DNA of 47,842 nucleotides, taken from the NCBI GenBank assembly GCA_946412355.1, contig CAMKGX010000011.1, forward strand, positions 1 through 47,842, read 5' to 3'. Position 1 is the stretch's first letter, and every line of letters starts with the position of its first letter. This DNA comes from an uncultured Clostridia bacterium (GTDB lineage Bacteria; Bacillota; Clostridia; Oscillospirales; Oscillospiraceae). The notes under the pieces are model-generated. The model saw only the letters and a list, made by a program, of their open reading frames with translations, had not been told where the DNA came from and searched no databases. The position numbers and the translations under genes are program-made. This document shows, piece after piece, positions 1 to 47,842 of this stretch.

Positions 1-50
1 GACTGCAATCCCATTGTCAAAAAACGGCATAGCCGTTTTTTGACAGGCTC
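1..50 (+). repeat. Repeat R1, right end only (cut by window start)
   Basis: Right-hand end of the intergenic repeat found six times in this window (R1-R6). It carries the terminal hairpin in which TGTCAAAAAACGG pairs with CCGTTTTTTGACA. The loop reads CAT here where most copies have TAT. It directly abuts the etfA terminator, as other copies abut local terminators. Confidence 0.85.
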
Positions 51-88
51 AAAAGAGTACCATTCCTCTCGGAATGGTACTCTTTTTT
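51..88 (-). terminator. Terminator after etfA
   Basis: Perfect inverted repeat: AAAAGAGTACCATTCC (51-66) pairs with GGAATGGTACTCTTTT (71-86) around a 4-nt loop, giving a T-run on both strands. It lies 14 bp beyond the etfA stop codon and ends the crt-hbd-bcd-etfBA operon. Confidence 0.9.
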
Positions 89-102
89 ATGCCGTAATGT
101 CC

Positions 103-1224
103 TTACTTGGCGGCCTTGGCAGCCTTGATGGACTCGATCAGCTCGGGAACAACCTTGAACAGGTCGCCCACGATACCGTAGTCAGCCACCTCGAAGATGG
201 GCGCGGTCTCGTTCTTGTTGACGGCGATGATGCACTCAGACTCCTGCATACCAGCCTTGTGCTGGATGGCGCCGGAGATACCCAGGGCAACGTAGACCTT
301 GGGATGGACGGTCTTGCCGGTCTGGCCAACCTGATGGTCGGCGGTGATCCAGCCGGCGTCCACGCAGGCGCGGGAGGAACCCACGACGCCGCCCAGGACC
401 TCGGCCAGCTCCTCGGCCAGAGCGATACCCTTCTCCACGTCCTTGCTGATGCCGCGGCCCACGGAGACGATGAAGTCAGCGCCGATCAGGTCCACCAGCT
501 TCTTGGCGGCCTTGACGGTCTCGGTGACCTCGGTCTTGATGTCAGAGGCGTTCAGCTCGAAAGCGGGGTGGAGAATCTCCACGTTCTTGGGGCACTCGCG
601 CTTCTTCATCACGCCGGGGCGGACAGTGGCCATGGCGGGACGGAAGCGGGGGCAGATGATGGAGGCCATCAGATGGCCGCCGAAAGCGGGACGGGTCATC
701 TTCAGGTCACGCTCCACGCTGTGGGGCTCGCGGTTGATCATGACGGTGCCCAGCTTCTCGATACGCTCCTCGGGCAGGGTGGAAGCCTCGCGGAGGAAGC
801 CCTTATAGTTGGGCATGTCGATGTCCAGGTGGGTGCAGTCGGCGCACAGGCCGGTGTGCAGGCGGGCAGCGCAGCGGGGGGCCAGGTCACGGCCGATGTT
901 GGAGGCGCCGAAGAGCAGAATCTCGGGCTTGATGTCCTCCACGGCGTCCACGATGACCTTGGTGTAGCCGTCGGTGGTGTAATCCTTCAGCAGGGGGCTG
1001 TTGTAGACGTAAACCTTGTCGGCGCCGTACTGACCCAGCTCGGCGGCGATGCCGTCCACGTTGTCGCCCAGGAGAATGCCGCACAGCTCTACGCCCAGCT
1101 CATTGGCCAGCTTGCGACCCTCGGAGATCAGTTCAAAGGTAGTGGGCATCATGACGCCCTGACGCTGCTCGCAGAAAACCCAAACGTTCTTGAAGGCAGC
1201 GGTATCCGCACTATTAAAAGCCAT
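103..1224 (-). CDS. etfA: Electron transfer flavoprotein subunit alpha
   Basis: Alpha subunit of the cytoplasmic flavoprotein that, with EtfB and Bcd, couples crotonyl-CoA reduction by NADH to ferredoxin reduction (known for clostridial Bcd-Etf). The C-terminal FAD-binding domain is clear: QVGQTGKTVHP, then GISGAIQHKAGM and NETAPIFEVADYGIVGD. The protein is 373 residues, against about 335-340 for typical clostridial EtfA. The excess sits between the LDID and TRPAFGG segments (about residues 137-176) as a charged insertion. The start follows GAAAGGAG. It is the last gene of the operon, 18 bp after etfB. Confidence 0.96.
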   Translation of the reverse strand: MAFNSADTAAFKNVWVFCEQRQGVMMPTTFELISEGRKLANELGVELCGILLGDNVDGIAAELGQYGADKVYVYNSPLLKDYTTDGYTKVIVDAVEDIKPEILLFGASNIGRDLAPRCAARLHTGLCADCTHLDIDMPNYKGFLREASTLPEERIEKLGTVMINREPHSVERDLKMTRPAFGGHLMASIICPRFRPAMATVRPGVMKKRECPKNVEILHPAFELNASDIKTEVTETVKAAKKLVDLIGADFIVSVGRGISKDVEKGIALAEELAEVLGGVVGSSRACVDAGWITADHQVGQTGKTVHPKVYVALGISGAIQHKAGMQESECIIAVNKNETAPIFEVADYGIVGDLFKVVPELIESIKAAKAAK

Positions 1225-1242
1225 TTTCGTTTCTCCTTTCGA

Positions 1243-2043
1243 TCAGATGATGTGCTTGGCGGCCAGGATGCCGGCCAGCTTGTCAGTGGTCTCCTTGCCG
1301 GCGCCCTCGAGCATCATGCCGGCGCCCTTCTGGGGAGGCGTAAAGGAGGTGAGAATATTGGTGGGAGAACCGGCCAGGCCGATAGTGCTCTTGTCGATGA
1401 GGGGATGATCCTTCAGCGTCTCATAGGTCATGGTGACCAGGGGCTTGGAATAGGCCTCGAAAGCGCCGCCCACGGACAGGTAGCGGGGCTCATTCAGCTC
1501 CTTGATGCAGGTGATCATGCAGGGGGTCTTGACCTTGATGGTCATGTAACCGTCCTCCAGGATGCGCTTGACGGTCAGCTCATTGCCGTTCTTGGTGATC
1601 TCACCGGCGTAGGCCACCTGGGGCAGATGCAGCTTCTCGGCGATCTGGGGACCCACCTGGGCGGTATCGCCGTCGATGGCCTGGCGGCCGGCCAGGATGA
1701 TGTCGTCGTCATCGATGCCGTAGGTATCGATACCGGCGGCGATGATCTGGGAGGTGGCGTAGGTGTCGGAGCCGCCGAACTCGCGGGCGGTGATCAGCAC
1801 GCCTTCGTCCACGCCCATGGCCATCAGCTCACGCAGCATGCCCTCGGCGGGAGGGGGACCCATGGTGAAGGCCACCACCTTGCAGCCCAGCTCGTCCTTC
1901 AGCTTCAGGGCGGCCTCAACGGCGTTCAGGTCATCGGGGTTGATGATGGTCTGCATGGACGCACGGTCCAGGGTGCCATCGGGATTCACGGCCACCTTAC
2001 CGGAGGTATCGGGGACCTGCTTAACGGTAACTAAAATCTTCAT
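1243..2043 (-). CDS. etfB: Electron transfer flavoprotein subunit beta
   Basis: Beta subunit of the Etf heterodimer, 266 residues, about the usual length. The N-terminus MKILVTVKQVPDTSG and the motif AGRQAIDGDTAQVGPQ are typical of EtfB. In bifurcating Etfs this subunit carries the FAD that receives electrons from NADH; that role is inferred here from its place next to bcd. The RBS AAGGAGGG overlaps the end of bcd, so the two genes are probably translationally linked. Cytoplasmic. Confidence 0.97.
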   Translation of the reverse strand: MKILVTVKQVPDTSGKVAVNPDGTLDRASMQTIINPDDLNAVEAALKLKDELGCKVVAFTMGPPPAEGMLRELMAMGVDEGVLITAREFGGSDTYATSQIIAAGIDTYGIDDDDIILAGRQAIDGDTAQVGPQIAEKLHLPQVAYAGEITKNGNELTVKRILEDGYMTIKVKTPCMITCIKELNEPRYLSVGGAFEAYSKPLVTMTYETLKDHPLIDKSTIGLAGSPTNILTSFTPPQKGAGMMLEGAGKETTDKLAGILAAKHII

Positions 2044-2062
2044 TTTTCCTTTACCCTCCTTA

Positions 2063-3226
<1,164 letters not shown>

Positions 3227-3254
3227 ACTATTTTCTCCTTTTCTAAATAGTGAT

Positions 3255-4091
3255 TTACTTATTGTAGCTGAAGAAGCCCTCGCCGGACTTGATGCCCAGC
3301 TTGCCGGCGCGCACCATCTTGCGGATCAGCACGTTGGCGCGGTACTTGCTGTCGTGGGTCTCGTTATACAGCACGTCCATGATGTTCAGCACGATGTCCC
3401 AGCCGATGAGGTCGCCCAGGTGCAGGGGGCCCATGGGATGGTTGCAGCCCAGCTGCATGGCGATGTCGATGTCCTCGGCAGAGGCCACGCCCTCCTGCAG
3501 GACGCAGACGCCCTCGTTGCAGTAGGGGATGAGAATCTTGTTGACCACAAAGCCGGGGGCCTCATTGACCACCACAGGGGTCTTGCCGATGTCCTCGGAC
3601 AGCTTCTTGGTCCACTCCACCAGCTCGGCGGGGGTGTTGCCGCCGGCGATGACCTCCACCAGCTTCATAGCGGGGACGGGATTGAAGAAGTGCATACCCA
3701 CCAGGGGGTGCTTCAGGCCCTGGCCCATCTCGGTGATGGACAGAGAAGAGGTGTTGGAGGCGAAGACGGTGCTCTCCTTGCACATCTCGTCCAGCTTGCC
3801 CAGCAGCTCCTTCTTCACGGCCATGTTCTCCGCCACGCACTCGATGACCAGGTCGGCATCGGCGGCGGCCTCGAACTCCTCCACCAGGATGCGGGACATG
3901 ATGTCATCCGCAGCAGCCTGGTCCATCTTGCCCCGGGCCACCTTCTTGTTCAGAGAGGCGGCCAGCTTGTCCTTGTGACGCTGCGCGCTTGCCACGCTGG
4001 AAGCGTACATCAGGGCAGTGTGACCCTTCTGGGCAAATACCTGGGCAATACCGCTGCCCATAGTACCCGCGCCGAAAACAGCGACTTTCAT
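3255..4091 (-). CDS. hbd: 3-hydroxybutyryl-CoA dehydrogenase
   Basis: Interconverts acetoacetyl-CoA and 3-hydroxybutyryl-CoA. The start at 4091 is chosen because TTTTTAGGAGG lies just upstream and the protein then opens MKVAVFGAGTMGSG, the Rossmann GxGxxG; an upstream in-frame start adds 11 unlikely residues. Length 278 residues against about 282. The catalytic histidine is near residue 134 (GMHFFNPVP), and the C-terminal domain has NHPMGPLHLGDLIG. Odd: the second strand ends LMYASS where clostridial Hbd has an acidic residue (RDI), so the cofactor may not be NADH. It lies between crt and bcd; many clostridia place hbd last. Confidence 0.95.
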   Translation of the reverse strand: MKVAVFGAGTMGSGIAQVFAQKGHTALMYASSVASAQRHKDKLAASLNKKVARGKMDQAAADDIMSRILVEEFEAAADADLVIECVAENMAVKKELLGKLDEMCKESTVFASNTSSLSITEMGQGLKHPLVGMHFFNPVPAMKLVEVIAGGNTPAELVEWTKKLSEDIGKTPVVVNEAPGFVVNKILIPYCNEGVCVLQEGVASAEDIDIAMQLGCNHPMGPLHLGDLIGWDIVLNIMDVLYNETHDSKYRANVLIRKMVRAGKLGIKSGEGFFSYNK

Positions 4092-4170
4092 GACGTTTCC
4101 TCCTAAAAATGTTGATTTTGACACTTAATTTTAATCATCAGACGCCGTTTAAGGCCGCCTGTTAATTAAC

Positions 4171-4950
4171 TCACTTGTTCTGGTAGGGCTCGTGCTTCCG
4201 CTTCTCCAGGAAGGCGCCCATGCCCTCTATCTGGTCGGCAGTCTTGAAGCAGCTGCCGAACAGCTTCTCCTCGATGACCACAGCGGCGTCCATATCCACC
4301 TGAAGGCCCTCGTTGATGGCCTTCTTGCAGGCGCGGACGGCGATGGGGGCGTTGGCGGCGATGGTATTGGCCAGCTTCTCCGCCTGGGGCAGCAGCTCCT
4401 CGGCGGGATAGACGGCGTTTACCAAGCCGATGCGGTAGGCCTCGTCGGCCTTGATGTTGCGGGCGGTGTAGATGAGCTGCTTGGCCATGCCGGGGCTCAC
4501 CAGACGGGCCAGACGCTGGGTGCCGCCGAAGCCGGGGGTGATGCCCAGGCCCACCTCGGGCTGACCGAACACGGCGGTGTCGGCGCAGATGCGGATGTCA
4601 CAGGCCATGCTCAGCTCGCAGCCGCCGCCCAGAGCAAAGCCGTTGACTGCGGCGATGGTGGGGATGGGCAGCGTCTCAATGCGGCGGAACACGTCGTTGC
4701 CGTGCTTGCCGAAGGCCTCGCCCTCGGCCGGGGTCAGGGTGCTCATCTCCCCGATATCGGCGCCTGCCACGAAGGCCTTGGCGCCGCTGCCGGTGATGAC
4801 CAGGGCGCGGATATCGCTGTCGGCACGCACCACGTTCACCAGCTCGTCCAGGTCGGTGAGCACGGCGCTGTTCAGTGCGTTCAGCGCCTGGGGGCGGTTG
4901 ATAGTGGCAACGGCGATGTTGCCTTTCTTTTCCAAGAGAACATTTGTCAT
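4171..4950 (-). CDS. crt: 3-hydroxybutyryl-CoA dehydratase (crotonase)
   Basis: Enoyl-CoA hydratase/isomerase family, 259 residues, full length. It dehydrates 3-hydroxybutyryl-CoA to crotonyl-CoA. The CoA oxyanion-hole segment (GAKAFVAGADIGEM, residues 57-70) and both catalytic glutamates are present: E112 in GGGCELSMACD and E132 in GQPEVGLGITPGFGG. The RBS GAGGAGG precedes the ATG. First gene of the operon, read from a strong consensus promoter at 5027-5055. No thiolase gene accompanies the cluster. Confidence 0.95.
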   Translation of the reverse strand: MTNVLLEKKGNIAVATINRPQALNALNSAVLTDLDELVNVVRADSDIRALVITGSGAKAFVAGADIGEMSTLTPAEGEAFGKHGNDVFRRIETLPIPTIAAVNGFALGGGCELSMACDIRICADTAVFGQPEVGLGITPGFGGTQRLARLVSPGMAKQLIYTARNIKADEAYRIGLVNAVYPAEELLPQAEKLANTIAANAPIAVRACKKAINEGLQVDMDAAVVIEEKLFGSCFKTADQIEGMGAFLEKRKHEPYQNK

Positions 4951-5026
4951 GTTCGCTCCTCCTCAATCCAAGGCGAGGACACCCTTACCAAATGAAAAAG
5001 GGCGCAATACGCCTCATGTGTTCACT

Positions 5027-5055
5027 ATTATAGTACATTGCCATTTTTTTATCAA
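5027..5055 (-). promoter_or_regulatory. Promoter of crt-hbd-bcd-etfBA
   Basis: On the minus strand, TTGATA (5050-5055), 17-bp spacer, TATAAT (5027-5032). This near-consensus housekeeping promoter would start transcription near 5020, giving a leader of about 70 nt. The segment ATAGTGAACAC lies at the start site and resembles one in the atoD leader. Confidence 0.8.
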
Positions 5056-5136
5056 GCCCCACCGGGTCCCTTTTCGGCTTTTCATCAGAATTCACAAATC
5101 GGCGGGCGTTTCTTCTCTGTTTTTTCCGGGACAGGC

Positions 5137-5165
5137 TTCACAAGGGGCGATTTTTATGGTATTCT
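5137..5165 (+). promoter_or_regulatory. Probable trmB promoter
   Basis: TTCACA (5137-5142), 17-bp spacer, TATTCT (5160-5165), placed for a short leader before the trmB start at 5194. It is divergent from the crt promoter. Confidence 0.5.
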
Positions 5166-5193
5166 GTCATGGAAATGCAGGAGGAATGATACT

Positions 5194-5877
5194 ATGCGCA
5201 TGCGGAAAAAGAAGAATTTACAGCCCCGGATGGAAGCCTGCCGGGACTGCTGGGTGCAAAACCCCTACCAGATGCGGGGCAACTGGCGGGACCTGATGCC
5301 CCAGGCCCGGGAAATCCGGCTGGAGCTGGGCTGCGGCAAGGGGCGCTTCACCGCCGAGACGGCCCAGGCGGAGCCGGACGTGCTGCTCATCGCTGTGGAG
5401 AAGGTGCCCGACGCCATGGTGGTGGCCATGGAGCGGGTGACGGAAATGGGGCTGAAAAACGTGTTTTTCATCGACGGAGACGCGGCGTTGCTGCCGGAGA
5501 TGTTTGAAAGCGGGGAAATCAGCCGGATCTACATCAATTTCTGCGACCCCTGGCCCAAGAGCAACCAGAAAAAGCGCCGCCTCACCCACGGCAATTTCCT
5601 GAAGCAGTACCGCAAAGTGCTGCCCATGGGCGGCCAAATCCATTTCAAGACCGACAACGACAAGCTGTTTGCCTGGTCCATCGAGGAGATTCCCCAGTTC
5701 GGCTTCACCCTGTCGGAGCTGACCTTCGACCTCCACGCAAACGGCCCCGTGGGCGTGATGACGGACTACGAGGCCAAGTTCTACGGTCTGGGCAAGAACA
5801 TCAACCGCTGCGTAGCCACCATGGTACCCTGGGAGGAGCCGGCGGAGGAATCGGCGGAGGACGCTGCCCAGGCGTGA
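5194..5877 (+). CDS. trmB: tRNA (guanine-N7-)-methyltransferase
   Basis: Transfers a methyl group from SAM to G46 of tRNAs in the cytoplasm. The SAM-binding motif LELGCGKGRF and the family signature CDPWPKSNQKKRRLTHGNF are intact. The ATG at 5194 follows AGGAGG by 9 nt and gives 227 residues, the family's size; the frame stays open further upstream but has no RBS there and would overlap the promoter. The C-terminus adds a short acidic Ala/Glu tail. Single gene, divergent from crt. Its codon use matches the neighbours. Confidence 0.95.
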   Translation: MRMRKKKNLQPRMEACRDCWVQNPYQMRGNWRDLMPQAREIRLELGCGKGRFTAETAQAEPDVLLIAVEKVPDAMVVAMERVTEMGLKNVFFIDGDAALLPEMFESGEISRIYINFCDPWPKSNQKKRRLTHGNFLKQYRKVLPMGGQIHFKTDNDKLFAWSIEEIPQFGFTLSELTFDLHANGPVGVMTDYEAKFYGLGKNINRCVATMVPWEEPAEESAEDAAQA

Positions 5878-6277
5878 GGTCTCCCCTGCCCTGGGGCGTT
5901 TTGCGGCGGGTTCGTCGCGCCTTACGGATAATGCCGTGACCATTTAGCGATTGATCGAGGGCGGCAGATGGCATTGCCGAGTGGCGGGACACATAGATCC
6001 CGCCCTACGGAGGTAGGGTTGTCCCGGTGGGGTTTCGGGGTCGGTCCTCGTTGCGGCAAACCGATTTCCAGACCCTTCGGGCCGTGAAAATCGGGCCGCT
6101 GCCTTGCGGCGGGCACGCTTCATCCGCCATACCCCAAGGGCACTGGCTCCACAATCCGCTCGTGTCCTCGCGGTGTGTCGCTGGCGCCGGCGGCGCTGTG
6201 CCCGCACGCCCCCTCATCCGCCCCAGTGTGCCCACTGGGGCACCTTCCCCCCAGGGGGAAGGCAATAACATTTGCAT
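5878..6277. repeat. Intergenic region rich in repeat-like hairpins
   Basis: About 400 bp without a credible gene. It contains hairpins such as GCCCCAGTG/CCACTGGGGC (near 6222-6243) and CCTTCCCCC/AGGGGGAAGG (near 6244-6263). The stretch 6130-6186 is closely similar to the complement of 25523-25578 inside repeat R3. GC-rich open frames here have no RBS or recognisable domains and are not called. Confidence 0.55.
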
Positions 6278-6324
6278 AAAACGGCACCGTTTTCCGCTGG
6301 TTTTGCGGGAAACGGTGCTGTTTT
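6278..6324 (-). terminator. Terminator after the YitT gene
   Basis: Long hairpin: arm 6278-6297 pairs with 6305-6324 (18 of 20 positions), with a TTTT run on the minus strand, directly after the stop of the 6327-7244 gene. The run on the plus strand may stop transcripts from trmB as well. Confidence 0.85.
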
Positions 6325-6326
6325 GA

Positions 6327-7244
6327 TCATTTATAGAGGCCCTGGCGCTGGCGGCGCTCAATTTCGCTCCAGGCCCGGAAGTTGCCGAACACCTCGTCCA
6401 CGTCACCCACATAGGCGAAGGAGCCGGGATAGCGGGCGATGATGCGCTGCATATCGATAATCTGATGCTTATTGATGACGCAGGTCAGCAGGTCGGTGGC
6501 CTCTCCGCTGTACATGCCCCGGGCGGGCAGAACGGTGGCAGTGTGGTGGAGGTCGTGGATGATGTCGGCGGCCATGGCGGTGGCGTCATGGGTGATGATT
6601 TCAAATTTCAACTGCTCCTTGCCGCCGCGGACGATCTGGTCGCTGATGCGGGTGCTGATGAAGCAGTAGATCACGCAGAGGATCACCGGCTCGTAGCGGT
6701 AATCGTAGACGAAAAAGGATACGCCCGCCACGGCGCAGTTGAAGGCGAAGATGATCCACACCAGGCTCCGCTCCGGATGGACATGATGAACGAAGGCCGC
6801 CACCACGTCGGTACCGCCGGTGCTGGCGTTCTGGCGGATGACCACGCCGTAGAGGCAGCCGTTGACCACGCCGGCGGCGATGGGGGCCAGCACGGTGCTG
6901 ACGCCGTTATCGGTGGCGGCGTAAATCCAGGGAGTGACGTCAATGACGCCCCGTTGCAGCAGCAGGATGCCGCCGGCGGAGCACAGGGAGAACAGCAGCG
7001 TTTTCACGGCGTAGTCCCGATTCAGCACGAACATGGCCACCAGGCAAAGGGGCACGTTGATCAGCAGATTCATATAGCCCACGGAGAAGCCCAGCTTGTA
7101 CTGCACCATGGTGGCGATGCCGTTGAGTCCCGCGGGGGCAAAGGCGTTGGGGAAAATGAATATCACATAATTCAGCGCCATAACGAAGCCCATGACCATC
7201 ACAAGCAGCAGCTCCCGGGCCTTTTTGACACCCGTATTATCCAT
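6327..7244 (-). CDS. YitT family membrane protein (DUF2179 C-terminal domain)
   Basis: Polytopic membrane protein of 305 residues. About five hydrophobic segments occupy residues 10-195 (for example LLLVMVMGFVMALNYVIFIF), including the YitT-typical NASTGGTDVVA segment. A soluble DUF2179 domain follows from about residue 205, with KFEIITHDATAMAADIIHDL and DLLTCVINKHQIIDMQRII. The start at 7244 follows AAAGGAGGG; the frame extends 21 codons upstream into the promoter and that extension is rejected. The substrate is unknown for the family. Transcribed alone from a consensus promoter. Confidence 0.9.
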   Translation of the reverse strand: MDNTGVKKARELLLVMVMGFVMALNYVIFIFPNAFAPAGLNGIATMVQYKLGFSVGYMNLLINVPLCLVAMFVLNRDYAVKTLLFSLCSAGGILLLQRGVIDVTPWIYAATDNGVSTVLAPIAAGVVNGCLYGVVIRQNASTGGTDVVAAFVHHVHPERSLVWIIFAFNCAVAGVSFFVYDYRYEPVILCVIYCFISTRISDQIVRGGKEQLKFEIITHDATAMAADIIHDLHHTATVLPARGMYSGEATDLLTCVINKHQIIDMQRIIARYPGSFAYVGDVDEVFGNFRAWSEIERRQRQGLYK

Positions 7245-7278
7245 AAGGCGTCCCTCCTTTGTTTGCAAACCGGGGGCT

Positions 7279-7307
7279 ATTATACGCCGCCGTTTTGCAA
7301 GATGCAA
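7279..7307 (-). promoter_or_regulatory. Promoter of the YitT gene
   Basis: Minus-strand TTGCAT (7302-7307), 17-bp spacer, TATAAT (7279-7284). A 10-bp palindrome GTTTGCAAAC (7261-7270) lies just downstream, near the RBS, and could be an operator or chance. Confidence 0.75.
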
Positions 7308-7356
7308 CGGAGACGACTTGCATTTTGAAGAAAATTTGCAAGTTTTTTGCCAAATA

Positions 7357-7386
7357 AAGAAACCCGGCCAAACGGTCGGGTTTCTT
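7357..7386 (-). terminator. Terminator hairpin, upstream copy of a duplicated pair
   Basis: AAGAAACCCG pairs with CGGGTTTCTT. This 30-bp unit is identical to 7575-7604, and the two copies bracket repeat R2. This copy lies beyond R2 from rplT, so it appears to be a duplicate of the infC-rpmI-rplT terminator and not a separate gene's terminator. Confidence 0.8.
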
Positions 7387-7390
7387 CAGA

Positions 7391-7574
7391 TTGTCAAAAA
7401 AGCATCGCAGATTTCGCGCCGCAGACGGCGCGAACTTATCAAATCAAAAATTCCGGCGGCGTGTACGTCGGAATTTTTACTTCTCAGGCCACGAAGTGTG
7501 CGAGCGAAGCGAGTGCGCGCAGTGGACTGCCATCCCATTGTCAAAAAACGGCTATGCCGTTTTTTGACAGGCGC
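7391..7574 (+). repeat. Repeat R2 (complete copy, divergent internal sequence)
   Basis: Begins TTGTCAAAAAAGCATCGCAG and ends with the TGTCAAAAAACGG/CCGTTTTTTGACA hairpin. The first hairpin reads CGCGCC/GGCGCG. The second is AAAAATTCCG/CGGAATTTTT where R4 and R5 have AAAAAACTGACG/CGTCAGTTTTTT. A hairpin present in the other copies is replaced by a shorter tract. Flanked by identical 30-bp terminators. Confidence 0.9.
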
Positions 7575-7604
7575 AAGAAACCCGGCCAAACGGTCGGGTT
7601 TCTT
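7575..7604 (-). terminator. Terminator of the infC-rpmI-rplT operon
   Basis: Same 30-bp hairpin as 7357-7386, 19 bp beyond the rplT stop. T-runs lie on both strands. Confidence 0.88.
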
Positions 7605-7623
7605 CGTGTTTCCTATGGATGGG

Positions 7624-7974
7624 TTACGCCTTCTTGGCGATGTCGCACAGGGCGGCAAAAGCCACGGCGTCGTTGATGGCCATCTCGGAGAGCATCTTGC
7701 GGTTGATCTCGATGCCGGCCACCTTCAGGCCATGCATAAAGGTGGAGTAGTTCATGCCGTTGATCTTGCAGGCGGCGGAGATGCGGGTGATCCACAGCTT
7801 GCGGAAGTCTCTCTTCTTCAGACGGCGGCCCACATAGGCGTAGGTCAGAGACTTCATGACCTGCTCGTTGGCCATCTTGAAGTGCTTGGACTTGGCGCCC
7901 CAGTAGCCCTTGGCCAGCTTCAGAACTTTATTTCTTCTTTTGCGCGTCATCATCGCGCCCTTAATACGTGCCAT
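7624..7974 (-). CDS. rplT: 50S ribosomal protein L20
   Basis: Primary rRNA-binding protein needed for 50S assembly, and in Firmicutes the autogenous repressor of its own operon. At 116 residues it is full length, with the basic N-terminus [20 protein letters not shown] and the family segment SRFGxMAN-like [17 protein letters not shown]. The RBS AGGAGG precedes the ATG. Last gene of infC-rpmI-rplT. Product and operon order are conserved across bacteria. Confidence 0.98.
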
Positions 7975-8011
7975 ATTTCAATTGCCTCCTATTTCTAACG
8001 TAGTCCGTGTC

Positions 8012-8209
8012 TTATTTGTAGGGGATCATCTTGCGGATCGCAGCCTCGTTGGTGTTGTCAGCGTAGGTGGTGCTGCGCAGACGACGGCCACGCTTGGTAT
8101 CCTTCTTGGTCAGGATGTGGCTCTTGAACGCGTGAGCTCTCTTGACCTTGCCGGACTTCGTCAGATTGAAGCGCTTCTTTGCGCCGCTATGGGTCTTCAG
8201 TTTAGGCAT
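8012..8209 (-). CDS. rpmI: 50S ribosomal protein L35
   Basis: Small basic ribosomal protein of 65 residues, opening [14 protein letters not shown], diagnostic for L35, and rich in Lys/Arg. The start at 8209 is fixed by GGAAGGAG just upstream and by family length; the same frame runs open for 51 codons upstream into infC territory, which is not coding. Middle gene of infC-rpmI-rplT. Confidence 0.98.
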
Positions 8210-8264
8210 AATGTTACTCCTTCCAAATTCATCCTCGCGCCCTGTGGGGCGGTCGGGACATTGA

Positions 8265-8783
8265 TTACTTTGCCGCCTTGGGGGCCAGGAAGATGGACAT
8301 ATTCCGTCCCTCCATCTTGGCGTTCTTCTCCAAATTGGCCATCTCGGTGCAGCTTGCGGCAAACTGATCCAGCAAATCCTTGCCGATCTCGGTGTGGGCC
8401 ATCTCGCGGCCGCGGAAACGGACGCTGACCTTCACACGGTTGCCCTCGGACAGGAACTTCTGGGCGTTTTTCAGCTTGGTGTTGAAATCGCCAACGTCGA
8501 TACCGGGGGACATACGGATTTCCTTGATCTCCACCGTATGCTGATTTTTCTTTGCTTCCTTCTCCCGCTTGGACTGCTCGAAGCGGAACTTGCCGTAGTT
8601 CATGAGCTTGCAGACAGGGGGAACGGCCTGGGGAGAAATCTTCACCAGGTCAAGACCGCGCTCCTCGGCGATCTCCAGCGCCTGTTCAGACGAGAGAATG
8701 CCCAACTGCTCACCGTCTTCACCGATGAGGCGGACTTCCTTATCCCGGATATCCTCGTTGAGTTGATGCACTACCTTGCTAAT
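8265..8783 (-). CDS. infC: Translation initiation factor IF-3, AUU start
   Basis: Binds the 30S subunit, monitors initiator tRNA and start codon, and prevents subunit joining. No ATG, GTG or TTG is properly placed; GGAGG is followed after 10 nt by ATT AGC AAG, giving the normal N-terminus (M)[12 protein letters not shown] and a 172-residue protein. An AUU start is known for infC in Escherichia coli and in bacilli and provides feedback, because IF-3 itself discriminates against it. The in-frame ATG upstream lies inside the leader terminator and is rejected. The C-terminal domain with [13 protein letters not shown] is intact. Confidence 0.93.
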
Positions 8784-8805
8784 ACCTAACGCACCTCCAT
8801 TCAAA

Positions 8806-8836
8806 ATCAAAAACGCGGATGCTGGCAGCATCCGCG
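8806..8836 (-). terminator. Leader terminator (probable L20-type attenuator) before infC
   Basis: On the minus strand, CGCGGATGCTG pairs with CAGCATCCGCG, followed by TTTTTGATTTT, only a few bases before the infC RBS. Its position in a leader of about 150 nt matches the L20 autoregulatory leaders of Firmicutes infC-rpmI-rplT operons. The L20-binding fold itself was not modelled. Confidence 0.75.
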
Positions 8837-8940
8837 AACAACAACCGCCCATAATACGGGCGAGAATGATACGCTGTTGACCTCTTTGCCAGTGGCGTGA
8901 GGTGAGGCGGATGCACCGACCTTCTTTGTTTTCCTCGGAT

Positions 8941-8969
8941 ATATTACACTATGGGAAAGGCGTTGTCAA
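8941..8969 (-). promoter_or_regulatory. Promoter of infC-rpmI-rplT
   Basis: Minus-strand TTGACA (8964-8969), 17-bp spacer, TAATAT (8941-8946), a strong housekeeping promoter. It implies a leader of about 150 nt before the AUU start. Confidence 0.85.
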
Positions 8970-9017
8970 CTGTTTTTTGCGGTTTTTTTGATAAAATAGG
9001 GGGCGGACAGCTTGAGG

Positions 9018-9152
9018 GGCGGACAGCGTCGTCCGCCCTCTTAAGCTGTCGACAATGTGTCGACAGCTTAAGAGGGCAAATGCAGAAGCATTCAAAAATG
9101 CTTCTGCATTTGTATGGATTTCACGTGAAGGGGGACTCCCGTCCCCCTTCAC
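9018..9152. repeat. Three back-to-back perfect inverted repeats
   Basis: Hairpin 1: 9035-9054 pairs perfectly with 9058-9077 (20 bp, 3-nt loop, arm starting GCCCTCTTAAGC). Hairpin 2: 9078-9092 with 9097-9111 (15 bp, AAATGCAGAAGCATT). Hairpin 3: 9125-9136 with 9141-9152 (12 bp, GTGAAGGGGGAC). An alternative stem GGGCGGAC/GTCCGCCC (9017-9038) competes with hairpin 1. None has a clear U-run. The remaining 9153-9238 holds nothing I can recognise. Confidence 0.85.
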
Positions 9153-9238
9153 AATCCCCCATGCGTGTCAAAGTCTGTCCAATAATAACCTTTATCTGCA
9201 GTCTACAATCAATCGCACTATGTTTATTCTTATTATCG

Positions 9239-10162
9239 TCAGTCGGTGAGCTTGGCGGGATAGACGCCGATGGACTGGAGACGCTTGAGCTCGTCGGCCA
9301 CCATGGCGCGGTCCTCGTGATAGGTCATGCCGAACCAGCGGTCCTTGCTGCTGAGGACGGAGACCTGCAGCTTGCCCTGGTGGATCAGGTCGCCCACCAT
9401 GTTGGGCAGCAGGCACTCGGCCTTGATGTTGTCGCCGGCATTGCGCAGGAAGTCCTCAAAATACTGCTCCATCACAGGGAAAATGGAGGGCATAAAGCCC
9501 CAGAAGTTCATGGACACCACGGTGTCGCCGGGCAGGTCCACCCGCTCGCCGCTGTCGATGTCAGCGATGGAGCCATCGGGGAAGAGCTGAATCTTCAGCG
9601 TCTCCTTGATGAAGGTCAGGTGGCCATCCTTGGTCTGGCAGACACCCCGGGAGACGGTGCCGTGCTCGGTGACGGTGTTCTTCAGCAGGTAGCCCACCAT
9701 GGTGGCGTTGCCGTCCTTGGGCAGGCGCATCAGCTCCTCATAGATGGTGCGGTAGGCGTCCACGCCGTAATAGTCGTCGGCATTGATGACGCAGAAGGGC
9801 TCATTGACCACTTCTCTGGCGCACAGAATGGCGTGGCAGGTGCCGAAGGGCTTGGTGCGCTCTTCGGGGATGTGGTAGAACTTGGGGATGCTGTCGTAGG
9901 TCTGGTAGGCGTAGGCCACCTCCACCTTGCGGCCGTCGGGGGTGGTGAGCTTCTCCACCATGTTGCCGCACATGGAGCGGATCAGGTCCAGGATCTCCGG
10001 CTTGATGATGAACACAATTTTATCAAAGCCGGCCCGCACGGCGTCGAACACGCCGTACTGCATCAAAAACTCGCCGTTGGGGCCGACGCCGTCCACCTGC
10101 TTGTTGCCGCCGTAGCGGGAGCCCATACCGGCAGCCATGATAACCAATGCAGCCTTTGCCAT
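9239..10162 (-). CDS. Sugar nucleotidyltransferase family protein
   Basis: Cytoplasmic nucleotidyltransferase-fold protein of 307 residues. The N-terminal motif MAAGMGSRYGGNKQ corresponds to the GxGxRxxxxTK nucleotide-binding loop, and NADDYYG carries the metal-binding Asp. Proteins of this kind activate sugar phosphates with NTPs; the C-terminal half (STEFWGF-like MNFWGFMPSIFPVMEQYF) resembles glucose-1-phosphate or MobA-like NTP transferases, but the substrate cannot be assigned. The start at 10162 follows AGGAGGT; the open frame upstream crosses the promoter and is excluded. Monocistronic. Confidence 0.85.
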   Translation of the reverse strand: MAKAALVIMAAGMGSRYGGNKQVDGVGPNGEFLMQYGVFDAVRAGFDKIVFIIKPEILDLIRSMCGNMVEKLTTPDGRKVEVAYAYQTYDSIPKFYHIPEERTKPFGTCHAILCAREVVNEPFCVINADDYYGVDAYRTIYEELMRLPKDGNATMVGYLLKNTVTEHGTVSRGVCQTKDGHLTFIKETLKIQLFPDGSIADIDSGERVDLPGDTVVSMNFWGFMPSIFPVMEQYFEDFLRNAGDNIKAECLLPNMVGDLIHQGKLQVSVLSSKDRWFGMTYHEDRAMVADELKRLQSIGVYPAKLTD

Positions 10163-10208
10163 ATTGAAAAACCTCCTGAAATGATAGTAGTAGCCATTTG
10201 GTTTCACC

Positions 10209-10237
10209 ATCATACCACAATTTATCCCGGCGGGCAA
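10209..10237 (-). promoter_or_regulatory. Promoter of the nucleotidyltransferase gene
   Basis: Minus-strand TTGCCC (10232-10237), 17-bp spacer, TATGAT (10209-10214). Confidence 0.65.
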
Positions 10238-10267
10238 CCGTTAAACCGGATATGGCGGGAAATTATT

Positions 10268-10298
10268 TGTAGCTTTTGGACGAGGAACGGTATATAAT
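10268..10298 (+). promoter_or_regulatory. Probable promoter of the DMT transporter gene
   Basis: A consensus TATAAT (10293-10298) with a weak -35, TTGTAG (10268-10273), at a long 19-bp spacing. The -10 is convincing, the -35 less so. Confidence 0.5.
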
Positions 10299-10338
10299 AA
10301 TGTGTCAGAGAAACGAGAGCCGAGGAGCGTGGGAGACT

Positions 10339-11217
10339 ATGAACCGTGAAAAGCTGATGGGGCACGTGTACGCCATTTTCACCGTGCTGGTGTGGGGAAG
10401 CTGCTTCGTGCTAACGAAAAACCTGCTGGGGGCGGGGCTCACCGCCATCCAGATCATCCCGCTGCGGATGGGGCTTGCCTATCTGGCGCTGCTGGCCATG
10501 CGGCCCAGGTTTTTGCGCCTGCCGTTGAAAGATGAGTTGATGTTTGTCCTCATCGGCATCATGGGCGGCAGCTTTTACTTCTTCTTGCAGAACAAGGCGC
10601 TGACCTACACCTATGCTGCCAACGTGGGCATCATCGTGGCCATGTCGCCGGTGCTGACGGTGATACTGGCGCAGCTCTTCTCCCGGCAGGGGGAGAAGCT
10701 GGGCAAGTGGGTGTACGCGGGGGCGGTGGTGGCCATCGCCGGCGTGGTGCTGGTGGTGCTCAACGGCACCCTGACCTTCCACCTGAGCCCCGTGGGCGAC
10801 CTGCTGGCGTTGGGCGCGGCCCTGGCCTGGGCGGTGTACTCCATCCTCATCAAGAAATACACGGAGCAGTATGATAACTTCATCGTGACGCGGCGGGTGT
10901 TTTTCTGGGCCTTTATCACCGCGGTGCCGCTGATGCTGCTCACCGACGGGATGCCCAATTTGCAGCCGGTGTTCGCCGACCCCAGGGTGTGGATCTCCTG
11001 GCTGTTCCTGGCGGTGTTCGGCAACGCGGTGTGCTTCGCCATCTGGAACATCGCCTTCCAGCGGCTGGGCGTAGTGGTGACCAACAACTACCTGTACGCC
11101 TCCCCGTTCGTGACGGTGTTCGTGGGGTGGCTGCTGCTGGGCGAGCCCATCTCCCTCATGTCCATTTTGGGGGCGGTGCTGATTACGGTGGGCGTGATTT
11201 TGGCGTATAAGGAATGA
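10339..11217 (+). CDS. DMT superfamily (EamA) transporter
   Basis: Inner-membrane protein of 292 residues with about ten hydrophobic segments arranged as two EamA repeats (first near residues 8-140, second near 150-290). The first opens with GHVYAIFTVLVWGSCFVLTK and the second with GDLLALGAALAWAVYSILIKK. The family exports or exchanges metabolites and amino acids; the substrate is not predictable here. The start at 10339 uses the purine-rich GAGGAGCGTGGGAG upstream; 21 upstream in-frame codons overlap the promoter and are rejected. Convergent with the PhzF gene, with which it shares a terminator. Confidence 0.9.
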   Translation: MNREKLMGHVYAIFTVLVWGSCFVLTKNLLGAGLTAIQIIPLRMGLAYLALLAMRPRFLRLPLKDELMFVLIGIMGGSFYFFLQNKALTYTYAANVGIIVAMSPVLTVILAQLFSRQGEKLGKWVYAGAVVAIAGVVLVVLNGTLTFHLSPVGDLLALGAALAWAVYSILIKKYTEQYDNFIVTRRVFFWAFITAVPLMLLTDGMPNLQPVFADPRVWISWLFLAVFGNAVCFAIWNIAFQRLGVVVTNNYLYASPFVTVFVGWLLLGEPISLMSILGAVLITVGVILAYKE

Positions 11218-11226
11218 GTTTTATTG

Positions 11227-11258
11227 AAAAGAGGTGCCGGTGGCGGCACCTCTTTTTT
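11227..11258. terminator. Bidirectional terminator between DMT and PhzF genes
   Basis: AAAAGAGGTGCC (11227-11238) pairs with GGCACCTCTTTT (11245-11256), with T-runs on both strands. It sits between two convergent genes. Confidence 0.9.
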
Positions 11259-11268
11259 GCGCTAAATT

Positions 11269-12120
11269 TCAGATTTTCAAGTCGCAGGCCAGGCTCATGA
11301 CGGCGCTGCCGCCGATGCGGACGGCGGCGCTGCCGTCCTCCCCTACGGTGAGGCGGCTGCGGATCTCCGAGGGTCTGCCCATGTGCTCACCCTGGCAGAA
11401 CACGTTCTCCTGCCCCGGCTGCACCAGGCCCCGGAGATAGAGATAATAGGTCAGGGCGCCGTTGGAGGTGCCGGTGGCGCATTCCTCGGGAATGTCGTAG
11501 AGGGGGGCGAAGTTGCTGCAATAGGTGACGCCCTCCCCCAGGCAGAACATGTGGACGCCTACGCAGTCGTACCGGCGGCTGAGGGCGGTGACGGCGGCGT
11601 CGTTCTGCACGGCCCGCAACAGTGTGTCATGGTCCCGGACGGGCATCATGATATCGGCAAGACCGGTGGACACGATCTGGGGGGCGAAGCCGTCGGGGCA
11701 GTCGGCGGGGGTGAGCCCGTAGGCGCCGTACAGCTCCGGCAGCTCCTCCGCCGTCAGGGTGCGCAGCAGACGGGGCGGGGCCATGTCCATCCACACCGTG
11801 TCACCGGTGACGGTGATGGACAAGTCCCCGGCCTTGGTGTGGGCCATATGGTCGCCATCGCCGATTTTGCCCAGCTTGCGCAGCAGGGCGAAGGAGGCCA
11901 CGGTGGCGTGGCCGCACAGCTCCACCTCCCCGGCGGGGGTGAAGTACCGCAGCGTGACGCCCCCCTCCCCCATCGTGACAAAGGCGGTCTCCGAGTGCTT
12001 GAACTCCCCGGCGATTTGGGTGCAGAGGGCGTCGTCCAGTGGGCGGTCCGGCAGCACCACGCCGGCCTGGTTGCCGCCGAACACGCGGCGGGAAAAGGCA
12101 TCCATCACATAGGCTTCCAT
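11269..12120 (-). CDS. PhzF family isomerase/epimerase-like protein
   Basis: Protein of 283 residues with the duplicated diaminopimelate epimerase-like fold of PhzF. The catalytic glutamate of PhzF enzymes corresponds to E44 in KHSETAFV. The conserved GHATVAS (70-76) and, in the second half, EECATGTSNGALTYYL are present. Only phenazine PhzF has a well-defined reaction; most homologues, probably including this one, are uncharacterised. The RBS GAAAGGA is about 12 nt upstream, somewhat distant. Divergent from nhaC, with overlapping promoter elements. Confidence 0.9.
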   Translation of the reverse strand: MEAYVMDAFSRRVFGGNQAGVVLPDRPLDDALCTQIAGEFKHSETAFVTMGEGGVTLRYFTPAGEVELCGHATVASFALLRKLGKIGDGDHMAHTKAGDLSITVTGDTVWMDMAPPRLLRTLTAEELPELYGAYGLTPADCPDGFAPQIVSTGLADIMMPVRDHDTLLRAVQNDAAVTALSRRYDCVGVHMFCLGEGVTYCSNFAPLYDIPEECATGTSNGALTYYLYLRGLVQPGQENVFCQGEHMGRPSEIRSRLTVGEDGSAAVRIGGSAVMSLACDLKI

Positions 12121-12153
12121 GGGGCGTCACATCCTTTCTTCATTATTATAATT

Positions 12154-12182
12154 ATTATAATCCCGGGGGTGTTTGACAGCAA
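12154..12182 (-). promoter_or_regulatory. Promoter of the PhzF gene
   Basis: Minus-strand TTGCTG (12177-12182), 17-bp spacer, TATAAT (12154-12159). Its -35 overlaps the nhaC -35 by two bases. A second TATAAT lies a few bases downstream. Confidence 0.7.
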
Positions 12183-12201
12183 GGGCTTTTTGGACTATGA
12201 T
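12173..12201 (+). promoter_or_regulatory. Promoter of nhaC
   Basis: TTGACA (12173-12178), 17-bp spacer, TATGAT (12196-12201), back-to-back with the PhzF promoter. Confidence 0.8.
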
Positions 12202-12238
12202 GAATATATTAGAAAGAAAAAGGAAGCGTTATTGAAAA

Positions 12239-13597
12239 ATGGCGAAAAAGATTCCCTTTTGGGCGGCCCTGCTGGGGCTCATCCTCACGGCGGGCATCAT
12301 GTTTGTGTGCCTGGTGGTATGGCACAGCCAGCCCCAGATCCCGCTGCTGCTGGGCTGCGGCGTGGCGACGGCCATTGCGCTGCTGTACGGCTGGAAATGG
12401 GAGGACATCTGCCGGGGCATGGTGGACAGCATCAGCCGGTCACTGGAGGCGGTGCTGATTCTGCTGCTTATCGGCGTGCTGGTGGGGGTGTGGATCGCCG
12501 CGGGCACGGTGCCGGCCATGGTGGTGTACGGGCTGCGGCTCATCTCGCCAAGGCTGTTCCTGGCCAGCGCCATGCTGGTGTGTGCCCTGCTGTCCATGGC
12601 CCTGGGCTCCTGGGGCACGGCGGGCACGGTGGGCATCGCCTTCATGGGCATGGCCCGGGCCATGGGCGTGCCGCTGCCTATGGCGGCGGGGGCCGTCATC
12701 TCCGGGGCCTACGTGGGCGACAAGCTCTCCCCTCTGGCGGACTCCACGGTGCTGGCGGCAGCCATGGCGGAAATCGACGTGTTCGACAGTATTCGCAACA
12801 TCGCCAAGGCGGCGCTGCCCACCTTTGCGCTGTGCCTGGGGGCCTACGGTCTGCTGGGCTGGCGGTACGGCGGCGGTGTGGCGGCGGACAGCGCGGCGAC
12901 TATGTCGGACACGCTGCAATCCGCTTTCCGGCTGGGGCTGCCCGCCTTTTTGCCCCTTCTGGTGCTGGTGGGGTGCATCCTGTGCAAAATCCCCGCCATC
13001 CCCAGCCTTTTCCTGGGCTGCGTGGCGGGGGGCGTGTACGCCGTGGCGGTGCAGGGCGCAACGGCGGCGGAGGTGATGGGCTGCGCCTTTGGCGGCTACG
13101 TGGGGCAGACCGGGGTGGCCATGGTGGACCAGCTGTTGACCGCCGGCGGCCTCGCCTCCATGCTGTACTCCGTGTCCATCGTGGTGCTGGCCATGGCCTT
13201 TGGCGGCGTGATGGAAAAGACGGGGCAGATGGAGGTGCTGCTCTCCCCCATCGTTCACCGTCTCCGGGGCTTCGTGCCGCTGATGGCCTGCACGGTGGCC
13301 ACCTGCGCCGCGGTGAACGTGGTGCTGCCGGACCAGTATATCGGCATCGCCCTGCCAGGGCGGATGTACGCCGCCGCCTTTGACCGGGCGGGCATGGAGC
13401 GGCGGGACCTGTCCCTTGCCATCGGCGTGGGCGGGGCGCTGACCTCGGCGCTGGTGCCCTGGAACACCTGCGGCATCTACATGGCCGGGGTGCTGGGGGT
13501 GGCCACGGCGGAATACCTACCCTACACGCTCTATAACCTGGCTATGGTGGCGGCGGCAATCGTGTACGCCGCCGTGCGACAGGCGAGACGGAAATAA
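12239..13597 (+). CDS. nhaC: NhaC family Na+/H+ antiporter
   Basis: Polytopic membrane protein of 452 residues with about eleven hydrophobic segments. The NhaC core motifs are present: GSWGTAGTVGIAFMGMARAMG near residue 123 and AGAVISGAYVGDKLSPLADST near 150, plus VLPDQYIGIALPGRMY and LVPWNTCGIYMAGVLG late in the protein. The family exchanges Na+ with protons or with organic or amino acid substrates. It is convergent with atoDA, so a link to lysine or butyrate handling or to pH homeostasis during ammonia release is possible but unproven. The RBS AAAAGGAAG is about 13 nt upstream. Confidence 0.88.
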   Translation: MAKKIPFWAALLGLILTAGIMFVCLVVWHSQPQIPLLLGCGVATAIALLYGWKWEDICRGMVDSISRSLEAVLILLLIGVLVGVWIAAGTVPAMVVYGLRLISPRLFLASAMLVCALLSMALGSWGTAGTVGIAFMGMARAMGVPLPMAAGAVISGAYVGDKLSPLADSTVLAAAMAEIDVFDSIRNIAKAALPTFALCLGAYGLLGWRYGGGVAADSAATMSDTLQSAFRLGLPAFLPLLVLVGCILCKIPAIPSLFLGCVAGGVYAVAVQGATAAEVMGCAFGGYVGQTGVAMVDQLLTAGGLASMLYSVSIVVLAMAFGGVMEKTGQMEVLLSPIVHRLRGFVPLMACTVATCAAVNVVLPDQYIGIALPGRMYAAAFDRAGMERRDLSLAIGVGGALTSALVPWNTCGIYMAGVLGVATAEYLPYTLYNLAMVAAAIVYAAVRQARRK

Positions 13598-13610
13598 GTG
13601 ATTTTGGGAT

Positions 13611-13644
13611 AAAAAAGCACCCGCCTTTCGGCGGGTGCTTTTTT
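13611..13644. terminator. Bidirectional terminator between nhaC and atoA
   Basis: AAAAAAGCACCCGCC (13611-13625) pairs perfectly with GGCGGGTGCTTTTTT (13630-13644). It serves two convergent transcripts. Confidence 0.92.
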
Positions 13645-13659
13645 ATGCTTTTTGGGAAA

Positions 13660-14328
13660 TCAGTCCAGCATGGACTTCAGGTTCTCGGCGACGGTGATGG
13701 GGGCGGCGGTGGCGGCCTTCACATCGTCCACGGTGAACTCGGGGTTGATCTCGGTCATGAGCAGGCCCTTATCGGTGACTTCCAGCACGCACATCTCGGT
13801 GATGATCTTGTTGACGCAGTGGGAAGCGGTCAGGGGCAGGCGGCACTTCTCGAAGATCTTGGGGTTGCCCTTGGCGGTGTGCTCCATGCACACGATGCAG
13901 TTGCGGGCGCCCACGCACAGGTCCATGGCGCCGCCCATGCCGGGCATACGCTTGCCGGGGATGATCCAGTTGGCCAGGTTGCCCTGGGCATCCACTTCCA
14001 GAGCGCCCAGGAAGCAGGCGTCCACGTGGCCGCCGCGGATCAGGCCGAAGTTGGTGGCGGAGTCGATGAAGCCGCCGCCGTAGGCCACGGAAGCAACGCC
14101 GCCGCCGGCGTCGATGACGTGGTAGGGGTCGTAGTTGGCATCGCCCTCTTTGGGGGTGGCGCCGGCGGACACGATGCCCAGCTCGGCATGGATGATCAGC
14201 TCAACGCCCTCGGGCAGATAAGCGGGGATCATGGTGGGCAGGCCGATACCCAGGTTGACAACATCGCCGTCCTTCAGCTCTTTGGCGCAGCGCTTGGCAA
14301 TAAAGGCCTTGATCTCAGACTTTTCCAT
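13660..14328 (-). CDS. atoA: Butyryl-CoA:acetoacetate CoA-transferase, beta subunit
   Basis: Family I CoA-transferase subunit B, 222 residues. The conserved glutamate that forms the CoA thioester corresponds to E49 in IIHAELGIVSAG. NLGIGLPTMIPAYLP and PGKRMPGMGGAMDL are typical. With AtoD it moves CoA from butyryl-CoA to acetoacetate, the last step of lysine fermentation, releasing butyrate without ATP cost. The specificity is inferred from the kam/kal neighbours. Its ATG shares one base with the atoD stop (TAATG), implying translational coupling. Confidence 0.93.
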   Translation of the reverse strand: MEKSEIKAFIAKRCAKELKDGDVVNLGIGLPTMIPAYLPEGVELIIHAELGIVSAGATPKEGDANYDPYHVIDAGGGVASVAYGGGFIDSATNFGLIRGGHVDACFLGALEVDAQGNLANWIIPGKRMPGMGGAMDLCVGARNCIVCMEHTAKGNPKIFEKCRLPLTASHCVNKIITEMCVLEVTDKGLLMTEINPEFTVDDVKAATAAPITVAENLKSMLD

Positions 14329-15020
14329 TACTTTCTTTCTCCTTCCACGATGTAGTCAACGCACATGCCGTAGGTGTGGATGTTCTCGGGCTCGATCTCG
14401 CCGACGGGAACGATATACTCGCACTCGGCGATCACGGTGTCGGCAGCGGTGGCCATGACCGTGTTGAAGTTGCGCATGGTGCCCTTGTACCAGCAGTTGC
14501 CGTACTCATCGCACTTATAGGTGCCCAGCAGGGCGAAGTCGCCCCGGATGGGCTTCATCAGCAGGTACTCCTTGCCGTCGATGGTCTGCTTGCCCAGGCA
14601 CAGGGGACTCTGCTCGATGAGCGTATCCACGCCCACGGGGGTCAGCACGCCGCCAAGGCCGGCGCCGCCGGCGCGGACGCACTCGGCCAGGGAGCCCTGG
14701 GGAATCAGGTTGACCTCCAGCGTGCCCTCGGCGCTCTGCTGGCCCACCTCGGGGGTCATGCCCACGTGGGTGGCGATGATGCGCTTGACCTGGTGGTTAT
14801 GAATCAGCTCGGCGATGCCGAAGTACTTCTCGCCCATGGGGCCGGTCTCACGGGCCATATCATTGGCCACCAGAGTCAGATTCTTGGTACCCAGCTTCAC
14901 CAGCTCTTTGACGATTGCGCGGGCCTGACCGCAAGCCAGGAAGCCGCCGCACAGAATGGTGGCGCCTTCCGGGATCATCTTCGCTGCCTCAGCGGCAGTG
15001 AGAACAGGTTTCTTTGCCAT
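14328..15020 (-). CDS. atoD: Butyryl-CoA:acetoacetate CoA-transferase, alpha subunit
   Basis: Family I CoA-transferase subunit A, 230 residues. The N-terminal GATILCGGFLACGQ supplies the CoA-binding loop, and RAGGAGLGGVLTPVGVDT is the family signature. It forms a heteromer with AtoA. The RBS AAGGAGG precedes the ATG. The pair has its own promoter and is separated from kamE by a terminator, so it may be expressed without the lysine switch, for example to release butyrate made from other sources. Confidence 0.93.
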   Translation of the reverse strand: MAKKPVLTAAEAAKMIPEGATILCGGFLACGQARAIVKELVKLGTKNLTLVANDMARETGPMGEKYFGIAELIHNHQVKRIIATHVGMTPEVGQQSAEGTLEVNLIPQGSLAECVRAGGAGLGGVLTPVGVDTLIEQSPLCLGKQTIDGKEYLLMKPIRGDFALLGTYKCDEYGNCWYKGTMRNFNTVMATAADTVIAECEYIVPVGEIEPENIHTYGMCVDYIVEGERK

Positions 15021-15050
15021 TTGTAGTCCTCCTTGTTGTTACTGTTTCCC

Positions 15051-15072
15051 AAAAATAGTGTTCGCTATTTTT
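15051..15072 (-). promoter_or_regulatory. Stem-loop in the atoD leader
   Basis: AAAAATAG (15051-15058) pairs with CTATTTTT (15065-15072) around TGTTCG. Read on the minus strand it contains ATAGCGAACAC, close to ATAGTGAACAC at the crt start site. It could be an operator or simply an mRNA hairpin. Confidence 0.4.
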
Positions 15073-15083
15073 TTAACAGGCAT

Positions 15084-15112
15084 ATCATATCACGCCCCAT
15101 CGGAAAAAGCAA
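15084..15112 (-). promoter_or_regulatory. Promoter of atoD-atoA
   Basis: Minus-strand TTGCTT (15107-15112), 17-bp spacer, TATGAT (15084-15089). Confidence 0.7.
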
Positions 15113-15202
15113 CCCCGACAATGGGCACTTTTTCACAAAAAATGCAGGTTTTTCGCACCGAAAAGGGGGCATTTTTCGGCGCTGAGGGGTGCCGGGCGTG
15201 AA

Positions 15203-15232
15203 AACGACCGCGGAGGATAGTCCGCGGTCGTT
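15203..15232 (-). terminator. Terminator after kamE
   Basis: AACGACCGCGGA (15203-15214) pairs with TCCGCGGTCGTT (15221-15232). The T-run on the minus strand is only four bases, but flanking GCCGGG/CCCGGC can extend the stem. It closes the kal-kce-kdd-kamADE operon. Confidence 0.72.
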
Positions 15233-15248
15233 CACCCGGCGCAAAAAC

Positions 15249-16037
15249 TTATTTCATGCCGCGCTTGACCATCTCGGTGACCACGAAGCTGGCCACGTCG
15301 TCGCCATAGGTGCCGGCGCCGAAGCCGGCGTCATAGCCCAGCTCCTTGGCCAGCTCATGGGTGATGCGGGGGCCGCCGCAGACCACCACGAACTTATCAC
15401 GCAGGCCCTCGGCCTCCAGCAGCTCGATGAGGTTGGTCAGGTTCTGGATGTGGACATCCTTCTGGGTCACGGTCTGGGACACCAGCAGGGCGTCGGCATG
15501 CAGCTCCACGGCCTTCTTGACGAACTCCTCGTTGGGCACCTGGGAGCCCAGGTTGTAGGCCTCCACCATCTCGTAGCGCTCCACGCCGTAGTGGCCGGCG
15601 AAGCCCTTGCGGTTCATGATGGCGTCGATACCCACGGTATGGGCGTCGGTGCCGGTGGAGGCGCCCACCATGACTACCTTGCGGCCGATGTGCTCCCGGA
15701 TGTAGTCGTTGGTCTCCTCCATGCTCATGACCTCGGACTCCACGGTGATGACGTGGATATCCTCGTAGTTGACGCTGTGGACACAGCTGCCGTACACCAC
15801 GTAGAAGGTAAACTCCTTATCCAGGGGGGCGTGGTAGGCCACGTTGGGCTCTTCCAGACCCATCTTCTTGGCGATCTGGCGGGCGGCTTCCTCGCCCCGG
15901 GCGTCGTCCTTGACGGGCAGGGTGAAGCTGGTCTGCACCTTACCGTCGTTCATGGTGTCGCCGTAGGGCTTCAGGCGGGTCAGGTCCAGCGTGGTATCAA
16001 AATCGATTTTATGGGTGTTATACAGTCCGCTGCTCAT
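15249..16037 (-). CDS. kamE: Lysine 5,6-aminomutase, beta subunit
   Basis: Cobalamin- and PLP-binding subunit of the enzyme converting beta-lysine to 3,5-diaminohexanoate, 262 residues. The base-off B12 motif DxHxxG reads DAHTVG with H133, and K144 in MNRKGF matches the PLP lysine; both agree with the numbering I recall for the Clostridium sticklandii beta subunit. A Rossmann-like B12 domain fills the C-terminal half (VVVCGGPRITHELAKELGYD). Its ATG overlaps the kamD stop by four bases (ATGA), so the subunits are translationally coupled. Confidence 0.96.
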   Translation of the reverse strand: MSSGLYNTHKIDFDTTLDLTRLKPYGDTMNDGKVQTSFTLPVKDDARGEEAARQIAKKMGLEEPNVAYHAPLDKEFTFYVVYGSCVHSVNYEDIHVITVESEVMSMEETNDYIREHIGRKVVMVGASTGTDAHTVGIDAIMNRKGFAGHYGVERYEMVEAYNLGSQVPNEEFVKKAVELHADALLVSQTVTQKDVHIQNLTNLIELLEAEGLRDKFVVVCGGPRITHELAKELGYDAGFGAGTYGDDVASFVVTEMVKRGMK

Positions 16038-17596
16038 TCTCCTGCCACCTTACCTTTCATCTCTTCCACAAAGGGATTGAAGTACTTGTCGTCCTTCACC
16101 ACCACGCCGGCCAGGCCCTTGCCGCCGTCCTTGGGGCGCTTCACGTCGGCGAAGATGCCCTTCTCGATGGTGGTGAACAGGCCCAGGGTCTCGATCTCCT
16201 TCAGGAGGTCGGTGGCCTTCACCAGCACCTCGTTGGCGCGGTTGCGGATGATGCCGTTCTCCTTGTAGGTCAGCTCGCTGCCCAGGTCCTTCATGGTGCG
16301 GAAGATGTACTGGGCGTTCTCGATGGACAGGGCGCGGTCGGACATGAAGGGGGTATGGATGGCCTCGGTCATCATGCCCAGCAGGTGCAGCTTCTGGCCG
16401 GTGAGGATGGTGACCATGTTGAACAGGGCATCCTGGATGTGGCCGCGGAAGATGTTGCCGGTCATGAACTTGGTGGGAGGCATATACTTCAGAGGCGCCT
16501 TGGGGAAAATTTCCCGGGCCATCTGCGCCTGGGCCAGCTCATAGAGGAAGGTGTTCTCCACGGAGGGGTCCATCTCGAAGGCGTGGCCCAGACCCATCTG
16601 CTCCTCACGCATGCCGGCGCTCTTGGCGAAGGCCTCGTTGATGAACTGGGAGGCCAGGACGGTATGGGCGGAGGTGATGGCGTCGTCGGTGGTCAGGTAG
16701 TTATCCTCGCCGGTGTTGATGATGACGCCGGTGTAGCCGTTGATGACGCGGGAGAAGAACTGGTCCACGATGGTGCGCTGCATGTTGATGTCGCGGAACA
16801 GGATGCCGTACAGGGCGTCGTTGAGCATGACGTCCAGGCGCTCCAGAGCGCCCATGGCGGCGATCTCGGGCATGCACAGGCCGGAGCAATAGTTGCACAG
16901 GCGGATGTAGCGGTGCTGCTCCTCGCCCACCTCGTCCAGGGCGGCGCGCATCAGGCGGAAGTTCTCCTGGGTGGCGTAGGTGCCGCCGAAGCCCTCGGTG
17001 GTAGCGCCGTAGGGCACGTAGTCCAGCAGGGACTGGCCGGTGGTGCGGATGACGGCGATGATGTCGGCGCCCTGCTTGGCGCCGGCCTTGGCCTGGATGA
17101 TATCCTCGTAAATATTGCCGGTGGCCACGATGATGTAGAGATACGGGCCTTCCTTGTCGCCAAAGCGGTTCAGGAACTCGTTGCGCTTGGCCACGTTGCC
17201 CTTTATGCGCTCAATGGTCTTGTCCACATAGGGCTTAATGGCGGCGCGGATCTCCGCGTCGGAGTGGGCGGGGACCTTGCTCAGGTCCACATCGCCGGCG
17301 TCGATGGCCTCTGCCACGCCCTGGGGGTCCTTGCCGGTCTCGATGATGGCGTTGCCGATGGTCCAGGCGGCGCCCAGGGGCAGCAGGCCATTGGCCATCA
17401 GGTGGTCCACCAGCACGTTGGGCATGGGGACGTCCATATCGTTGACGCCATCGATGCCCAGCAGACGGCAAACGGCGCGCTCCACCGTGACGGTGGTGTG
17501 CTGGTCGATGAAGCGCTGGGTATCGTCCGCAATCTTGGCGGCGGAGGCCCGGGCCTGATTGACCAGATCAAAATTCAAGCCGAGTTTGCTTTCCAT
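16034..17596 (-). CDS. kamD: Lysine 5,6-aminomutase, alpha subunit
   Basis: Large TIM-barrel subunit of adenosylcobalamin-dependent lysine 5,6-aminomutase, 520 residues, about the family's usual size. The barrel core contains YIIVATGNIYEDIIQAKAGA and LCNYCSGLCMPEIAAMGA, typical of KamD. It pairs with KamE in the cytoplasm. The RBS AGAGGT precedes the ATG. The 84-bp gap after kamA contains a 13-bp GC stem-loop without a U-run. Confidence 0.96.
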   Translation of the reverse strand: MESKLGLNFDLVNQARASAAKIADDTQRFIDQHTTVTVERAVCRLLGIDGVNDMDVPMPNVLVDHLMANGLLPLGAAWTIGNAIIETGKDPQGVAEAIDAGDVDLSKVPAHSDAEIRAAIKPYVDKTIERIKGNVAKRNEFLNRFGDKEGPYLYIIVATGNIYEDIIQAKAGAKQGADIIAVIRTTGQSLLDYVPYGATTEGFGGTYATQENFRLMRAALDEVGEEQHRYIRLCNYCSGLCMPEIAAMGALERLDVMLNDALYGILFRDINMQRTIVDQFFSRVINGYTGVIINTGEDNYLTTDDAITSAHTVLASQFINEAFAKSAGMREEQMGLGHAFEMDPSVENTFLYELAQAQMAREIFPKAPLKYMPPTKFMTGNIFRGHIQDALFNMVTILTGQKLHLLGMMTEAIHTPFMSDRALSIENAQYIFRTMKDLGSELTYKENGIIRNRANEVLVKATDLLKEIETLGLFTTIEKGIFADVKRPKDGGKGLAGVVVKDDKYFNPFVEEMKGKVAGE

Positions 17597-17632
17597 AGTG
17601 TTACCTCTTTATATAATGTCGAAATGGCAGCG

Positions 17633-17666
17633 CGGCGGCGGGCCGGAGAAAGACGGCCCGCCGCCG
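17633..17666 (-). promoter_or_regulatory. GC stem-loop between kamA and kamD
   Basis: Perfect 13-bp stem, 17633-17645 with 17654-17666 (CGGCGGCGGGCCG and its complement), with an 8-nt loop and no following U-run. Probably an mRNA stability or processing element, not a terminator. Confidence 0.6.
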
Positions 17667-17680
17667 GCATGGGAAATCGC

Positions 17681-18931
17681 TTAGTGCTTGACGTGACGCT
17701 CGTTACGCAGCAGCTTGGTGGGCTCCAAGTAGCGCTGCAGCGTGCCCTCGGCCACCCAGGCCACGCCGGTCTTGTCCACCTTCTTCTTGCCGGTGCAGAC
17801 GTCGCAGTGGCAGTTCTGGACATAGTTGGCAGGCTCGGTGTAGGAGGTGATGACGCCCTCGAAGTTGCGCAGGATCACCTTGCGCGGCGTCTGGGAGATG
17901 AGGTAGTTGGGCATAACGGGGGTCTTGCCGCCGCCGCCGGGAGCGTCCACCACGAAGGTGGGGATGCAGTAGCCGGAGGTATGGCCGCGGAGGGCCTCCA
18001 TGATCTCGATGCCCTTGGACACGGGGGTGCGGAAGTGGCTCAGGCCCAGGGAGGGATCGCAGGCGTAGATGTAGTAGGGACGGACGCGCATCTGCACCAG
18101 GCCGTGGACCAGCTCCATCATCACGTGGGTGCAGTCGTTGACGCCGGCCAGCAGCACGGACTGGTTGCCCAGAGGGATACCGGCATCGGCCAGCATGGCG
18201 CAGGCCTTGGCGGATTCGGGAGAGAACTCCTTGGGGGTGTTGAAGTGGGTGTTGAGCCAGATGGGATGATACTTCTTCAGCATGTTGCACAGCTCGGGGG
18301 TGATACGCTGGGGACACACCACGGGGGTGCGGGAGCCCAGGCGGACGATCTCCACGTGGGGGATGGCGCGAACCTTGCTGATGATGTACTCCAGCGTCTC
18401 GTCGGAAACCATCAGAGCGTCACCGCCGGAGAGCAGCACGTCGCGGACCTCGGGATGGTTGGCCACGTACTCGATGCACTTGTCGATCTGCTGCATGGGC
18501 ACCTCGCAGTCGTTCTGACCGGCGAAGCGGCGACGGGTGCAGTGACGGCAATACATGGAGCACTGGTCGGTGATGAGCAGCAGCACGCGGTCGGGATAGC
18601 GGTGGGTCAGGCCGGGGGTGGGAGAGTCGGTATCCTCGTGGAGGGGATCGGCGTCCTCATAGTCGGCATAATCCAGCTCCTCGGCGCGGGGAATGGCCAT
18701 CTTGCGGATGGGATCGAAGGGATCGTCCAGGTCGATGAGGGACAGATAGTAAGGCGTGACAGCCATGCGCAGCTTGCCCAGGGTCTTGCGGACGCCCTCT
18801 TCCTCATCGGGAGTCAGGGTCATGTACTTCTTCAGGTCCTCCACCGTCTCAGCGCGGTTGTCAACCTGCCAATGCCAGTCGTTCCACAGCTCTTCGGGAA
18901 CATCAGCAAACAGACCGTTACGAGTCTTCAT
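17681..18931 (-). CDS. kamA: Lysine 2,3-aminomutase
   Basis: Radical SAM and PLP enzyme converting L-lysine to L-beta-lysine, 416 residues, full length. The 4Fe-4S cysteines C124, C128 and C131 lie in CSMYCRHC. The PLP lysine is K336 in PGGGGK. The zinc ligands expected from the known structure are C267, C374, C376 and C379. The ATG at 18931 follows AAGGAG by 8 nt; a GTG two codons upstream is less likely. It stands between kdd and kamD, with GC-rich stem-loops on both sides. Confidence 0.96.
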   Translation of the reverse strand: MKTRNGLFADVPEELWNDWHWQVDNRAETVEDLKKYMTLTPDEEEGVRKTLGKLRMAVTPYYLSLIDLDDPFDPIRKMAIPRAEELDYADYEDADPLHEDTDSPTPGLTHRYPDRVLLLITDQCSMYCRHCTRRRFAGQNDCEVPMQQIDKCIEYVANHPEVRDVLLSGGDALMVSDETLEYIISKVRAIPHVEIVRLGSRTPVVCPQRITPELCNMLKKYHPIWLNTHFNTPKEFSPESAKACAMLADAGIPLGNQSVLLAGVNDCTHVMMELVHGLVQMRVRPYYIYACDPSLGLSHFRTPVSKGIEIMEALRGHTSGYCIPTFVVDAPGGGGKTPVMPNYLISQTPRKVILRNFEGVITSYTEPANYVQNCHCDVCTGKKKVDKTGVAWVAEGTLQRYLEPTKLLRNERHVKH

Positions 18932-18979
18932 AATCACTTCTCCTTAAAATGAATAGTGTGAGTGGGATAGGTACGGCAG

Positions 18980-19009
18980 GCCCGGGGCAGCGAGGCGGCC
19001 GCCCCGGGC
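18980..19009 (-). promoter_or_regulatory. GC stem-loop between kdd and kamA
   Basis: GCCCGGGGC (18980-18988) pairs with GCCCCGGGC (19001-19009), with no U-run after it on the minus strand. It has the same character as the stem-loop between kamA and kamD. Confidence 0.6.
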
Positions 19010-19018
19010 GCAGTTTAC

Positions 19019-20071
19019 TCAGCAATACTTCTCGTCGAACAGCTTGCGCAGCTTGGGATTCTCACGCAGCACATCCAGGGTGATCTGGGCGTGGTTCTTG
19101 GTGTAGCCGTTGCCCACGATCATGGTGACGTCCTTGCCGATACCCTCGGCGCCCAGGGCCGCCTTGGTGAAGGAGGTGGCCATGGAGAAGAAGTACACCA
19201 GGCCGTCGTCGCGGACGGGCAGGATGGCGGACATCTCGCAGGACTCGATGTTGACGCAGCAGATGGACAGGTCGTACTCCTTGCCGCCGGTGACCTTCAG
19301 GGCCTCTTCCATGACCTCAACGGGCTTGGTGCAGTCGGCCACGATGACGTCGGTGTACACGCCCAGCTCCAGCAGAGCGGGGACCTGCTTGGGGTTGCGG
19401 ACAACGCCCACCACCTTGCCGTTGGGACCCACCTTCTTCATGGCCTCCCAGCCGCACAGCACGCCGGACTTGCCGTTGGCGCCCAGGATCAGGACGTTGT
19501 CGCCCTCGTGGGGCAGCTTGCGGGCCTGGGCGGGAGCGCCGGCCACGTCCAGAGCGGCCAGGGCCAGAGCCTCGGACATATCGTCGGGCATCTTGCAGTA
19601 CAGGGCGGACTCGAACAGGATGGCCTTGCCGATGATGTCCACGCGGTCAATGTCCTTGTGGATGGCCAGGATCTTGTCAATCTTCAGGGGGGTCATGGAC
19701 AGGGACACCAGGGAGACGATCTTGTCGCCTTCCTTCAGATCGAAGCCGGGCTTCTTCTTCAGGTCCTCGCCGATGTGGGCCACAACGCCCTTGAACATGC
19801 CGCCGGAGCCGGTGACAGGGTTCTGCTGCTTGCCGCGCTCGGCCACGATGCCCATGATCATCTCGCCGATCTTCTTCTCGTCGCCGCCGCAGGCGTCGGA
19901 GATCTGGGTGAAGGAAGCGGAGTCGATGTTCAGGGAGGTGACGTCGCAGACGATCTCGTTGGAGTAGACCTTGGACATATCGTTGTCGATTTTCCAGGCA
20001 GCCTGGGTCAGAACGCCCTTGGGCTCGATCACGCGGTGGGTACCGTACTTGTTGCCTTTCAGCTCAGCCAT
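19019..20071 (-). CDS. kdd: L-erythro-3,5-diaminohexanoate dehydrogenase
   Basis: NAD-dependent oxidative deamination of 3,5-diaminohexanoate to 3-keto-5-aminohexanoate (family knowledge). At 350 residues it is full length and opens MAELKGNKYGTHRVIEPKG, typical of Kdd. The Rossmann region lies mid-protein: NVLILGANGKSGVLCGWEAM, near residues 190-210. The C-terminal IVGNGYTKNHA segment is also conserved. The RBS AGGAGG precedes the ATG. It follows kce by 47 bp and precedes kamA. Confidence 0.95.
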   Translation of the reverse strand: MAELKGNKYGTHRVIEPKGVLTQAAWKIDNDMSKVYSNEIVCDVTSLNIDSASFTQISDACGGDEKKIGEMIMGIVAERGKQQNPVTGSGGMFKGVVAHIGEDLKKKPGFDLKEGDKIVSLVSLSMTPLKIDKILAIHKDIDRVDIIGKAILFESALYCKMPDDMSEALALAALDVAGAPAQARKLPHEGDNVLILGANGKSGVLCGWEAMKKVGPNGKVVGVVRNPKQVPALLELGVYTDVIVADCTKPVEVMEEALKVTGGKEYDLSICCVNIESCEMSAILPVRDDGLVYFFSMATSFTKAALGAEGIGKDVTMIVGNGYTKNHAQITLDVLRENPKLRKLFDEKYC

Positions 20072-20118
20072 TGTAATAATCCTCCTAAAAATATTTTTAT
20101 ATAAATGTGTTTACCAAC

Positions 20119-20946
20119 TTACTGCAGGGGCTTGAGGGAGAGAATCTCGCGGGCCTCGGCGGGGGTGGCGATTTCGCGGCCCAGCTCCTTGGCCAGGCGC
20201 ACCACCTTGGCCACCAGCTCGCCGTTGGAGGCGGCCTTCTGGCCCTTGCCCAGGTAGACGTTATCCTCGAAGCCCACGCGGACGTTGCCGCCCATGGCGA
20301 TGCCGGCGGCGGCCATGGTCCAGGCGCTGCGGCCCACGCCGGTGACGGTCCAGGTGGAGCCGGCGGGAATCTTGTTCACCAGGAACCACAGGTTCTCCAC
20401 GGTGGCGGGGGTGCAGCCGTTGACGCCCAGCACGAAGTTGAACTGCATGGGGGCGCCGGGCACCTCACCCTTGCGGGCCATGGTGAGGATGGTGTCCAGG
20501 TGGCCGATCTCGAAGCACTCATACTCGGGCTTGATGCCGTTTTCGATCATGCGCTTGCCGAAGGCCCGCATGGTGGGCATGGTGTTGTCGAAAATCTCGT
20601 CGCCGAAGTTGCAGGTGCCGCAGTCCAGGGTGGCCATCTCGGGGAAGAGCTCGGTGGGCTGCAGACGCTCCTCGGGGCTCATGCCGGTGGCGCCGCCGGT
20701 GGAGGGGATCATGATGACGTCGGGCAGCTCCTTGCGGATGGCGTCCATCACCACGCGGAAACGCTCACGGTCCTGGGTGGGGGTGCCGTCGTCCTCGCGG
20801 ACGTGGATGTGCAGAATGGCTGCGCCGGCCTCGTAGGCGGACTTGGCCTCACGGACCATCTCCTCCACGGTGTAGGGCACAGCGGGGTTGGAGGCCTTGG
20901 TGACCTCGGCGCCGCAGATGGCGGCGGTGATAATCAGCTTCTCCAT
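20119..20946 (-). CDS. kce: 3-keto-5-aminohexanoate cleavage enzyme
   Basis: BKACE-family (DUF849) enzyme of 275 residues. It condenses acetyl-CoA with 3-keto-5-aminohexanoate and releases acetoacetate and 3-aminobutyryl-CoA. The zinc-binding histidines H46 and H48 lie in ILHIHVRED and the late acidic ligand is near E227 in VGFEDNVYL. Its place beside kal and kdd makes the Kce assignment safe among the many BKACE specificities. The SD is weak (AGGCAGGG at some distance), and it lies 15 bp after kal. Confidence 0.95.
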   Translation of the reverse strand: MEKLIITAAICGAEVTKASNPAVPYTVEEMVREAKSAYEAGAAILHIHVREDDGTPTQDRERFRVVMDAIRKELPDVIMIPSTGGATGMSPEERLQPTELFPEMATLDCGTCNFGDEIFDNTMPTMRAFGKRMIENGIKPEYECFEIGHLDTILTMARKGEVPGAPMQFNFVLGVNGCTPATVENLWFLVNKIPAGSTWTVTGVGRSAWTMAAAGIAMGGNVRVGFEDNVYLGKGQKAASNGELVAKVVRLAKELGREIATPAEAREILSLKPLQ

Positions 20947-20961
20947 TCTCTCTGCCCTGCC

Positions 20962-21363
20962 TTACTTCTCAATGGGCTTGCGCTGGCAGTCCTTGGGGGT
21001 GACGCAGGTGCCGTGGGCGCGGCAGACCACGATGGGCTCGGCCAGAACGTCGGCGGCGGAGGCGCTGATGTCGGGGCGGGAGACGATGACCTTGCGGGCC
21101 TCGAACTTCATGGTGCGGGAGGTGTTGCCGATCTTCTCGATCTCGCCGTAGGCCTCGATGTAGTCGCCGGCATAGACAGGAGCCAGGAACTCGATGTTGT
21201 CGTAAGCGCAGAACAGGCCCTCATCGCCGTCGCACATGATGAGGAGCTCGGTGGCCACGTCGCCGAACAGGTGCACCATGTGGGCGCCGTCCACCAGGTT
21301 GCCGCCGTAGTGGGCGTCCTTGGCGCTCATGCGCAGCCGCAGCAGGGATGTCATCTTTTCCAT
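20962..21363 (-). CDS. kal: 3-aminobutyryl-CoA ammonia-lyase
   Basis: Hotdog-fold enzyme of 133 residues that eliminates ammonia from 3-aminobutyryl-CoA to give crotonyl-CoA. Recognised by [20 protein letters not shown] and the late [12 protein letters not shown]. The start at 21363 follows AAGGAGG; the frame runs open 38 codons upstream through the leader terminator, which cannot be coding. First gene of the lysine operon, about 300 nt downstream of its promoter and under control of the lysine aptamer in that leader. Confidence 0.94.
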
Positions 21364-21436
21364 AGTAGTTTCCTCCTTAAAAAAATTCTGACAAAATGGT
21401 TGCTGACGCTTCGACAGGGACTGACGAACCCCCGTC

Positions 21437-21483
21437 AAAAATAACAAAAGGGCGCCATCGGTCACTGCTATGACCAATAGCGC
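21437..21483 (-). terminator. Leader terminator of the lysine operon (riboswitch expression platform)
   Basis: On the minus strand, GCGCTATTGGTCA (21483-21471) pairs fully (with G-U pairs) with TGACCGATGGCGC (21464-21452) around a 6-nt loop, followed by TTTTGTTATTTTT. The 5' arm contains CTATTG, the 3' strand of aptamer helix P1, so the two folds exclude each other. Confidence 0.88.
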
Positions 21484-21641
21484 TCCATGTCACAAAGGGC
21501 ATGACAACAGTGCCGCTTACACGGCGCTGCCAAGGACGCGGCTCGGGCACGCCGCCCCCCTTCGGCGGAGCGCCCCTTCCCTGCCGGCCATCAAGGGCCG
21601 TACCTCATCCGACAGGTACCCTGCACTCCGCGCCTCTATTG
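21475..21641 (-). promoter_or_regulatory. Lysine riboswitch (L-box) aptamer, predicted ON switch
   Basis: Core segments of the lysine aptamer appear in order on the minus strand: AGAGGCGCG (21637-21629), GCCGAAGG (21566-21559) with its partner CCTTGGCAG, CACTGT (21512-21507), a TGTCA/TGACA stem, and GGAGCGCTATTG (21486-21475). P1 is CAATAG (21641-21636) with CTATTG (21480-21475). Because that 3' strand is also part of the terminator 5' arm, ligand-stabilised P1 should prevent termination and turn on lysine degradation. Confidence 0.88.
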
Positions 21642-21667
21642 CATATATCGAATTGTCTACACCCAAA

Positions 21668-21695
21668 ATTATAGCTTTTTTCCCGCTTTTGTCAA
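21668..21695 (-). promoter_or_regulatory. Promoter of the kal-kce-kdd-kamADE operon
   Basis: Minus-strand TTGACA (21690-21695), 16-bp spacer, TATAAT (21668-21673). Transcription would begin near 21661, about 20 nt before aptamer P1. Confidence 0.8.
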
Positions 21696-21734
21696 GGCGA
21701 TTTCCCGGAATAGGCTCAATAACTTTTTGGCAAT

Positions 21735-21769
21735 CAAATAAAAATTTCGCCCCGCAGGGCGGGGCGAAA
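21735..21769 (-). terminator. Terminator after kamC
   Basis: TTTCGCCCCGC (21745-21755) pairs with GCGGGGCGAAA (21759-21769); a TTTTTATTT tract follows on the minus strand. It separates kamBC from the lysine operon promoter. Confidence 0.88.
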
Positions 21770-21803
21770 GGGGAAATATTATGTTAATCTGCACAGAAAG
21801 AGC

Positions 21804-23264
21804 TTAATAGCTCTGCTCTATCTTGTCTAAAATCTCCGGCTTGAGAGAGAGCATGCGGCAGATGTTCAGGGCGTCCCGGGGGCAGTCGGACTTGCCCTCC
21901 ACCCGGTAGAGGCCGTAGTTCATGTGGCGGGCGATAACGGCCACGCCGTCCTCGCCGGTGGCGGACAATTCCCGGCGGATAGCCTGGGGGTCCACGTCCC
22001 GGAGACCGATAATCTGATAGTGGGCCCGGGCGCAGTCGGCCACCTTGTCGTAGTGGGTGGTGAGCAGGGAGATGGCGTGGACGTCGTTCAAATACCGGGT
22101 GACGGCCTGGACGATAACGGCGCCCTCGTCGGGGTTGGTGCCCCGGGCGAACTCATCCAGCAGGAACAGGGAGTAGCCCTGCTCCACCTCATTCAGCGCC
22201 TTTTCAAACTGGACGATCTCGCTGCCGAAGCCGCTGAGGCCGGATTGGATGGACTGGAGGTCGTCAAAGAGCATCTTCACCGTGTGGAACAGGGGCATGC
22301 GGGCCTCCCGGGCGCACACCAGGAAACCGGCGTGGAGCAGCAGCACGTTCAGGGCCACGGTCTTCATGGCCACGGATTTGCCGCCCATGTTGGCGCCGGT
22401 GATGACGGTGGCGCCCTGGTCCAGGGCCACGGACACGGGCACAAAGGCACGGTGCTGCTCCGAGAGCAGGTCCACCAGCTCCGGGTTCACCATGTCGGTG
22501 AGGGTCAGCTCCGTCTCCGTAATGGTGGGGCGGACGCCGCCGTAGCGCACGGCGAACAGGGCCTTTTGCAGCATAAAGTCCAGACGGCCCACCGCCTCGG
22601 CGTCGGCAAGCAGGTCATCCGCCATAGGGGCAAGGGCCGCGCCCATGGCCTTCCGCACCTTCATCTCCTCGCTCTCCTCCTCGGCGCAGATGCGGGTGCG
22701 TTTGAGGCGCAGGTCGTCCTTTTCCCCGTCGGTTCGGGCGTGGTAAAGGTGCTCCTCCACGTCCTTCTTGGCCTGGCGGATCTCTTTCAGGCGGGCGGTG
22801 GCGCTGTCGGGAATGTAGAAGCCCCGGCTGCCGGTGCCCTCCGGGTCAAGAATGGCCAGGGCAGGGGCAGGGTCGTGGAAGGAAAGGTTCTCAAAATGCA
22901 CCAGGGCGTCCGCCTGGGCGAACAGGGGCCGCAACCCCTCCAGCCGCTGGAGATAGCCCTTTATTTCAAATAATTCCACATGGTCGGGAGTCTCCCCGTC
23001 ACGGCAGCGGCGGAGACTGGTGCGGATGTCCTTGATCTGGCACAGCAGCACCATGATTTTATCGTAGGTCTCTTTTAACTCCCCTGCGGCCCGGGCGCAG
23101 CGCTCCACGTTGCCCAGCTCCACGTCCAGCTCGTCACGTTCCGCCGGGGTGTAGAACCGCAGCTTCCGGATTTTCTCCTGGCCGAAGGGGGAGCAGCCGT
23201 GGAGCGCCTCCAAGGCGTATTGCAGGCCGATTTTCACTTTTTCGTCAAAGGTGACGGTAATCAT
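21804..23264 (-). CDS. kamC: MutS-like ATPase of the lysine fermentation cluster (KamC)
   Basis: Protein of 486 residues with the MutS ATPase domain but without the N-terminal mismatch-binding and connector domains. Walker A is TGANMGGKSV, near residue 290; Walker B and flanks read LFLLDEFARGTNPDEGA, and LLTTHYDKVADC resembles the late MutS histidine motif. The N-terminal half is helical and MutS core/lever-like. In lysine- and ornithine-fermenting anaerobes such a gene sits beside the aminomutase genes and is thought to help maintain or reactivate the B12 enzyme; DNA repair is unlikely. Its start overlaps the kamB stop (ATGA). Confidence 0.85.
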   Translation of the reverse strand: MITVTFDEKVKIGLQYALEALHGCSPFGQEKIRKLRFYTPAERDELDVELGNVERCARAAGELKETYDKIMVLLCQIKDIRTSLRRCRDGETPDHVELFEIKGYLQRLEGLRPLFAQADALVHFENLSFHDPAPALAILDPEGTGSRGFYIPDSATARLKEIRQAKKDVEEHLYHARTDGEKDDLRLKRTRICAEEESEEMKVRKAMGAALAPMADDLLADAEAVGRLDFMLQKALFAVRYGGVRPTITETELTLTDMVNPELVDLLSEQHRAFVPVSVALDQGATVITGANMGGKSVAMKTVALNVLLLHAGFLVCAREARMPLFHTVKMLFDDLQSIQSGLSGFGSEIVQFEKALNEVEQGYSLFLLDEFARGTNPDEGAVIVQAVTRYLNDVHAISLLTTHYDKVADCARAHYQIIGLRDVDPQAIRRELSATGEDGVAVIARHMNYGLYRVEGKSDCPRDALNICRMLSLKPEILDKIEQSY

Positions 23265-24190
23265 GTAAGCTCCTCCTTCACGTTGATCACCGGGGCGTCC
23301 ACCGCCTCGGACATGGCCGCCATAAAGGCGTCTTTGTCAAACCGCCAGCCGTAGGCGGACACGGGGTTCACGGTGACGCACAGGGTGCGGGCGGACTGGG
23401 CCGTCTCCAGGCGGACGTCCCGCAGGGCCAGCTTATCCAGAGTGTCGGCGGTGAGCAGGACCTTACTGGGGTCCAGCACCACGATGCGGCCCCGGCGCAG
23501 CACGCCGCCTTTCAGCAGCGGCACCACCATGGTGTCGGTGAGGGCGCCGGTGACCAGCGCTTCCCCGTTTTTCTTGAAGTCCTCCTCCAGGCCCTCCCCT
23601 GCCGCCGGGATGGTCTCCGCCTTGGGCAGATTCATCAGCCGGTAGATGTGGGCGGTGTCGGCCACCACCTTTTCCATGCTCATGTTGTAGCTGGCGCCGG
23701 TGCAGAGGATGACCCCCTCCGCCACGGCCCGGGCCCCCAGGCTTTTGCGGCCCAGAGCGCCGTCGATGACGGACTGGCAGGCCCCCAGGTCGAAAAAGTG
23801 GCGGGACACGGTTTGGAGCTGGGTGGTGATGGAGGGGCCGGCCAACTGCACGTAGCCATCGCTGCGGGCGCGGAGGATCACCACCTCGCCGATGGGTGTG
23901 GGGATGCCGGTGGTCATGACGATTTCCTTCGTCACGTCGCACAGCCGCAGCATATCCCTGGCGGTGGCAATCAGCGTGCCGGCGGGCACGTAGATGCTGG
24001 GCTTTTCCGTGCCGGTGACCACGTCGGTGGATTCGCCGTCACGGCCGATGGAGGTCAGGCCCAGCACGCTGTCCCGGCGGCTGTGGTGCAAAAACCAGTT
24101 CAGCACCGTGGTTTTGCCCGCATTTTTGCACATGCCCACAATGGACATGGTTTTCACGCTGTGGAGATCCTGCAGCAAGGCGTCCGTCAT
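23261..24190 (-). CDS. kamB: P-loop protein of the lysine fermentation cluster (KamB)
   Basis: Protein of 309 residues with an N-terminal P-loop, SIVGMCKNAGKTTVLNWF (GxxxxGKT), and segments such as ICTGASYNMSMEKVVADTAH found in KamB-like proteins. Known gene clusters in Clostridium sticklandii and fusobacteria pair it with the MutS-like KamC and the aminomutase genes; a joint chaperone or reactivase role for lysine 5,6-aminomutase is inferred. The start at 24190 follows AAAGGAG, removing 27 upstream codons. I see no convincing promoter or riboswitch before it; a TATGAT at 24234-24239 lacks a -35. Confidence 0.82.
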   Translation of the reverse strand: MTDALLQDLHSVKTMSIVGMCKNAGKTTVLNWFLHHSRRDSVLGLTSIGRDGESTDVVTGTEKPSIYVPAGTLIATARDMLRLCDVTKEIVMTTGIPTPIGEVVILRARSDGYVQLAGPSITTQLQTVSRHFFDLGACQSVIDGALGRKSLGARAVAEGVILCTGASYNMSMEKVVADTAHIYRLMNLPKAETIPAAGEGLEEDFKKNGEALVTGALTDTMVVPLLKGGVLRRGRIVVLDPSKVLLTADTLDKLALRDVRLETAQSARTLCVTVNPVSAYGWRFDKDAFMAAMSEAVDAPVINVKEELT

Positions 24191-24336
24191 ACCACCACTC
24201 CTTTTCCTTCGCTTCGTTCCAATGGATAATGTTATCATACGCCGCCGAAAAAAGAAACCCCCGGCGGACACATATTTTTGCCCTGTGGCGCAAATACTCC
24301 ACAGGAACGATTTTTCACCAAAAAGGAGGGCTGGCC

Positions 24337-25020
24337 ATGATAACGGCGCTGGTGCGGACGGTGATACTGTACGCCGTGCTGATTGTGGGGCTGCGGCTGA
24401 CGGGCAAGCGGCAGATTGGGCAGCTGGAGCCCATTGAATTGGTGCTGACCATGCTCATCAGCGACCTGGCGGCGGTGCCCATGCAGGACTTCGGCATCCC
24501 GCTGGTGAACGGCCTCATCCCCATCGCCGCGCTGCTGGCCATGAGCACCATGCTCAGCTGCCTGAACCTGCGCAGCGTGCGGTTCCGGGCGCTGGTGTGC
24601 GGCCAGCCCGCCATCGTGATACGGGAGGGGCGGCTTTGCCAGGACGTGATGCACCGCAACCGGCTGACGCTGGACGAGGTGATGGAGGAGCTGCGCTCCC
24701 AGGGCGTGGGGGACTTGAAGGCGGTGAAGTACGCCGTGCTGGAGACCACGGGTCACCTGTCGGTGCTGCCCTACGCCCACGAGCAGGGGGTAACGCCCAA
24801 GCAACTGGGGCTGGCGGTGGAGGACGACGTATTTCTCCCGGTGGTAGTCATCAACGACGGCCGGGTGATGACCAGGGCATTGTCCCGGCTGGGAAAGGAC
24901 GATGCGTGGCTGAGGCAGCAGCTCTCCGCCCACGGGCTTGACAGGACGGAAGACGTATTCATGCTGACGGTGGGGCAGGACGGCGCGGTGACACTGGTGG
25001 CAAAGGAGGGGGCGGCATGA
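24337..25020 (+). CDS. DUF421 (YetF-like) membrane protein
   Basis: Protein of 227 residues with three N-terminal hydrophobic segments (residues about 5-80) followed by a soluble YetF domain. The family segment ELVLTMLISDLAAVPMQD precedes the second membrane span, and ALVCGQPAIVIREGRLCQDV begins the soluble part. The start follows AAGGAGGG by 6 nt. Related Bacillus proteins are linked to spores and stress, but the biochemical role is unknown. Its stop overlaps the start of the next gene (ATGA), and this DUF421-DUF4363 pairing is common in clostridia. Confidence 0.9.
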   Translation: MITALVRTVILYAVLIVGLRLTGKRQIGQLEPIELVLTMLISDLAAVPMQDFGIPLVNGLIPIAALLAMSTMLSCLNLRSVRFRALVCGQPAIVIREGRLCQDVMHRNRLTLDEVMEELRSQGVGDLKAVKYAVLETTGHLSVLPYAHEQGVTPKQLGLAVEDDVFLPVVVINDGRVMTRALSRLGKDDAWLRQQLSAHGLDRTEDVFMLTVGQDGAVTLVAKEGAA

Positions 25021-25397
25021 GGGCGCTGCGACTCTCCGCCGCCGTGCTGGCGGCGCTGTTTATCGTTTGTCTGGCGGCGGGGGCAGCCATCGGACGCCGG
25101 TGCGACGGCTGGCAGCAGCAGCTCTCACAGGCCCAGCGCAGCGCCGGGCAGGGCCACTGGCGGCGGGCGGAGGCACAATTGACGGACTTGCAGCAGGACT
25201 GGGAAAGGGCACAGGGGCCGCTGCACATGGTGATGGAGCACGCGGAAATCGACAAAGCCGCGTCGCTGTTGCAGCGCTGCCTGCTGGAGTGCAGGCAAAA
25301 AGACGCCGCGGCGCTGCGCGCCGCGGCGGTGGAATTGTCGATGCAGCTGGGCCATATCGCCGATATGGAACGGCTGAGCCTGGAGAATATATTATGA
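25017..25397 (+). CDS. DUF4363 family protein
   Basis: Protein of 126 residues with one N-terminal membrane segment (LSAAVLAALFIVCLAAGAAI, residues 6-25) and a helical remainder outside the membrane. It resembles DUF4363 proteins, which usually follow DUF421 genes, as here by a 4-bp overlap. Function unknown; a complex with the DUF421 protein is a reasonable inference. Repeat R3 begins at its stop codon. Confidence 0.8.
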   Translation: MRALRLSAAVLAALFIVCLAAGAAIGRRCDGWQQQLSQAQRSAGQGHWRRAEAQLTDLQQDWERAQGPLHMVMEHAEIDKAASLLQRCLLECRQKDAAALRAAAVELSMQLGHIADMERLSLENIL

Positions 25398-25650
25398 GCC
25401 TGTCAAAAAACGGCTATGCCGTTTTTTGACAATAGGATTGCAGTCTACTGCGCGCACGAATAGTACGCCTTTGGCGCACTATTCGCACACTTCGTAGCCT
25501 GAGAAGTGAAAAAAGTGACGCGCGCCAGCGACACCCCGCGAAGAATGAGCGGCTGGTGGAGCCAGTGCCCTTGGGGTACATGTCGTCACTTTTTTCGGAT
25601 TTCAATGGTTCGCGCCTGCGGGCGCGAAATCTGCGATGCTTTTTTGACAA
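25396..25650 (-). repeat. Repeat R3 (complete, reverse orientation, enlarged)
   Basis: Reverse-oriented copy lying between the stop codons of two convergent genes. The second hairpin has arms AAAAAAGTGACG/CGTCACTTTTTT, changed on both sides relative to R4/R5. Its loop is enlarged by a segment (25523-25578) similar to the complement of 6130-6186. The terminal hairpins probably serve as terminators for both flanking genes. Confidence 0.9.
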
Positions 25651-25666
25651 TTTGATATATTGTGGC

Positions 25667-26122
25667 TTACTTCTCCTCCAAAATCTTGCTCAGCTCCGCC
25701 ATGAAGGTGTTGATGTCCTTGAACTGGCGGTACACGGAGGCGAAGCGGACGTAGGCCACCTCGTCGGCGGTTTTCAGCTTTTCCATCACCTTTTCGCCGA
25801 TGACGTCGGTGCTGACCTCCCGCTCCAGGGAGTTCTGGATCTCCTGCTCGATCTCCATGGCCATGCGCTCCATGTCCGCCACGGACACGGGCCGCTTCTC
25901 GCAGGAGCGCTGGATGCCCCGCAGCACCTTGTTGCGGTCAAAGCTCTGGCGGCTGCCGTCCTTCTTGATGACCACCATGGGCAGGCTCTCCACCGTCTCA
26001 TAGGTGGTGAAGCGCTTCTCGCACTGGAGGCACTCACGGCGACGGCGGATGCTGGCGCCCTCGTCGGCGGGGCGGGAATCCACCACTTTGCTCTCTTTAT
26101 AGCCACAATAGGGACATCTCAT
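25667..26122 (-). CDS. nrdR: Transcriptional repressor NrdR
   Basis: ATP/dATP-sensing repressor of ribonucleotide reductase genes, 151 residues. The N-terminal zinc ribbon has C3, C6, C31 and C34 ([20 protein letters not shown]). An ATP-cone follows from about residue 48 ([20 protein letters not shown]). The RBS GGAGGGT precedes the ATG. No nrd gene lies in the window. Stands alone, divergent from mazF. Confidence 0.97.
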
Positions 26123-26186
26123 CTCTGTACCCTCCGTATTCCGCGGTGCAATCCCGCTTAGTTGACATAATTATAGCACATTCCGT

Positions 26187-26229
26187 CAAAATGTGGTAGT
26201 GTTTTTTTCATTTTTTACGCAAAATGTGG
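26187..26229. repeat. Direct repeat CAAAATGTGG upstream of nrdR
   Basis: Identical 10-mers at 26187-26196 and 26220-26229, 33 bp apart, about three helical turns. This spacing recalls paired NrdR boxes, but the sequence does not match the NrdR palindrome well. Confidence 0.35.
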
Positions 26230-26390
26230 GTTTTTTTACGTCACACCCTTTCGATGCTTCGCTCATAGGATGGTACAGGGCGGAGAAAACCACTCCTTAC
26301 GGAGTATAAAACAGGAAGCGGCGTGGCAAAATGCCAATGACCTGAATGAACCAAGCGGGTACTTCTCATCGGCGGAGTGTGAAGGAAACA

Positions 26391-26756
26391 GTGGATACAA
26401 ATGTGAAACGCGGCGAAATATACTACGCCGACCTGAGCCCGGTGGTGGGCAGCGAGCAGGGCGGAATCCGGCCTGTGCTGATTGTGCAGAACGACACTGG
26501 CAACCGCCACAGCCCCACCGTGATTGCGGCGGCCATCACCTCCCAGCTGGGCAAGGCCAAGCTGCCCACCCACATCTCCCTGAAGGCCCAGAGCTACGGG
26601 CTGCCCAAGGAGTCGGTGGTGCTGCTGGAGCAGATACGCACGCTGGATAAGCGGCGGCTGCGGGAGCGAATGGGCCAGGTGGACGGCGCCGTGATGGAAA
26701 AGGTGGACGCCGCCATTGCCGTCAGCTTCGGCCTGCGGCCACCTACGCTCATCTGA
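26391..26756 (+). CDS. MazF/EndoA family mRNA interferase
   Basis: Sequence-specific endoribonuclease of the PemK/MazF family, closest in pattern to Bacillus EndoA: VKRGEIYYADLSPVVGSEQGGIRPVLIVQND, split here as VKRGEIYYADLSPVVG and GGIRPVLIVQND, then AAITSQLGKAKLPTH. The start is uncertain: GTG at 26391 gives 121 residues, GTG at 26403 is also possible, and an ATG at 26346 has no RBS. No antitoxin gene is visible upstream. In many Firmicutes it follows alr; here it is convergent to alr with repeat R4 between. Confidence 0.88.
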   Translation: MDTNVKRGEIYYADLSPVVGSEQGGIRPVLIVQNDTGNRHSPTVIAAAITSQLGKAKLPTHISLKAQSYGLPKESVVLLEQIRTLDKRRLRERMGQVDGAVMEKVDAAIAVSFGLRPPTLI

Positions 26757-26951
26757 CAAAAAAGCATCGCAGATTTCGCGCCCGAAGGCGCGAACCCATG
26801 AAACCCGAAAAAACTGACGACATGCGCGTCAGTTTTTTCACTTCTCAGGCTACGAAGTGTGCGAATAGTGCGCCAGAGGCGCACTATTCGTGCGCGTAGT
26901 AGACTGCAATCCTATTGTCAAAAAACGGCTATGCCGTTTTTTGACAGGCTC
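26755..26951 (+). repeat. Repeat R4 (complete copy)
   Basis: Starts within the mazF stop codon and ends at the alr terminator. All four hairpins are present: CGCGCC/GGCGCG, AAAAAACTGACG/CGTCAGTTTTTT, GCGAATAGTGCGCC/GGCGCACTATTCG, and the terminal TGTCAAAAAACGG/CCGTTTTTTGACA. Nearly identical to R5. Confidence 0.92.
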
Positions 26952-26953
26952 AT

Positions 26954-26985
26954 AAAACCGGCGGGCCCAACGGCCCGCCGGTTTT
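26954..26985. terminator. Terminator after alr
   Basis: AAAACCGGCGGGCC pairs with GGCCCGCCGGTTTT around CAAC, just beyond the alr stop. T-runs lie on both strands, so it also backs up R4 for mazF. Confidence 0.88.
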
Positions 26986-27000
26986 TGACTGTCTATAAGG

Positions 27001-28170
27001 TCAGAAGCGTAGCAGCAGCTCCCGCTCCACCACTTCGCCATTGCGGAGGTAGAGCCGGGGCACACGCTTGCTGACGGCGCACAGCAGCTCGTAGGGGATG
27101 GTGTCGGCGATGGACGCCAGGCTCTCCACCGGGTTTTCCGGGCCGAAAATCTGGATCTCATCCCCCACCTGGACGTGGGGGGCGTCGGTGAGGTCCACCA
27201 TGCACATATCCATGCAGATGCGGCCCCGCTGGGGCACGGCGCCGTCGGCGCTCATGAGGGTGCAGCGGCTGGAGAGGCTGCGGAAGAAGCCGTCGGCATA
27301 GCCGTAGGGCAGCACGCCCATGCGGGTGGTGCGCTCCGTGGTGAACATGCGGCCGTAGCTGATGGCGGTGCCGGCCTCGTAGGTCTTGATGGTGCTGACG
27401 GTGGTTTTCAGCCGCATGGCAGGGCGCAGGCCCAACTCGGCGGCGCCGTCGCCGCAGCCGTACAGCAATATGCCGGGGCGCACCATGTCCAGGGCCATTT
27501 CCGGGTAATGGACCACGGCGCCGGAGTTGGCGCAGTGGCGGATGGCAAAGGTGTGGCCCAGCCGCTGCTCCACGGCCCGGATGACACGGCAGAACAGGTC
27601 GTACTGCTGCCGGGTGTACGCCTCGCAGTCCTCCCCCGGCTCGTCGGATACGGCGAAGTGGGTGAAGATGCCCTCGGCCTCCAGGCCCGGCAGGGCGCAG
27701 TCGCGGCAGATGCTGTCCACGCCGGTGTCGAAATGAGGCCCCTGGCAGAGGTAGCCCAGGCGGGACATGCCGGTGTCCACCTTGATATGCACCTTCAGCG
27801 TGCCGCCCAGGCGGACGGCCTCGGCGCTGTACTCCACCGCCTTGGCCTGGCAGGTGACGGCCTGGGTGATGCCCAGTTCCATCAGCCGCCCCACCTGCTC
27901 CTTGGGGGTGTGGCCCAGGATGAGGACGGGCATGGTGATGCCGTTATTGCGCAGCTCCATGGCCTCGTCCATGGAGCTGACGGCCAGATAGTCGGCCCCC
28001 TTTTCCTGCAGCACCCGGCTGACCATGACGGAGCCGTGGCCGTAGGCGTCGGCCTTCACCACGCCCAGGAATTTCACGTTTTCCCCCACGCGGCGGCGTA
28101 GCACGTCGTAATTGTGGGCGATGGCGTCCAGATCCACCTCGGCCCATGTTCTCTTTAGTGTCGATTCCAT
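27001..28170 (-). CDS. alr: Alanine racemase
   Basis: PLP enzyme interconverting L- and D-alanine for peptidoglycan, 389 residues, full length. The PLP lysine is K39 in GVVKADAYGHG and the second catalytic base is Y272 in ISYGRMFTTE. The first half is the TIM barrel and the last third the beta domain (GRICMDMCMVDLTD). The RBS GGAGG overlaps the end of the lipoprotein gene, whose stop is one base before this ATG. Operon nnrD-lipoprotein-alr resembles the acpS/ydcC/alr region of bacilli and the gerS-alr2 pair of Clostridioides difficile. Confidence 0.97.
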   Translation of the reverse strand: MESTLKRTWAEVDLDAIAHNYDVLRRRVGENVKFLGVVKADAYGHGSVMVSRVLQEKGADYLAVSSMDEAMELRNNGITMPVLILGHTPKEQVGRLMELGITQAVTCQAKAVEYSAEAVRLGGTLKVHIKVDTGMSRLGYLCQGPHFDTGVDSICRDCALPGLEAEGIFTHFAVSDEPGEDCEAYTRQQYDLFCRVIRAVEQRLGHTFAIRHCANSGAVVHYPEMALDMVRPGILLYGCGDGAAELGLRPAMRLKTTVSTIKTYEAGTAISYGRMFTTERTTRMGVLPYGYADGFFRSLSSRCTLMSADGAVPQRGRICMDMCMVDLTDAPHVQVGDEIQIFGPENPVESLASIADTIPYELLCAVSKRVPRLYLRNGEVVERELLLRF

Positions 28171-28171
28171 A

Positions 28172-28762
28172 TTATTCCTCCGTAGGCTGGCTGACCGTGC
28201 AGGAAAAGGCCAGCATTTGTACTGTCAAAAACGTCTGCCCGTCCCGGCTGCACTCGGCGTACCGGGGCACCAGGGTGTCGGCGTCAATCCAGACGGTGCA
28301 GACCACCTTGTCGCCGCTCTGCGCGGTGGTGTCCAAGGCCAGGCGGTAGCAGGCCACGTCCCCCAATGTCTCCCGGCTCTCCTCTAAAAGATAGCCGCTG
28401 CCCAGGGCGTGGAGCAGGTAGGGCAGACAGTTGGCCGGGGCCACGTCCTCCAGCTCCCCCGCCGGGAGAGAGGTGCCGTCATAGGTGACGGAGAGGCCGT
28501 CGGGGGACACGGTGGCGGTGACGCCCTGCAGCTCCTCCGGGGCAAGGACCACCGTGGTGGCGGTGTCGCCGTCCAGCGTGCAGGAGAGGGTGTAGGTGCG
28601 GCTCTCGTCGCCTAAATGGCACACCACCTCCGCCTCCATCTCCGCCGTGGCCAGGCGGCTGTACTGCTCCTGGATGGACTGGGCCCGGGTGACGCCGCTG
28701 CCGCAGCCGCAGAGGCCCCACAGCAGCAGGGGGATGACGCCGAAAACACAATATCGCTTCAT
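28172..28762 (-). CDS. Predicted lipoprotein upstream of alr
   Basis: Protein of 196 residues with a lipoprotein signal: MKRYCVFGVIPLLLWGLCGC, lipidated Cys probably C20. The mature part is about 175 residues, beta-rich and LolA-like in character. By position it corresponds to YdcC of Bacillus or GerS of Clostridioides difficile, where the lipoprotein gene also sits directly before alr; GerS is needed for spore cortex modification. That role here is inferred from position only. The RBS AGGAGG precedes the ATG. Upstream lies a 192-bp gap with a small inverted repeat GAAATAC/GTATTTC but no convincing promoter. Confidence 0.8.
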   Translation of the reverse strand: MKRYCVFGVIPLLLWGLCGCGSGVTRAQSIQEQYSRLATAEMEAEVVCHLGDESRTYTLSCTLDGDTATTVVLAPEELQGVTATVSPDGLSVTYDGTSLPAGELEDVAPANCLPYLLHALGSGYLLEESRETLGDVACYRLALDTTAQSGDKVVCTVWIDADTLVPRYAECSRDGQTFLTVQMLAFSCTVSQPTEE

Positions 28763-28954
28763 ACTGCCTCCTTTGGCGTAACCGATGATTCATTTCCGCA
28801 AGAGCGATTTGTGAGGATTTTTGCGTCACAATGAAGGTGAAAAATCGCGGAAATACTTTTTGTATTTCAAGATTTTGAGACAAAATTGTGGCGTAAAAAG
28901 ACCGCAAAGCGCCGAAGAGGAAATGGAGCAGCGGTTACCGAGGGAGGCTGTGGG

Positions 28955-29812
28955 TTACTTCCCTTCCACCGCCCGGAAGGCCCCGCCGATGCGCAGGAGC
29001 ATATCCGAGGGCGTCATGGCCCGCTCCGTCAGCTCCGCCGCCGCCAGATCCCCGGCAAGGCCGTGGAGATACACAGCGCAGCAGGCGGCCTCGAAGGGCG
29101 CCATACCCTGGCCCAGCAGGCTTACCACCATGCCGGCAAGTACGTCGCCGCTGCCGCCCTTGGCCATGCCGCTGTTGCCGGTGGGGTTCACCGCCAGGCG
29201 GCCGTCGGGGGCGGCGATGACGGTGCGATGGCCTTTCAGCACCAGCACGACGCCGTGGGCTTGGGCAAAGGCCGACGCGGAAGCCTCCCGTCCGCGGGAC
29301 AAGTCCCCCACCCGGGTGAACTCCCCGGCATGGGGCGTCAGCACAGTGACGCGGCCCTTACGCTTGTCTAACACATCTATATGCCCCGCCAGGGCATTTA
29401 TGCCATCGGCGTCCAGCACCAGGGGTATTTCCGCATCCAGCAGGCAGCGGGTCAGTGCGTCCGTCTCCTGGCCCCGGCCCAGGCCGCAGCCGATGAGGGC
29501 GGCGTCGCACTGCGCCAGGCGGCGGCGAATCTCCCCTTCGGCGGCAAGGGACAGCCTGCCCTCCGAAGCAGGCAGCGGGAAGGGCATGGCCTCGTCGGAC
29601 TTCACCGCCGCCACGGGCCAGATGGGCTCCGGTACGCCTAAAAACACCAGGCCTGACCCGGTGCGCACGGCGGCGCGGGAGGCGAAAACCGGGGCGCCGG
29701 TATAGCCCACGCTGCCGCACAGGCACAGCACCTTGCCGAAATCACCCTTGTGGCCCTCCGGGTCGCGGCGGGGCAGATGCTCCGCCACATAGGCCGCCGT
29801 CAGCTCCGTCAT
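28955..29812 (-). CDS. nnrD: ADP-dependent (S)-NAD(P)H-hydrate dehydratase
   Basis: Repairs hydrated NADH/NADPH; YjeF C-terminal/carbohydrate kinase-like fold, 285 residues. The signature NPTGNSGMAKGGSGDVLAGM (residues about 219-238) carries the catalytic GSGD, and LDADGINAL and LTPHAGEFTR are further kinase-like motifs. The epimerase (NnrE) half found fused in many bacteria is absent, so only the dehydratase is encoded here. The RBS GGGGAGGGGAG precedes the ATG. First gene before the lipoprotein and alr genes, separated from them by 192 bp. Confidence 0.94.
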   Translation of the reverse strand: MTELTAAYVAEHLPRRDPEGHKGDFGKVLCLCGSVGYTGAPVFASRAAVRTGSGLVFLGVPEPIWPVAAVKSDEAMPFPLPASEGRLSLAAEGEIRRRLAQCDAALIGCGLGRGQETDALTRCLLDAEIPLVLDADGINALAGHIDVLDKRKGRVTVLTPHAGEFTRVGDLSRGREASASAFAQAHGVVLVLKGHRTVIAAPDGRLAVNPTGNSGMAKGGSGDVLAGMVVSLLGQGMAPFEAACCAVYLHGLAGDLAAAELTERAMTPSDMLLRIGGAFRAVEGK

Positions 29813-29848
29813 GGCGCTCCCCTCCCCTCTCTTTTCGCCTTCTGCATC

Positions 29849-29877
29849 ATTATTTCATAGTATAACACCCCTGTCAA
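29849..29877 (-). promoter_or_regulatory. Probable promoter of nnrD
   Basis: Minus-strand TTGACA (29872-29877), 17-bp spacer, AATAAT (29849-29854). It is divergent from the pheS promoter, with only 13 bp between the two -35 boxes. Confidence 0.55.
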
Positions 29878-29890
29878 TCGCAAAAAAGCC

Positions 29891-29919
29891 TTGCCATGGC
29901 GGAAAAAATATGGTATAAA
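29891..29919 (+). promoter_or_regulatory. Promoter of pheS-pheT
   Basis: TTGCCA (29891-29896), 17-bp spacer, TATAAA (29914-29919), just before the T-box leader. Confidence 0.75.
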
Positions 29920-29927
29920 TAGTCTTC

Positions 29928-30175
29928 AGTGAAAAGCGATGAACGGGAAAATCCGCAGCGGAGGCCCCAGCAAGAGAGAGTCGGTCAGCGGCTGAAAGCC
30001 GGCTTATGGGGTGGCGCGGTGTTCGCCCGGGAGCTGCCGCGAGGAAATGCGCGGCCGGGTCTGCCTCCGTTATGGGGCCAAACGAGTGCGCGGCCATGCC
30101 GCGAATGTGGGTGGTACCACGGAGGTCAATGCCTTTCGTCCCATTTTTACGTGGGAGGAAAGGTGTTTTTTTATC
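29928..30175 (+). promoter_or_regulatory. T-box leader of pheST
   Basis: Contains GATGAACGGGAAAA of stem I, AGAGAG with GGCTGAAAGCC, and the T-box core AATGTGGGTGGTACCAC at 30104-30120. The probable specifier is TTC at 30022-30024 (phenylalanine) in the stem I internal loop. A terminator follows: CCTTTCGTCCCA pairs with TGGGAGGAAAGG, then TTTTTTT (30132-30173). Uncharged tRNA-Phe should stabilise the antiterminator. Confidence 0.9.
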
Positions 30176-30211
30176 CCATACACTACCTTTACTAATAAGG
30201 AGGAGCGAACC

Positions 30212-31249
30212 ATGAGAGAAAAGCTGGACGCCCTGCTGCGGGAGGGTCTTGCCAAAATCGAGGCCGCTTCCAGCGAGGCGGAATTGCAGGATGTGAAAGC
30301 CTTCCTGCTGGGCAAGCAGAGCCCCCTGACGGCGCTGATGAAGGAGCTGCCCAAGGTGGACGTGGCCCTGCGGCCGGAGATGGGCCGGATGGTCAACGAG
30401 GTGAAGACAAAGCTGACGGCACAGATGGATGAGCGCCGCAACGACCTGAAGATGAAGGCCAGCGAGGTGGCGGAGGACTTCGACATCACCGTGCCGGGCA
30501 CTATGCCCCCCAGCGGCGGACTGCACCCCATCACCCAGATGTGCTACGACCTGAACGACGCCTTCCGGTCCATGGGCTTTGAGATTTTTGAGGAGCCGGA
30601 GATCACCAGCGAGCTCTACGGCTTCGACCGGCTGAATTTCCCGCCGGATCACCCCGCCCGGGAGAGCATGGACACCTATTGGCTGGCGGGCCACGACCAG
30701 GGCCACGGCGGCGACAGGCTGTGCCTGCGGCCCCATCTCACCGGTGGCAGCGTGCGGTATCTCCAGACCCACAAGCCCCCCTACCGCTTCGTGTACCCCG
30801 GCCGGGTGTACCGCAACGAGACCACCGACGCGCGCCACGAGCGGGCCTTCTTCCAGTATGAGGCGCTGGTGGTGGACAAGGACTTTACCTTCACCGCCGG
30901 CAAGGTGATGATCAAGAGCATTCTCTCCAAGGTGTTCGGCCGGGACGTGCCGGTGCGTATGCGGGCGGGCTTCTTCCCCTTTGTGGAGCCCGGCTTTGAA
31001 ATCGACATGGGCTGCCTGGTGTGCGGCGGCAAGGGCTGCAGCGTGTGCAAGCACGTGGGCTGGATTGAGATCATGCCCGGCGGCACCCCCCACCCCAACG
31101 TACTGCGCGCCGCGGGATTGGACCCCGACGAGTACACCGGCTTCTACGTCAACATCGGCCTGGACCGGCTGGTGATGATGCGCTACGGCGTGGACGACAT
31201 CCGCCTGTTCCACGGAGGCGATTTGCGCTTCCTGGAGCAGTTCCGATAA
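30212..31249 (+). CDS. pheS: Phenylalanine--tRNA ligase, alpha subunit
   Basis: Catalytic subunit of class IIc PheRS, 345 residues. Class II motifs are visible: NFPPDHPARESMDTYW near residue 145, motif 2 VYRNETTDARHERAFFQYE near 200, and motif 3 NIGLDRLVMMRYGVDDIR near the end. The N-terminal coiled coil (LREGLAKIEAASSEAEL) is the tRNA-binding arm. The start follows AAGGAGGAG; the open frame upstream runs through the T-box and is excluded. Co-transcribed with pheT 16 bp downstream. Confidence 0.97.
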   Translation: MREKLDALLREGLAKIEAASSEAELQDVKAFLLGKQSPLTALMKELPKVDVALRPEMGRMVNEVKTKLTAQMDERRNDLKMKASEVAEDFDITVPGTMPPSGGLHPITQMCYDLNDAFRSMGFEIFEEPEITSELYGFDRLNFPPDHPARESMDTYWLAGHDQGHGGDRLCLRPHLTGGSVRYLQTHKPPYRFVYPGRVYRNETTDARHERAFFQYEALVVDKDFTFTAGKVMIKSILSKVFGRDVPVRMRAGFFPFVEPGFEIDMGCLVCGGKGCSVCKHVGWIEIMPGGTPHPNVLRAAGLDPDEYTGFYVNIGLDRLVMMRYGVDDIRLFHGGDLRFLEQFR

Positions 31250-31265
31250 AAGGAGGGCTGACAAC

Positions 31266-33707
31266 ATGAAAGTTTCTATGCAATGGCTCCGGGACTACGT
31301 GGACCTGCCTGCGGATATGGACCTGACCCGGCTGAGCTATGACCTGACCATGTCCACCGTGGAGGTGGAGGGCGCGGAAGACCTTGGCAAATCCTTCGAC
31401 AATATGGTCATCGGCGTGGTGGAGAAAATCGAGCCCCATCCCAACGCCGACAAGCTGCGCATCTGCAAGACCGACATCGGCGGCGAGATCAAGGACATCG
31501 TCTGCGGCGGCACCAACCTGTACGAGGGCATGAAGGTGGCGGTGGCCAAGCCCGGCGCCTTCTGCCGCTGGCACGGCGAGGGCGAGCCGGTGGAAATCAA
31601 GGAGACCAAGCTGCGGGGCGTGCCCAGCTTCGGCATGATCTGCGCCTCCTCGGAAATCGGCCTTTTTGACCTGTTCCCCTTTACCGACGAGGGCACGGTG
31701 GTGGACCTGTCCGCCTTTGACGCCCCTGCCGGCACCCCCATTGCCGACGCCCTGGACCTGAACGACGTCATTCTGGAAATCGACAACAAGTCCATGACCA
31801 ACCGGCCCGACCTGTGGGGCCACTACGGCATCGCCCGGGAGCTGGCGGCCCTGTACGAGCTGCCGCTGAAGCCCTTTACCCCCTTTGACCGCGCCACCGT
31901 CACCGGTGAGGCCGTCACGGCGGTGGTGGAGGACACGGAGCGCTGCCCCCGGTGCATGTGCGCCCAGATCGAGGGTCTGAGCGTGAAGCCCGCCCCCTTC
32001 TGGATGCAAAGCCGCATCTGGCGGGTGGGCATGCGGCCCATCAACGCATTGGTGGACGTGACCAACTACGTGATGCTGGCCACCGGCCAGCCCTCCCACG
32101 CCTACGACTGCGACCGCATCCACGGCCCCATCACCGTGCGCCGGGCCAGGGACGGCGAGACGCTGACGCTGCTCAACGACAAGGCCCTGTCACTCACCTC
32201 TGACGACCTGGTGATCGCCGACGCCGAGGGCCCGGTGGGCCTGGCGGGCATCATGGGCGGCGCCAAGGACAGCATCCTGCCCTCCACCCACAGCGTGAAG
32301 CTGGAGATCGCCAACTTTGCCGCCAGGGGCATCCGCCGCACGGCGCTGAAGTACGACAACCGCACCGAGGCCTCCTCCCGGTATGAAAAGGGCATCGACC
32401 CGGAGCGGTGCCAGCAGGCGCTGGACCTGTCCATGCAGCTCTTCCGGGAGCTGTATCCCGACATGCAGGTGACGGCCCTGGTGGACATCTATCCCAAGGC
32501 CCTGGCGCCCGCCCAGATCGACGTGTCCCTCACCTGGCTGGAGCGGCGGCTGGGCAAGCGCATTCCCAACGAGGACATCCGCCGGAAGATGGAGCTGATG
32601 GGCTACACCATCACCTTCGACGGCGACAACATGCACGTGGTGTGCCCCACCTGGCGCTCCACCGGCGACGTGTCCATCAAGGCGGACATCATGGAGGAAG
32701 TGGCCCGGATGTACGGCTACGAGAACTTCGAGCCCACCCCCATCACCACCTCCTTTACCGGCGCCATCAACCAGCTGGAGGTGGACATCGACAGGAAGAT
32801 CCGGGAATACCTGGCCTTCCGCTGCGGCATGCAGGAGATTTTCTCCTATCCCTGGATGGAGGAGCAGTACGTGAACGCCGTGCTGCAATCCACCGACGGC
32901 ATTCTGACCCTGGCTACGCCCCCCTCCCCCGCCGAGCGGTTCGTCCGCTCCTCCCTGCTGCCCAACCTGTGCAAGGCGGTGGTGAAGAACGAGCGGTACT
33001 ACACCGACTTTGCCATCTTTGAGGGCACCCAGATTTTCAAGGACGAGGGCTACACCAGCCCCTATGACCCCGCCGAAAAGCTGCCGCTGCAGCGCAAGAA
33101 CATCGCCGGCGCCTTCGCCTCCGCCGCCAAGGACGTGACCCCCCTGTTCCGCAAGGCCAAGGGCGTTATCGAGATGATGCCCCGTTACACCCACATGGAG
33201 GGCTTTACCCTGTGCCAGAAGGAAAAGCCGGTGTGGGCCGACAACGTGGTGTGGCTCAACATCTGCCTGGGCGACGACATCATCGGCAACCTGGCGCTGC
33301 TGAGCAAGAAGGCCTCCATGGGCTGCGGCATCAAGAACCTGAACGTGATGCTCTTTGAGCTGGACGTGGACGCCCTGAAGCCCTTCCGCTCCCGCACCAA
33401 CACCTTCACCCACCTGCCCGAGTACCCCATGACCGACTACGACATCTCCGTGCTGTGCGACGGCGCGGTGAAGTGCGTGGACATGGTGCAGACCATTATG
33501 GCCAGCCACAACCCGCTGCTGCGGGGCGTGGCCTTCGTGGACGAATACCGGGGCAAGCAGATTCCCGCCGGGAAAAAATCGGTGACGCTGCGGCTCACCA
33601 TCGGCTCCGACGAAAAGACCCTGACCTCCGAGGAAATCGAGCAGTGCGCCGCTGCCACCATCAAGAAGCTGGTAAAGCGGTTCGAGGTGGAGCTGCGCAG
33701 CCGCTGA
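31266..33707 (+). CDS. pheT: Phenylalanine--tRNA ligase, beta subunit
   Basis: Full-length 813-residue beta subunit. Domains in order: EMAP/tRNA-binding domain near residues 40-150 (VIGVVEKIEPHPNADKLRIC), B3/B4 editing domain near 210-370, B5 near 400-470, catalytic-like core, and C-terminal FDX-ACB anticodon-binding domain from about 715 (YPMTDYDISVLCDGAV). It clears mischarged Tyr-tRNA-Phe and helps bind tRNA. The RBS AAGGAGGG precedes the ATG. Regulated with pheS by the T-box. Confidence 0.97.
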   Translation: MKVSMQWLRDYVDLPADMDLTRLSYDLTMSTVEVEGAEDLGKSFDNMVIGVVEKIEPHPNADKLRICKTDIGGEIKDIVCGGTNLYEGMKVAVAKPGAFCRWHGEGEPVEIKETKLRGVPSFGMICASSEIGLFDLFPFTDEGTVVDLSAFDAPAGTPIADALDLNDVILEIDNKSMTNRPDLWGHYGIARELAALYELPLKPFTPFDRATVTGEAVTAVVEDTERCPRCMCAQIEGLSVKPAPFWMQSRIWRVGMRPINALVDVTNYVMLATGQPSHAYDCDRIHGPITVRRARDGETLTLLNDKALSLTSDDLVIADAEGPVGLAGIMGGAKDSILPSTHSVKLEIANFAARGIRRTALKYDNRTEASSRYEKGIDPERCQQALDLSMQLFRELYPDMQVTALVDIYPKALAPAQIDVSLTWLERRLGKRIPNEDIRRKMELMGYTITFDGDNMHVVCPTWRSTGDVSIKADIMEEVARMYGYENFEPTPITTSFTGAINQLEVDIDRKIREYLAFRCGMQEIFSYPWMEEQYVNAVLQSTDGILTLATPPSPAERFVRSSLLPNLCKAVVKNERYYTDFAIFEGTQIFKDEGYTSPYDPAEKLPLQRKNIAGAFASAAKDVTPLFRKAKGVIEMMPRYTHMEGFTLCQKEKPVWADNVVWLNICLGDDIIGNLALLSKKASMGCGIKNLNVMLFELDVDALKPFRSRTNTFTHLPEYPMTDYDISVLCDGAVKCVDMVQTIMASHNPLLRGVAFVDEYRGKQIPAGKKSVTLRLTIGSDEKTLTSEEIEQCAAATIKKLVKRFEVELRSR

Positions 33708-33733
33708 TTGGTGTAATTGCAAAAAGATTTCTC

Positions 33734-33762
33734 TTTACAGCCGCATCTTTTTGGCGTATACT
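33734..33762 (+). promoter_or_regulatory. Promoter of ireB
   Basis: TTTACA (33734-33739), 17-bp spacer, TATACT (33757-33762), directly after pheT. Confidence 0.75.
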
Positions 33763-33791
33763 GTGAAATATATAGGAGGGGTGGTGCTGTA

Positions 33792-34037
33792 ATGGATGAT
33801 TTTACCCGTAAGTTCAACGTGGCGGAGGACCGGGACGAGCAGGTGCGCCACGTGCTTTCCAATGTGTACGACGCCCTGCGGGAAAAGGGCTACGACCCCG
33901 TGAACCAGATCGTGGGCTATATCCTGTCGGAGGACCCCACCTATATCACCAACCACAACGGTGCCCGCTCCCTCATCTGCAAAATCGACCGGGACGAGCT
34001 GCTGCAGGTGCTGGTGAAGCACTATCTGGACATCTGA
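33792..34037 (+). CDS. ireB: IreB family regulatory phosphoprotein
   Basis: Small cytoplasmic protein of 81 residues (DUF965). Family hallmarks are [25 protein letters not shown], split here as [12 protein letters not shown] and [16 protein letters not shown], plus [15 protein letters not shown]. In enterococci IreB is phosphorylated on N-terminal threonines by the Ser/Thr kinase IreK and lowers cephalosporin resistance; T5 here is a candidate site. The start at 33792 follows GGAGGGG and restores family length. Single gene with its own promoter and terminator. Confidence 0.95.
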
Positions 34038-34047
34038 CGCCCTTATT

Positions 34048-34079
34048 ATGCGGACTGCTTTACGGCAGTCCGCATTTTT
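34048..34079 (+). terminator. Terminator after ireB
   Basis: GCGGACTGC pairs with GCAGTCCGC around TTTACG, followed by ATTTTTT. Confidence 0.92.
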
Positions 34080-34152
34080 TCTGTCCCCGCCCCGTCATTG
34101 TTCCGAAAGCGGCAAAAGCTCTGGTGATATTGGCGATATGTCACCATGTGCC

Positions 34153-34227
34153 GGCATAGGATATCGTCACTATGCCCCTTGACTTTATGGGGCATTTGCG
34201 CTATAAGTGTATTAACGCAATTAATAC
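34153..34227 (+). promoter_or_regulatory. Promoter and candidate operators of the efflux operon
   Basis: Promoter: TTGACT (34179-34184), 17-bp spacer, TATAAG (34202-34207). Three inverted repeats surround it: GGCATAG/CTATGCC (34153-34176) just upstream, GCCCC/GGGGC (34174-34193) over the -35, and GTATTAA/TTAATAC (34209-34227) at the start site. The last is well placed for a repressor and the first for an activator. No regulator gene is adjacent. Confidence 0.65.
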
Positions 34228-34317
34228 GCTTTATTTCCCCGAAGACGGGAACGCATTTCGCTGTACGTGCGTCTAATGAAGCAGCGAAACGCAAATTGAG
34301 AAAAGAGGTAACGCGAC

Positions 34318-35643
34318 ATGAAAAAAACAGCACTTCTCCTGGTGTTGGCCCTGTGCCTGGGCCTGCTGGCGGGCTGCGGCGGCAGCGCGGAAGGCGAGGC
34401 GTCGGTGCAGAGCGTCAGCATGATCTGCGGCATGGGCTCCGTGGGCCTGGCCGAGCGGTTTGCCGGCGTGGTCACCGCCCAGGGCGAGACGGAGATCAAG
34501 GCCGACAGCAACAGCAAGGTGGCCTCCGTGAAGGTCAGCGTGGGCGACGAGGTAACGGAGGGCCAGCCCCTGTTCACCTATGACACCGCCCAGACCAGCA
34601 TGGATCTGGAGCGGGCCAGGCTGGAGCTGGAACGGATGAAGAACGCCCTGGCCGACAAGGAGAAGGAGAAGGCCGAATACGAGGAGACCGCCAAGTCCCT
34701 CTCCGGTGAGGAGCTGAAGACCTATCAGCTCATGATTCGGGAGGCCAACGCCGACATCGTGGAGCAGAAGTACAATATCTCCACCAAGAATATGGAGATT
34801 GACCGTCTGGCGGCGGCGCTGAAAAACGTCACCGTCAATTCCCCCGTATCCGGCGTGGTGAAGGCCATCAATGAGAATGGCTCTAATGACGAGATGGGTA
34901 ACCCCAAGCCCTTTATGACCATTGTGCAGACCGGCGGCTATCGGGTGAAGGGCTACGTCAACGAGAACAACGCCTCCGCCCTGCAGATGGGCATGGACGT
35001 GCTGCTGCGCAGCCGGGTCAGCGACGCGGTGTGGCACGGCACTATCAACGAGGTGGATTGGAACAACCCCGCCCAGGGCAACAACAACAACTACTACGGC
35101 GGCGGTGACGATACCACCCAGTCCAGCAAATACCCCTTCTATGTCACGCTGAATGACAGCGAGGGCTTGCTGCTGGGCCAGCACGTGTTCATTGAGCCGG
35201 ACTACGGCCAGGACGCCGTGGCCGACGCCAACACCATCCACCTGCCCTCCTGGTACATCGTGGACGCGGACAGCAGCCCCTTCGTGTGGGCCCAGGACAG
35301 CCGGGGCAAGCTGGAAAAGCGCAGCGTGACCCTGGGAGACTATGACGAGATGATGGACACCTACGTGGTGGAAACGGGCCTGACCCCTGACGACTATATC
35401 GCCTTCCCCGATGAGGGCCTGGTGGCTGGCATGACCTGCGTCACCTATGACGAGGGCAACTTCGGCGGCGGCGACATGGCGGGCTTTGACGAGGGCATGA
35501 TGGACGGCGGCATGATGATGGACGACGGCATGATGGGCGACGAGGCCATGGAGGATGGCGCTTTCTACGGCGAAGGCGAGGTGCCGATGGAGGGCATGGA
35601 GGTCATTCCCGAGGAGGCCATTGCGGGAGGCGACAACACATGA
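34318..35643 (+). CDS. Efflux adaptor (HlyD/MacA-like) lipoprotein with Met/Asp-rich tail
   Basis: Membrane-fusion-type adaptor of 441 residues. The lipoprotein signal ends LGLLAGCGG, so it should be anchored outside the membrane. A biotinyl-lipoyl-like half (VSVGDEVTEGQPLFTYD) is followed by a coiled-coil hairpin (about residues 95-160), the second lipoyl half (VTVNSPVSGVVKAINENG), and beta-barrel domains. The tail from about residue 381 is low-complexity, with 11 Met among many Asp, Glu and Gly (GMMDGGMMMDDGMMGDE). First gene of a four-gene MacAB-like operon; the stop overlaps the next start. The substrate is unknown. Confidence 0.87.
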   Translation: MKKTALLLVLALCLGLLAGCGGSAEGEASVQSVSMICGMGSVGLAERFAGVVTAQGETEIKADSNSKVASVKVSVGDEVTEGQPLFTYDTAQTSMDLERARLELERMKNALADKEKEKAEYEETAKSLSGEELKTYQLMIREANADIVEQKYNISTKNMEIDRLAAALKNVTVNSPVSGVVKAINENGSNDEMGNPKPFMTIVQTGGYRVKGYVNENNASALQMGMDVLLRSRVSDAVWHGTINEVDWNNPAQGNNNNYYGGGDDTTQSSKYPFYVTLNDSEGLLLGQHVFIEPDYGQDAVADANTIHLPSWYIVDADSSPFVWAQDSRGKLEKRSVTLGDYDEMMDTYVVETGLTPDDYIAFPDEGLVAGMTCVTYDEGNFGGGDMAGFDEGMMDGGMMMDDGMMGDEAMEDGAFYGEGEVPMEGMEVIPEEAIAGGDNT

Positions 35644-36320
35644 TCCTGGAAATGCATGACATCTGCAAGGATTACCCCATGGGCAAAACGGTGACCCGCG
35701 TGCTGAAAAACGTGAATCTCACCGTCAACGAGGGGGACTACCTTGCCATCATGGGCCCCTCCGGCAGCGGTAAAACCACCTTGATGAACATCATCGGCTG
35801 CCTGGACGTGCCCACCAGCGGCAGCTACTCCCTGGGCGGCCGGGACATCACCGCCTGCTCTGCCAAGGAGCTGGCCACGGTGCGGAACAAGGAGATCGGC
35901 TTCGTGTTCCAGAGCTTCCACCTGCTGCCCAAGCTGACGGCCCTGGAGAACGTGGCCCTGCCCCTGCTGTACGGCGGCATGAAGAAGGCCCAGCGGCTGG
36001 AGCTGGCGCGGCAGGCACTGGAGACGGTGGGCCTTGCCGACCGTATCGACCATCGGCCCGACCAGCTCTCCGGCGGTCAGTGCCAGCGGGTGGCCATTGC
36101 CAGAGCCATCGTGGGAAAGCCCAAGCTGCTGCTGGCCGACGAGCCCACCGGCGCATTGGACAGCGCCAGCGGCGCCCAGGTGATGGAGCTGTTTCAGCAG
36201 CTCCACGAGGACAGCGGCGCCACCATCATCATGATTACCCATGACGCCGGCATCGCCCGCCATGCCCAGATGACCCGGACCATCCGGGACGGCATCCTCT
36301 CGGGAGGTGTGGAAGTATGA
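35640..36320 (+). CDS. MacB-like ABC transporter ATPase
   Basis: ATP-binding subunit of 226 residues in the LolD/MacB group. Walker A is GPSGSGKTT, the Q-loop region GFVFQSFHLLPKLTALENV, the signature LSGGQCQRVAIARAI, and Walker B LLLADEPTGALD, with the switch His in ITHDAG. It powers the FtsX-type permease at 37913-39160. Translationally coupled on both sides (ATGA overlaps at 35640-35643 and 36317-36320). The C in SGGQCQR replaces the usual Q or R, probably harmless. Confidence 0.95.
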   Translation: MILEMHDICKDYPMGKTVTRVLKNVNLTVNEGDYLAIMGPSGSGKTTLMNIIGCLDVPTSGSYSLGGRDITACSAKELATVRNKEIGFVFQSFHLLPKLTALENVALPLLYGGMKKAQRLELARQALETVGLADRIDHRPDQLSGGQCQRVAIARAIVGKPKLLLADEPTGALDSASGAQVMELFQQLHEDSGATIIMITHDAGIARHAQMTRTIRDGILSGGVEV

Positions 36321-37900
36321 GCAAGACTGTGAAAAAAGTGATCCTCGGCGTGGTGATCGCCGCGGCGGTGGTGGCAGCGGTGTGGGGCATTCTCACTGTG
36401 CTGCGCACCGCCCGCCGCAAGCCGGTGAACGTGTACCCGGTGGAGAGCTTTATGACCACCAACGAGTGGGGCAACAGCTCCCAGAGCAGCGGCACCGTCA
36501 CCACCGACAAGCTGCAGAAAATCTACCTGTCTGAGAGCCAGACCGTGTCCCAGGTGTATGTCACCGAGGGCCAGACGGTGAAAAAGGGCGACAAGCTGCT
36601 GAGCTACGATACCACCCTCACCAGCCTGGACCTGGAGCGGACCAAAATCGCCCTGGCCCGGCAGGAGAGCGCCGTAGACGCTTTGAAAGAGCGGATGGAG
36701 ACCCTGGAGCGGCTTCGCAATAAGAAGTATTGGGAAGCGGAGAAGGCAAAGCTGGAAACGGAGCTGGCAGCAGCGGAGGTGGCCGCCCGTGAGCAGGCCA
36801 ATCGCCCTGACGGCGCTCCTGTGCCTGATGTAGACCTCATCGCCGTGAAGGACGGCACTGAGGCCCACCCTCTGCTGATGCAGGATACGCTCTTCACTCC
36901 CGACGGCCTGGCCGCCGTCCGCAGCAACAGCGGCATTGGCGACTCCGAGAAAATCTACCTGGTGATTTATCACCACAGTGATTCCCTGGGCGACTACGTG
37001 GTGCAGGGCGTCATTCTGGCCGGTGACGGCCACGACACCATCTCCCTCTACGAGCCCAGCCTGGTGATTCCCACCGCTGATGACGCCGCCTCCGCCGACG
37101 CTAAGGTGGCAGAGCTGCGCAAGCACATCCGGGGTCTGGAGGAGAACATGGCCCGCGCCGATATGCCCAAGGATGAAATTGACGCACAGGCCAAAAAAGC
37201 CCAGCTCCAGCAGGAGATTGACCAGGCCCAGGTGAGCCTGAAAATCGCCCAGATTGACTTCCAGCGCAAGAGCAGCGAGGTGGCAGACGCCTCGGTGTAC
37301 AGCGAGATGGACGGCGTGGTGAAGGCCGTGCGGGACCCCAAGGAGGCCTACCAGAACGGCGAGGCCGTGGTGGAGGTGTCCGGCGGCGGCGGATATTACG
37401 TCAGCGGCGTTATCAGCGAGTTGGAGCTGGGCAACGTGCAGATTGGCGACACGGTGCAGATCAGCTCCTGGATGACCGGTGTAAGCTGCGAGGGCACCAT
37501 CGTGTCCGTGGAGGACTATCCCGCCAGCCAGTCCGGCTGGAGCAACGGCAACCAGAACGTGTCCTATTATCCCTTCAAGGCCTTTGTGTCCGAGGACGCC
37601 AATCTGCAGCCCAACGACTACGTGGATATCTCCTACCGCAGCGGCAGCAGCAAGAACGCCTGGTACCTGGAGAGCATGTTCATCCGGGTGGACAACGGCA
37701 AGAGCTACGTGTACGTCCGGGGCGAGAACGGACTGCTGGAAAAGCGGGACGTGGTCACCGGCGCCGATTTGTGGGGCAGCTACACGGAGATCCGGGGCGG
37801 ACTGACCCAGGACGACTACGTGGCCTTCCCTTACGGGCAGGACGTGGCAGACGGGGCAAAGACCCAGGAGGCCACTCCCGACCAGCTCTATAACTATTAA
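36317..37900 (+). CDS. Second efflux adaptor (HlyD-like) with an inserted domain
   Basis: Protein of 527 residues with an N-terminal membrane anchor (residues 8-29, VILGVVIAAAVVAAVWGILTV) in place of a lipoprotein signal. The lipoyl half VYVTEGQTVKKGDKLLSYD is followed by a coiled coil (about 104-160), then about 90 residues of globular sequence (163-255), a second helix (256-320), the other lipoyl half and barrel domains. A domain at the hairpin tip is unusual. A second adaptor in one operon suggests a mixed adaptor assembly or two alternative complexes. Start coupled to the ATPase gene. Confidence 0.85.
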   Translation: MSKTVKKVILGVVIAAAVVAAVWGILTVLRTARRKPVNVYPVESFMTTNEWGNSSQSSGTVTTDKLQKIYLSESQTVSQVYVTEGQTVKKGDKLLSYDTTLTSLDLERTKIALARQESAVDALKERMETLERLRNKKYWEAEKAKLETELAAAEVAAREQANRPDGAPVPDVDLIAVKDGTEAHPLLMQDTLFTPDGLAAVRSNSGIGDSEKIYLVIYHHSDSLGDYVVQGVILAGDGHDTISLYEPSLVIPTADDAASADAKVAELRKHIRGLEENMARADMPKDEIDAQAKKAQLQQEIDQAQVSLKIAQIDFQRKSSEVADASVYSEMDGVVKAVRDPKEAYQNGEAVVEVSGGGGYYVSGVISELELGNVQIGDTVQISSWMTGVSCEGTIVSVEDYPASQSGWSNGNQNVSYYPFKAFVSEDANLQPNDYVDISYRSGSSKNAWYLESMFIRVDNGKSYVYVRGENGLLEKRDVVTGADLWGSYTEIRGGLTQDDYVAFPYGQDVADGAKTQEATPDQLYNY

Positions 37901-37912
37901 GGAGGCGACAAT

Positions 37913-39160
37913 ATGCTGGAAAACGTATCTCTGGCCCTCCAGGGCGTGTGGAGCCACAAGCTCCGCTCCTTCCTGACCATGCTGGGCATCATCATCGGCA
38001 TTGCCGCCATCATCACCATTGTGTCCACCATCAAGGGCACCAACGAGCAGATTAAGCAGAACCTCATCGGCCAGGGCACCAACGTGGTGACCGTGCAGCT
38101 GACACAGGACGGCTACGAGTACGACATGAGCTGGTCCGATCCTCCCCAGGGCGTGACGCCCCTCACCGAGGAGCGCCGCTCCGAGCTGGAGAAGCTGGAC
38201 GGCGTGGAGGAGGTCTCCCTGTACTATCAGCGCCAGTGGAGCGACAACGTGTACTACGGCAACACCAATTTCTCCGGCTCCGTCTACGGCGTGGACAGCC
38301 ATTATTTCTCTGTGAATGACTACACCGTCAACTACGGCCGCGGCTTTATCGATTCCGATTTCACCCAGCACCGCAAGGTGGCGCTGGTAGACAGCAACAC
38401 CGCCCGCAGCCTGTTTACCGGCGAGAACCCGGTGGGATGTACCATTGAAATGCAGGGTGAGCCCTTCACCGTGGTGGGCGTGGTGTCCAAGAACGGCGGC
38501 AGCGGCCCGGTGATCAACTCCTTGCAGGACTACTGGATGTATGCCGGCAACGGCTCCAACAGCATCTTCATCCCCGGGGAGACCTGGAGCGTGATCTACC
38601 GCTACGACGAGCCCCAGAAGGTGGCCGTCCGGGCCAAGAGCACCGACGCCATGACCTACGCCGGCGACAACGTGGCCAAGGCCATCAACGAGACCAACGT
38701 CACCTCCGACAAGGTGAAGTACCAGGCCGACGACCTGCTGAAACAGGCCTCCGACCTGCAAAACCTCACCTCCAGCGCCAACAGCCAGCTCATCTGGATT
38801 GCCGCCATCTCTCTGGTGGTGGGCGGCATCGGCGTGATGAACATCATGCTGGTGTCGGTGACGGAGCGCACAAGGGAGATCGGCCTGAAAATCGCCATCG
38901 GCGCCCAGCAGAGCCGCATCCGCTGGCAGTTCCTGACGGAGGCGGCGGTGCTGACCTCCCTGGGCGGTCTCCTGGGCGTGGGCTGCGGCATCGGCCTTGC
39001 GTACATGCTGTCCCACGTCATGGGCACGCCGGTGGCCATATCCGGCAGCGCGTGCCTCATTGCGGTGGTGTTCTCCATGGTCATCGGCATCGTGTTCGGC
39101 CTGGCCCCCGCCGTGAAGGCCAGCAAGCTGAACCCCATCGAGGCCCTGCGCCACGAATAA
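37913..39160 (+). CDS. MacB-like FtsX-family permease
   Basis: Permease of 415 residues with the MacB topology. The first membrane segment is near residues 20-42 (SFLTMLGIIIGIAAIITIV), followed by a large extracytoplasmic MacB core domain (about 45-280). Three C-terminal membrane segments form the FtsX domain, containing GGIGVMNIMLVSVTERTREIGLKIAIGA, split here as GGIGVMNIMLVSVTERTREI and GLKIAIGA. It follows the second adaptor gene by 12 bp with RBS AAGGAGG. Such systems export peptides or antibiotics or act as mechanotransmitters; the substrate cannot be predicted. Confidence 0.93.
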   Translation: MLENVSLALQGVWSHKLRSFLTMLGIIIGIAAIITIVSTIKGTNEQIKQNLIGQGTNVVTVQLTQDGYEYDMSWSDPPQGVTPLTEERRSELEKLDGVEEVSLYYQRQWSDNVYYGNTNFSGSVYGVDSHYFSVNDYTVNYGRGFIDSDFTQHRKVALVDSNTARSLFTGENPVGCTIEMQGEPFTVVGVVSKNGGSGPVINSLQDYWMYAGNGSNSIFIPGETWSVIYRYDEPQKVAVRAKSTDAMTYAGDNVAKAINETNVTSDKVKYQADDLLKQASDLQNLTSSANSQLIWIAAISLVVGGIGVMNIMLVSVTERTREIGLKIAIGAQQSRIRWQFLTEAAVLTSLGGLLGVGCGIGLAYMLSHVMGTPVAISGSACLIAVVFSMVIGIVFGLAPAVKASKLNPIEALRHE

Positions 39161-39186
39161 AACCATTTAACCCCTCTTTGCGATAG

Positions 39187-39215
39187 AAAGCGCCCCGCCT
39201 TCGGCGGGGCGCTTT
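39187..39215 (+). terminator. Terminator of the efflux operon, first copy of a duplicated pair
   Basis: AAAGCGCCCCGCC pairs with GGCGGGGCGCTTT around TTC. The 29-bp unit is identical to 39419-39447 on the far side of repeat R5. Confidence 0.9.
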
Positions 39216-39219
39216 CAGA

Positions 39220-39418
39220 TTGTCAAAAAAGCATCGCAGATTTCGCGCCCGCAGGCGCGAACCCATGAAATCCGAAAAAACTGACGACATGCGCGTCAGT
39301 TTTTTCACTTCTCAGGCTACGAAGTGTGCGAATAGTGCGCCGGAGGCGTACTATTCGTGCGCGCAGTAGACTGCAATCCCATTGTCAAAAAACGGCTATG
39401 CCGTTTTTTGACAGGCTC
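39220..39418 (+). repeat. Repeat R5 (complete copy between duplicated terminators)
   Basis: The clearest copy, 199 bp, with ends TTGTCAAAAAAGC and TTTTTTGACAGGCTC. Hairpins in order: CGCGCC/GGCGCG, AAAAAACTGACG/CGTCAGTTTTTT, GCGAATAGTGCGCC/GGCGTACTATTCG, and TGTCAAAAAACGG/CCGTTTTTTGACA. Bracketed by two identical 29-bp terminator hairpins. No open frame of interest inside. Confidence 0.92.
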
Positions 39419-39447
39419 AAAGCGCCCCGCCTTCGGCGGGGCGCTTT
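39419..39447 (+). terminator. Terminator hairpin, second copy of the duplicated pair
   Basis: Identical to 39187-39215. No gene ends between the two copies, so it appears to be a duplicate linked to repeat R5. Confidence 0.85.
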
Positions 39448-39473
39448 TCCTTTTATTTCCTGTCCGGGGCGGT

Positions 39474-39502
39474 TTGACATCTACCCTATTCTATGGTAAA
39501 CT
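39474..39502 (+). promoter_or_regulatory. Promoter of the 39541 and NlpC/P60 genes
   Basis: TTGACA (39474-39479), 17-bp spacer, TAAACT (39497-39502). Confidence 0.75.
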
Positions 39503-39540
39503 ATTAGCATCTGTGAATATGTGTAAACGGAGGAATGAAT

Positions 39541-39840
39541 ATGGCTGACGAGAAGAAGACCGAAGGTCTGGTATATAAGGGACACCCCCTGCGCCGCATC
39601 GACAATCTGATTTATTACGGCTCCATGGCCGACAAGTACATTGTGATGTTCCAGATTCTGGACACCAGGAAGGAGCAGGATATGGACGTGGCCACCAAGG
39701 TCAGCGTGCAGCTCCAGCTTACCGACCCGGACCTGAAATCCCGGGACCGGGTGGTGAAGAAGTCGGAGAAGGACAGCCTGTACGCCGCCATGGACGTGGG
39801 TGCCATCTGGCTGGAACGCGCCCTGTCCGGCAAGCTGTAA
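39541..39840 (+). CDS. Small conserved-looking protein of unknown function
   Basis: Soluble 99-residue protein, MADEKKTEGLVYKGHPLRRI at the start, acidic and basic residues mixed, no signal peptide or membrane segment. I do not recognise a domain. It looks genuine: strong promoter, RBS GGAGG 7 nt before the ATG at 39541 (an ATG two codons earlier is too close to the RBS), codon use like its neighbours, and only 3 bp to the next gene. Being co-transcribed with a secreted wall hydrolase may be incidental. Confidence 0.8.
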   Translation: MADEKKTEGLVYKGHPLRRIDNLIYYGSMADKYIVMFQILDTRKEQDMDVATKVSVQLQLTDPDLKSRDRVVKKSEKDSLYAAMDVGAIWLERALSGKL

Positions 39841-39843
39841 GCC

Positions 39844-41079
39844 ATGAGACGGAAGCTGACAACGCTGCTGGCAGCGCTGGTGGTTCTGCTCTCCGCCGTG
39901 GTGATGCTGGCAGCAAAGGTGGTGCCCCAGGAATCGGTTGACCCCTCTGTGGCGGTGGCGGCCTATTCCGCCGCGCCGCTGACCGCCGCCGTGTCCCTGG
40001 ACCAGCTGCCCGCCGTGCGCCTGGAGGTCAGAGACTTGGCCCGTGATGCCCACGACATCGCCGTGGCTGTCCGGGACGACGCTTTGGCCGAAGAGGCGGA
40101 GCGCATCGCCGAGGAGCAGCGCATCGCCGCCGAGAAGGCCGCCGAAGAAGCCGCCCGCAAGGCGGCGGAAGAAGCCGCCAAAAAGGCCGCCGAGGAAGCC
40201 GCCAAAAAGGCGGAGGCCGCCTTTGGCAGCAGCACCACATCCGTAAAGGCGCTGGGGCTGGTGACCGGCTCCGACGTGCGGATGCGCGCCGCCGCCGATG
40301 GCAGCAGCGCCATCATCACCACCCTGGGCAAGGGCGCTGCGGTGGCAATAACCGGCATGGAAAACGGCTGGTATCAGGTGAAATACGACGGCAAGAGCGG
40401 CTATATGTCCGCCCAGTTCGTGGACGCCAAGAGCTCTGCCAGCGGCCTGAGCACCAACGGCAAGGTGACCGGCGACAGCGTCAACGTGCGCTCGGCCGCC
40501 GCTACCAGCGGCAGCGTGGTGACCACGCTCTCCAAGGGCGCGGGCGTCACCGTCACCGGCTTTGAAAAGGGCTGGTACGCCGTCACCGCCGCCGGGAAAT
40601 CCGGCTACGTGTCCGGCGATTATGTGGCGCTGGTGAGCAAGGCAGTGGCTGCGCCTGCACAGCAAACCGCCCCAACCACCCAGACTACCGTCACTGTGAC
40701 GGGCACCGGCACCGGCGCGGAGATCGCCGCCAAGGCGTTGGAGTATGTGGGCTGTGACTACGTATACGGCGGCGCCGGCCCCACTGCCTTCGACTGCTCC
40801 GGGCTGACTATGTACGTCTATGGGCTGTATGGCTATAGCCTGCCCCACGGCGCCACCGGACAGGCTTCCTGCGGCATTGCGGTGGACAAGTCCGAGCTGC
40901 AGCCCGGTGATCTGGTGCTGTTTACCGGCAGTGGTGTCCCTTACGGCCACGTGGGCATCTACATCGGTGACGACCAGTTCGTCCACGCCTCCACCTACGG
41001 CGTGGGTGTGATTACGTCCTCTTTGAGTAGCAACACCTACGTGAAGCGCTACTCCGGCGCACGGCGCATTATCTACTGA
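39844..41079 (+). CDS. Secreted SH3b / NlpC-P60 cell wall hydrolase
   Basis: Probable peptidoglycan endopeptidase of 411 residues. An N-terminal signal or anchor segment (residues 4-24) is followed by an Ala/Glu/Lys coiled coil (about 80-125, repeats of EEAAKKA), two bacterial SH3 domains (about 130-200 and 205-275, each with a VNVRSAA/VRMRAAA motif) and a C-terminal NlpC/P60 domain. The catalytic Cys is in AFDCSGLTMYVY and the His in YGHVGIYIGDD. It should cleave stem peptides in the wall. No strong SD is seen; its start lies 3 bp after the previous stop, consistent with coupled translation. Confidence 0.93.
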   Translation: MRRKLTTLLAALVVLLSAVVMLAAKVVPQESVDPSVAVAAYSAAPLTAAVSLDQLPAVRLEVRDLARDAHDIAVAVRDDALAEEAERIAEEQRIAAEKAAEEAARKAAEEAAKKAAEEAAKKAEAAFGSSTTSVKALGLVTGSDVRMRAAADGSSAIITTLGKGAAVAITGMENGWYQVKYDGKSGYMSAQFVDAKSSASGLSTNGKVTGDSVNVRSAAATSGSVVTTLSKGAGVTVTGFEKGWYAVTAAGKSGYVSGDYVALVSKAVAAPAQQTAPTTQTTVTVTGTGTGAEIAAKALEYVGCDYVYGGAGPTAFDCSGLTMYVYGLYGYSLPHGATGQASCGIAVDKSELQPGDLVLFTGSGVPYGHVGIYIGDDQFVHASTYGVGVITSSLSSNTYVKRYSGARRIIY

Positions 41080-41096
41080 GTGCTGATACACAGAGA

Positions 41097-41130
41097 AATC
41101 CCCTCACCCATGCGGTGAGGGGATTCTTTT
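41097..41130. terminator. Bidirectional terminator between the NlpC/P60 gene and lgt
   Basis: AATCCCCTCACC (41097-41108) pairs with GGTGAGGGGATT (41114-41125), then CTTTT on the plus strand. The U-tract reaches the lgt stop codon. Confidence 0.88.
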
Positions 41131-42085
41131 ATTCTGCTTTTTCGCTTTCGGCGGCGGGTTTTTCCGTTTCGGCGGCGTCTGCCTTCTCACCCTCGGCGGC
41201 GGATTGTGCCGCCTTGCGGTGGACGTACAGCTCGCTCTTGTCGTGGGGGTGCAGCTTCAAATGGTACAGCAGCATAACAGCCGACACCACAATCATCACT
41301 GCGCTCAGCGCCTGGCTGACGCGGATGGGCTGGCCGAAGAGCTGCCAGCCGAAGAGGTACAGGCTGTCGGTACGAAGGCCCTCGATCCAGACCCGGCCCA
41401 GGCCGTACCACAGGAAGTAGAACCAGGTGTTCTCGCCGTCGAAATGGCGGGCCCTGGACACCACCGCCAGCAGCAGGATAAGGCCCACCACGTTCCAAAG
41501 GCTCTCATAGAGGAACGTGGGATGGACGCACACCGCCTGGCCGGAGGTGGTAATCAGCTCCATGCGCCAGGGCAGGGTAGTCTCGGCGCCGAAGGCCTCG
41601 CGGTTCATAAAATTGCCCCAGCGGCCCACCGCCTGGCCGATGAACAGGCCGATGACCACCACGTCCATCATGGCGAAGAAAGGGTAGCCCTTCCGGCGGG
41701 CGATGACCAAAATGGTGATGACCGCGGCGATGACGCCGCCGTAGATGGCAAGGCCCCCGTCCCAGATGGCGATTATCTCGCCCCAGTTGAGGCTGCCGTC
41801 GCTGTTACGGTACAGGTCCAGGTAAAAGATGACGTAATAGATACGGGCGCCGATGACGCCTAGGGGCAGGCCCCACAGCACGGTGTCCAGCAGGTCGTCC
41901 TCGGTGATGCCGTATTTTTCCTTCTGCTTCATGCACACCAGCACCGCCAGCAGGGCGCCCAGGGCGATGAGGATGCCGTACCAGTAGATGCCGTGGCCCA
42001 CGTTCAGCGCCTTGGACGAAGCGGTGAAGGTCCAGTCCCCCAAAAGGCCGGGGAAACGGATGGGGCTGTCTGTCATAATGCGCAT
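41129..42085 (-). CDS. lgt: Prolipoprotein diacylglyceryl transferase
   Basis: Membrane enzyme attaching diacylglycerol to the lipobox cysteine of prolipoproteins, 318 residues with about seven membrane segments. The Lgt signature is GQAVGRWGNFMNREAFG (residues about 153-169). The HGxxxxxG region reads HGIYWYGILIALGALLAV, and LGRVWIEGLRTDSLYLFG follows near 240. The last 40 residues form a charged Ala/Glu/Lys tail not needed by the family. The RBS AAGGAAGG overlaps the ymfH stop. Probable clients in this window are the lipoproteins at 28172-28762 and 34318-35643. Confidence 0.96.
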   Translation of the reverse strand: MRIMTDSPIRFPGLLGDWTFTASSKALNVGHGIYWYGILIALGALLAVLVCMKQKEKYGITEDDLLDTVLWGLPLGVIGARIYYVIFYLDLYRNSDGSLNWGEIIAIWDGGLAIYGGVIAAVITILVIARRKGYPFFAMMDVVVIGLFIGQAVGRWGNFMNREAFGAETTLPWRMELITTSGQAVCVHPTFLYESLWNVVGLILLLAVVSRARHFDGENTWFYFLWYGLGRVWIEGLRTDSLYLFGWQLFGQPIRVSQALSAVMIVVSAVMLLYHLKLHPHDKSELYVHRKAAQSAAEGEKADAAETEKPAAESEKAE

Positions 42086-42088
42086 AGC

Positions 42089-43360
42089 TTAACCTTCCTT
42101 TGCGGTGATGATGGATATGGCCAGCCGTTCCCGGGTCACGTTCTCGCCCAGGAAACGGAGGATGTCCCCGGTGGTGATGGCGTCGTAAATCTCGGGGAAG
42201 CGGTTGGGGTCAAAGCCGTGGAAGCAGCCCTCCACAAAGCCGATGGCAATGCTCTCAAAGCTGTTGAGGCTGCGAATGGTGTCCCCCAGATTGGCGTTGC
42301 GCACCCGGAGATAATAGCTCTCATCCAGCCCTTCCCGCTGCAGCCGCGCCACCTCGGCCAGCACCGCGTCCACCACCGCGTGGGGGTCGGCGCTGTCGCC
42401 GCCGAAGGTGAGGTAGGCAACGCCGGGGAGGGCGTCGTAGTCGTAGCCAAAGGTGCCGTTGATGAGGCCCTGGGCGTAGAGCCGGGCATACAGGGGGCTG
42501 GACTCGCCCAGCAGAATGCCGCAGGCCAGATCGCCGATGATGTCCAGGCGATACCGCTCCTCGCCGTCGCCCAGGGGCGGGCACTTGCAGCCCGCCAGGA
42601 AATTGGTCATGGACACCTCCATGGCGATGGCGGTCTCCTTCTGGGCGGGCAACAAATCCTCCTCCGCGCCGTAGTCCCGTGGGATGGGCTTGCCCTTTTC
42701 GCTGCCCAGAACTTCGTTGGCCAGGGCCAGCACCTCGTCGCCGTCCACGTCGCCTACCACCACCAGGCACATATTGGCCGGGGTGTAGAACGCCTTATGG
42801 CAGCGGTACAGGGTTTTGGCGGTGATTTTGCGGATGCTGTCCACGCTGCCGGCCACCGGGGTCTTGGCGGGGCTGTTGTGGTACAGGCACTGCATCAGAT
42901 TGTGGTAGACCTGCCACTCCGGGTTATCCTCAATCATGCGGATTTCCTGGGCAATAATGCCCTGCTCCTTTGCCACGCTCTCGTTGGTGAAATAGGGCAC
43001 CGACACAAAGGACAGCAGCAGCCGCAGGTTGTCCGTAAAATGGTGGGTGCAGTCGAAATAGTAGCAGGTCATATCGTTGGCGGTAAAGGCGTTGGGCTCG
43101 GCGCCGTTCTTCGCCAGCTCCTGGAGGGCGTTGCCGTCCTCGGTATCGAACATTTTATGCTCCAGATAGTGTGCGATGCCGGCAGGGGTGTCCACCCACC
43201 TGCCCCGGGATTGAAAGCGCATGTCCATGCCGCCGTACCGGGTGGCAAACATGGCGTATTTGCGGCGATAGTCCTTTTTCTCCACGATGATGACGGGGAG
43301 ACCGTTGGGCAGCGTCTCCCGGCGCACCCGCTCGCCGATGCGGGGATATTCGGTCAGCAT
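42089..43360 (-). CDS. ymfH: M16 family peptidase, YmfH type
   Basis: Inverzincin-type zinc metallopeptidase of 423 residues. The zinc motif HxxEH reads HYLEH (H64, E67, H68) and the distal glutamate lies in the following helical region (EQGIIAQEIRMIEDNP). This is the catalytic partner of the inactive homologue encoded just upstream. In Bacillus subtilis YmfF and YmfH are associated with 5-aminopentanol modification of EF-P; a direct role here is inferred. RBS AAGGAGGAG; overlaps ymfF by 7 bp and precedes lgt by 3 bp. Confidence 0.92.
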   Translation of the reverse strand: MLTEYPRIGERVRRETLPNGLPVIIVEKKDYRRKYAMFATRYGGMDMRFQSRGRWVDTPAGIAHYLEHKMFDTEDGNALQELAKNGAEPNAFTANDMTCYYFDCTHHFTDNLRLLLSFVSVPYFTNESVAKEQGIIAQEIRMIEDNPEWQVYHNLMQCLYHNSPAKTPVAGSVDSIRKITAKTLYRCHKAFYTPANMCLVVVGDVDGDEVLALANEVLGSEKGKPIPRDYGAEEDLLPAQKETAIAMEVSMTNFLAGCKCPPLGDGEERYRLDIIGDLACGILLGESSPLYARLYAQGLINGTFGYDYDALPGVAYLTFGGDSADPHAVVDAVLAEVARLQREGLDESYYLRVRNANLGDTIRSLNSFESIAIGFVEGCFHGFDPNRFPEIYDAITTGDILRFLGENVTRERLAISIITAKEG

Positions 43361-44625
43361 GGGGTCTCCTCCTTCCCTTTCAGGAAATAGACGGTGTCCA
43401 GTCGGGCTGCTTGGGCCGCCGCCATGATGCGCTCCCGGGTGACGGATTGCAGGGCGGCGAGCAGCTCCTCCGGCGTCTCATCCAGCCCCAGGGCATTCTG
43501 GCCCAGGCAGTAGTTCTCCATAGCGCCCTGGGAATCGCTCAGGGCTGTCAGGGCGGAGTCCATAGCGGCCCGGGCGCTTTCCAGCTCCCAGGGCTCCCAT
43601 TGGCCCTGGCACACCAGGTCCAGCTGGTGGAGGATCTCCGCCAGGGCCTGGTCGTAATCCTTGACCTCGATGCCGCTGGACACGGTCATAATCCGCTTGG
43701 ACCGGGCAAAGCCGGAAGAGGCGTAGTAACACAGGGAGAGCTGCTCCCGGACGGTCATAAACAGCTTTGCATTGCTGCTGCCGCCAAAGAGCAGGTTGGC
43801 CATCATCATGGCGGGGATATCGTCGGTCTCGCAGCGCCAGCCCATGGACAGCTTGCCCTGGGTAACGTCCATCTCCTCCACCACGTACCGGGGCTCCTCC
43901 GGGGCGCGGCGCAGCACAATGGGCTCCGGCCGGGCCACCCGTCCCCGGGGCAGAGACGCCAGGGCGGACAGCAGCGCCGTCTCCACCCGGCTCTCGTCGG
44001 CGCTGCCGCAGTAGAATATCTCCACCGGCGCGGTGGTGAGCAGCGCCTGGTAGTGGCGGTACAGCTTCTGGTGGTTGATGCGGCTTACGGTGTCCTCGTC
44101 GCCCAGGCGCAGCACGCCGTAGGGCTCATCGGCGCACATCTCCTGCATCAAGCGCACGTCCGCCCAGTCCCGCTTGTCGTTTTTCAGCGACCGGATGGCG
44201 TCCAGCAGATTCTGGCGCTCGCTGTCCACATACGCCGGCATAAAGCGGCCGTTGCGGGTGACGGGGTCCAGCAGCATCTCACCCATCAGCTCCGTCACCG
44301 GCTCCAGCAGCTTTTCCCGGCCGGGGGCGAAGGCGTCGTCGACGCACTGGGCCACGAAGCCCACGCACTGCCGCTCCCCTTTCTTGCGAACGGTATAGTC
44401 GATGGTGGCGCCGTAGAGGGCGTCCAGGGCGGCGCTGAGGCTCTCCATGTCCGGATGGCGCATGGTGCCCCGGCGCAGCACCGCCGGCACCAGGGCGTTA
44501 TACCCCGCCGTCTCCCGGCGCAGGTCGGCGATGAGCTGCACGCTGAGCAGGCACGTTTTGAACTTGCGCTGGTGCAGGTACGTGAGATACACGTCCTGCA
44601 TGATCTCCTTGCGGGTAAAGCGCAT
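43354..44625 (-). CDS. ymfF: M16 family inactive partner, YmfF type
   Basis: Protein of 423 residues with the two M16 repeats but no HxxEH: the corresponding N-terminal region reads RRGTMRHPDMESLSAALDAL. It fits the pattern of an active/inactive M16 heterodimer with YmfH. The C-terminal half includes KLFMTVREQLSLCYYASSGF, the conserved R/Y region of M16 C-domains. The RBS GGGAGGG precedes the ATG. First gene of ymfF-ymfH-lgt. Confidence 0.9.
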   Translation of the reverse strand: MRFTRKEIMQDVYLTYLHQRKFKTCLLSVQLIADLRRETAGYNALVPAVLRRGTMRHPDMESLSAALDALYGATIDYTVRKKGERQCVGFVAQCVDDAFAPGREKLLEPVTELMGEMLLDPVTRNGRFMPAYVDSERQNLLDAIRSLKNDKRDWADVRLMQEMCADEPYGVLRLGDEDTVSRINHQKLYRHYQALLTTAPVEIFYCGSADESRVETALLSALASLPRGRVARPEPIVLRRAPEEPRYVVEEMDVTQGKLSMGWRCETDDIPAMMMANLLFGGSSNAKLFMTVREQLSLCYYASSGFARSKRIMTVSSGIEVKDYDQALAEILHQLDLVCQGQWEPWELESARAAMDSALTALSDSQGAMENYCLGQNALGLDETPEELLAALQSVTRERIMAAAQAARLDTVYFLKGKEETPC

Positions 44626-44662
44626 GGTATCCCTCCCTTTCGGGCTTTTTCACAACAGTATG

Positions 44663-44691
44663 ATTATATACCTTTTTACCCCGGATGAAAA
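44663..44691 (-). promoter_or_regulatory. Probable promoter of ymfF-ymfH-lgt
   Basis: Minus-strand TTTTCA (44686-44691), 17-bp spacer, TATAAT (44663-44668). The -10 is consensus and the -35 weak. Confidence 0.5.
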
Positions 44692-44708
44692 GTGGCAATT
44701 CGCAGCGG

Positions 44709-44736
44709 TTGACATCCGCGGAAAAATAACTATAAT
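44709..44736 (+). promoter_or_regulatory. Promoter of the PTS-IIC-like gene
   Basis: TTGACA (44709-44714), 16-bp spacer, TATAAT (44731-44736). The -35 lies in the loop of a short inverted repeat GCGG/CCGC, a possible operator. Confidence 0.75.
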
Positions 44737-44779
44737 CGTATCTGGATTTCCGGGGTCGTCCCCCTTTATGAGGTGAAAT

Positions 44780-45886
44780 ATGGAAAAAGTCAAAGCATTT
44801 TTGCAGCGGAAAAACATCGTATTCTCCGCCAAGCGTTATTGTATCGACGCCATGAGCGCCATGGCGCAGGGGCTGTTCTGCACGCTGCTGGTGGGCACCA
44901 TTCTCAATACCCTGGGCCAGCAGTTCCACATCGGGTTTTTGAACGCCGTCATCGTCACCCTGGGCAAGGGGGACGGCGCGGTGCACTACACCATCGGCGG
45001 CCTGTGCTCGGCCATGGTGGGCCCGGCCATGGCGGTGGCCATCGGCTGGGCGCTGCAGGCGCCGCCCATGGTGCTGTTCTCCCTCATCGGCGTGGGCTTT
45101 GCCACCAACTATATGGGCGGGGCCGGCGGCCCCCTGGCGGTGTTCTTTGTGGCCATTATCGCCGCGGAGATCGGCAAGGCCGTCAGCAAGGAGACGAAAA
45201 TCGACATTCTGGTGACCCCCATCGTCACCACCCTGGCGGGCATCGGCGTGGCGGCCCTCATTGCCGCCCCCATCGGCGCCGCCGCCGCCGCCGTGGGCCG
45301 CTTCATCATGTGGGCCACGGAGCTGCAGCCCTTCTTCATGGGCATTCTGGTGTCGGTGGTGGTGGGCGTGGCGCTGACGCTGCCCATCTCCTCCGCCGCC
45401 ATCTGCGCCGCCCTGGGGCTTACCGGCCTGGCCGGCGGCGCCGCCGTGGCGGGCTGCTGCGCCCAGATGGTGGGCTTCGCCGTCATGTCCTTCCGGGAAA
45501 ACCGGTGGGGCGGCCTGGTGGCCCAGGGTATCGGCACCAGCATGCTGCAGATGCCCAACATTGTGAAAAACGTGCGGGTGTGGATCCCCCCCACCCTCTG
45601 CGCCGCCATCACAGGCCCCATCGCCACGTGCCTGTTCCATCTGGAGATGAACGGCGCGGCAGTGTCCAGCGGCATGGGCACCTGCGGCCTTGTGGGCCAG
45701 ATCGGCGTGTACACCGGCTGGGTGGCCGACGTGGCCCGCGGTGCCAAGGCCGCCATCACCGCCGCCGACTGGCTGGGGCTGGCGTTGATCTCCTTCGTGC
45801 TGCCCGCTGTGATCACGCCGCTGCTCGCCCTGCCCCTGCGAAAGCTGGGCTGGATCAAGGACGGCGATCTGGAGCTGAAGCTGTAA
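44780..45886 (+). CDS. PTS EIIC-like membrane protein (PTS_EIIC_2 type)
   Basis: Membrane protein of 368 residues with about nine to ten Ala/Gly-rich hydrophobic segments, resembling the PTS_EIIC_2 family (stand-alone EIIC-like proteins). Recognisable segments are GFATNYMGGAGGPLAVFFVA and the late VWIPPTLCAAITGPIATCLF with GMGTCGLVGQIGVY. No EIIA or EIIB gene is nearby, so phosphotransfer-coupled sugar uptake is uncertain, and many such proteins have unknown substrates. RBS GAGGTG. Monocistronic. Confidence 0.85.
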   Translation: MEKVKAFLQRKNIVFSAKRYCIDAMSAMAQGLFCTLLVGTILNTLGQQFHIGFLNAVIVTLGKGDGAVHYTIGGLCSAMVGPAMAVAIGWALQAPPMVLFSLIGVGFATNYMGGAGGPLAVFFVAIIAAEIGKAVSKETKIDILVTPIVTTLAGIGVAALIAAPIGAAAAAVGRFIMWATELQPFFMGILVSVVVGVALTLPISSAAICAALGLTGLAGGAAVAGCCAQMVGFAVMSFRENRWGGLVAQGIGTSMLQMPNIVKNVRVWIPPTLCAAITGPIATCLFHLEMNGAAVSSGMGTCGLVGQIGVYTGWVADVARGAKAAITAADWLGLALISFVLPAVITPLLALPLRKLGWIKDGDLELKL

Positions 45887-45918
45887 GGTGTTTTTTATGT
45901 GAAAAAAGGCGCTCTGAG

Positions 45919-45950
45919 GGAGACACTTCGTAAGGAAGTGTCTCCTTTTT
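45919..45950 (+). terminator. Terminator after the PTS-IIC-like gene
   Basis: GGAGACACTTC (45919-45929) pairs with GAAGTGTCTCC (45935-45945), then TTTTTC. Confidence 0.92.
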
Positions 45951-45967
45951 CTTCAAAAGTCAGAGGA

Positions 45968-45996
45968 TTGACTGCGCCGACCGGCAATAGTATAAT
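45968..45996 (+). promoter_or_regulatory. Promoter of the methyltransferase gene
   Basis: TTGACT (45968-45973), 17-bp spacer, TATAAT (45991-45996). Confidence 0.8.
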
Positions 45997-46035
45997 GACC
46001 GAAACAAATCCGGATTTACAGGGGAGAAGGATCAC

Positions 46036-46821
46036 ATGAATGAAGTGAATAAAACACTCTATATTCCGCTGTATGGAAAATCAAAGGTGAGCCAACAGGG
46101 GATCATCCTGAATGATCCCTCAGCTGAGAGAATATGGAAAGAAGAAGCCTTCCCCATTCGAGGAAAGTCCAGGTCAAAATGGCTTGCTTACAATATGGCC
46201 ATGAGAGCCCGTGTGTTCGACGACTGGACAGACAGTATGCTGCAGCGGAGCCGCGATGCGTTGGTACTTCATATTGGGTGTGGACTTGACAGTAGGAATA
46301 CGAGGGTAAAAACTCCCTGTTCTGAATGGGTGGACTGCGATCTTCCGGATGTCATAGAGATTCGCAAGAAGTATTTTCGGGAAAATGAAACGTACCATAT
46401 GACAGCTTTGGATGCGTCCAGGCCCGAACAGATTGGAATGCTCCCGGATCGTGATACGGCCATCGTTGTCCTTGAGGGACTGAGCATGTATCTGACCAAC
46501 AGCCAAGTACGGGGGTTGTTGCAAGCGCTTGATAAAAAGTATCGGGAAATTCATATTCTGATGGATGTTTATACCGAATTCGGTGTAAAAGCATCGAAAT
46601 ATAAAAACCCCGTCAATGACGTCGGTGTTACGAAACTGTATGGGATAGATGCTATCGGGAGCATCATCGACGGACTTCGGATCAAATTTGTAAAAGAGCA
46701 CAGCTTCACTCCCGCCGCGCTGGTCAAAGAACTTACGCCAATCGAAAGAATGTTCTTCAAGATGCTATTTACTGACAAGCTGTACCGAAAGATATATCGC
46801 TTGTACGAACTTAAGGCATAA
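46036..46821 (+). CDS. SAM-dependent methyltransferase, leucine carboxyl methyltransferase-like
   Basis: Protein of 261 residues resembling the LCM/TcmP group of O-methyltransferases. Motif I region reads VLHIGCGLDSRNTRV (residues about 77-91), WVDCDLPDVIEIRKKYF holds the acidic SAM ribose contact, and IVVLEGLSMYL is a typical later motif. The substrate is unknown; the family includes small-molecule carboxyl or hydroxyl methylation. RBS GGAGAAGGA. Base composition is visibly more AT-rich than nearly all other genes here, and codon choice is less GC-biased, suggesting transfer. Confidence 0.85.
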   Translation: MNEVNKTLYIPLYGKSKVSQQGIILNDPSAERIWKEEAFPIRGKSRSKWLAYNMAMRARVFDDWTDSMLQRSRDALVLHIGCGLDSRNTRVKTPCSEWVDCDLPDVIEIRKKYFRENETYHMTALDASRPEQIGMLPDRDTAIVVLEGLSMYLTNSQVRGLLQALDKKYREIHILMDVYTEFGVKASKYKNPVNDVGVTKLYGIDAIGSIIDGLRIKFVKEHSFTPAALVKELTPIERMFFKMLFTDKLYRKIYRLYELKA

Positions 46822-46880
46822 ATCCCAGTTTGTCGGACAGGTCTTTTGATGCCCGAGATGGCAGGAGGCCGTATGATGAT

Positions 46881-47645
46881 ATGAATGGCTGGTTCACCGT
46901 TGAGAGAATCGACGCACAAACATTTGCCATAAGTGAATATCGGCATTGGGAGGAAACGCATTGCTATCTGCTTTGCGGGCAGGACAAGTCCGCTTTGATT
47001 GACACGGGTCTTGGGGTTTCAAACATACAATGCGTAGTGGATCGTCTGACAACACTGCCTGTTACTGTGCTGACAACGCATGTGCATTGGGATCACATAG
47101 GCGGGCACGGGCTTTTTGACCGCATTGCAGTACATGAGGCGGAAAAAGATTGGATCGACGGAGGTTTTCCTTTGCCGTTGCATGAAGTGAAGGAGCAGTT
47201 GACAAAACCGCCCTGTACGTTACCGGAGGAGTTCGATCTTGACTTATACCAGATCTTTCAGGGGAAACCGCAGATTCTATTCCATGATGGTGATTGTTTT
47301 GACTTGGGCGGACGAACGATTCGGGTGCTGCACACGCCGGGACACTCTCCCGGGCACTGTTGTTTTTACGAACAGGAGAGAAGGTATTTGTATTCCGGCG
47401 ATTTGGTGTACAAAGGCTGTCTGGACGCCTTTTATCCGAGCACTGACCCGTTGCTTTTTTATCAGTCAGTAAAGCGCCTGATGGAACTGGAGGTCAGCCG
47501 CGTTTTCCCCGGCCATCACAAAATGGCGATACCCGTTTCACTGATTGGTGAGATCCATGAGGATTTTTCGCAGCTTGAGCGGAACGGGCAACTGAAACAG
47601 GGAAATGGATTGTATGACTTCGGTGACGTTAAAATCCATATCTAA
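46881..47645 (+). CDS. Metallo-beta-lactamase fold hydrolase
   Basis: MBL-fold protein of 254 residues. The metal motif HxHxDH is intact in TTHVHWDHIGG (H67, H69, D71, H72), with further ligands in HTPGHSPGH, SGDLVYKG and FPGHHK. Members include glyoxalase II-like, lactonase and RNase subfamilies; the sequence does not decide among them, and it lacks beta-lactamase hallmarks. The start at 46881 follows AGGAGG by 12 nt. It shares the AT-richer composition of the methyltransferase gene 60 bp upstream and is probably co-transcribed. Confidence 0.85.
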   Translation: MNGWFTVERIDAQTFAISEYRHWEETHCYLLCGQDKSALIDTGLGVSNIQCVVDRLTTLPVTVLTTHVHWDHIGGHGLFDRIAVHEAEKDWIDGGFPLPLHEVKEQLTKPPCTLPEEFDLDLYQIFQGKPQILFHDGDCFDLGGRTIRVLHTPGHSPGHCCFYEQERRYLYSGDLVYKGCLDAFYPSTDPLLFYQSVKRLMELEVSRVFPGHHKMAIPVSLIGEIHEDFSQLERNGQLKQGNGLYDFGDVKIHI

Positions 47646-47731
47646 GAGACAACTTCCTGTTTATCTGGCAGGTCTTTTGCTGTCCGCAGTGATAACGAGC
47701 ATCGGATTTGCCCCACAGAATCCAAAAGATA

Positions 47732-47765
47732 AAACCGGCGTGACCGATGGCGGCCACGCCGGTTT
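47732..47765 (+). terminator. Terminator after the MBL-fold gene
   Basis: AAACCGGCGTG (47732-47742) pairs with CACGCCGGTTT (47755-47765) around a 12-nt loop. Repeat R6 begins immediately after. Confidence 0.75.
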
Positions 47766-47842
47766 GAGCCTGTCAAAAAACGGCTCCGCCGTTTTTTGAC
47801 AATGGGATTGCAGTCTACTGCGCGCACGAATAGTGCGCCTCT
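47766..47842 (-). repeat. Repeat R6 (reverse orientation, cut by window end)
   Basis: Right end of the repeat in reverse, with terminal hairpin TGTCAAAAAACGG/CCGTTTTTTGACA (loop CTCCG in place of CTATG), then the start of the CGAATAGTGCGCC hairpin. As with other copies, it abuts a terminator. Confidence 0.88.

What the first reader, a model, noticed from the sequence alone, without database searches (positions are those of the whole stretch)
21437..21695. Lysine riboswitch wired as an ON switch for the lysine-to-butyrate operon
Seen: lysine-aptamer core elements in order, a P1 helix CAATAG/CTATTG, and a terminator whose 5' arm (21471-21483) includes the P1 3' strand (21475-21480). Known: lysine aptamers usually repress biosynthesis or uptake by allowing terminator formation when P1 closes. 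Inferred: here P1 closure destroys the terminator, so lysine should induce its own fermentation (kal-kce-kdd-kamADE). From memory, activating L-boxes before lysine catabolic genes were proposed by comparative genomics in a few other anaerobes, so the class may not be wholly new. A worked example on a full butyrate-forming operon would still be valuable.
Basis: partly seen in the sequence, partly recalled or inferred. Interest (0 to 1): 0.85.

Follow-up and report, generated by a model that had tools for sequence, protein, structure and literature searches.

The report
Lysine-activated switch for lysine fermentation
In a gut-type bacterium, an RNA sensor for the amino acid lysine appears wired to switch on, rather than off, the genes that ferment lysine towards butyrate; this kind of switch was proposed before, and relatives with the sensor beside these genes show the same wiring.

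Summary
Rfam's lysine model matches 21646-21470 (minus) at 97.1 bits, E 1.3e-24, behind a 12-of-12 sigma-70 promoter. The P1 3' strand (21480-21475) lies inside the 5' arm of a 13-pair terminator (21483-21471/21464-21452), so P1 and terminator exclude each other. Downstream come kal, kce, kdd, kamA, kamD, kamE, then CoA-transferase genes.

Comparison supports the ON reading: 39 of 39 classified L-boxes beside lysine-fermentation genes have this wiring. Of 149 others, 6 were flagged by the same rule and look like OFF antiterminators on inspection. The kind is not new: papers propose positive control of kal/kce by L-boxes and ON logic through buried terminator strands.

Not found in print: ON L-boxes share an altered aptamer periphery (one P2-loop base is G in 45 of 45, against 1 of 180 others). 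In relatives, not in the window, 14 of 39 carry a second copy of the aptamer's 3' strand, 13 of them with a second terminator hairpin. Lysine induction itself is untested.

The parts
21668..21695 (-). sigma-70-type promoter, TTGACA, 16-base spacer, TATAAT
   Evidence: 12 of 12 consensus matches; 1 found, 0.3 expected in shuffles
21470..21646 (-). lysine riboswitch aptamer
   Evidence: RF00168, 97.1 bits, E 1.3e-24
21636..21641 (-). P1 5' strand CAATAG
   Evidence: Rfam alignment; six Watson-Crick pairs with 21480-21475
21475..21480 (-). P1 3' strand CTATTG, shared with the terminator 5' arm
21471..21483 (-). terminator 5' arm GCGCTATTGGTCA
21452..21464 (-). terminator 3' arm TGACCGATGGCGC
21437..21451 (-). 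U-rich tract CCTTTTGTTATTTTT
   Evidence: read; tail listed
20962..21363 (-). kal, 3-aminobutyryl-CoA ammonia lyase (start chosen at the ATG behind AAGGAGG)
   Evidence: NF052388, 192.3 bits against cut-off 160
20119..20946 (-). kce, 3-keto-5-aminohexanoate cleavage enzyme
   Evidence: NF052387, 420.6 bits against cut-off 382
19019..20071 (-). kdd, 3,5-diaminohexanoate dehydrogenase
   Evidence: NF052381, 249.9 bits against cut-off 200
17681..18937 (-). kamA, lysine 2,3-aminomutase
   Evidence: TIGR03820, 594.7 bits against cut-off 525.4
16034..17596 (-). kamD, lysine 5,6-aminomutase alpha subunit
   Evidence: NF052384, 909.9 bits against cut-off 600
15249..16037 (-). kamE, lysine 5,6-aminomutase beta subunit
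   Evidence: NF052385, 408.9 bits against cut-off 280
14328..15020 (-). 3-oxoacid CoA-transferase subunit A
   Evidence: TIGR02429, 180.4 bits against cut-off 128.5
13660..14328 (-). 3-oxoacid CoA-transferase subunit B
   Evidence: TIGR02428, 270.2 bits against cut-off 243.55

Best explanation
A transcriptional lysine-ON riboswitch drives the lysine-fermentation operon from its own promoter. Without lysine the nascent leader folds the terminator at 21483-21452 and transcription stops at the U tract. When lysine binds, P1 closes; its 3' strand is then unavailable to the terminator 5' arm, RNA polymerase reads through, and kal-kce-kdd-kamA-kamD-kamE (probably also the CoA-transferase genes) are made. 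Because the terminator is far more stable than P1, the choice must be made kinetically while polymerase passes. Shown: aptamer, promoter, mutually exclusive pairings, gene content, conservation of the wiring. Inferred: lysine binding, direction and size of the effect, extent of the transcript.
For: Covariance hit; promoter; P1 3' strand wholly inside the terminator arm, and the observed hairpin energy reached by 0 of 500 shuffles. ON wiring in 31 of 31 L-boxes sharing a locus with kal and in 8 of 8 more that precede kce or kdd; in 5 of 5 further L-boxes before kce; and in 12 of 13 L-boxes found among 80 named kal loci, some of them the same genomes (the thirteenth, L296, pairs 4 of 6 P1 bases). 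In those sets several P1 3' strands occur (CTATTG, CTATTT, CTATTC and others) and the terminator 3' arm generally follows them. 35 of 38 kal-bearing family genomes have such an L-box by my reading (G354 by a contig that ends after the switch, G381 before kce). All 9 kal-bearing genomes of the window's genus that were searched have exactly one L-box, the one before kal. Of 42 columns at least 93% conserved in 149 non-ON L-boxes, 32 are kept in at least 33 of 39 ON ones, including the P1-flanking AGAGG, GCCGA, TGTC and GCT stretches.
Against: No experiment. The nearest-neighbour model without ligand gives P1 a probability of at most 0.07 even before the terminator can form, and favours the terminator by 16.2 kcal/mol in the full leader. 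Ten of 42 conserved aptamer columns are changed in the ON group, so affinity could differ. Outside the family the link is a minority: only 6 of 77 kal-bearing genomes drawn from the phylum had an L-box near the fermentation genes (read), and G030, G132 and G390 of the 38 family genomes had none. My rule also flagged one L-box without such genes, G783o.
Confidence: 0.86

Rival explanations
1. An ordinary lysine-OFF L-box that by chance stands before catabolic genes, with an antiterminator that I have missed.
For: Most L-boxes of the family are of that type: 137 of 146 others have a terminator clear of P1.
Against: In the window the scan of the 300-odd bases after P1 found no second terminator, and the only one contains the P1 3' strand. 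In the OFF type the P1 3' strand pairs with the 5' arm of a later terminator, as seen for example in L106 and the asd group.
Confidence: 0.05
2. The aptamer variant senses something other than L-lysine, for example an intermediate such as beta-lysine.
For: The ON group has a changed P2 internal loop and L4 loop.
Against: The junction-side conserved columns are unchanged. That these line the ligand pocket is recalled, not tested.
Confidence: 0.05
3. A degenerate L-box that no longer switches: the terminator always wins and the operon is read from elsewhere.
For: Terminator strongly favoured in the ligand-free model.
Against: Aptamer core and both alternative pairings are kept across genera, 39 of 39.
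Confidence: 0.04

Closest known systems
L-boxes before kal/kce in Clostridium sticklandii, Fusobacterium nucleatum, Thermoanaerobacter tengcongensis and T. wiegelii (PMC5584792; passages seen)
   Same: Lysine aptamer before lysine-degradation genes, stated to be positively regulated.
   Different: The passages I saw show no expression-platform sequence, and a find for terminator or antiterminator terms in that paper gave none. The window operon is fuller: kal-kce-kdd-kamADE.
Lysine riboswitches with ON logic that bury terminator strands (PMC2258182; passages, citing Rodionov 2003, which is not held)
   Same: Same stated mechanism.
   Different: No particular example is given in the passages I saw.
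pbuE-type adenine ON riboswitch (recalled)
   Same: Ligand closes P1, whose 3' strand is otherwise part of the terminator; kinetic control.
   Different: Different aptamer and ligand.
B. subtilis lysC L-box, OFF type (recalled)
   Same: Same aptamer class.
   Different: P1 closure there frees a terminator instead of destroying it.

Membership tests
Lysine riboswitch (RF00168) | Covariance-model score above gathering threshold over the full model | tested here: met
   97.1 bits against 30, positions 1-182
Lysine riboswitch (RF00168) | Conserved junction-side bases of the aptamer | tested here: met
   AGAGG, GC, GCCGA, TGTC and G.GCT columns kept in the window and in 39 of 39 ON L-boxes
Lysine riboswitch (RF00168) | Canonical P2 loop (AGTA with GAAAGG) and canonical L4 loop | tested here: not met
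   Window has GGTA with GAAGG and a GTAA-type L4; a variant periphery. PMC2258182 (passage) notes lysine aptamers lacking the K-turn, so this does not by itself exclude membership
Lysine riboswitch (RF00168) | Selective binding of L-lysine | not testable with these tools
   needs in-line probing or calorimetry
Transcriptional ON riboswitch | P1 3' strand forms part of the terminator 5' arm | tested here: met
   6 of 6 P1 3' bases
Transcriptional ON riboswitch | Ligand raises read-through | not testable with these tools
   needs a transcription assay
Lysine fermentation (KamA/KamDE/Kdd/Kce/Kal) operon | All six enzymes encoded together downstream | tested here: met
   NCBIfam equivalogs above cut-off
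Butyrate-forming pathway | Reduction of crotonyl-CoA and CoA transfer | tested here: inconclusive
   CoA-transferase genes follow; the genome's only acyl-CoA dehydrogenase hit, with ETF genes, lies at 103-3226 of the same window, outside the operon. NCBIfam names the ETF subunits acryloyl-CoA reductase, and the dehydrogenase is below that cut-off

The most novel reading that the evidence does not exclude
L-boxes of lysine-fermentation genes are a distinct lysine-aptamer subtype with a re-tuned periphery, and in several genera one aptamer body serves two successive terminators: a duplicated 3' strand (P5 3' side, junction bases, P1 3' side) can replace the first after polymerase has passed terminator 1, so that lysine is checked twice. 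The window's element belongs to the subtype but has no duplicated strand. Evidence: loop base G in 45 of 45 ON against 1 of 180 others; second copy in 14 of 39 ON against 0 of 149 others, shuffles 0.025; in 17 examined copies P1 pairing in 95 of 102 cells (82 Watson-Crick; permutation mean 76.0, reached in 32 of 5000) and P5 pairing in 68 of 68 cells, half of them fixed by the search motif.
Probability: 0.3. Interest if true: 0.75.

Novelty: new member of a known kind. Interest (0 to 1): 0.5.

Why it matters
Natural lysine-ON switches have been proposed from comparative genomics, but in my ten searches of the held library I saw no experimental test of one. This window gives a clean case to test: strong promoter, compact terminator, complete pathway, and many relatives with the same wiring. 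The comparison also makes a general question testable: whether catabolic switches carry aptamers tuned to higher ligand levels than biosynthetic ones of the same class, here through the P2 and L4 periphery rather than the pocket.

Tried and rejected
Rejected: OFF logic (no terminator clear of P1 found in the window). Rejected as proof of ON: six of 146 other L-boxes flagged by my rule (L003, L014, L018, L035, L123, L125). For five a separate downstream hairpin was found on recheck; for L035 I saw it only by eye in the printed sequence. G783o was flagged and not resolved; it has no fermentation gene by tblastn. L033 was unclear and L042 and L110 had no terminator; L033 has one on recheck.

A first, looser ON score caught antiterminators as well and was replaced by the rule. 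A single clade of all 45 ON aptamers (support 0.997) did not survive masking of P1, the 3' strand, the P2 loop and L4: the best clade then held 31 ON of 40 members, so I do not claim a single origin.

A search for a second copy of the 3' strand in the window gave only an 11-of-15 match inside the terminator itself, so no duplicated strand is claimed there. The tree and permutation tests do not control for relatedness of the genomes.

Full report
What is there. On the minus strand a perfect-consensus promoter (21695-21668) precedes a lysine riboswitch aptamer (21646-21470, 97.1 bits). P1 (21641-21636/21480-21475) shares its whole 3' strand with the 5' arm of a terminator (21483-21471/21464-21452) followed by a U-rich tract. 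kal starts at 21363 behind AAGGAGG, and kce, kdd, kamA, kamD, kamE and two CoA-transferase genes follow. Upstream, separated by a terminator-like hairpin (21769-21745), lie kamC and kamB, the aminomutase reactivase genes. The genome has no other L-box.

Folding. In the 225-base leader the minimum-energy fold (-105.6 kcal/mol) contains the terminator; forcing P1 gives -89.4. Along the transcript the terminator reaches probability 1.0 once 21450 is made, and P1 never exceeds 0.07 in this ligand-free, tertiary-free model. The switch can therefore work only if lysine binding holds P1 closed while polymerase passes. That is an inference.

Wiring in relatives. RF00168 was found in 160 of 200 family genomes. 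I classified 150 L-boxes from there (149 of the listed places, transcribed by hand, plus the window's; more matches existed but were not listed) and added kal-bearing genomes: kal passes its cut-off in 38 of 400 family genomes and 78 of 398 phylum genomes, the window's included in both. RF00168 was then sought in those 38 and in the other 77. Result of the rule: 31 of 31 L-boxes sharing a locus with kal are ON. Of 11 others from those genomes 8 are ON, and those 8 precede kce or kdd. Of the 146 remaining family L-boxes, 137 have a terminator clear of P1, 6 were flagged ON, 1 was unclear and 2 had none; tblastn with Kal, Kce, Kdd and KamA hit none of the 146. Their first downstream genes fall into a few clusters that I read by eye, without a family search, as solute-binding proteins and other transport genes, dapA-like, asd-like and lysA-like genes. 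A further 37 L-boxes: 5 of 5 before kce are ON; G354o is ON with kamC upstream, but its contig ends soon after; of the other 31, none has a fermentation gene and one (G783o) was flagged. Among 80 named kal loci, 13 have an L-box and 12 pass the rule. Many of the 80 are titled Bacteroidales and none of those had a hit in that scan.

Limits. Outside the family only 6 of 77 kal-bearing genomes have an L-box by the fermentation genes (G782, G429, G470, G651, G709, G752), and 39 of 77 have any. In the family 35 of 38 do; G030, G132 and G390 do not. The counts are of genomes, not independent events.

Aptamer subtype. Of 42 columns at least 93% conserved in 149 non-ON L-boxes, 32 are kept in at least 33 of 39 ON ones and 10 are not. 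The changes lie mainly in the P2 internal loop (AGTA with GAAAGG becomes GGTA with GAAGG or GAATG) and in L4 and its stem. At the diagnostic position G occurs in 45 of 45 ON and in 1 of 180 others. PMC2258182 (passages) notes lysine aptamers lacking the K-turn; I saw no mention of a link with ON logic, and PMC5584792 contains none of the words kink, sarcin, loop E or variant. All ON aptamers form one clade in the full alignment but not in the masked one.

Duplicated 3' strand. In 14 of 39 ON L-boxes, and in 0 of 149 others, a strict copy of the aptamer's 3' segment follows 15-145 bases downstream (shuffles 0.025 of 39). In 13 of the 14 a second terminator hairpin follows (G276 is the exception). 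Seventeen copies (including looser ones and L301) can pair with the single P1 5' strand in 95 of 102 cells and with P5 in 68 of 68. G709 and G752 instead carry two full aptamers, each with its own ON terminator; double lysine riboswitches are already described (PMC9481103, passage, 14 doubles). The window has no such copy. That one aptamer serves two terminators in turn is my inference.

Known or new. Positive control of kal/kce by L-boxes is stated in PMC5584792 (passages, citing a review that is not held). ON lysine logic is stated in PMC2258182 (passages). The window is therefore a new, well-equipped member of a known kind. The subtype and the duplicated strand are not in what I saw of the held library.

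Noticed in passing
L210, L154, L156, L159, L166, L168 (G074, G206, G287, G352, G378, G150); L214, L215, L216, L217, L220, L222; L211; L301: A second copy of the aptamer 3' strand followed by a second terminator after the first ON terminator: possibly one aptamer serving two terminators.
   Followed up: partly
L211 (G709) and L212 (G752): Two complete lysine aptamers in tandem, each with its own ON-type terminator, before kdd and about 6 kb before kal.
   Followed up: partly
window 21618-21623, 21574-21576 and 21517-21519, and ON L-boxes of relatives: ON L-boxes share a changed P2 internal loop and L4 loop while junction-side bases are kept.
   Followed up: partly
L062, L173, L169, L179 and L177, just after terminator 1: In several relatives of the same genus the terminator 3' arm plus U tract is complementary to a stretch just downstream; seen by eye, absent from the window.
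   Followed up: no
window 21804-24271: kamC and kamB (lysine 5,6-aminomutase reactivase) lie directly upstream of the switch on the same strand; KamC-like genes also precede many of the relatives' L-boxes.
   Followed up: partly
window 103-4950: The genome's only acyl-CoA dehydrogenase hit with two ETF genes, an hbd-like and a crt-like gene on the same strand; NCBIfam names the ETF subunits acryloyl-CoA reductase subunits.
   Followed up: partly
window 12239-13597: An NhaC-type antiporter gene convergent with the operon (Pfam Na_H_antiporter; NhaC model just below its cut-off); a candidate lysine transporter.
   Followed up: no
L330-L334: Unusually short lysine aptamers (about 150 bases) in genomes of one other family that also carry kal elsewhere; not near fermentation genes.
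   Followed up: no
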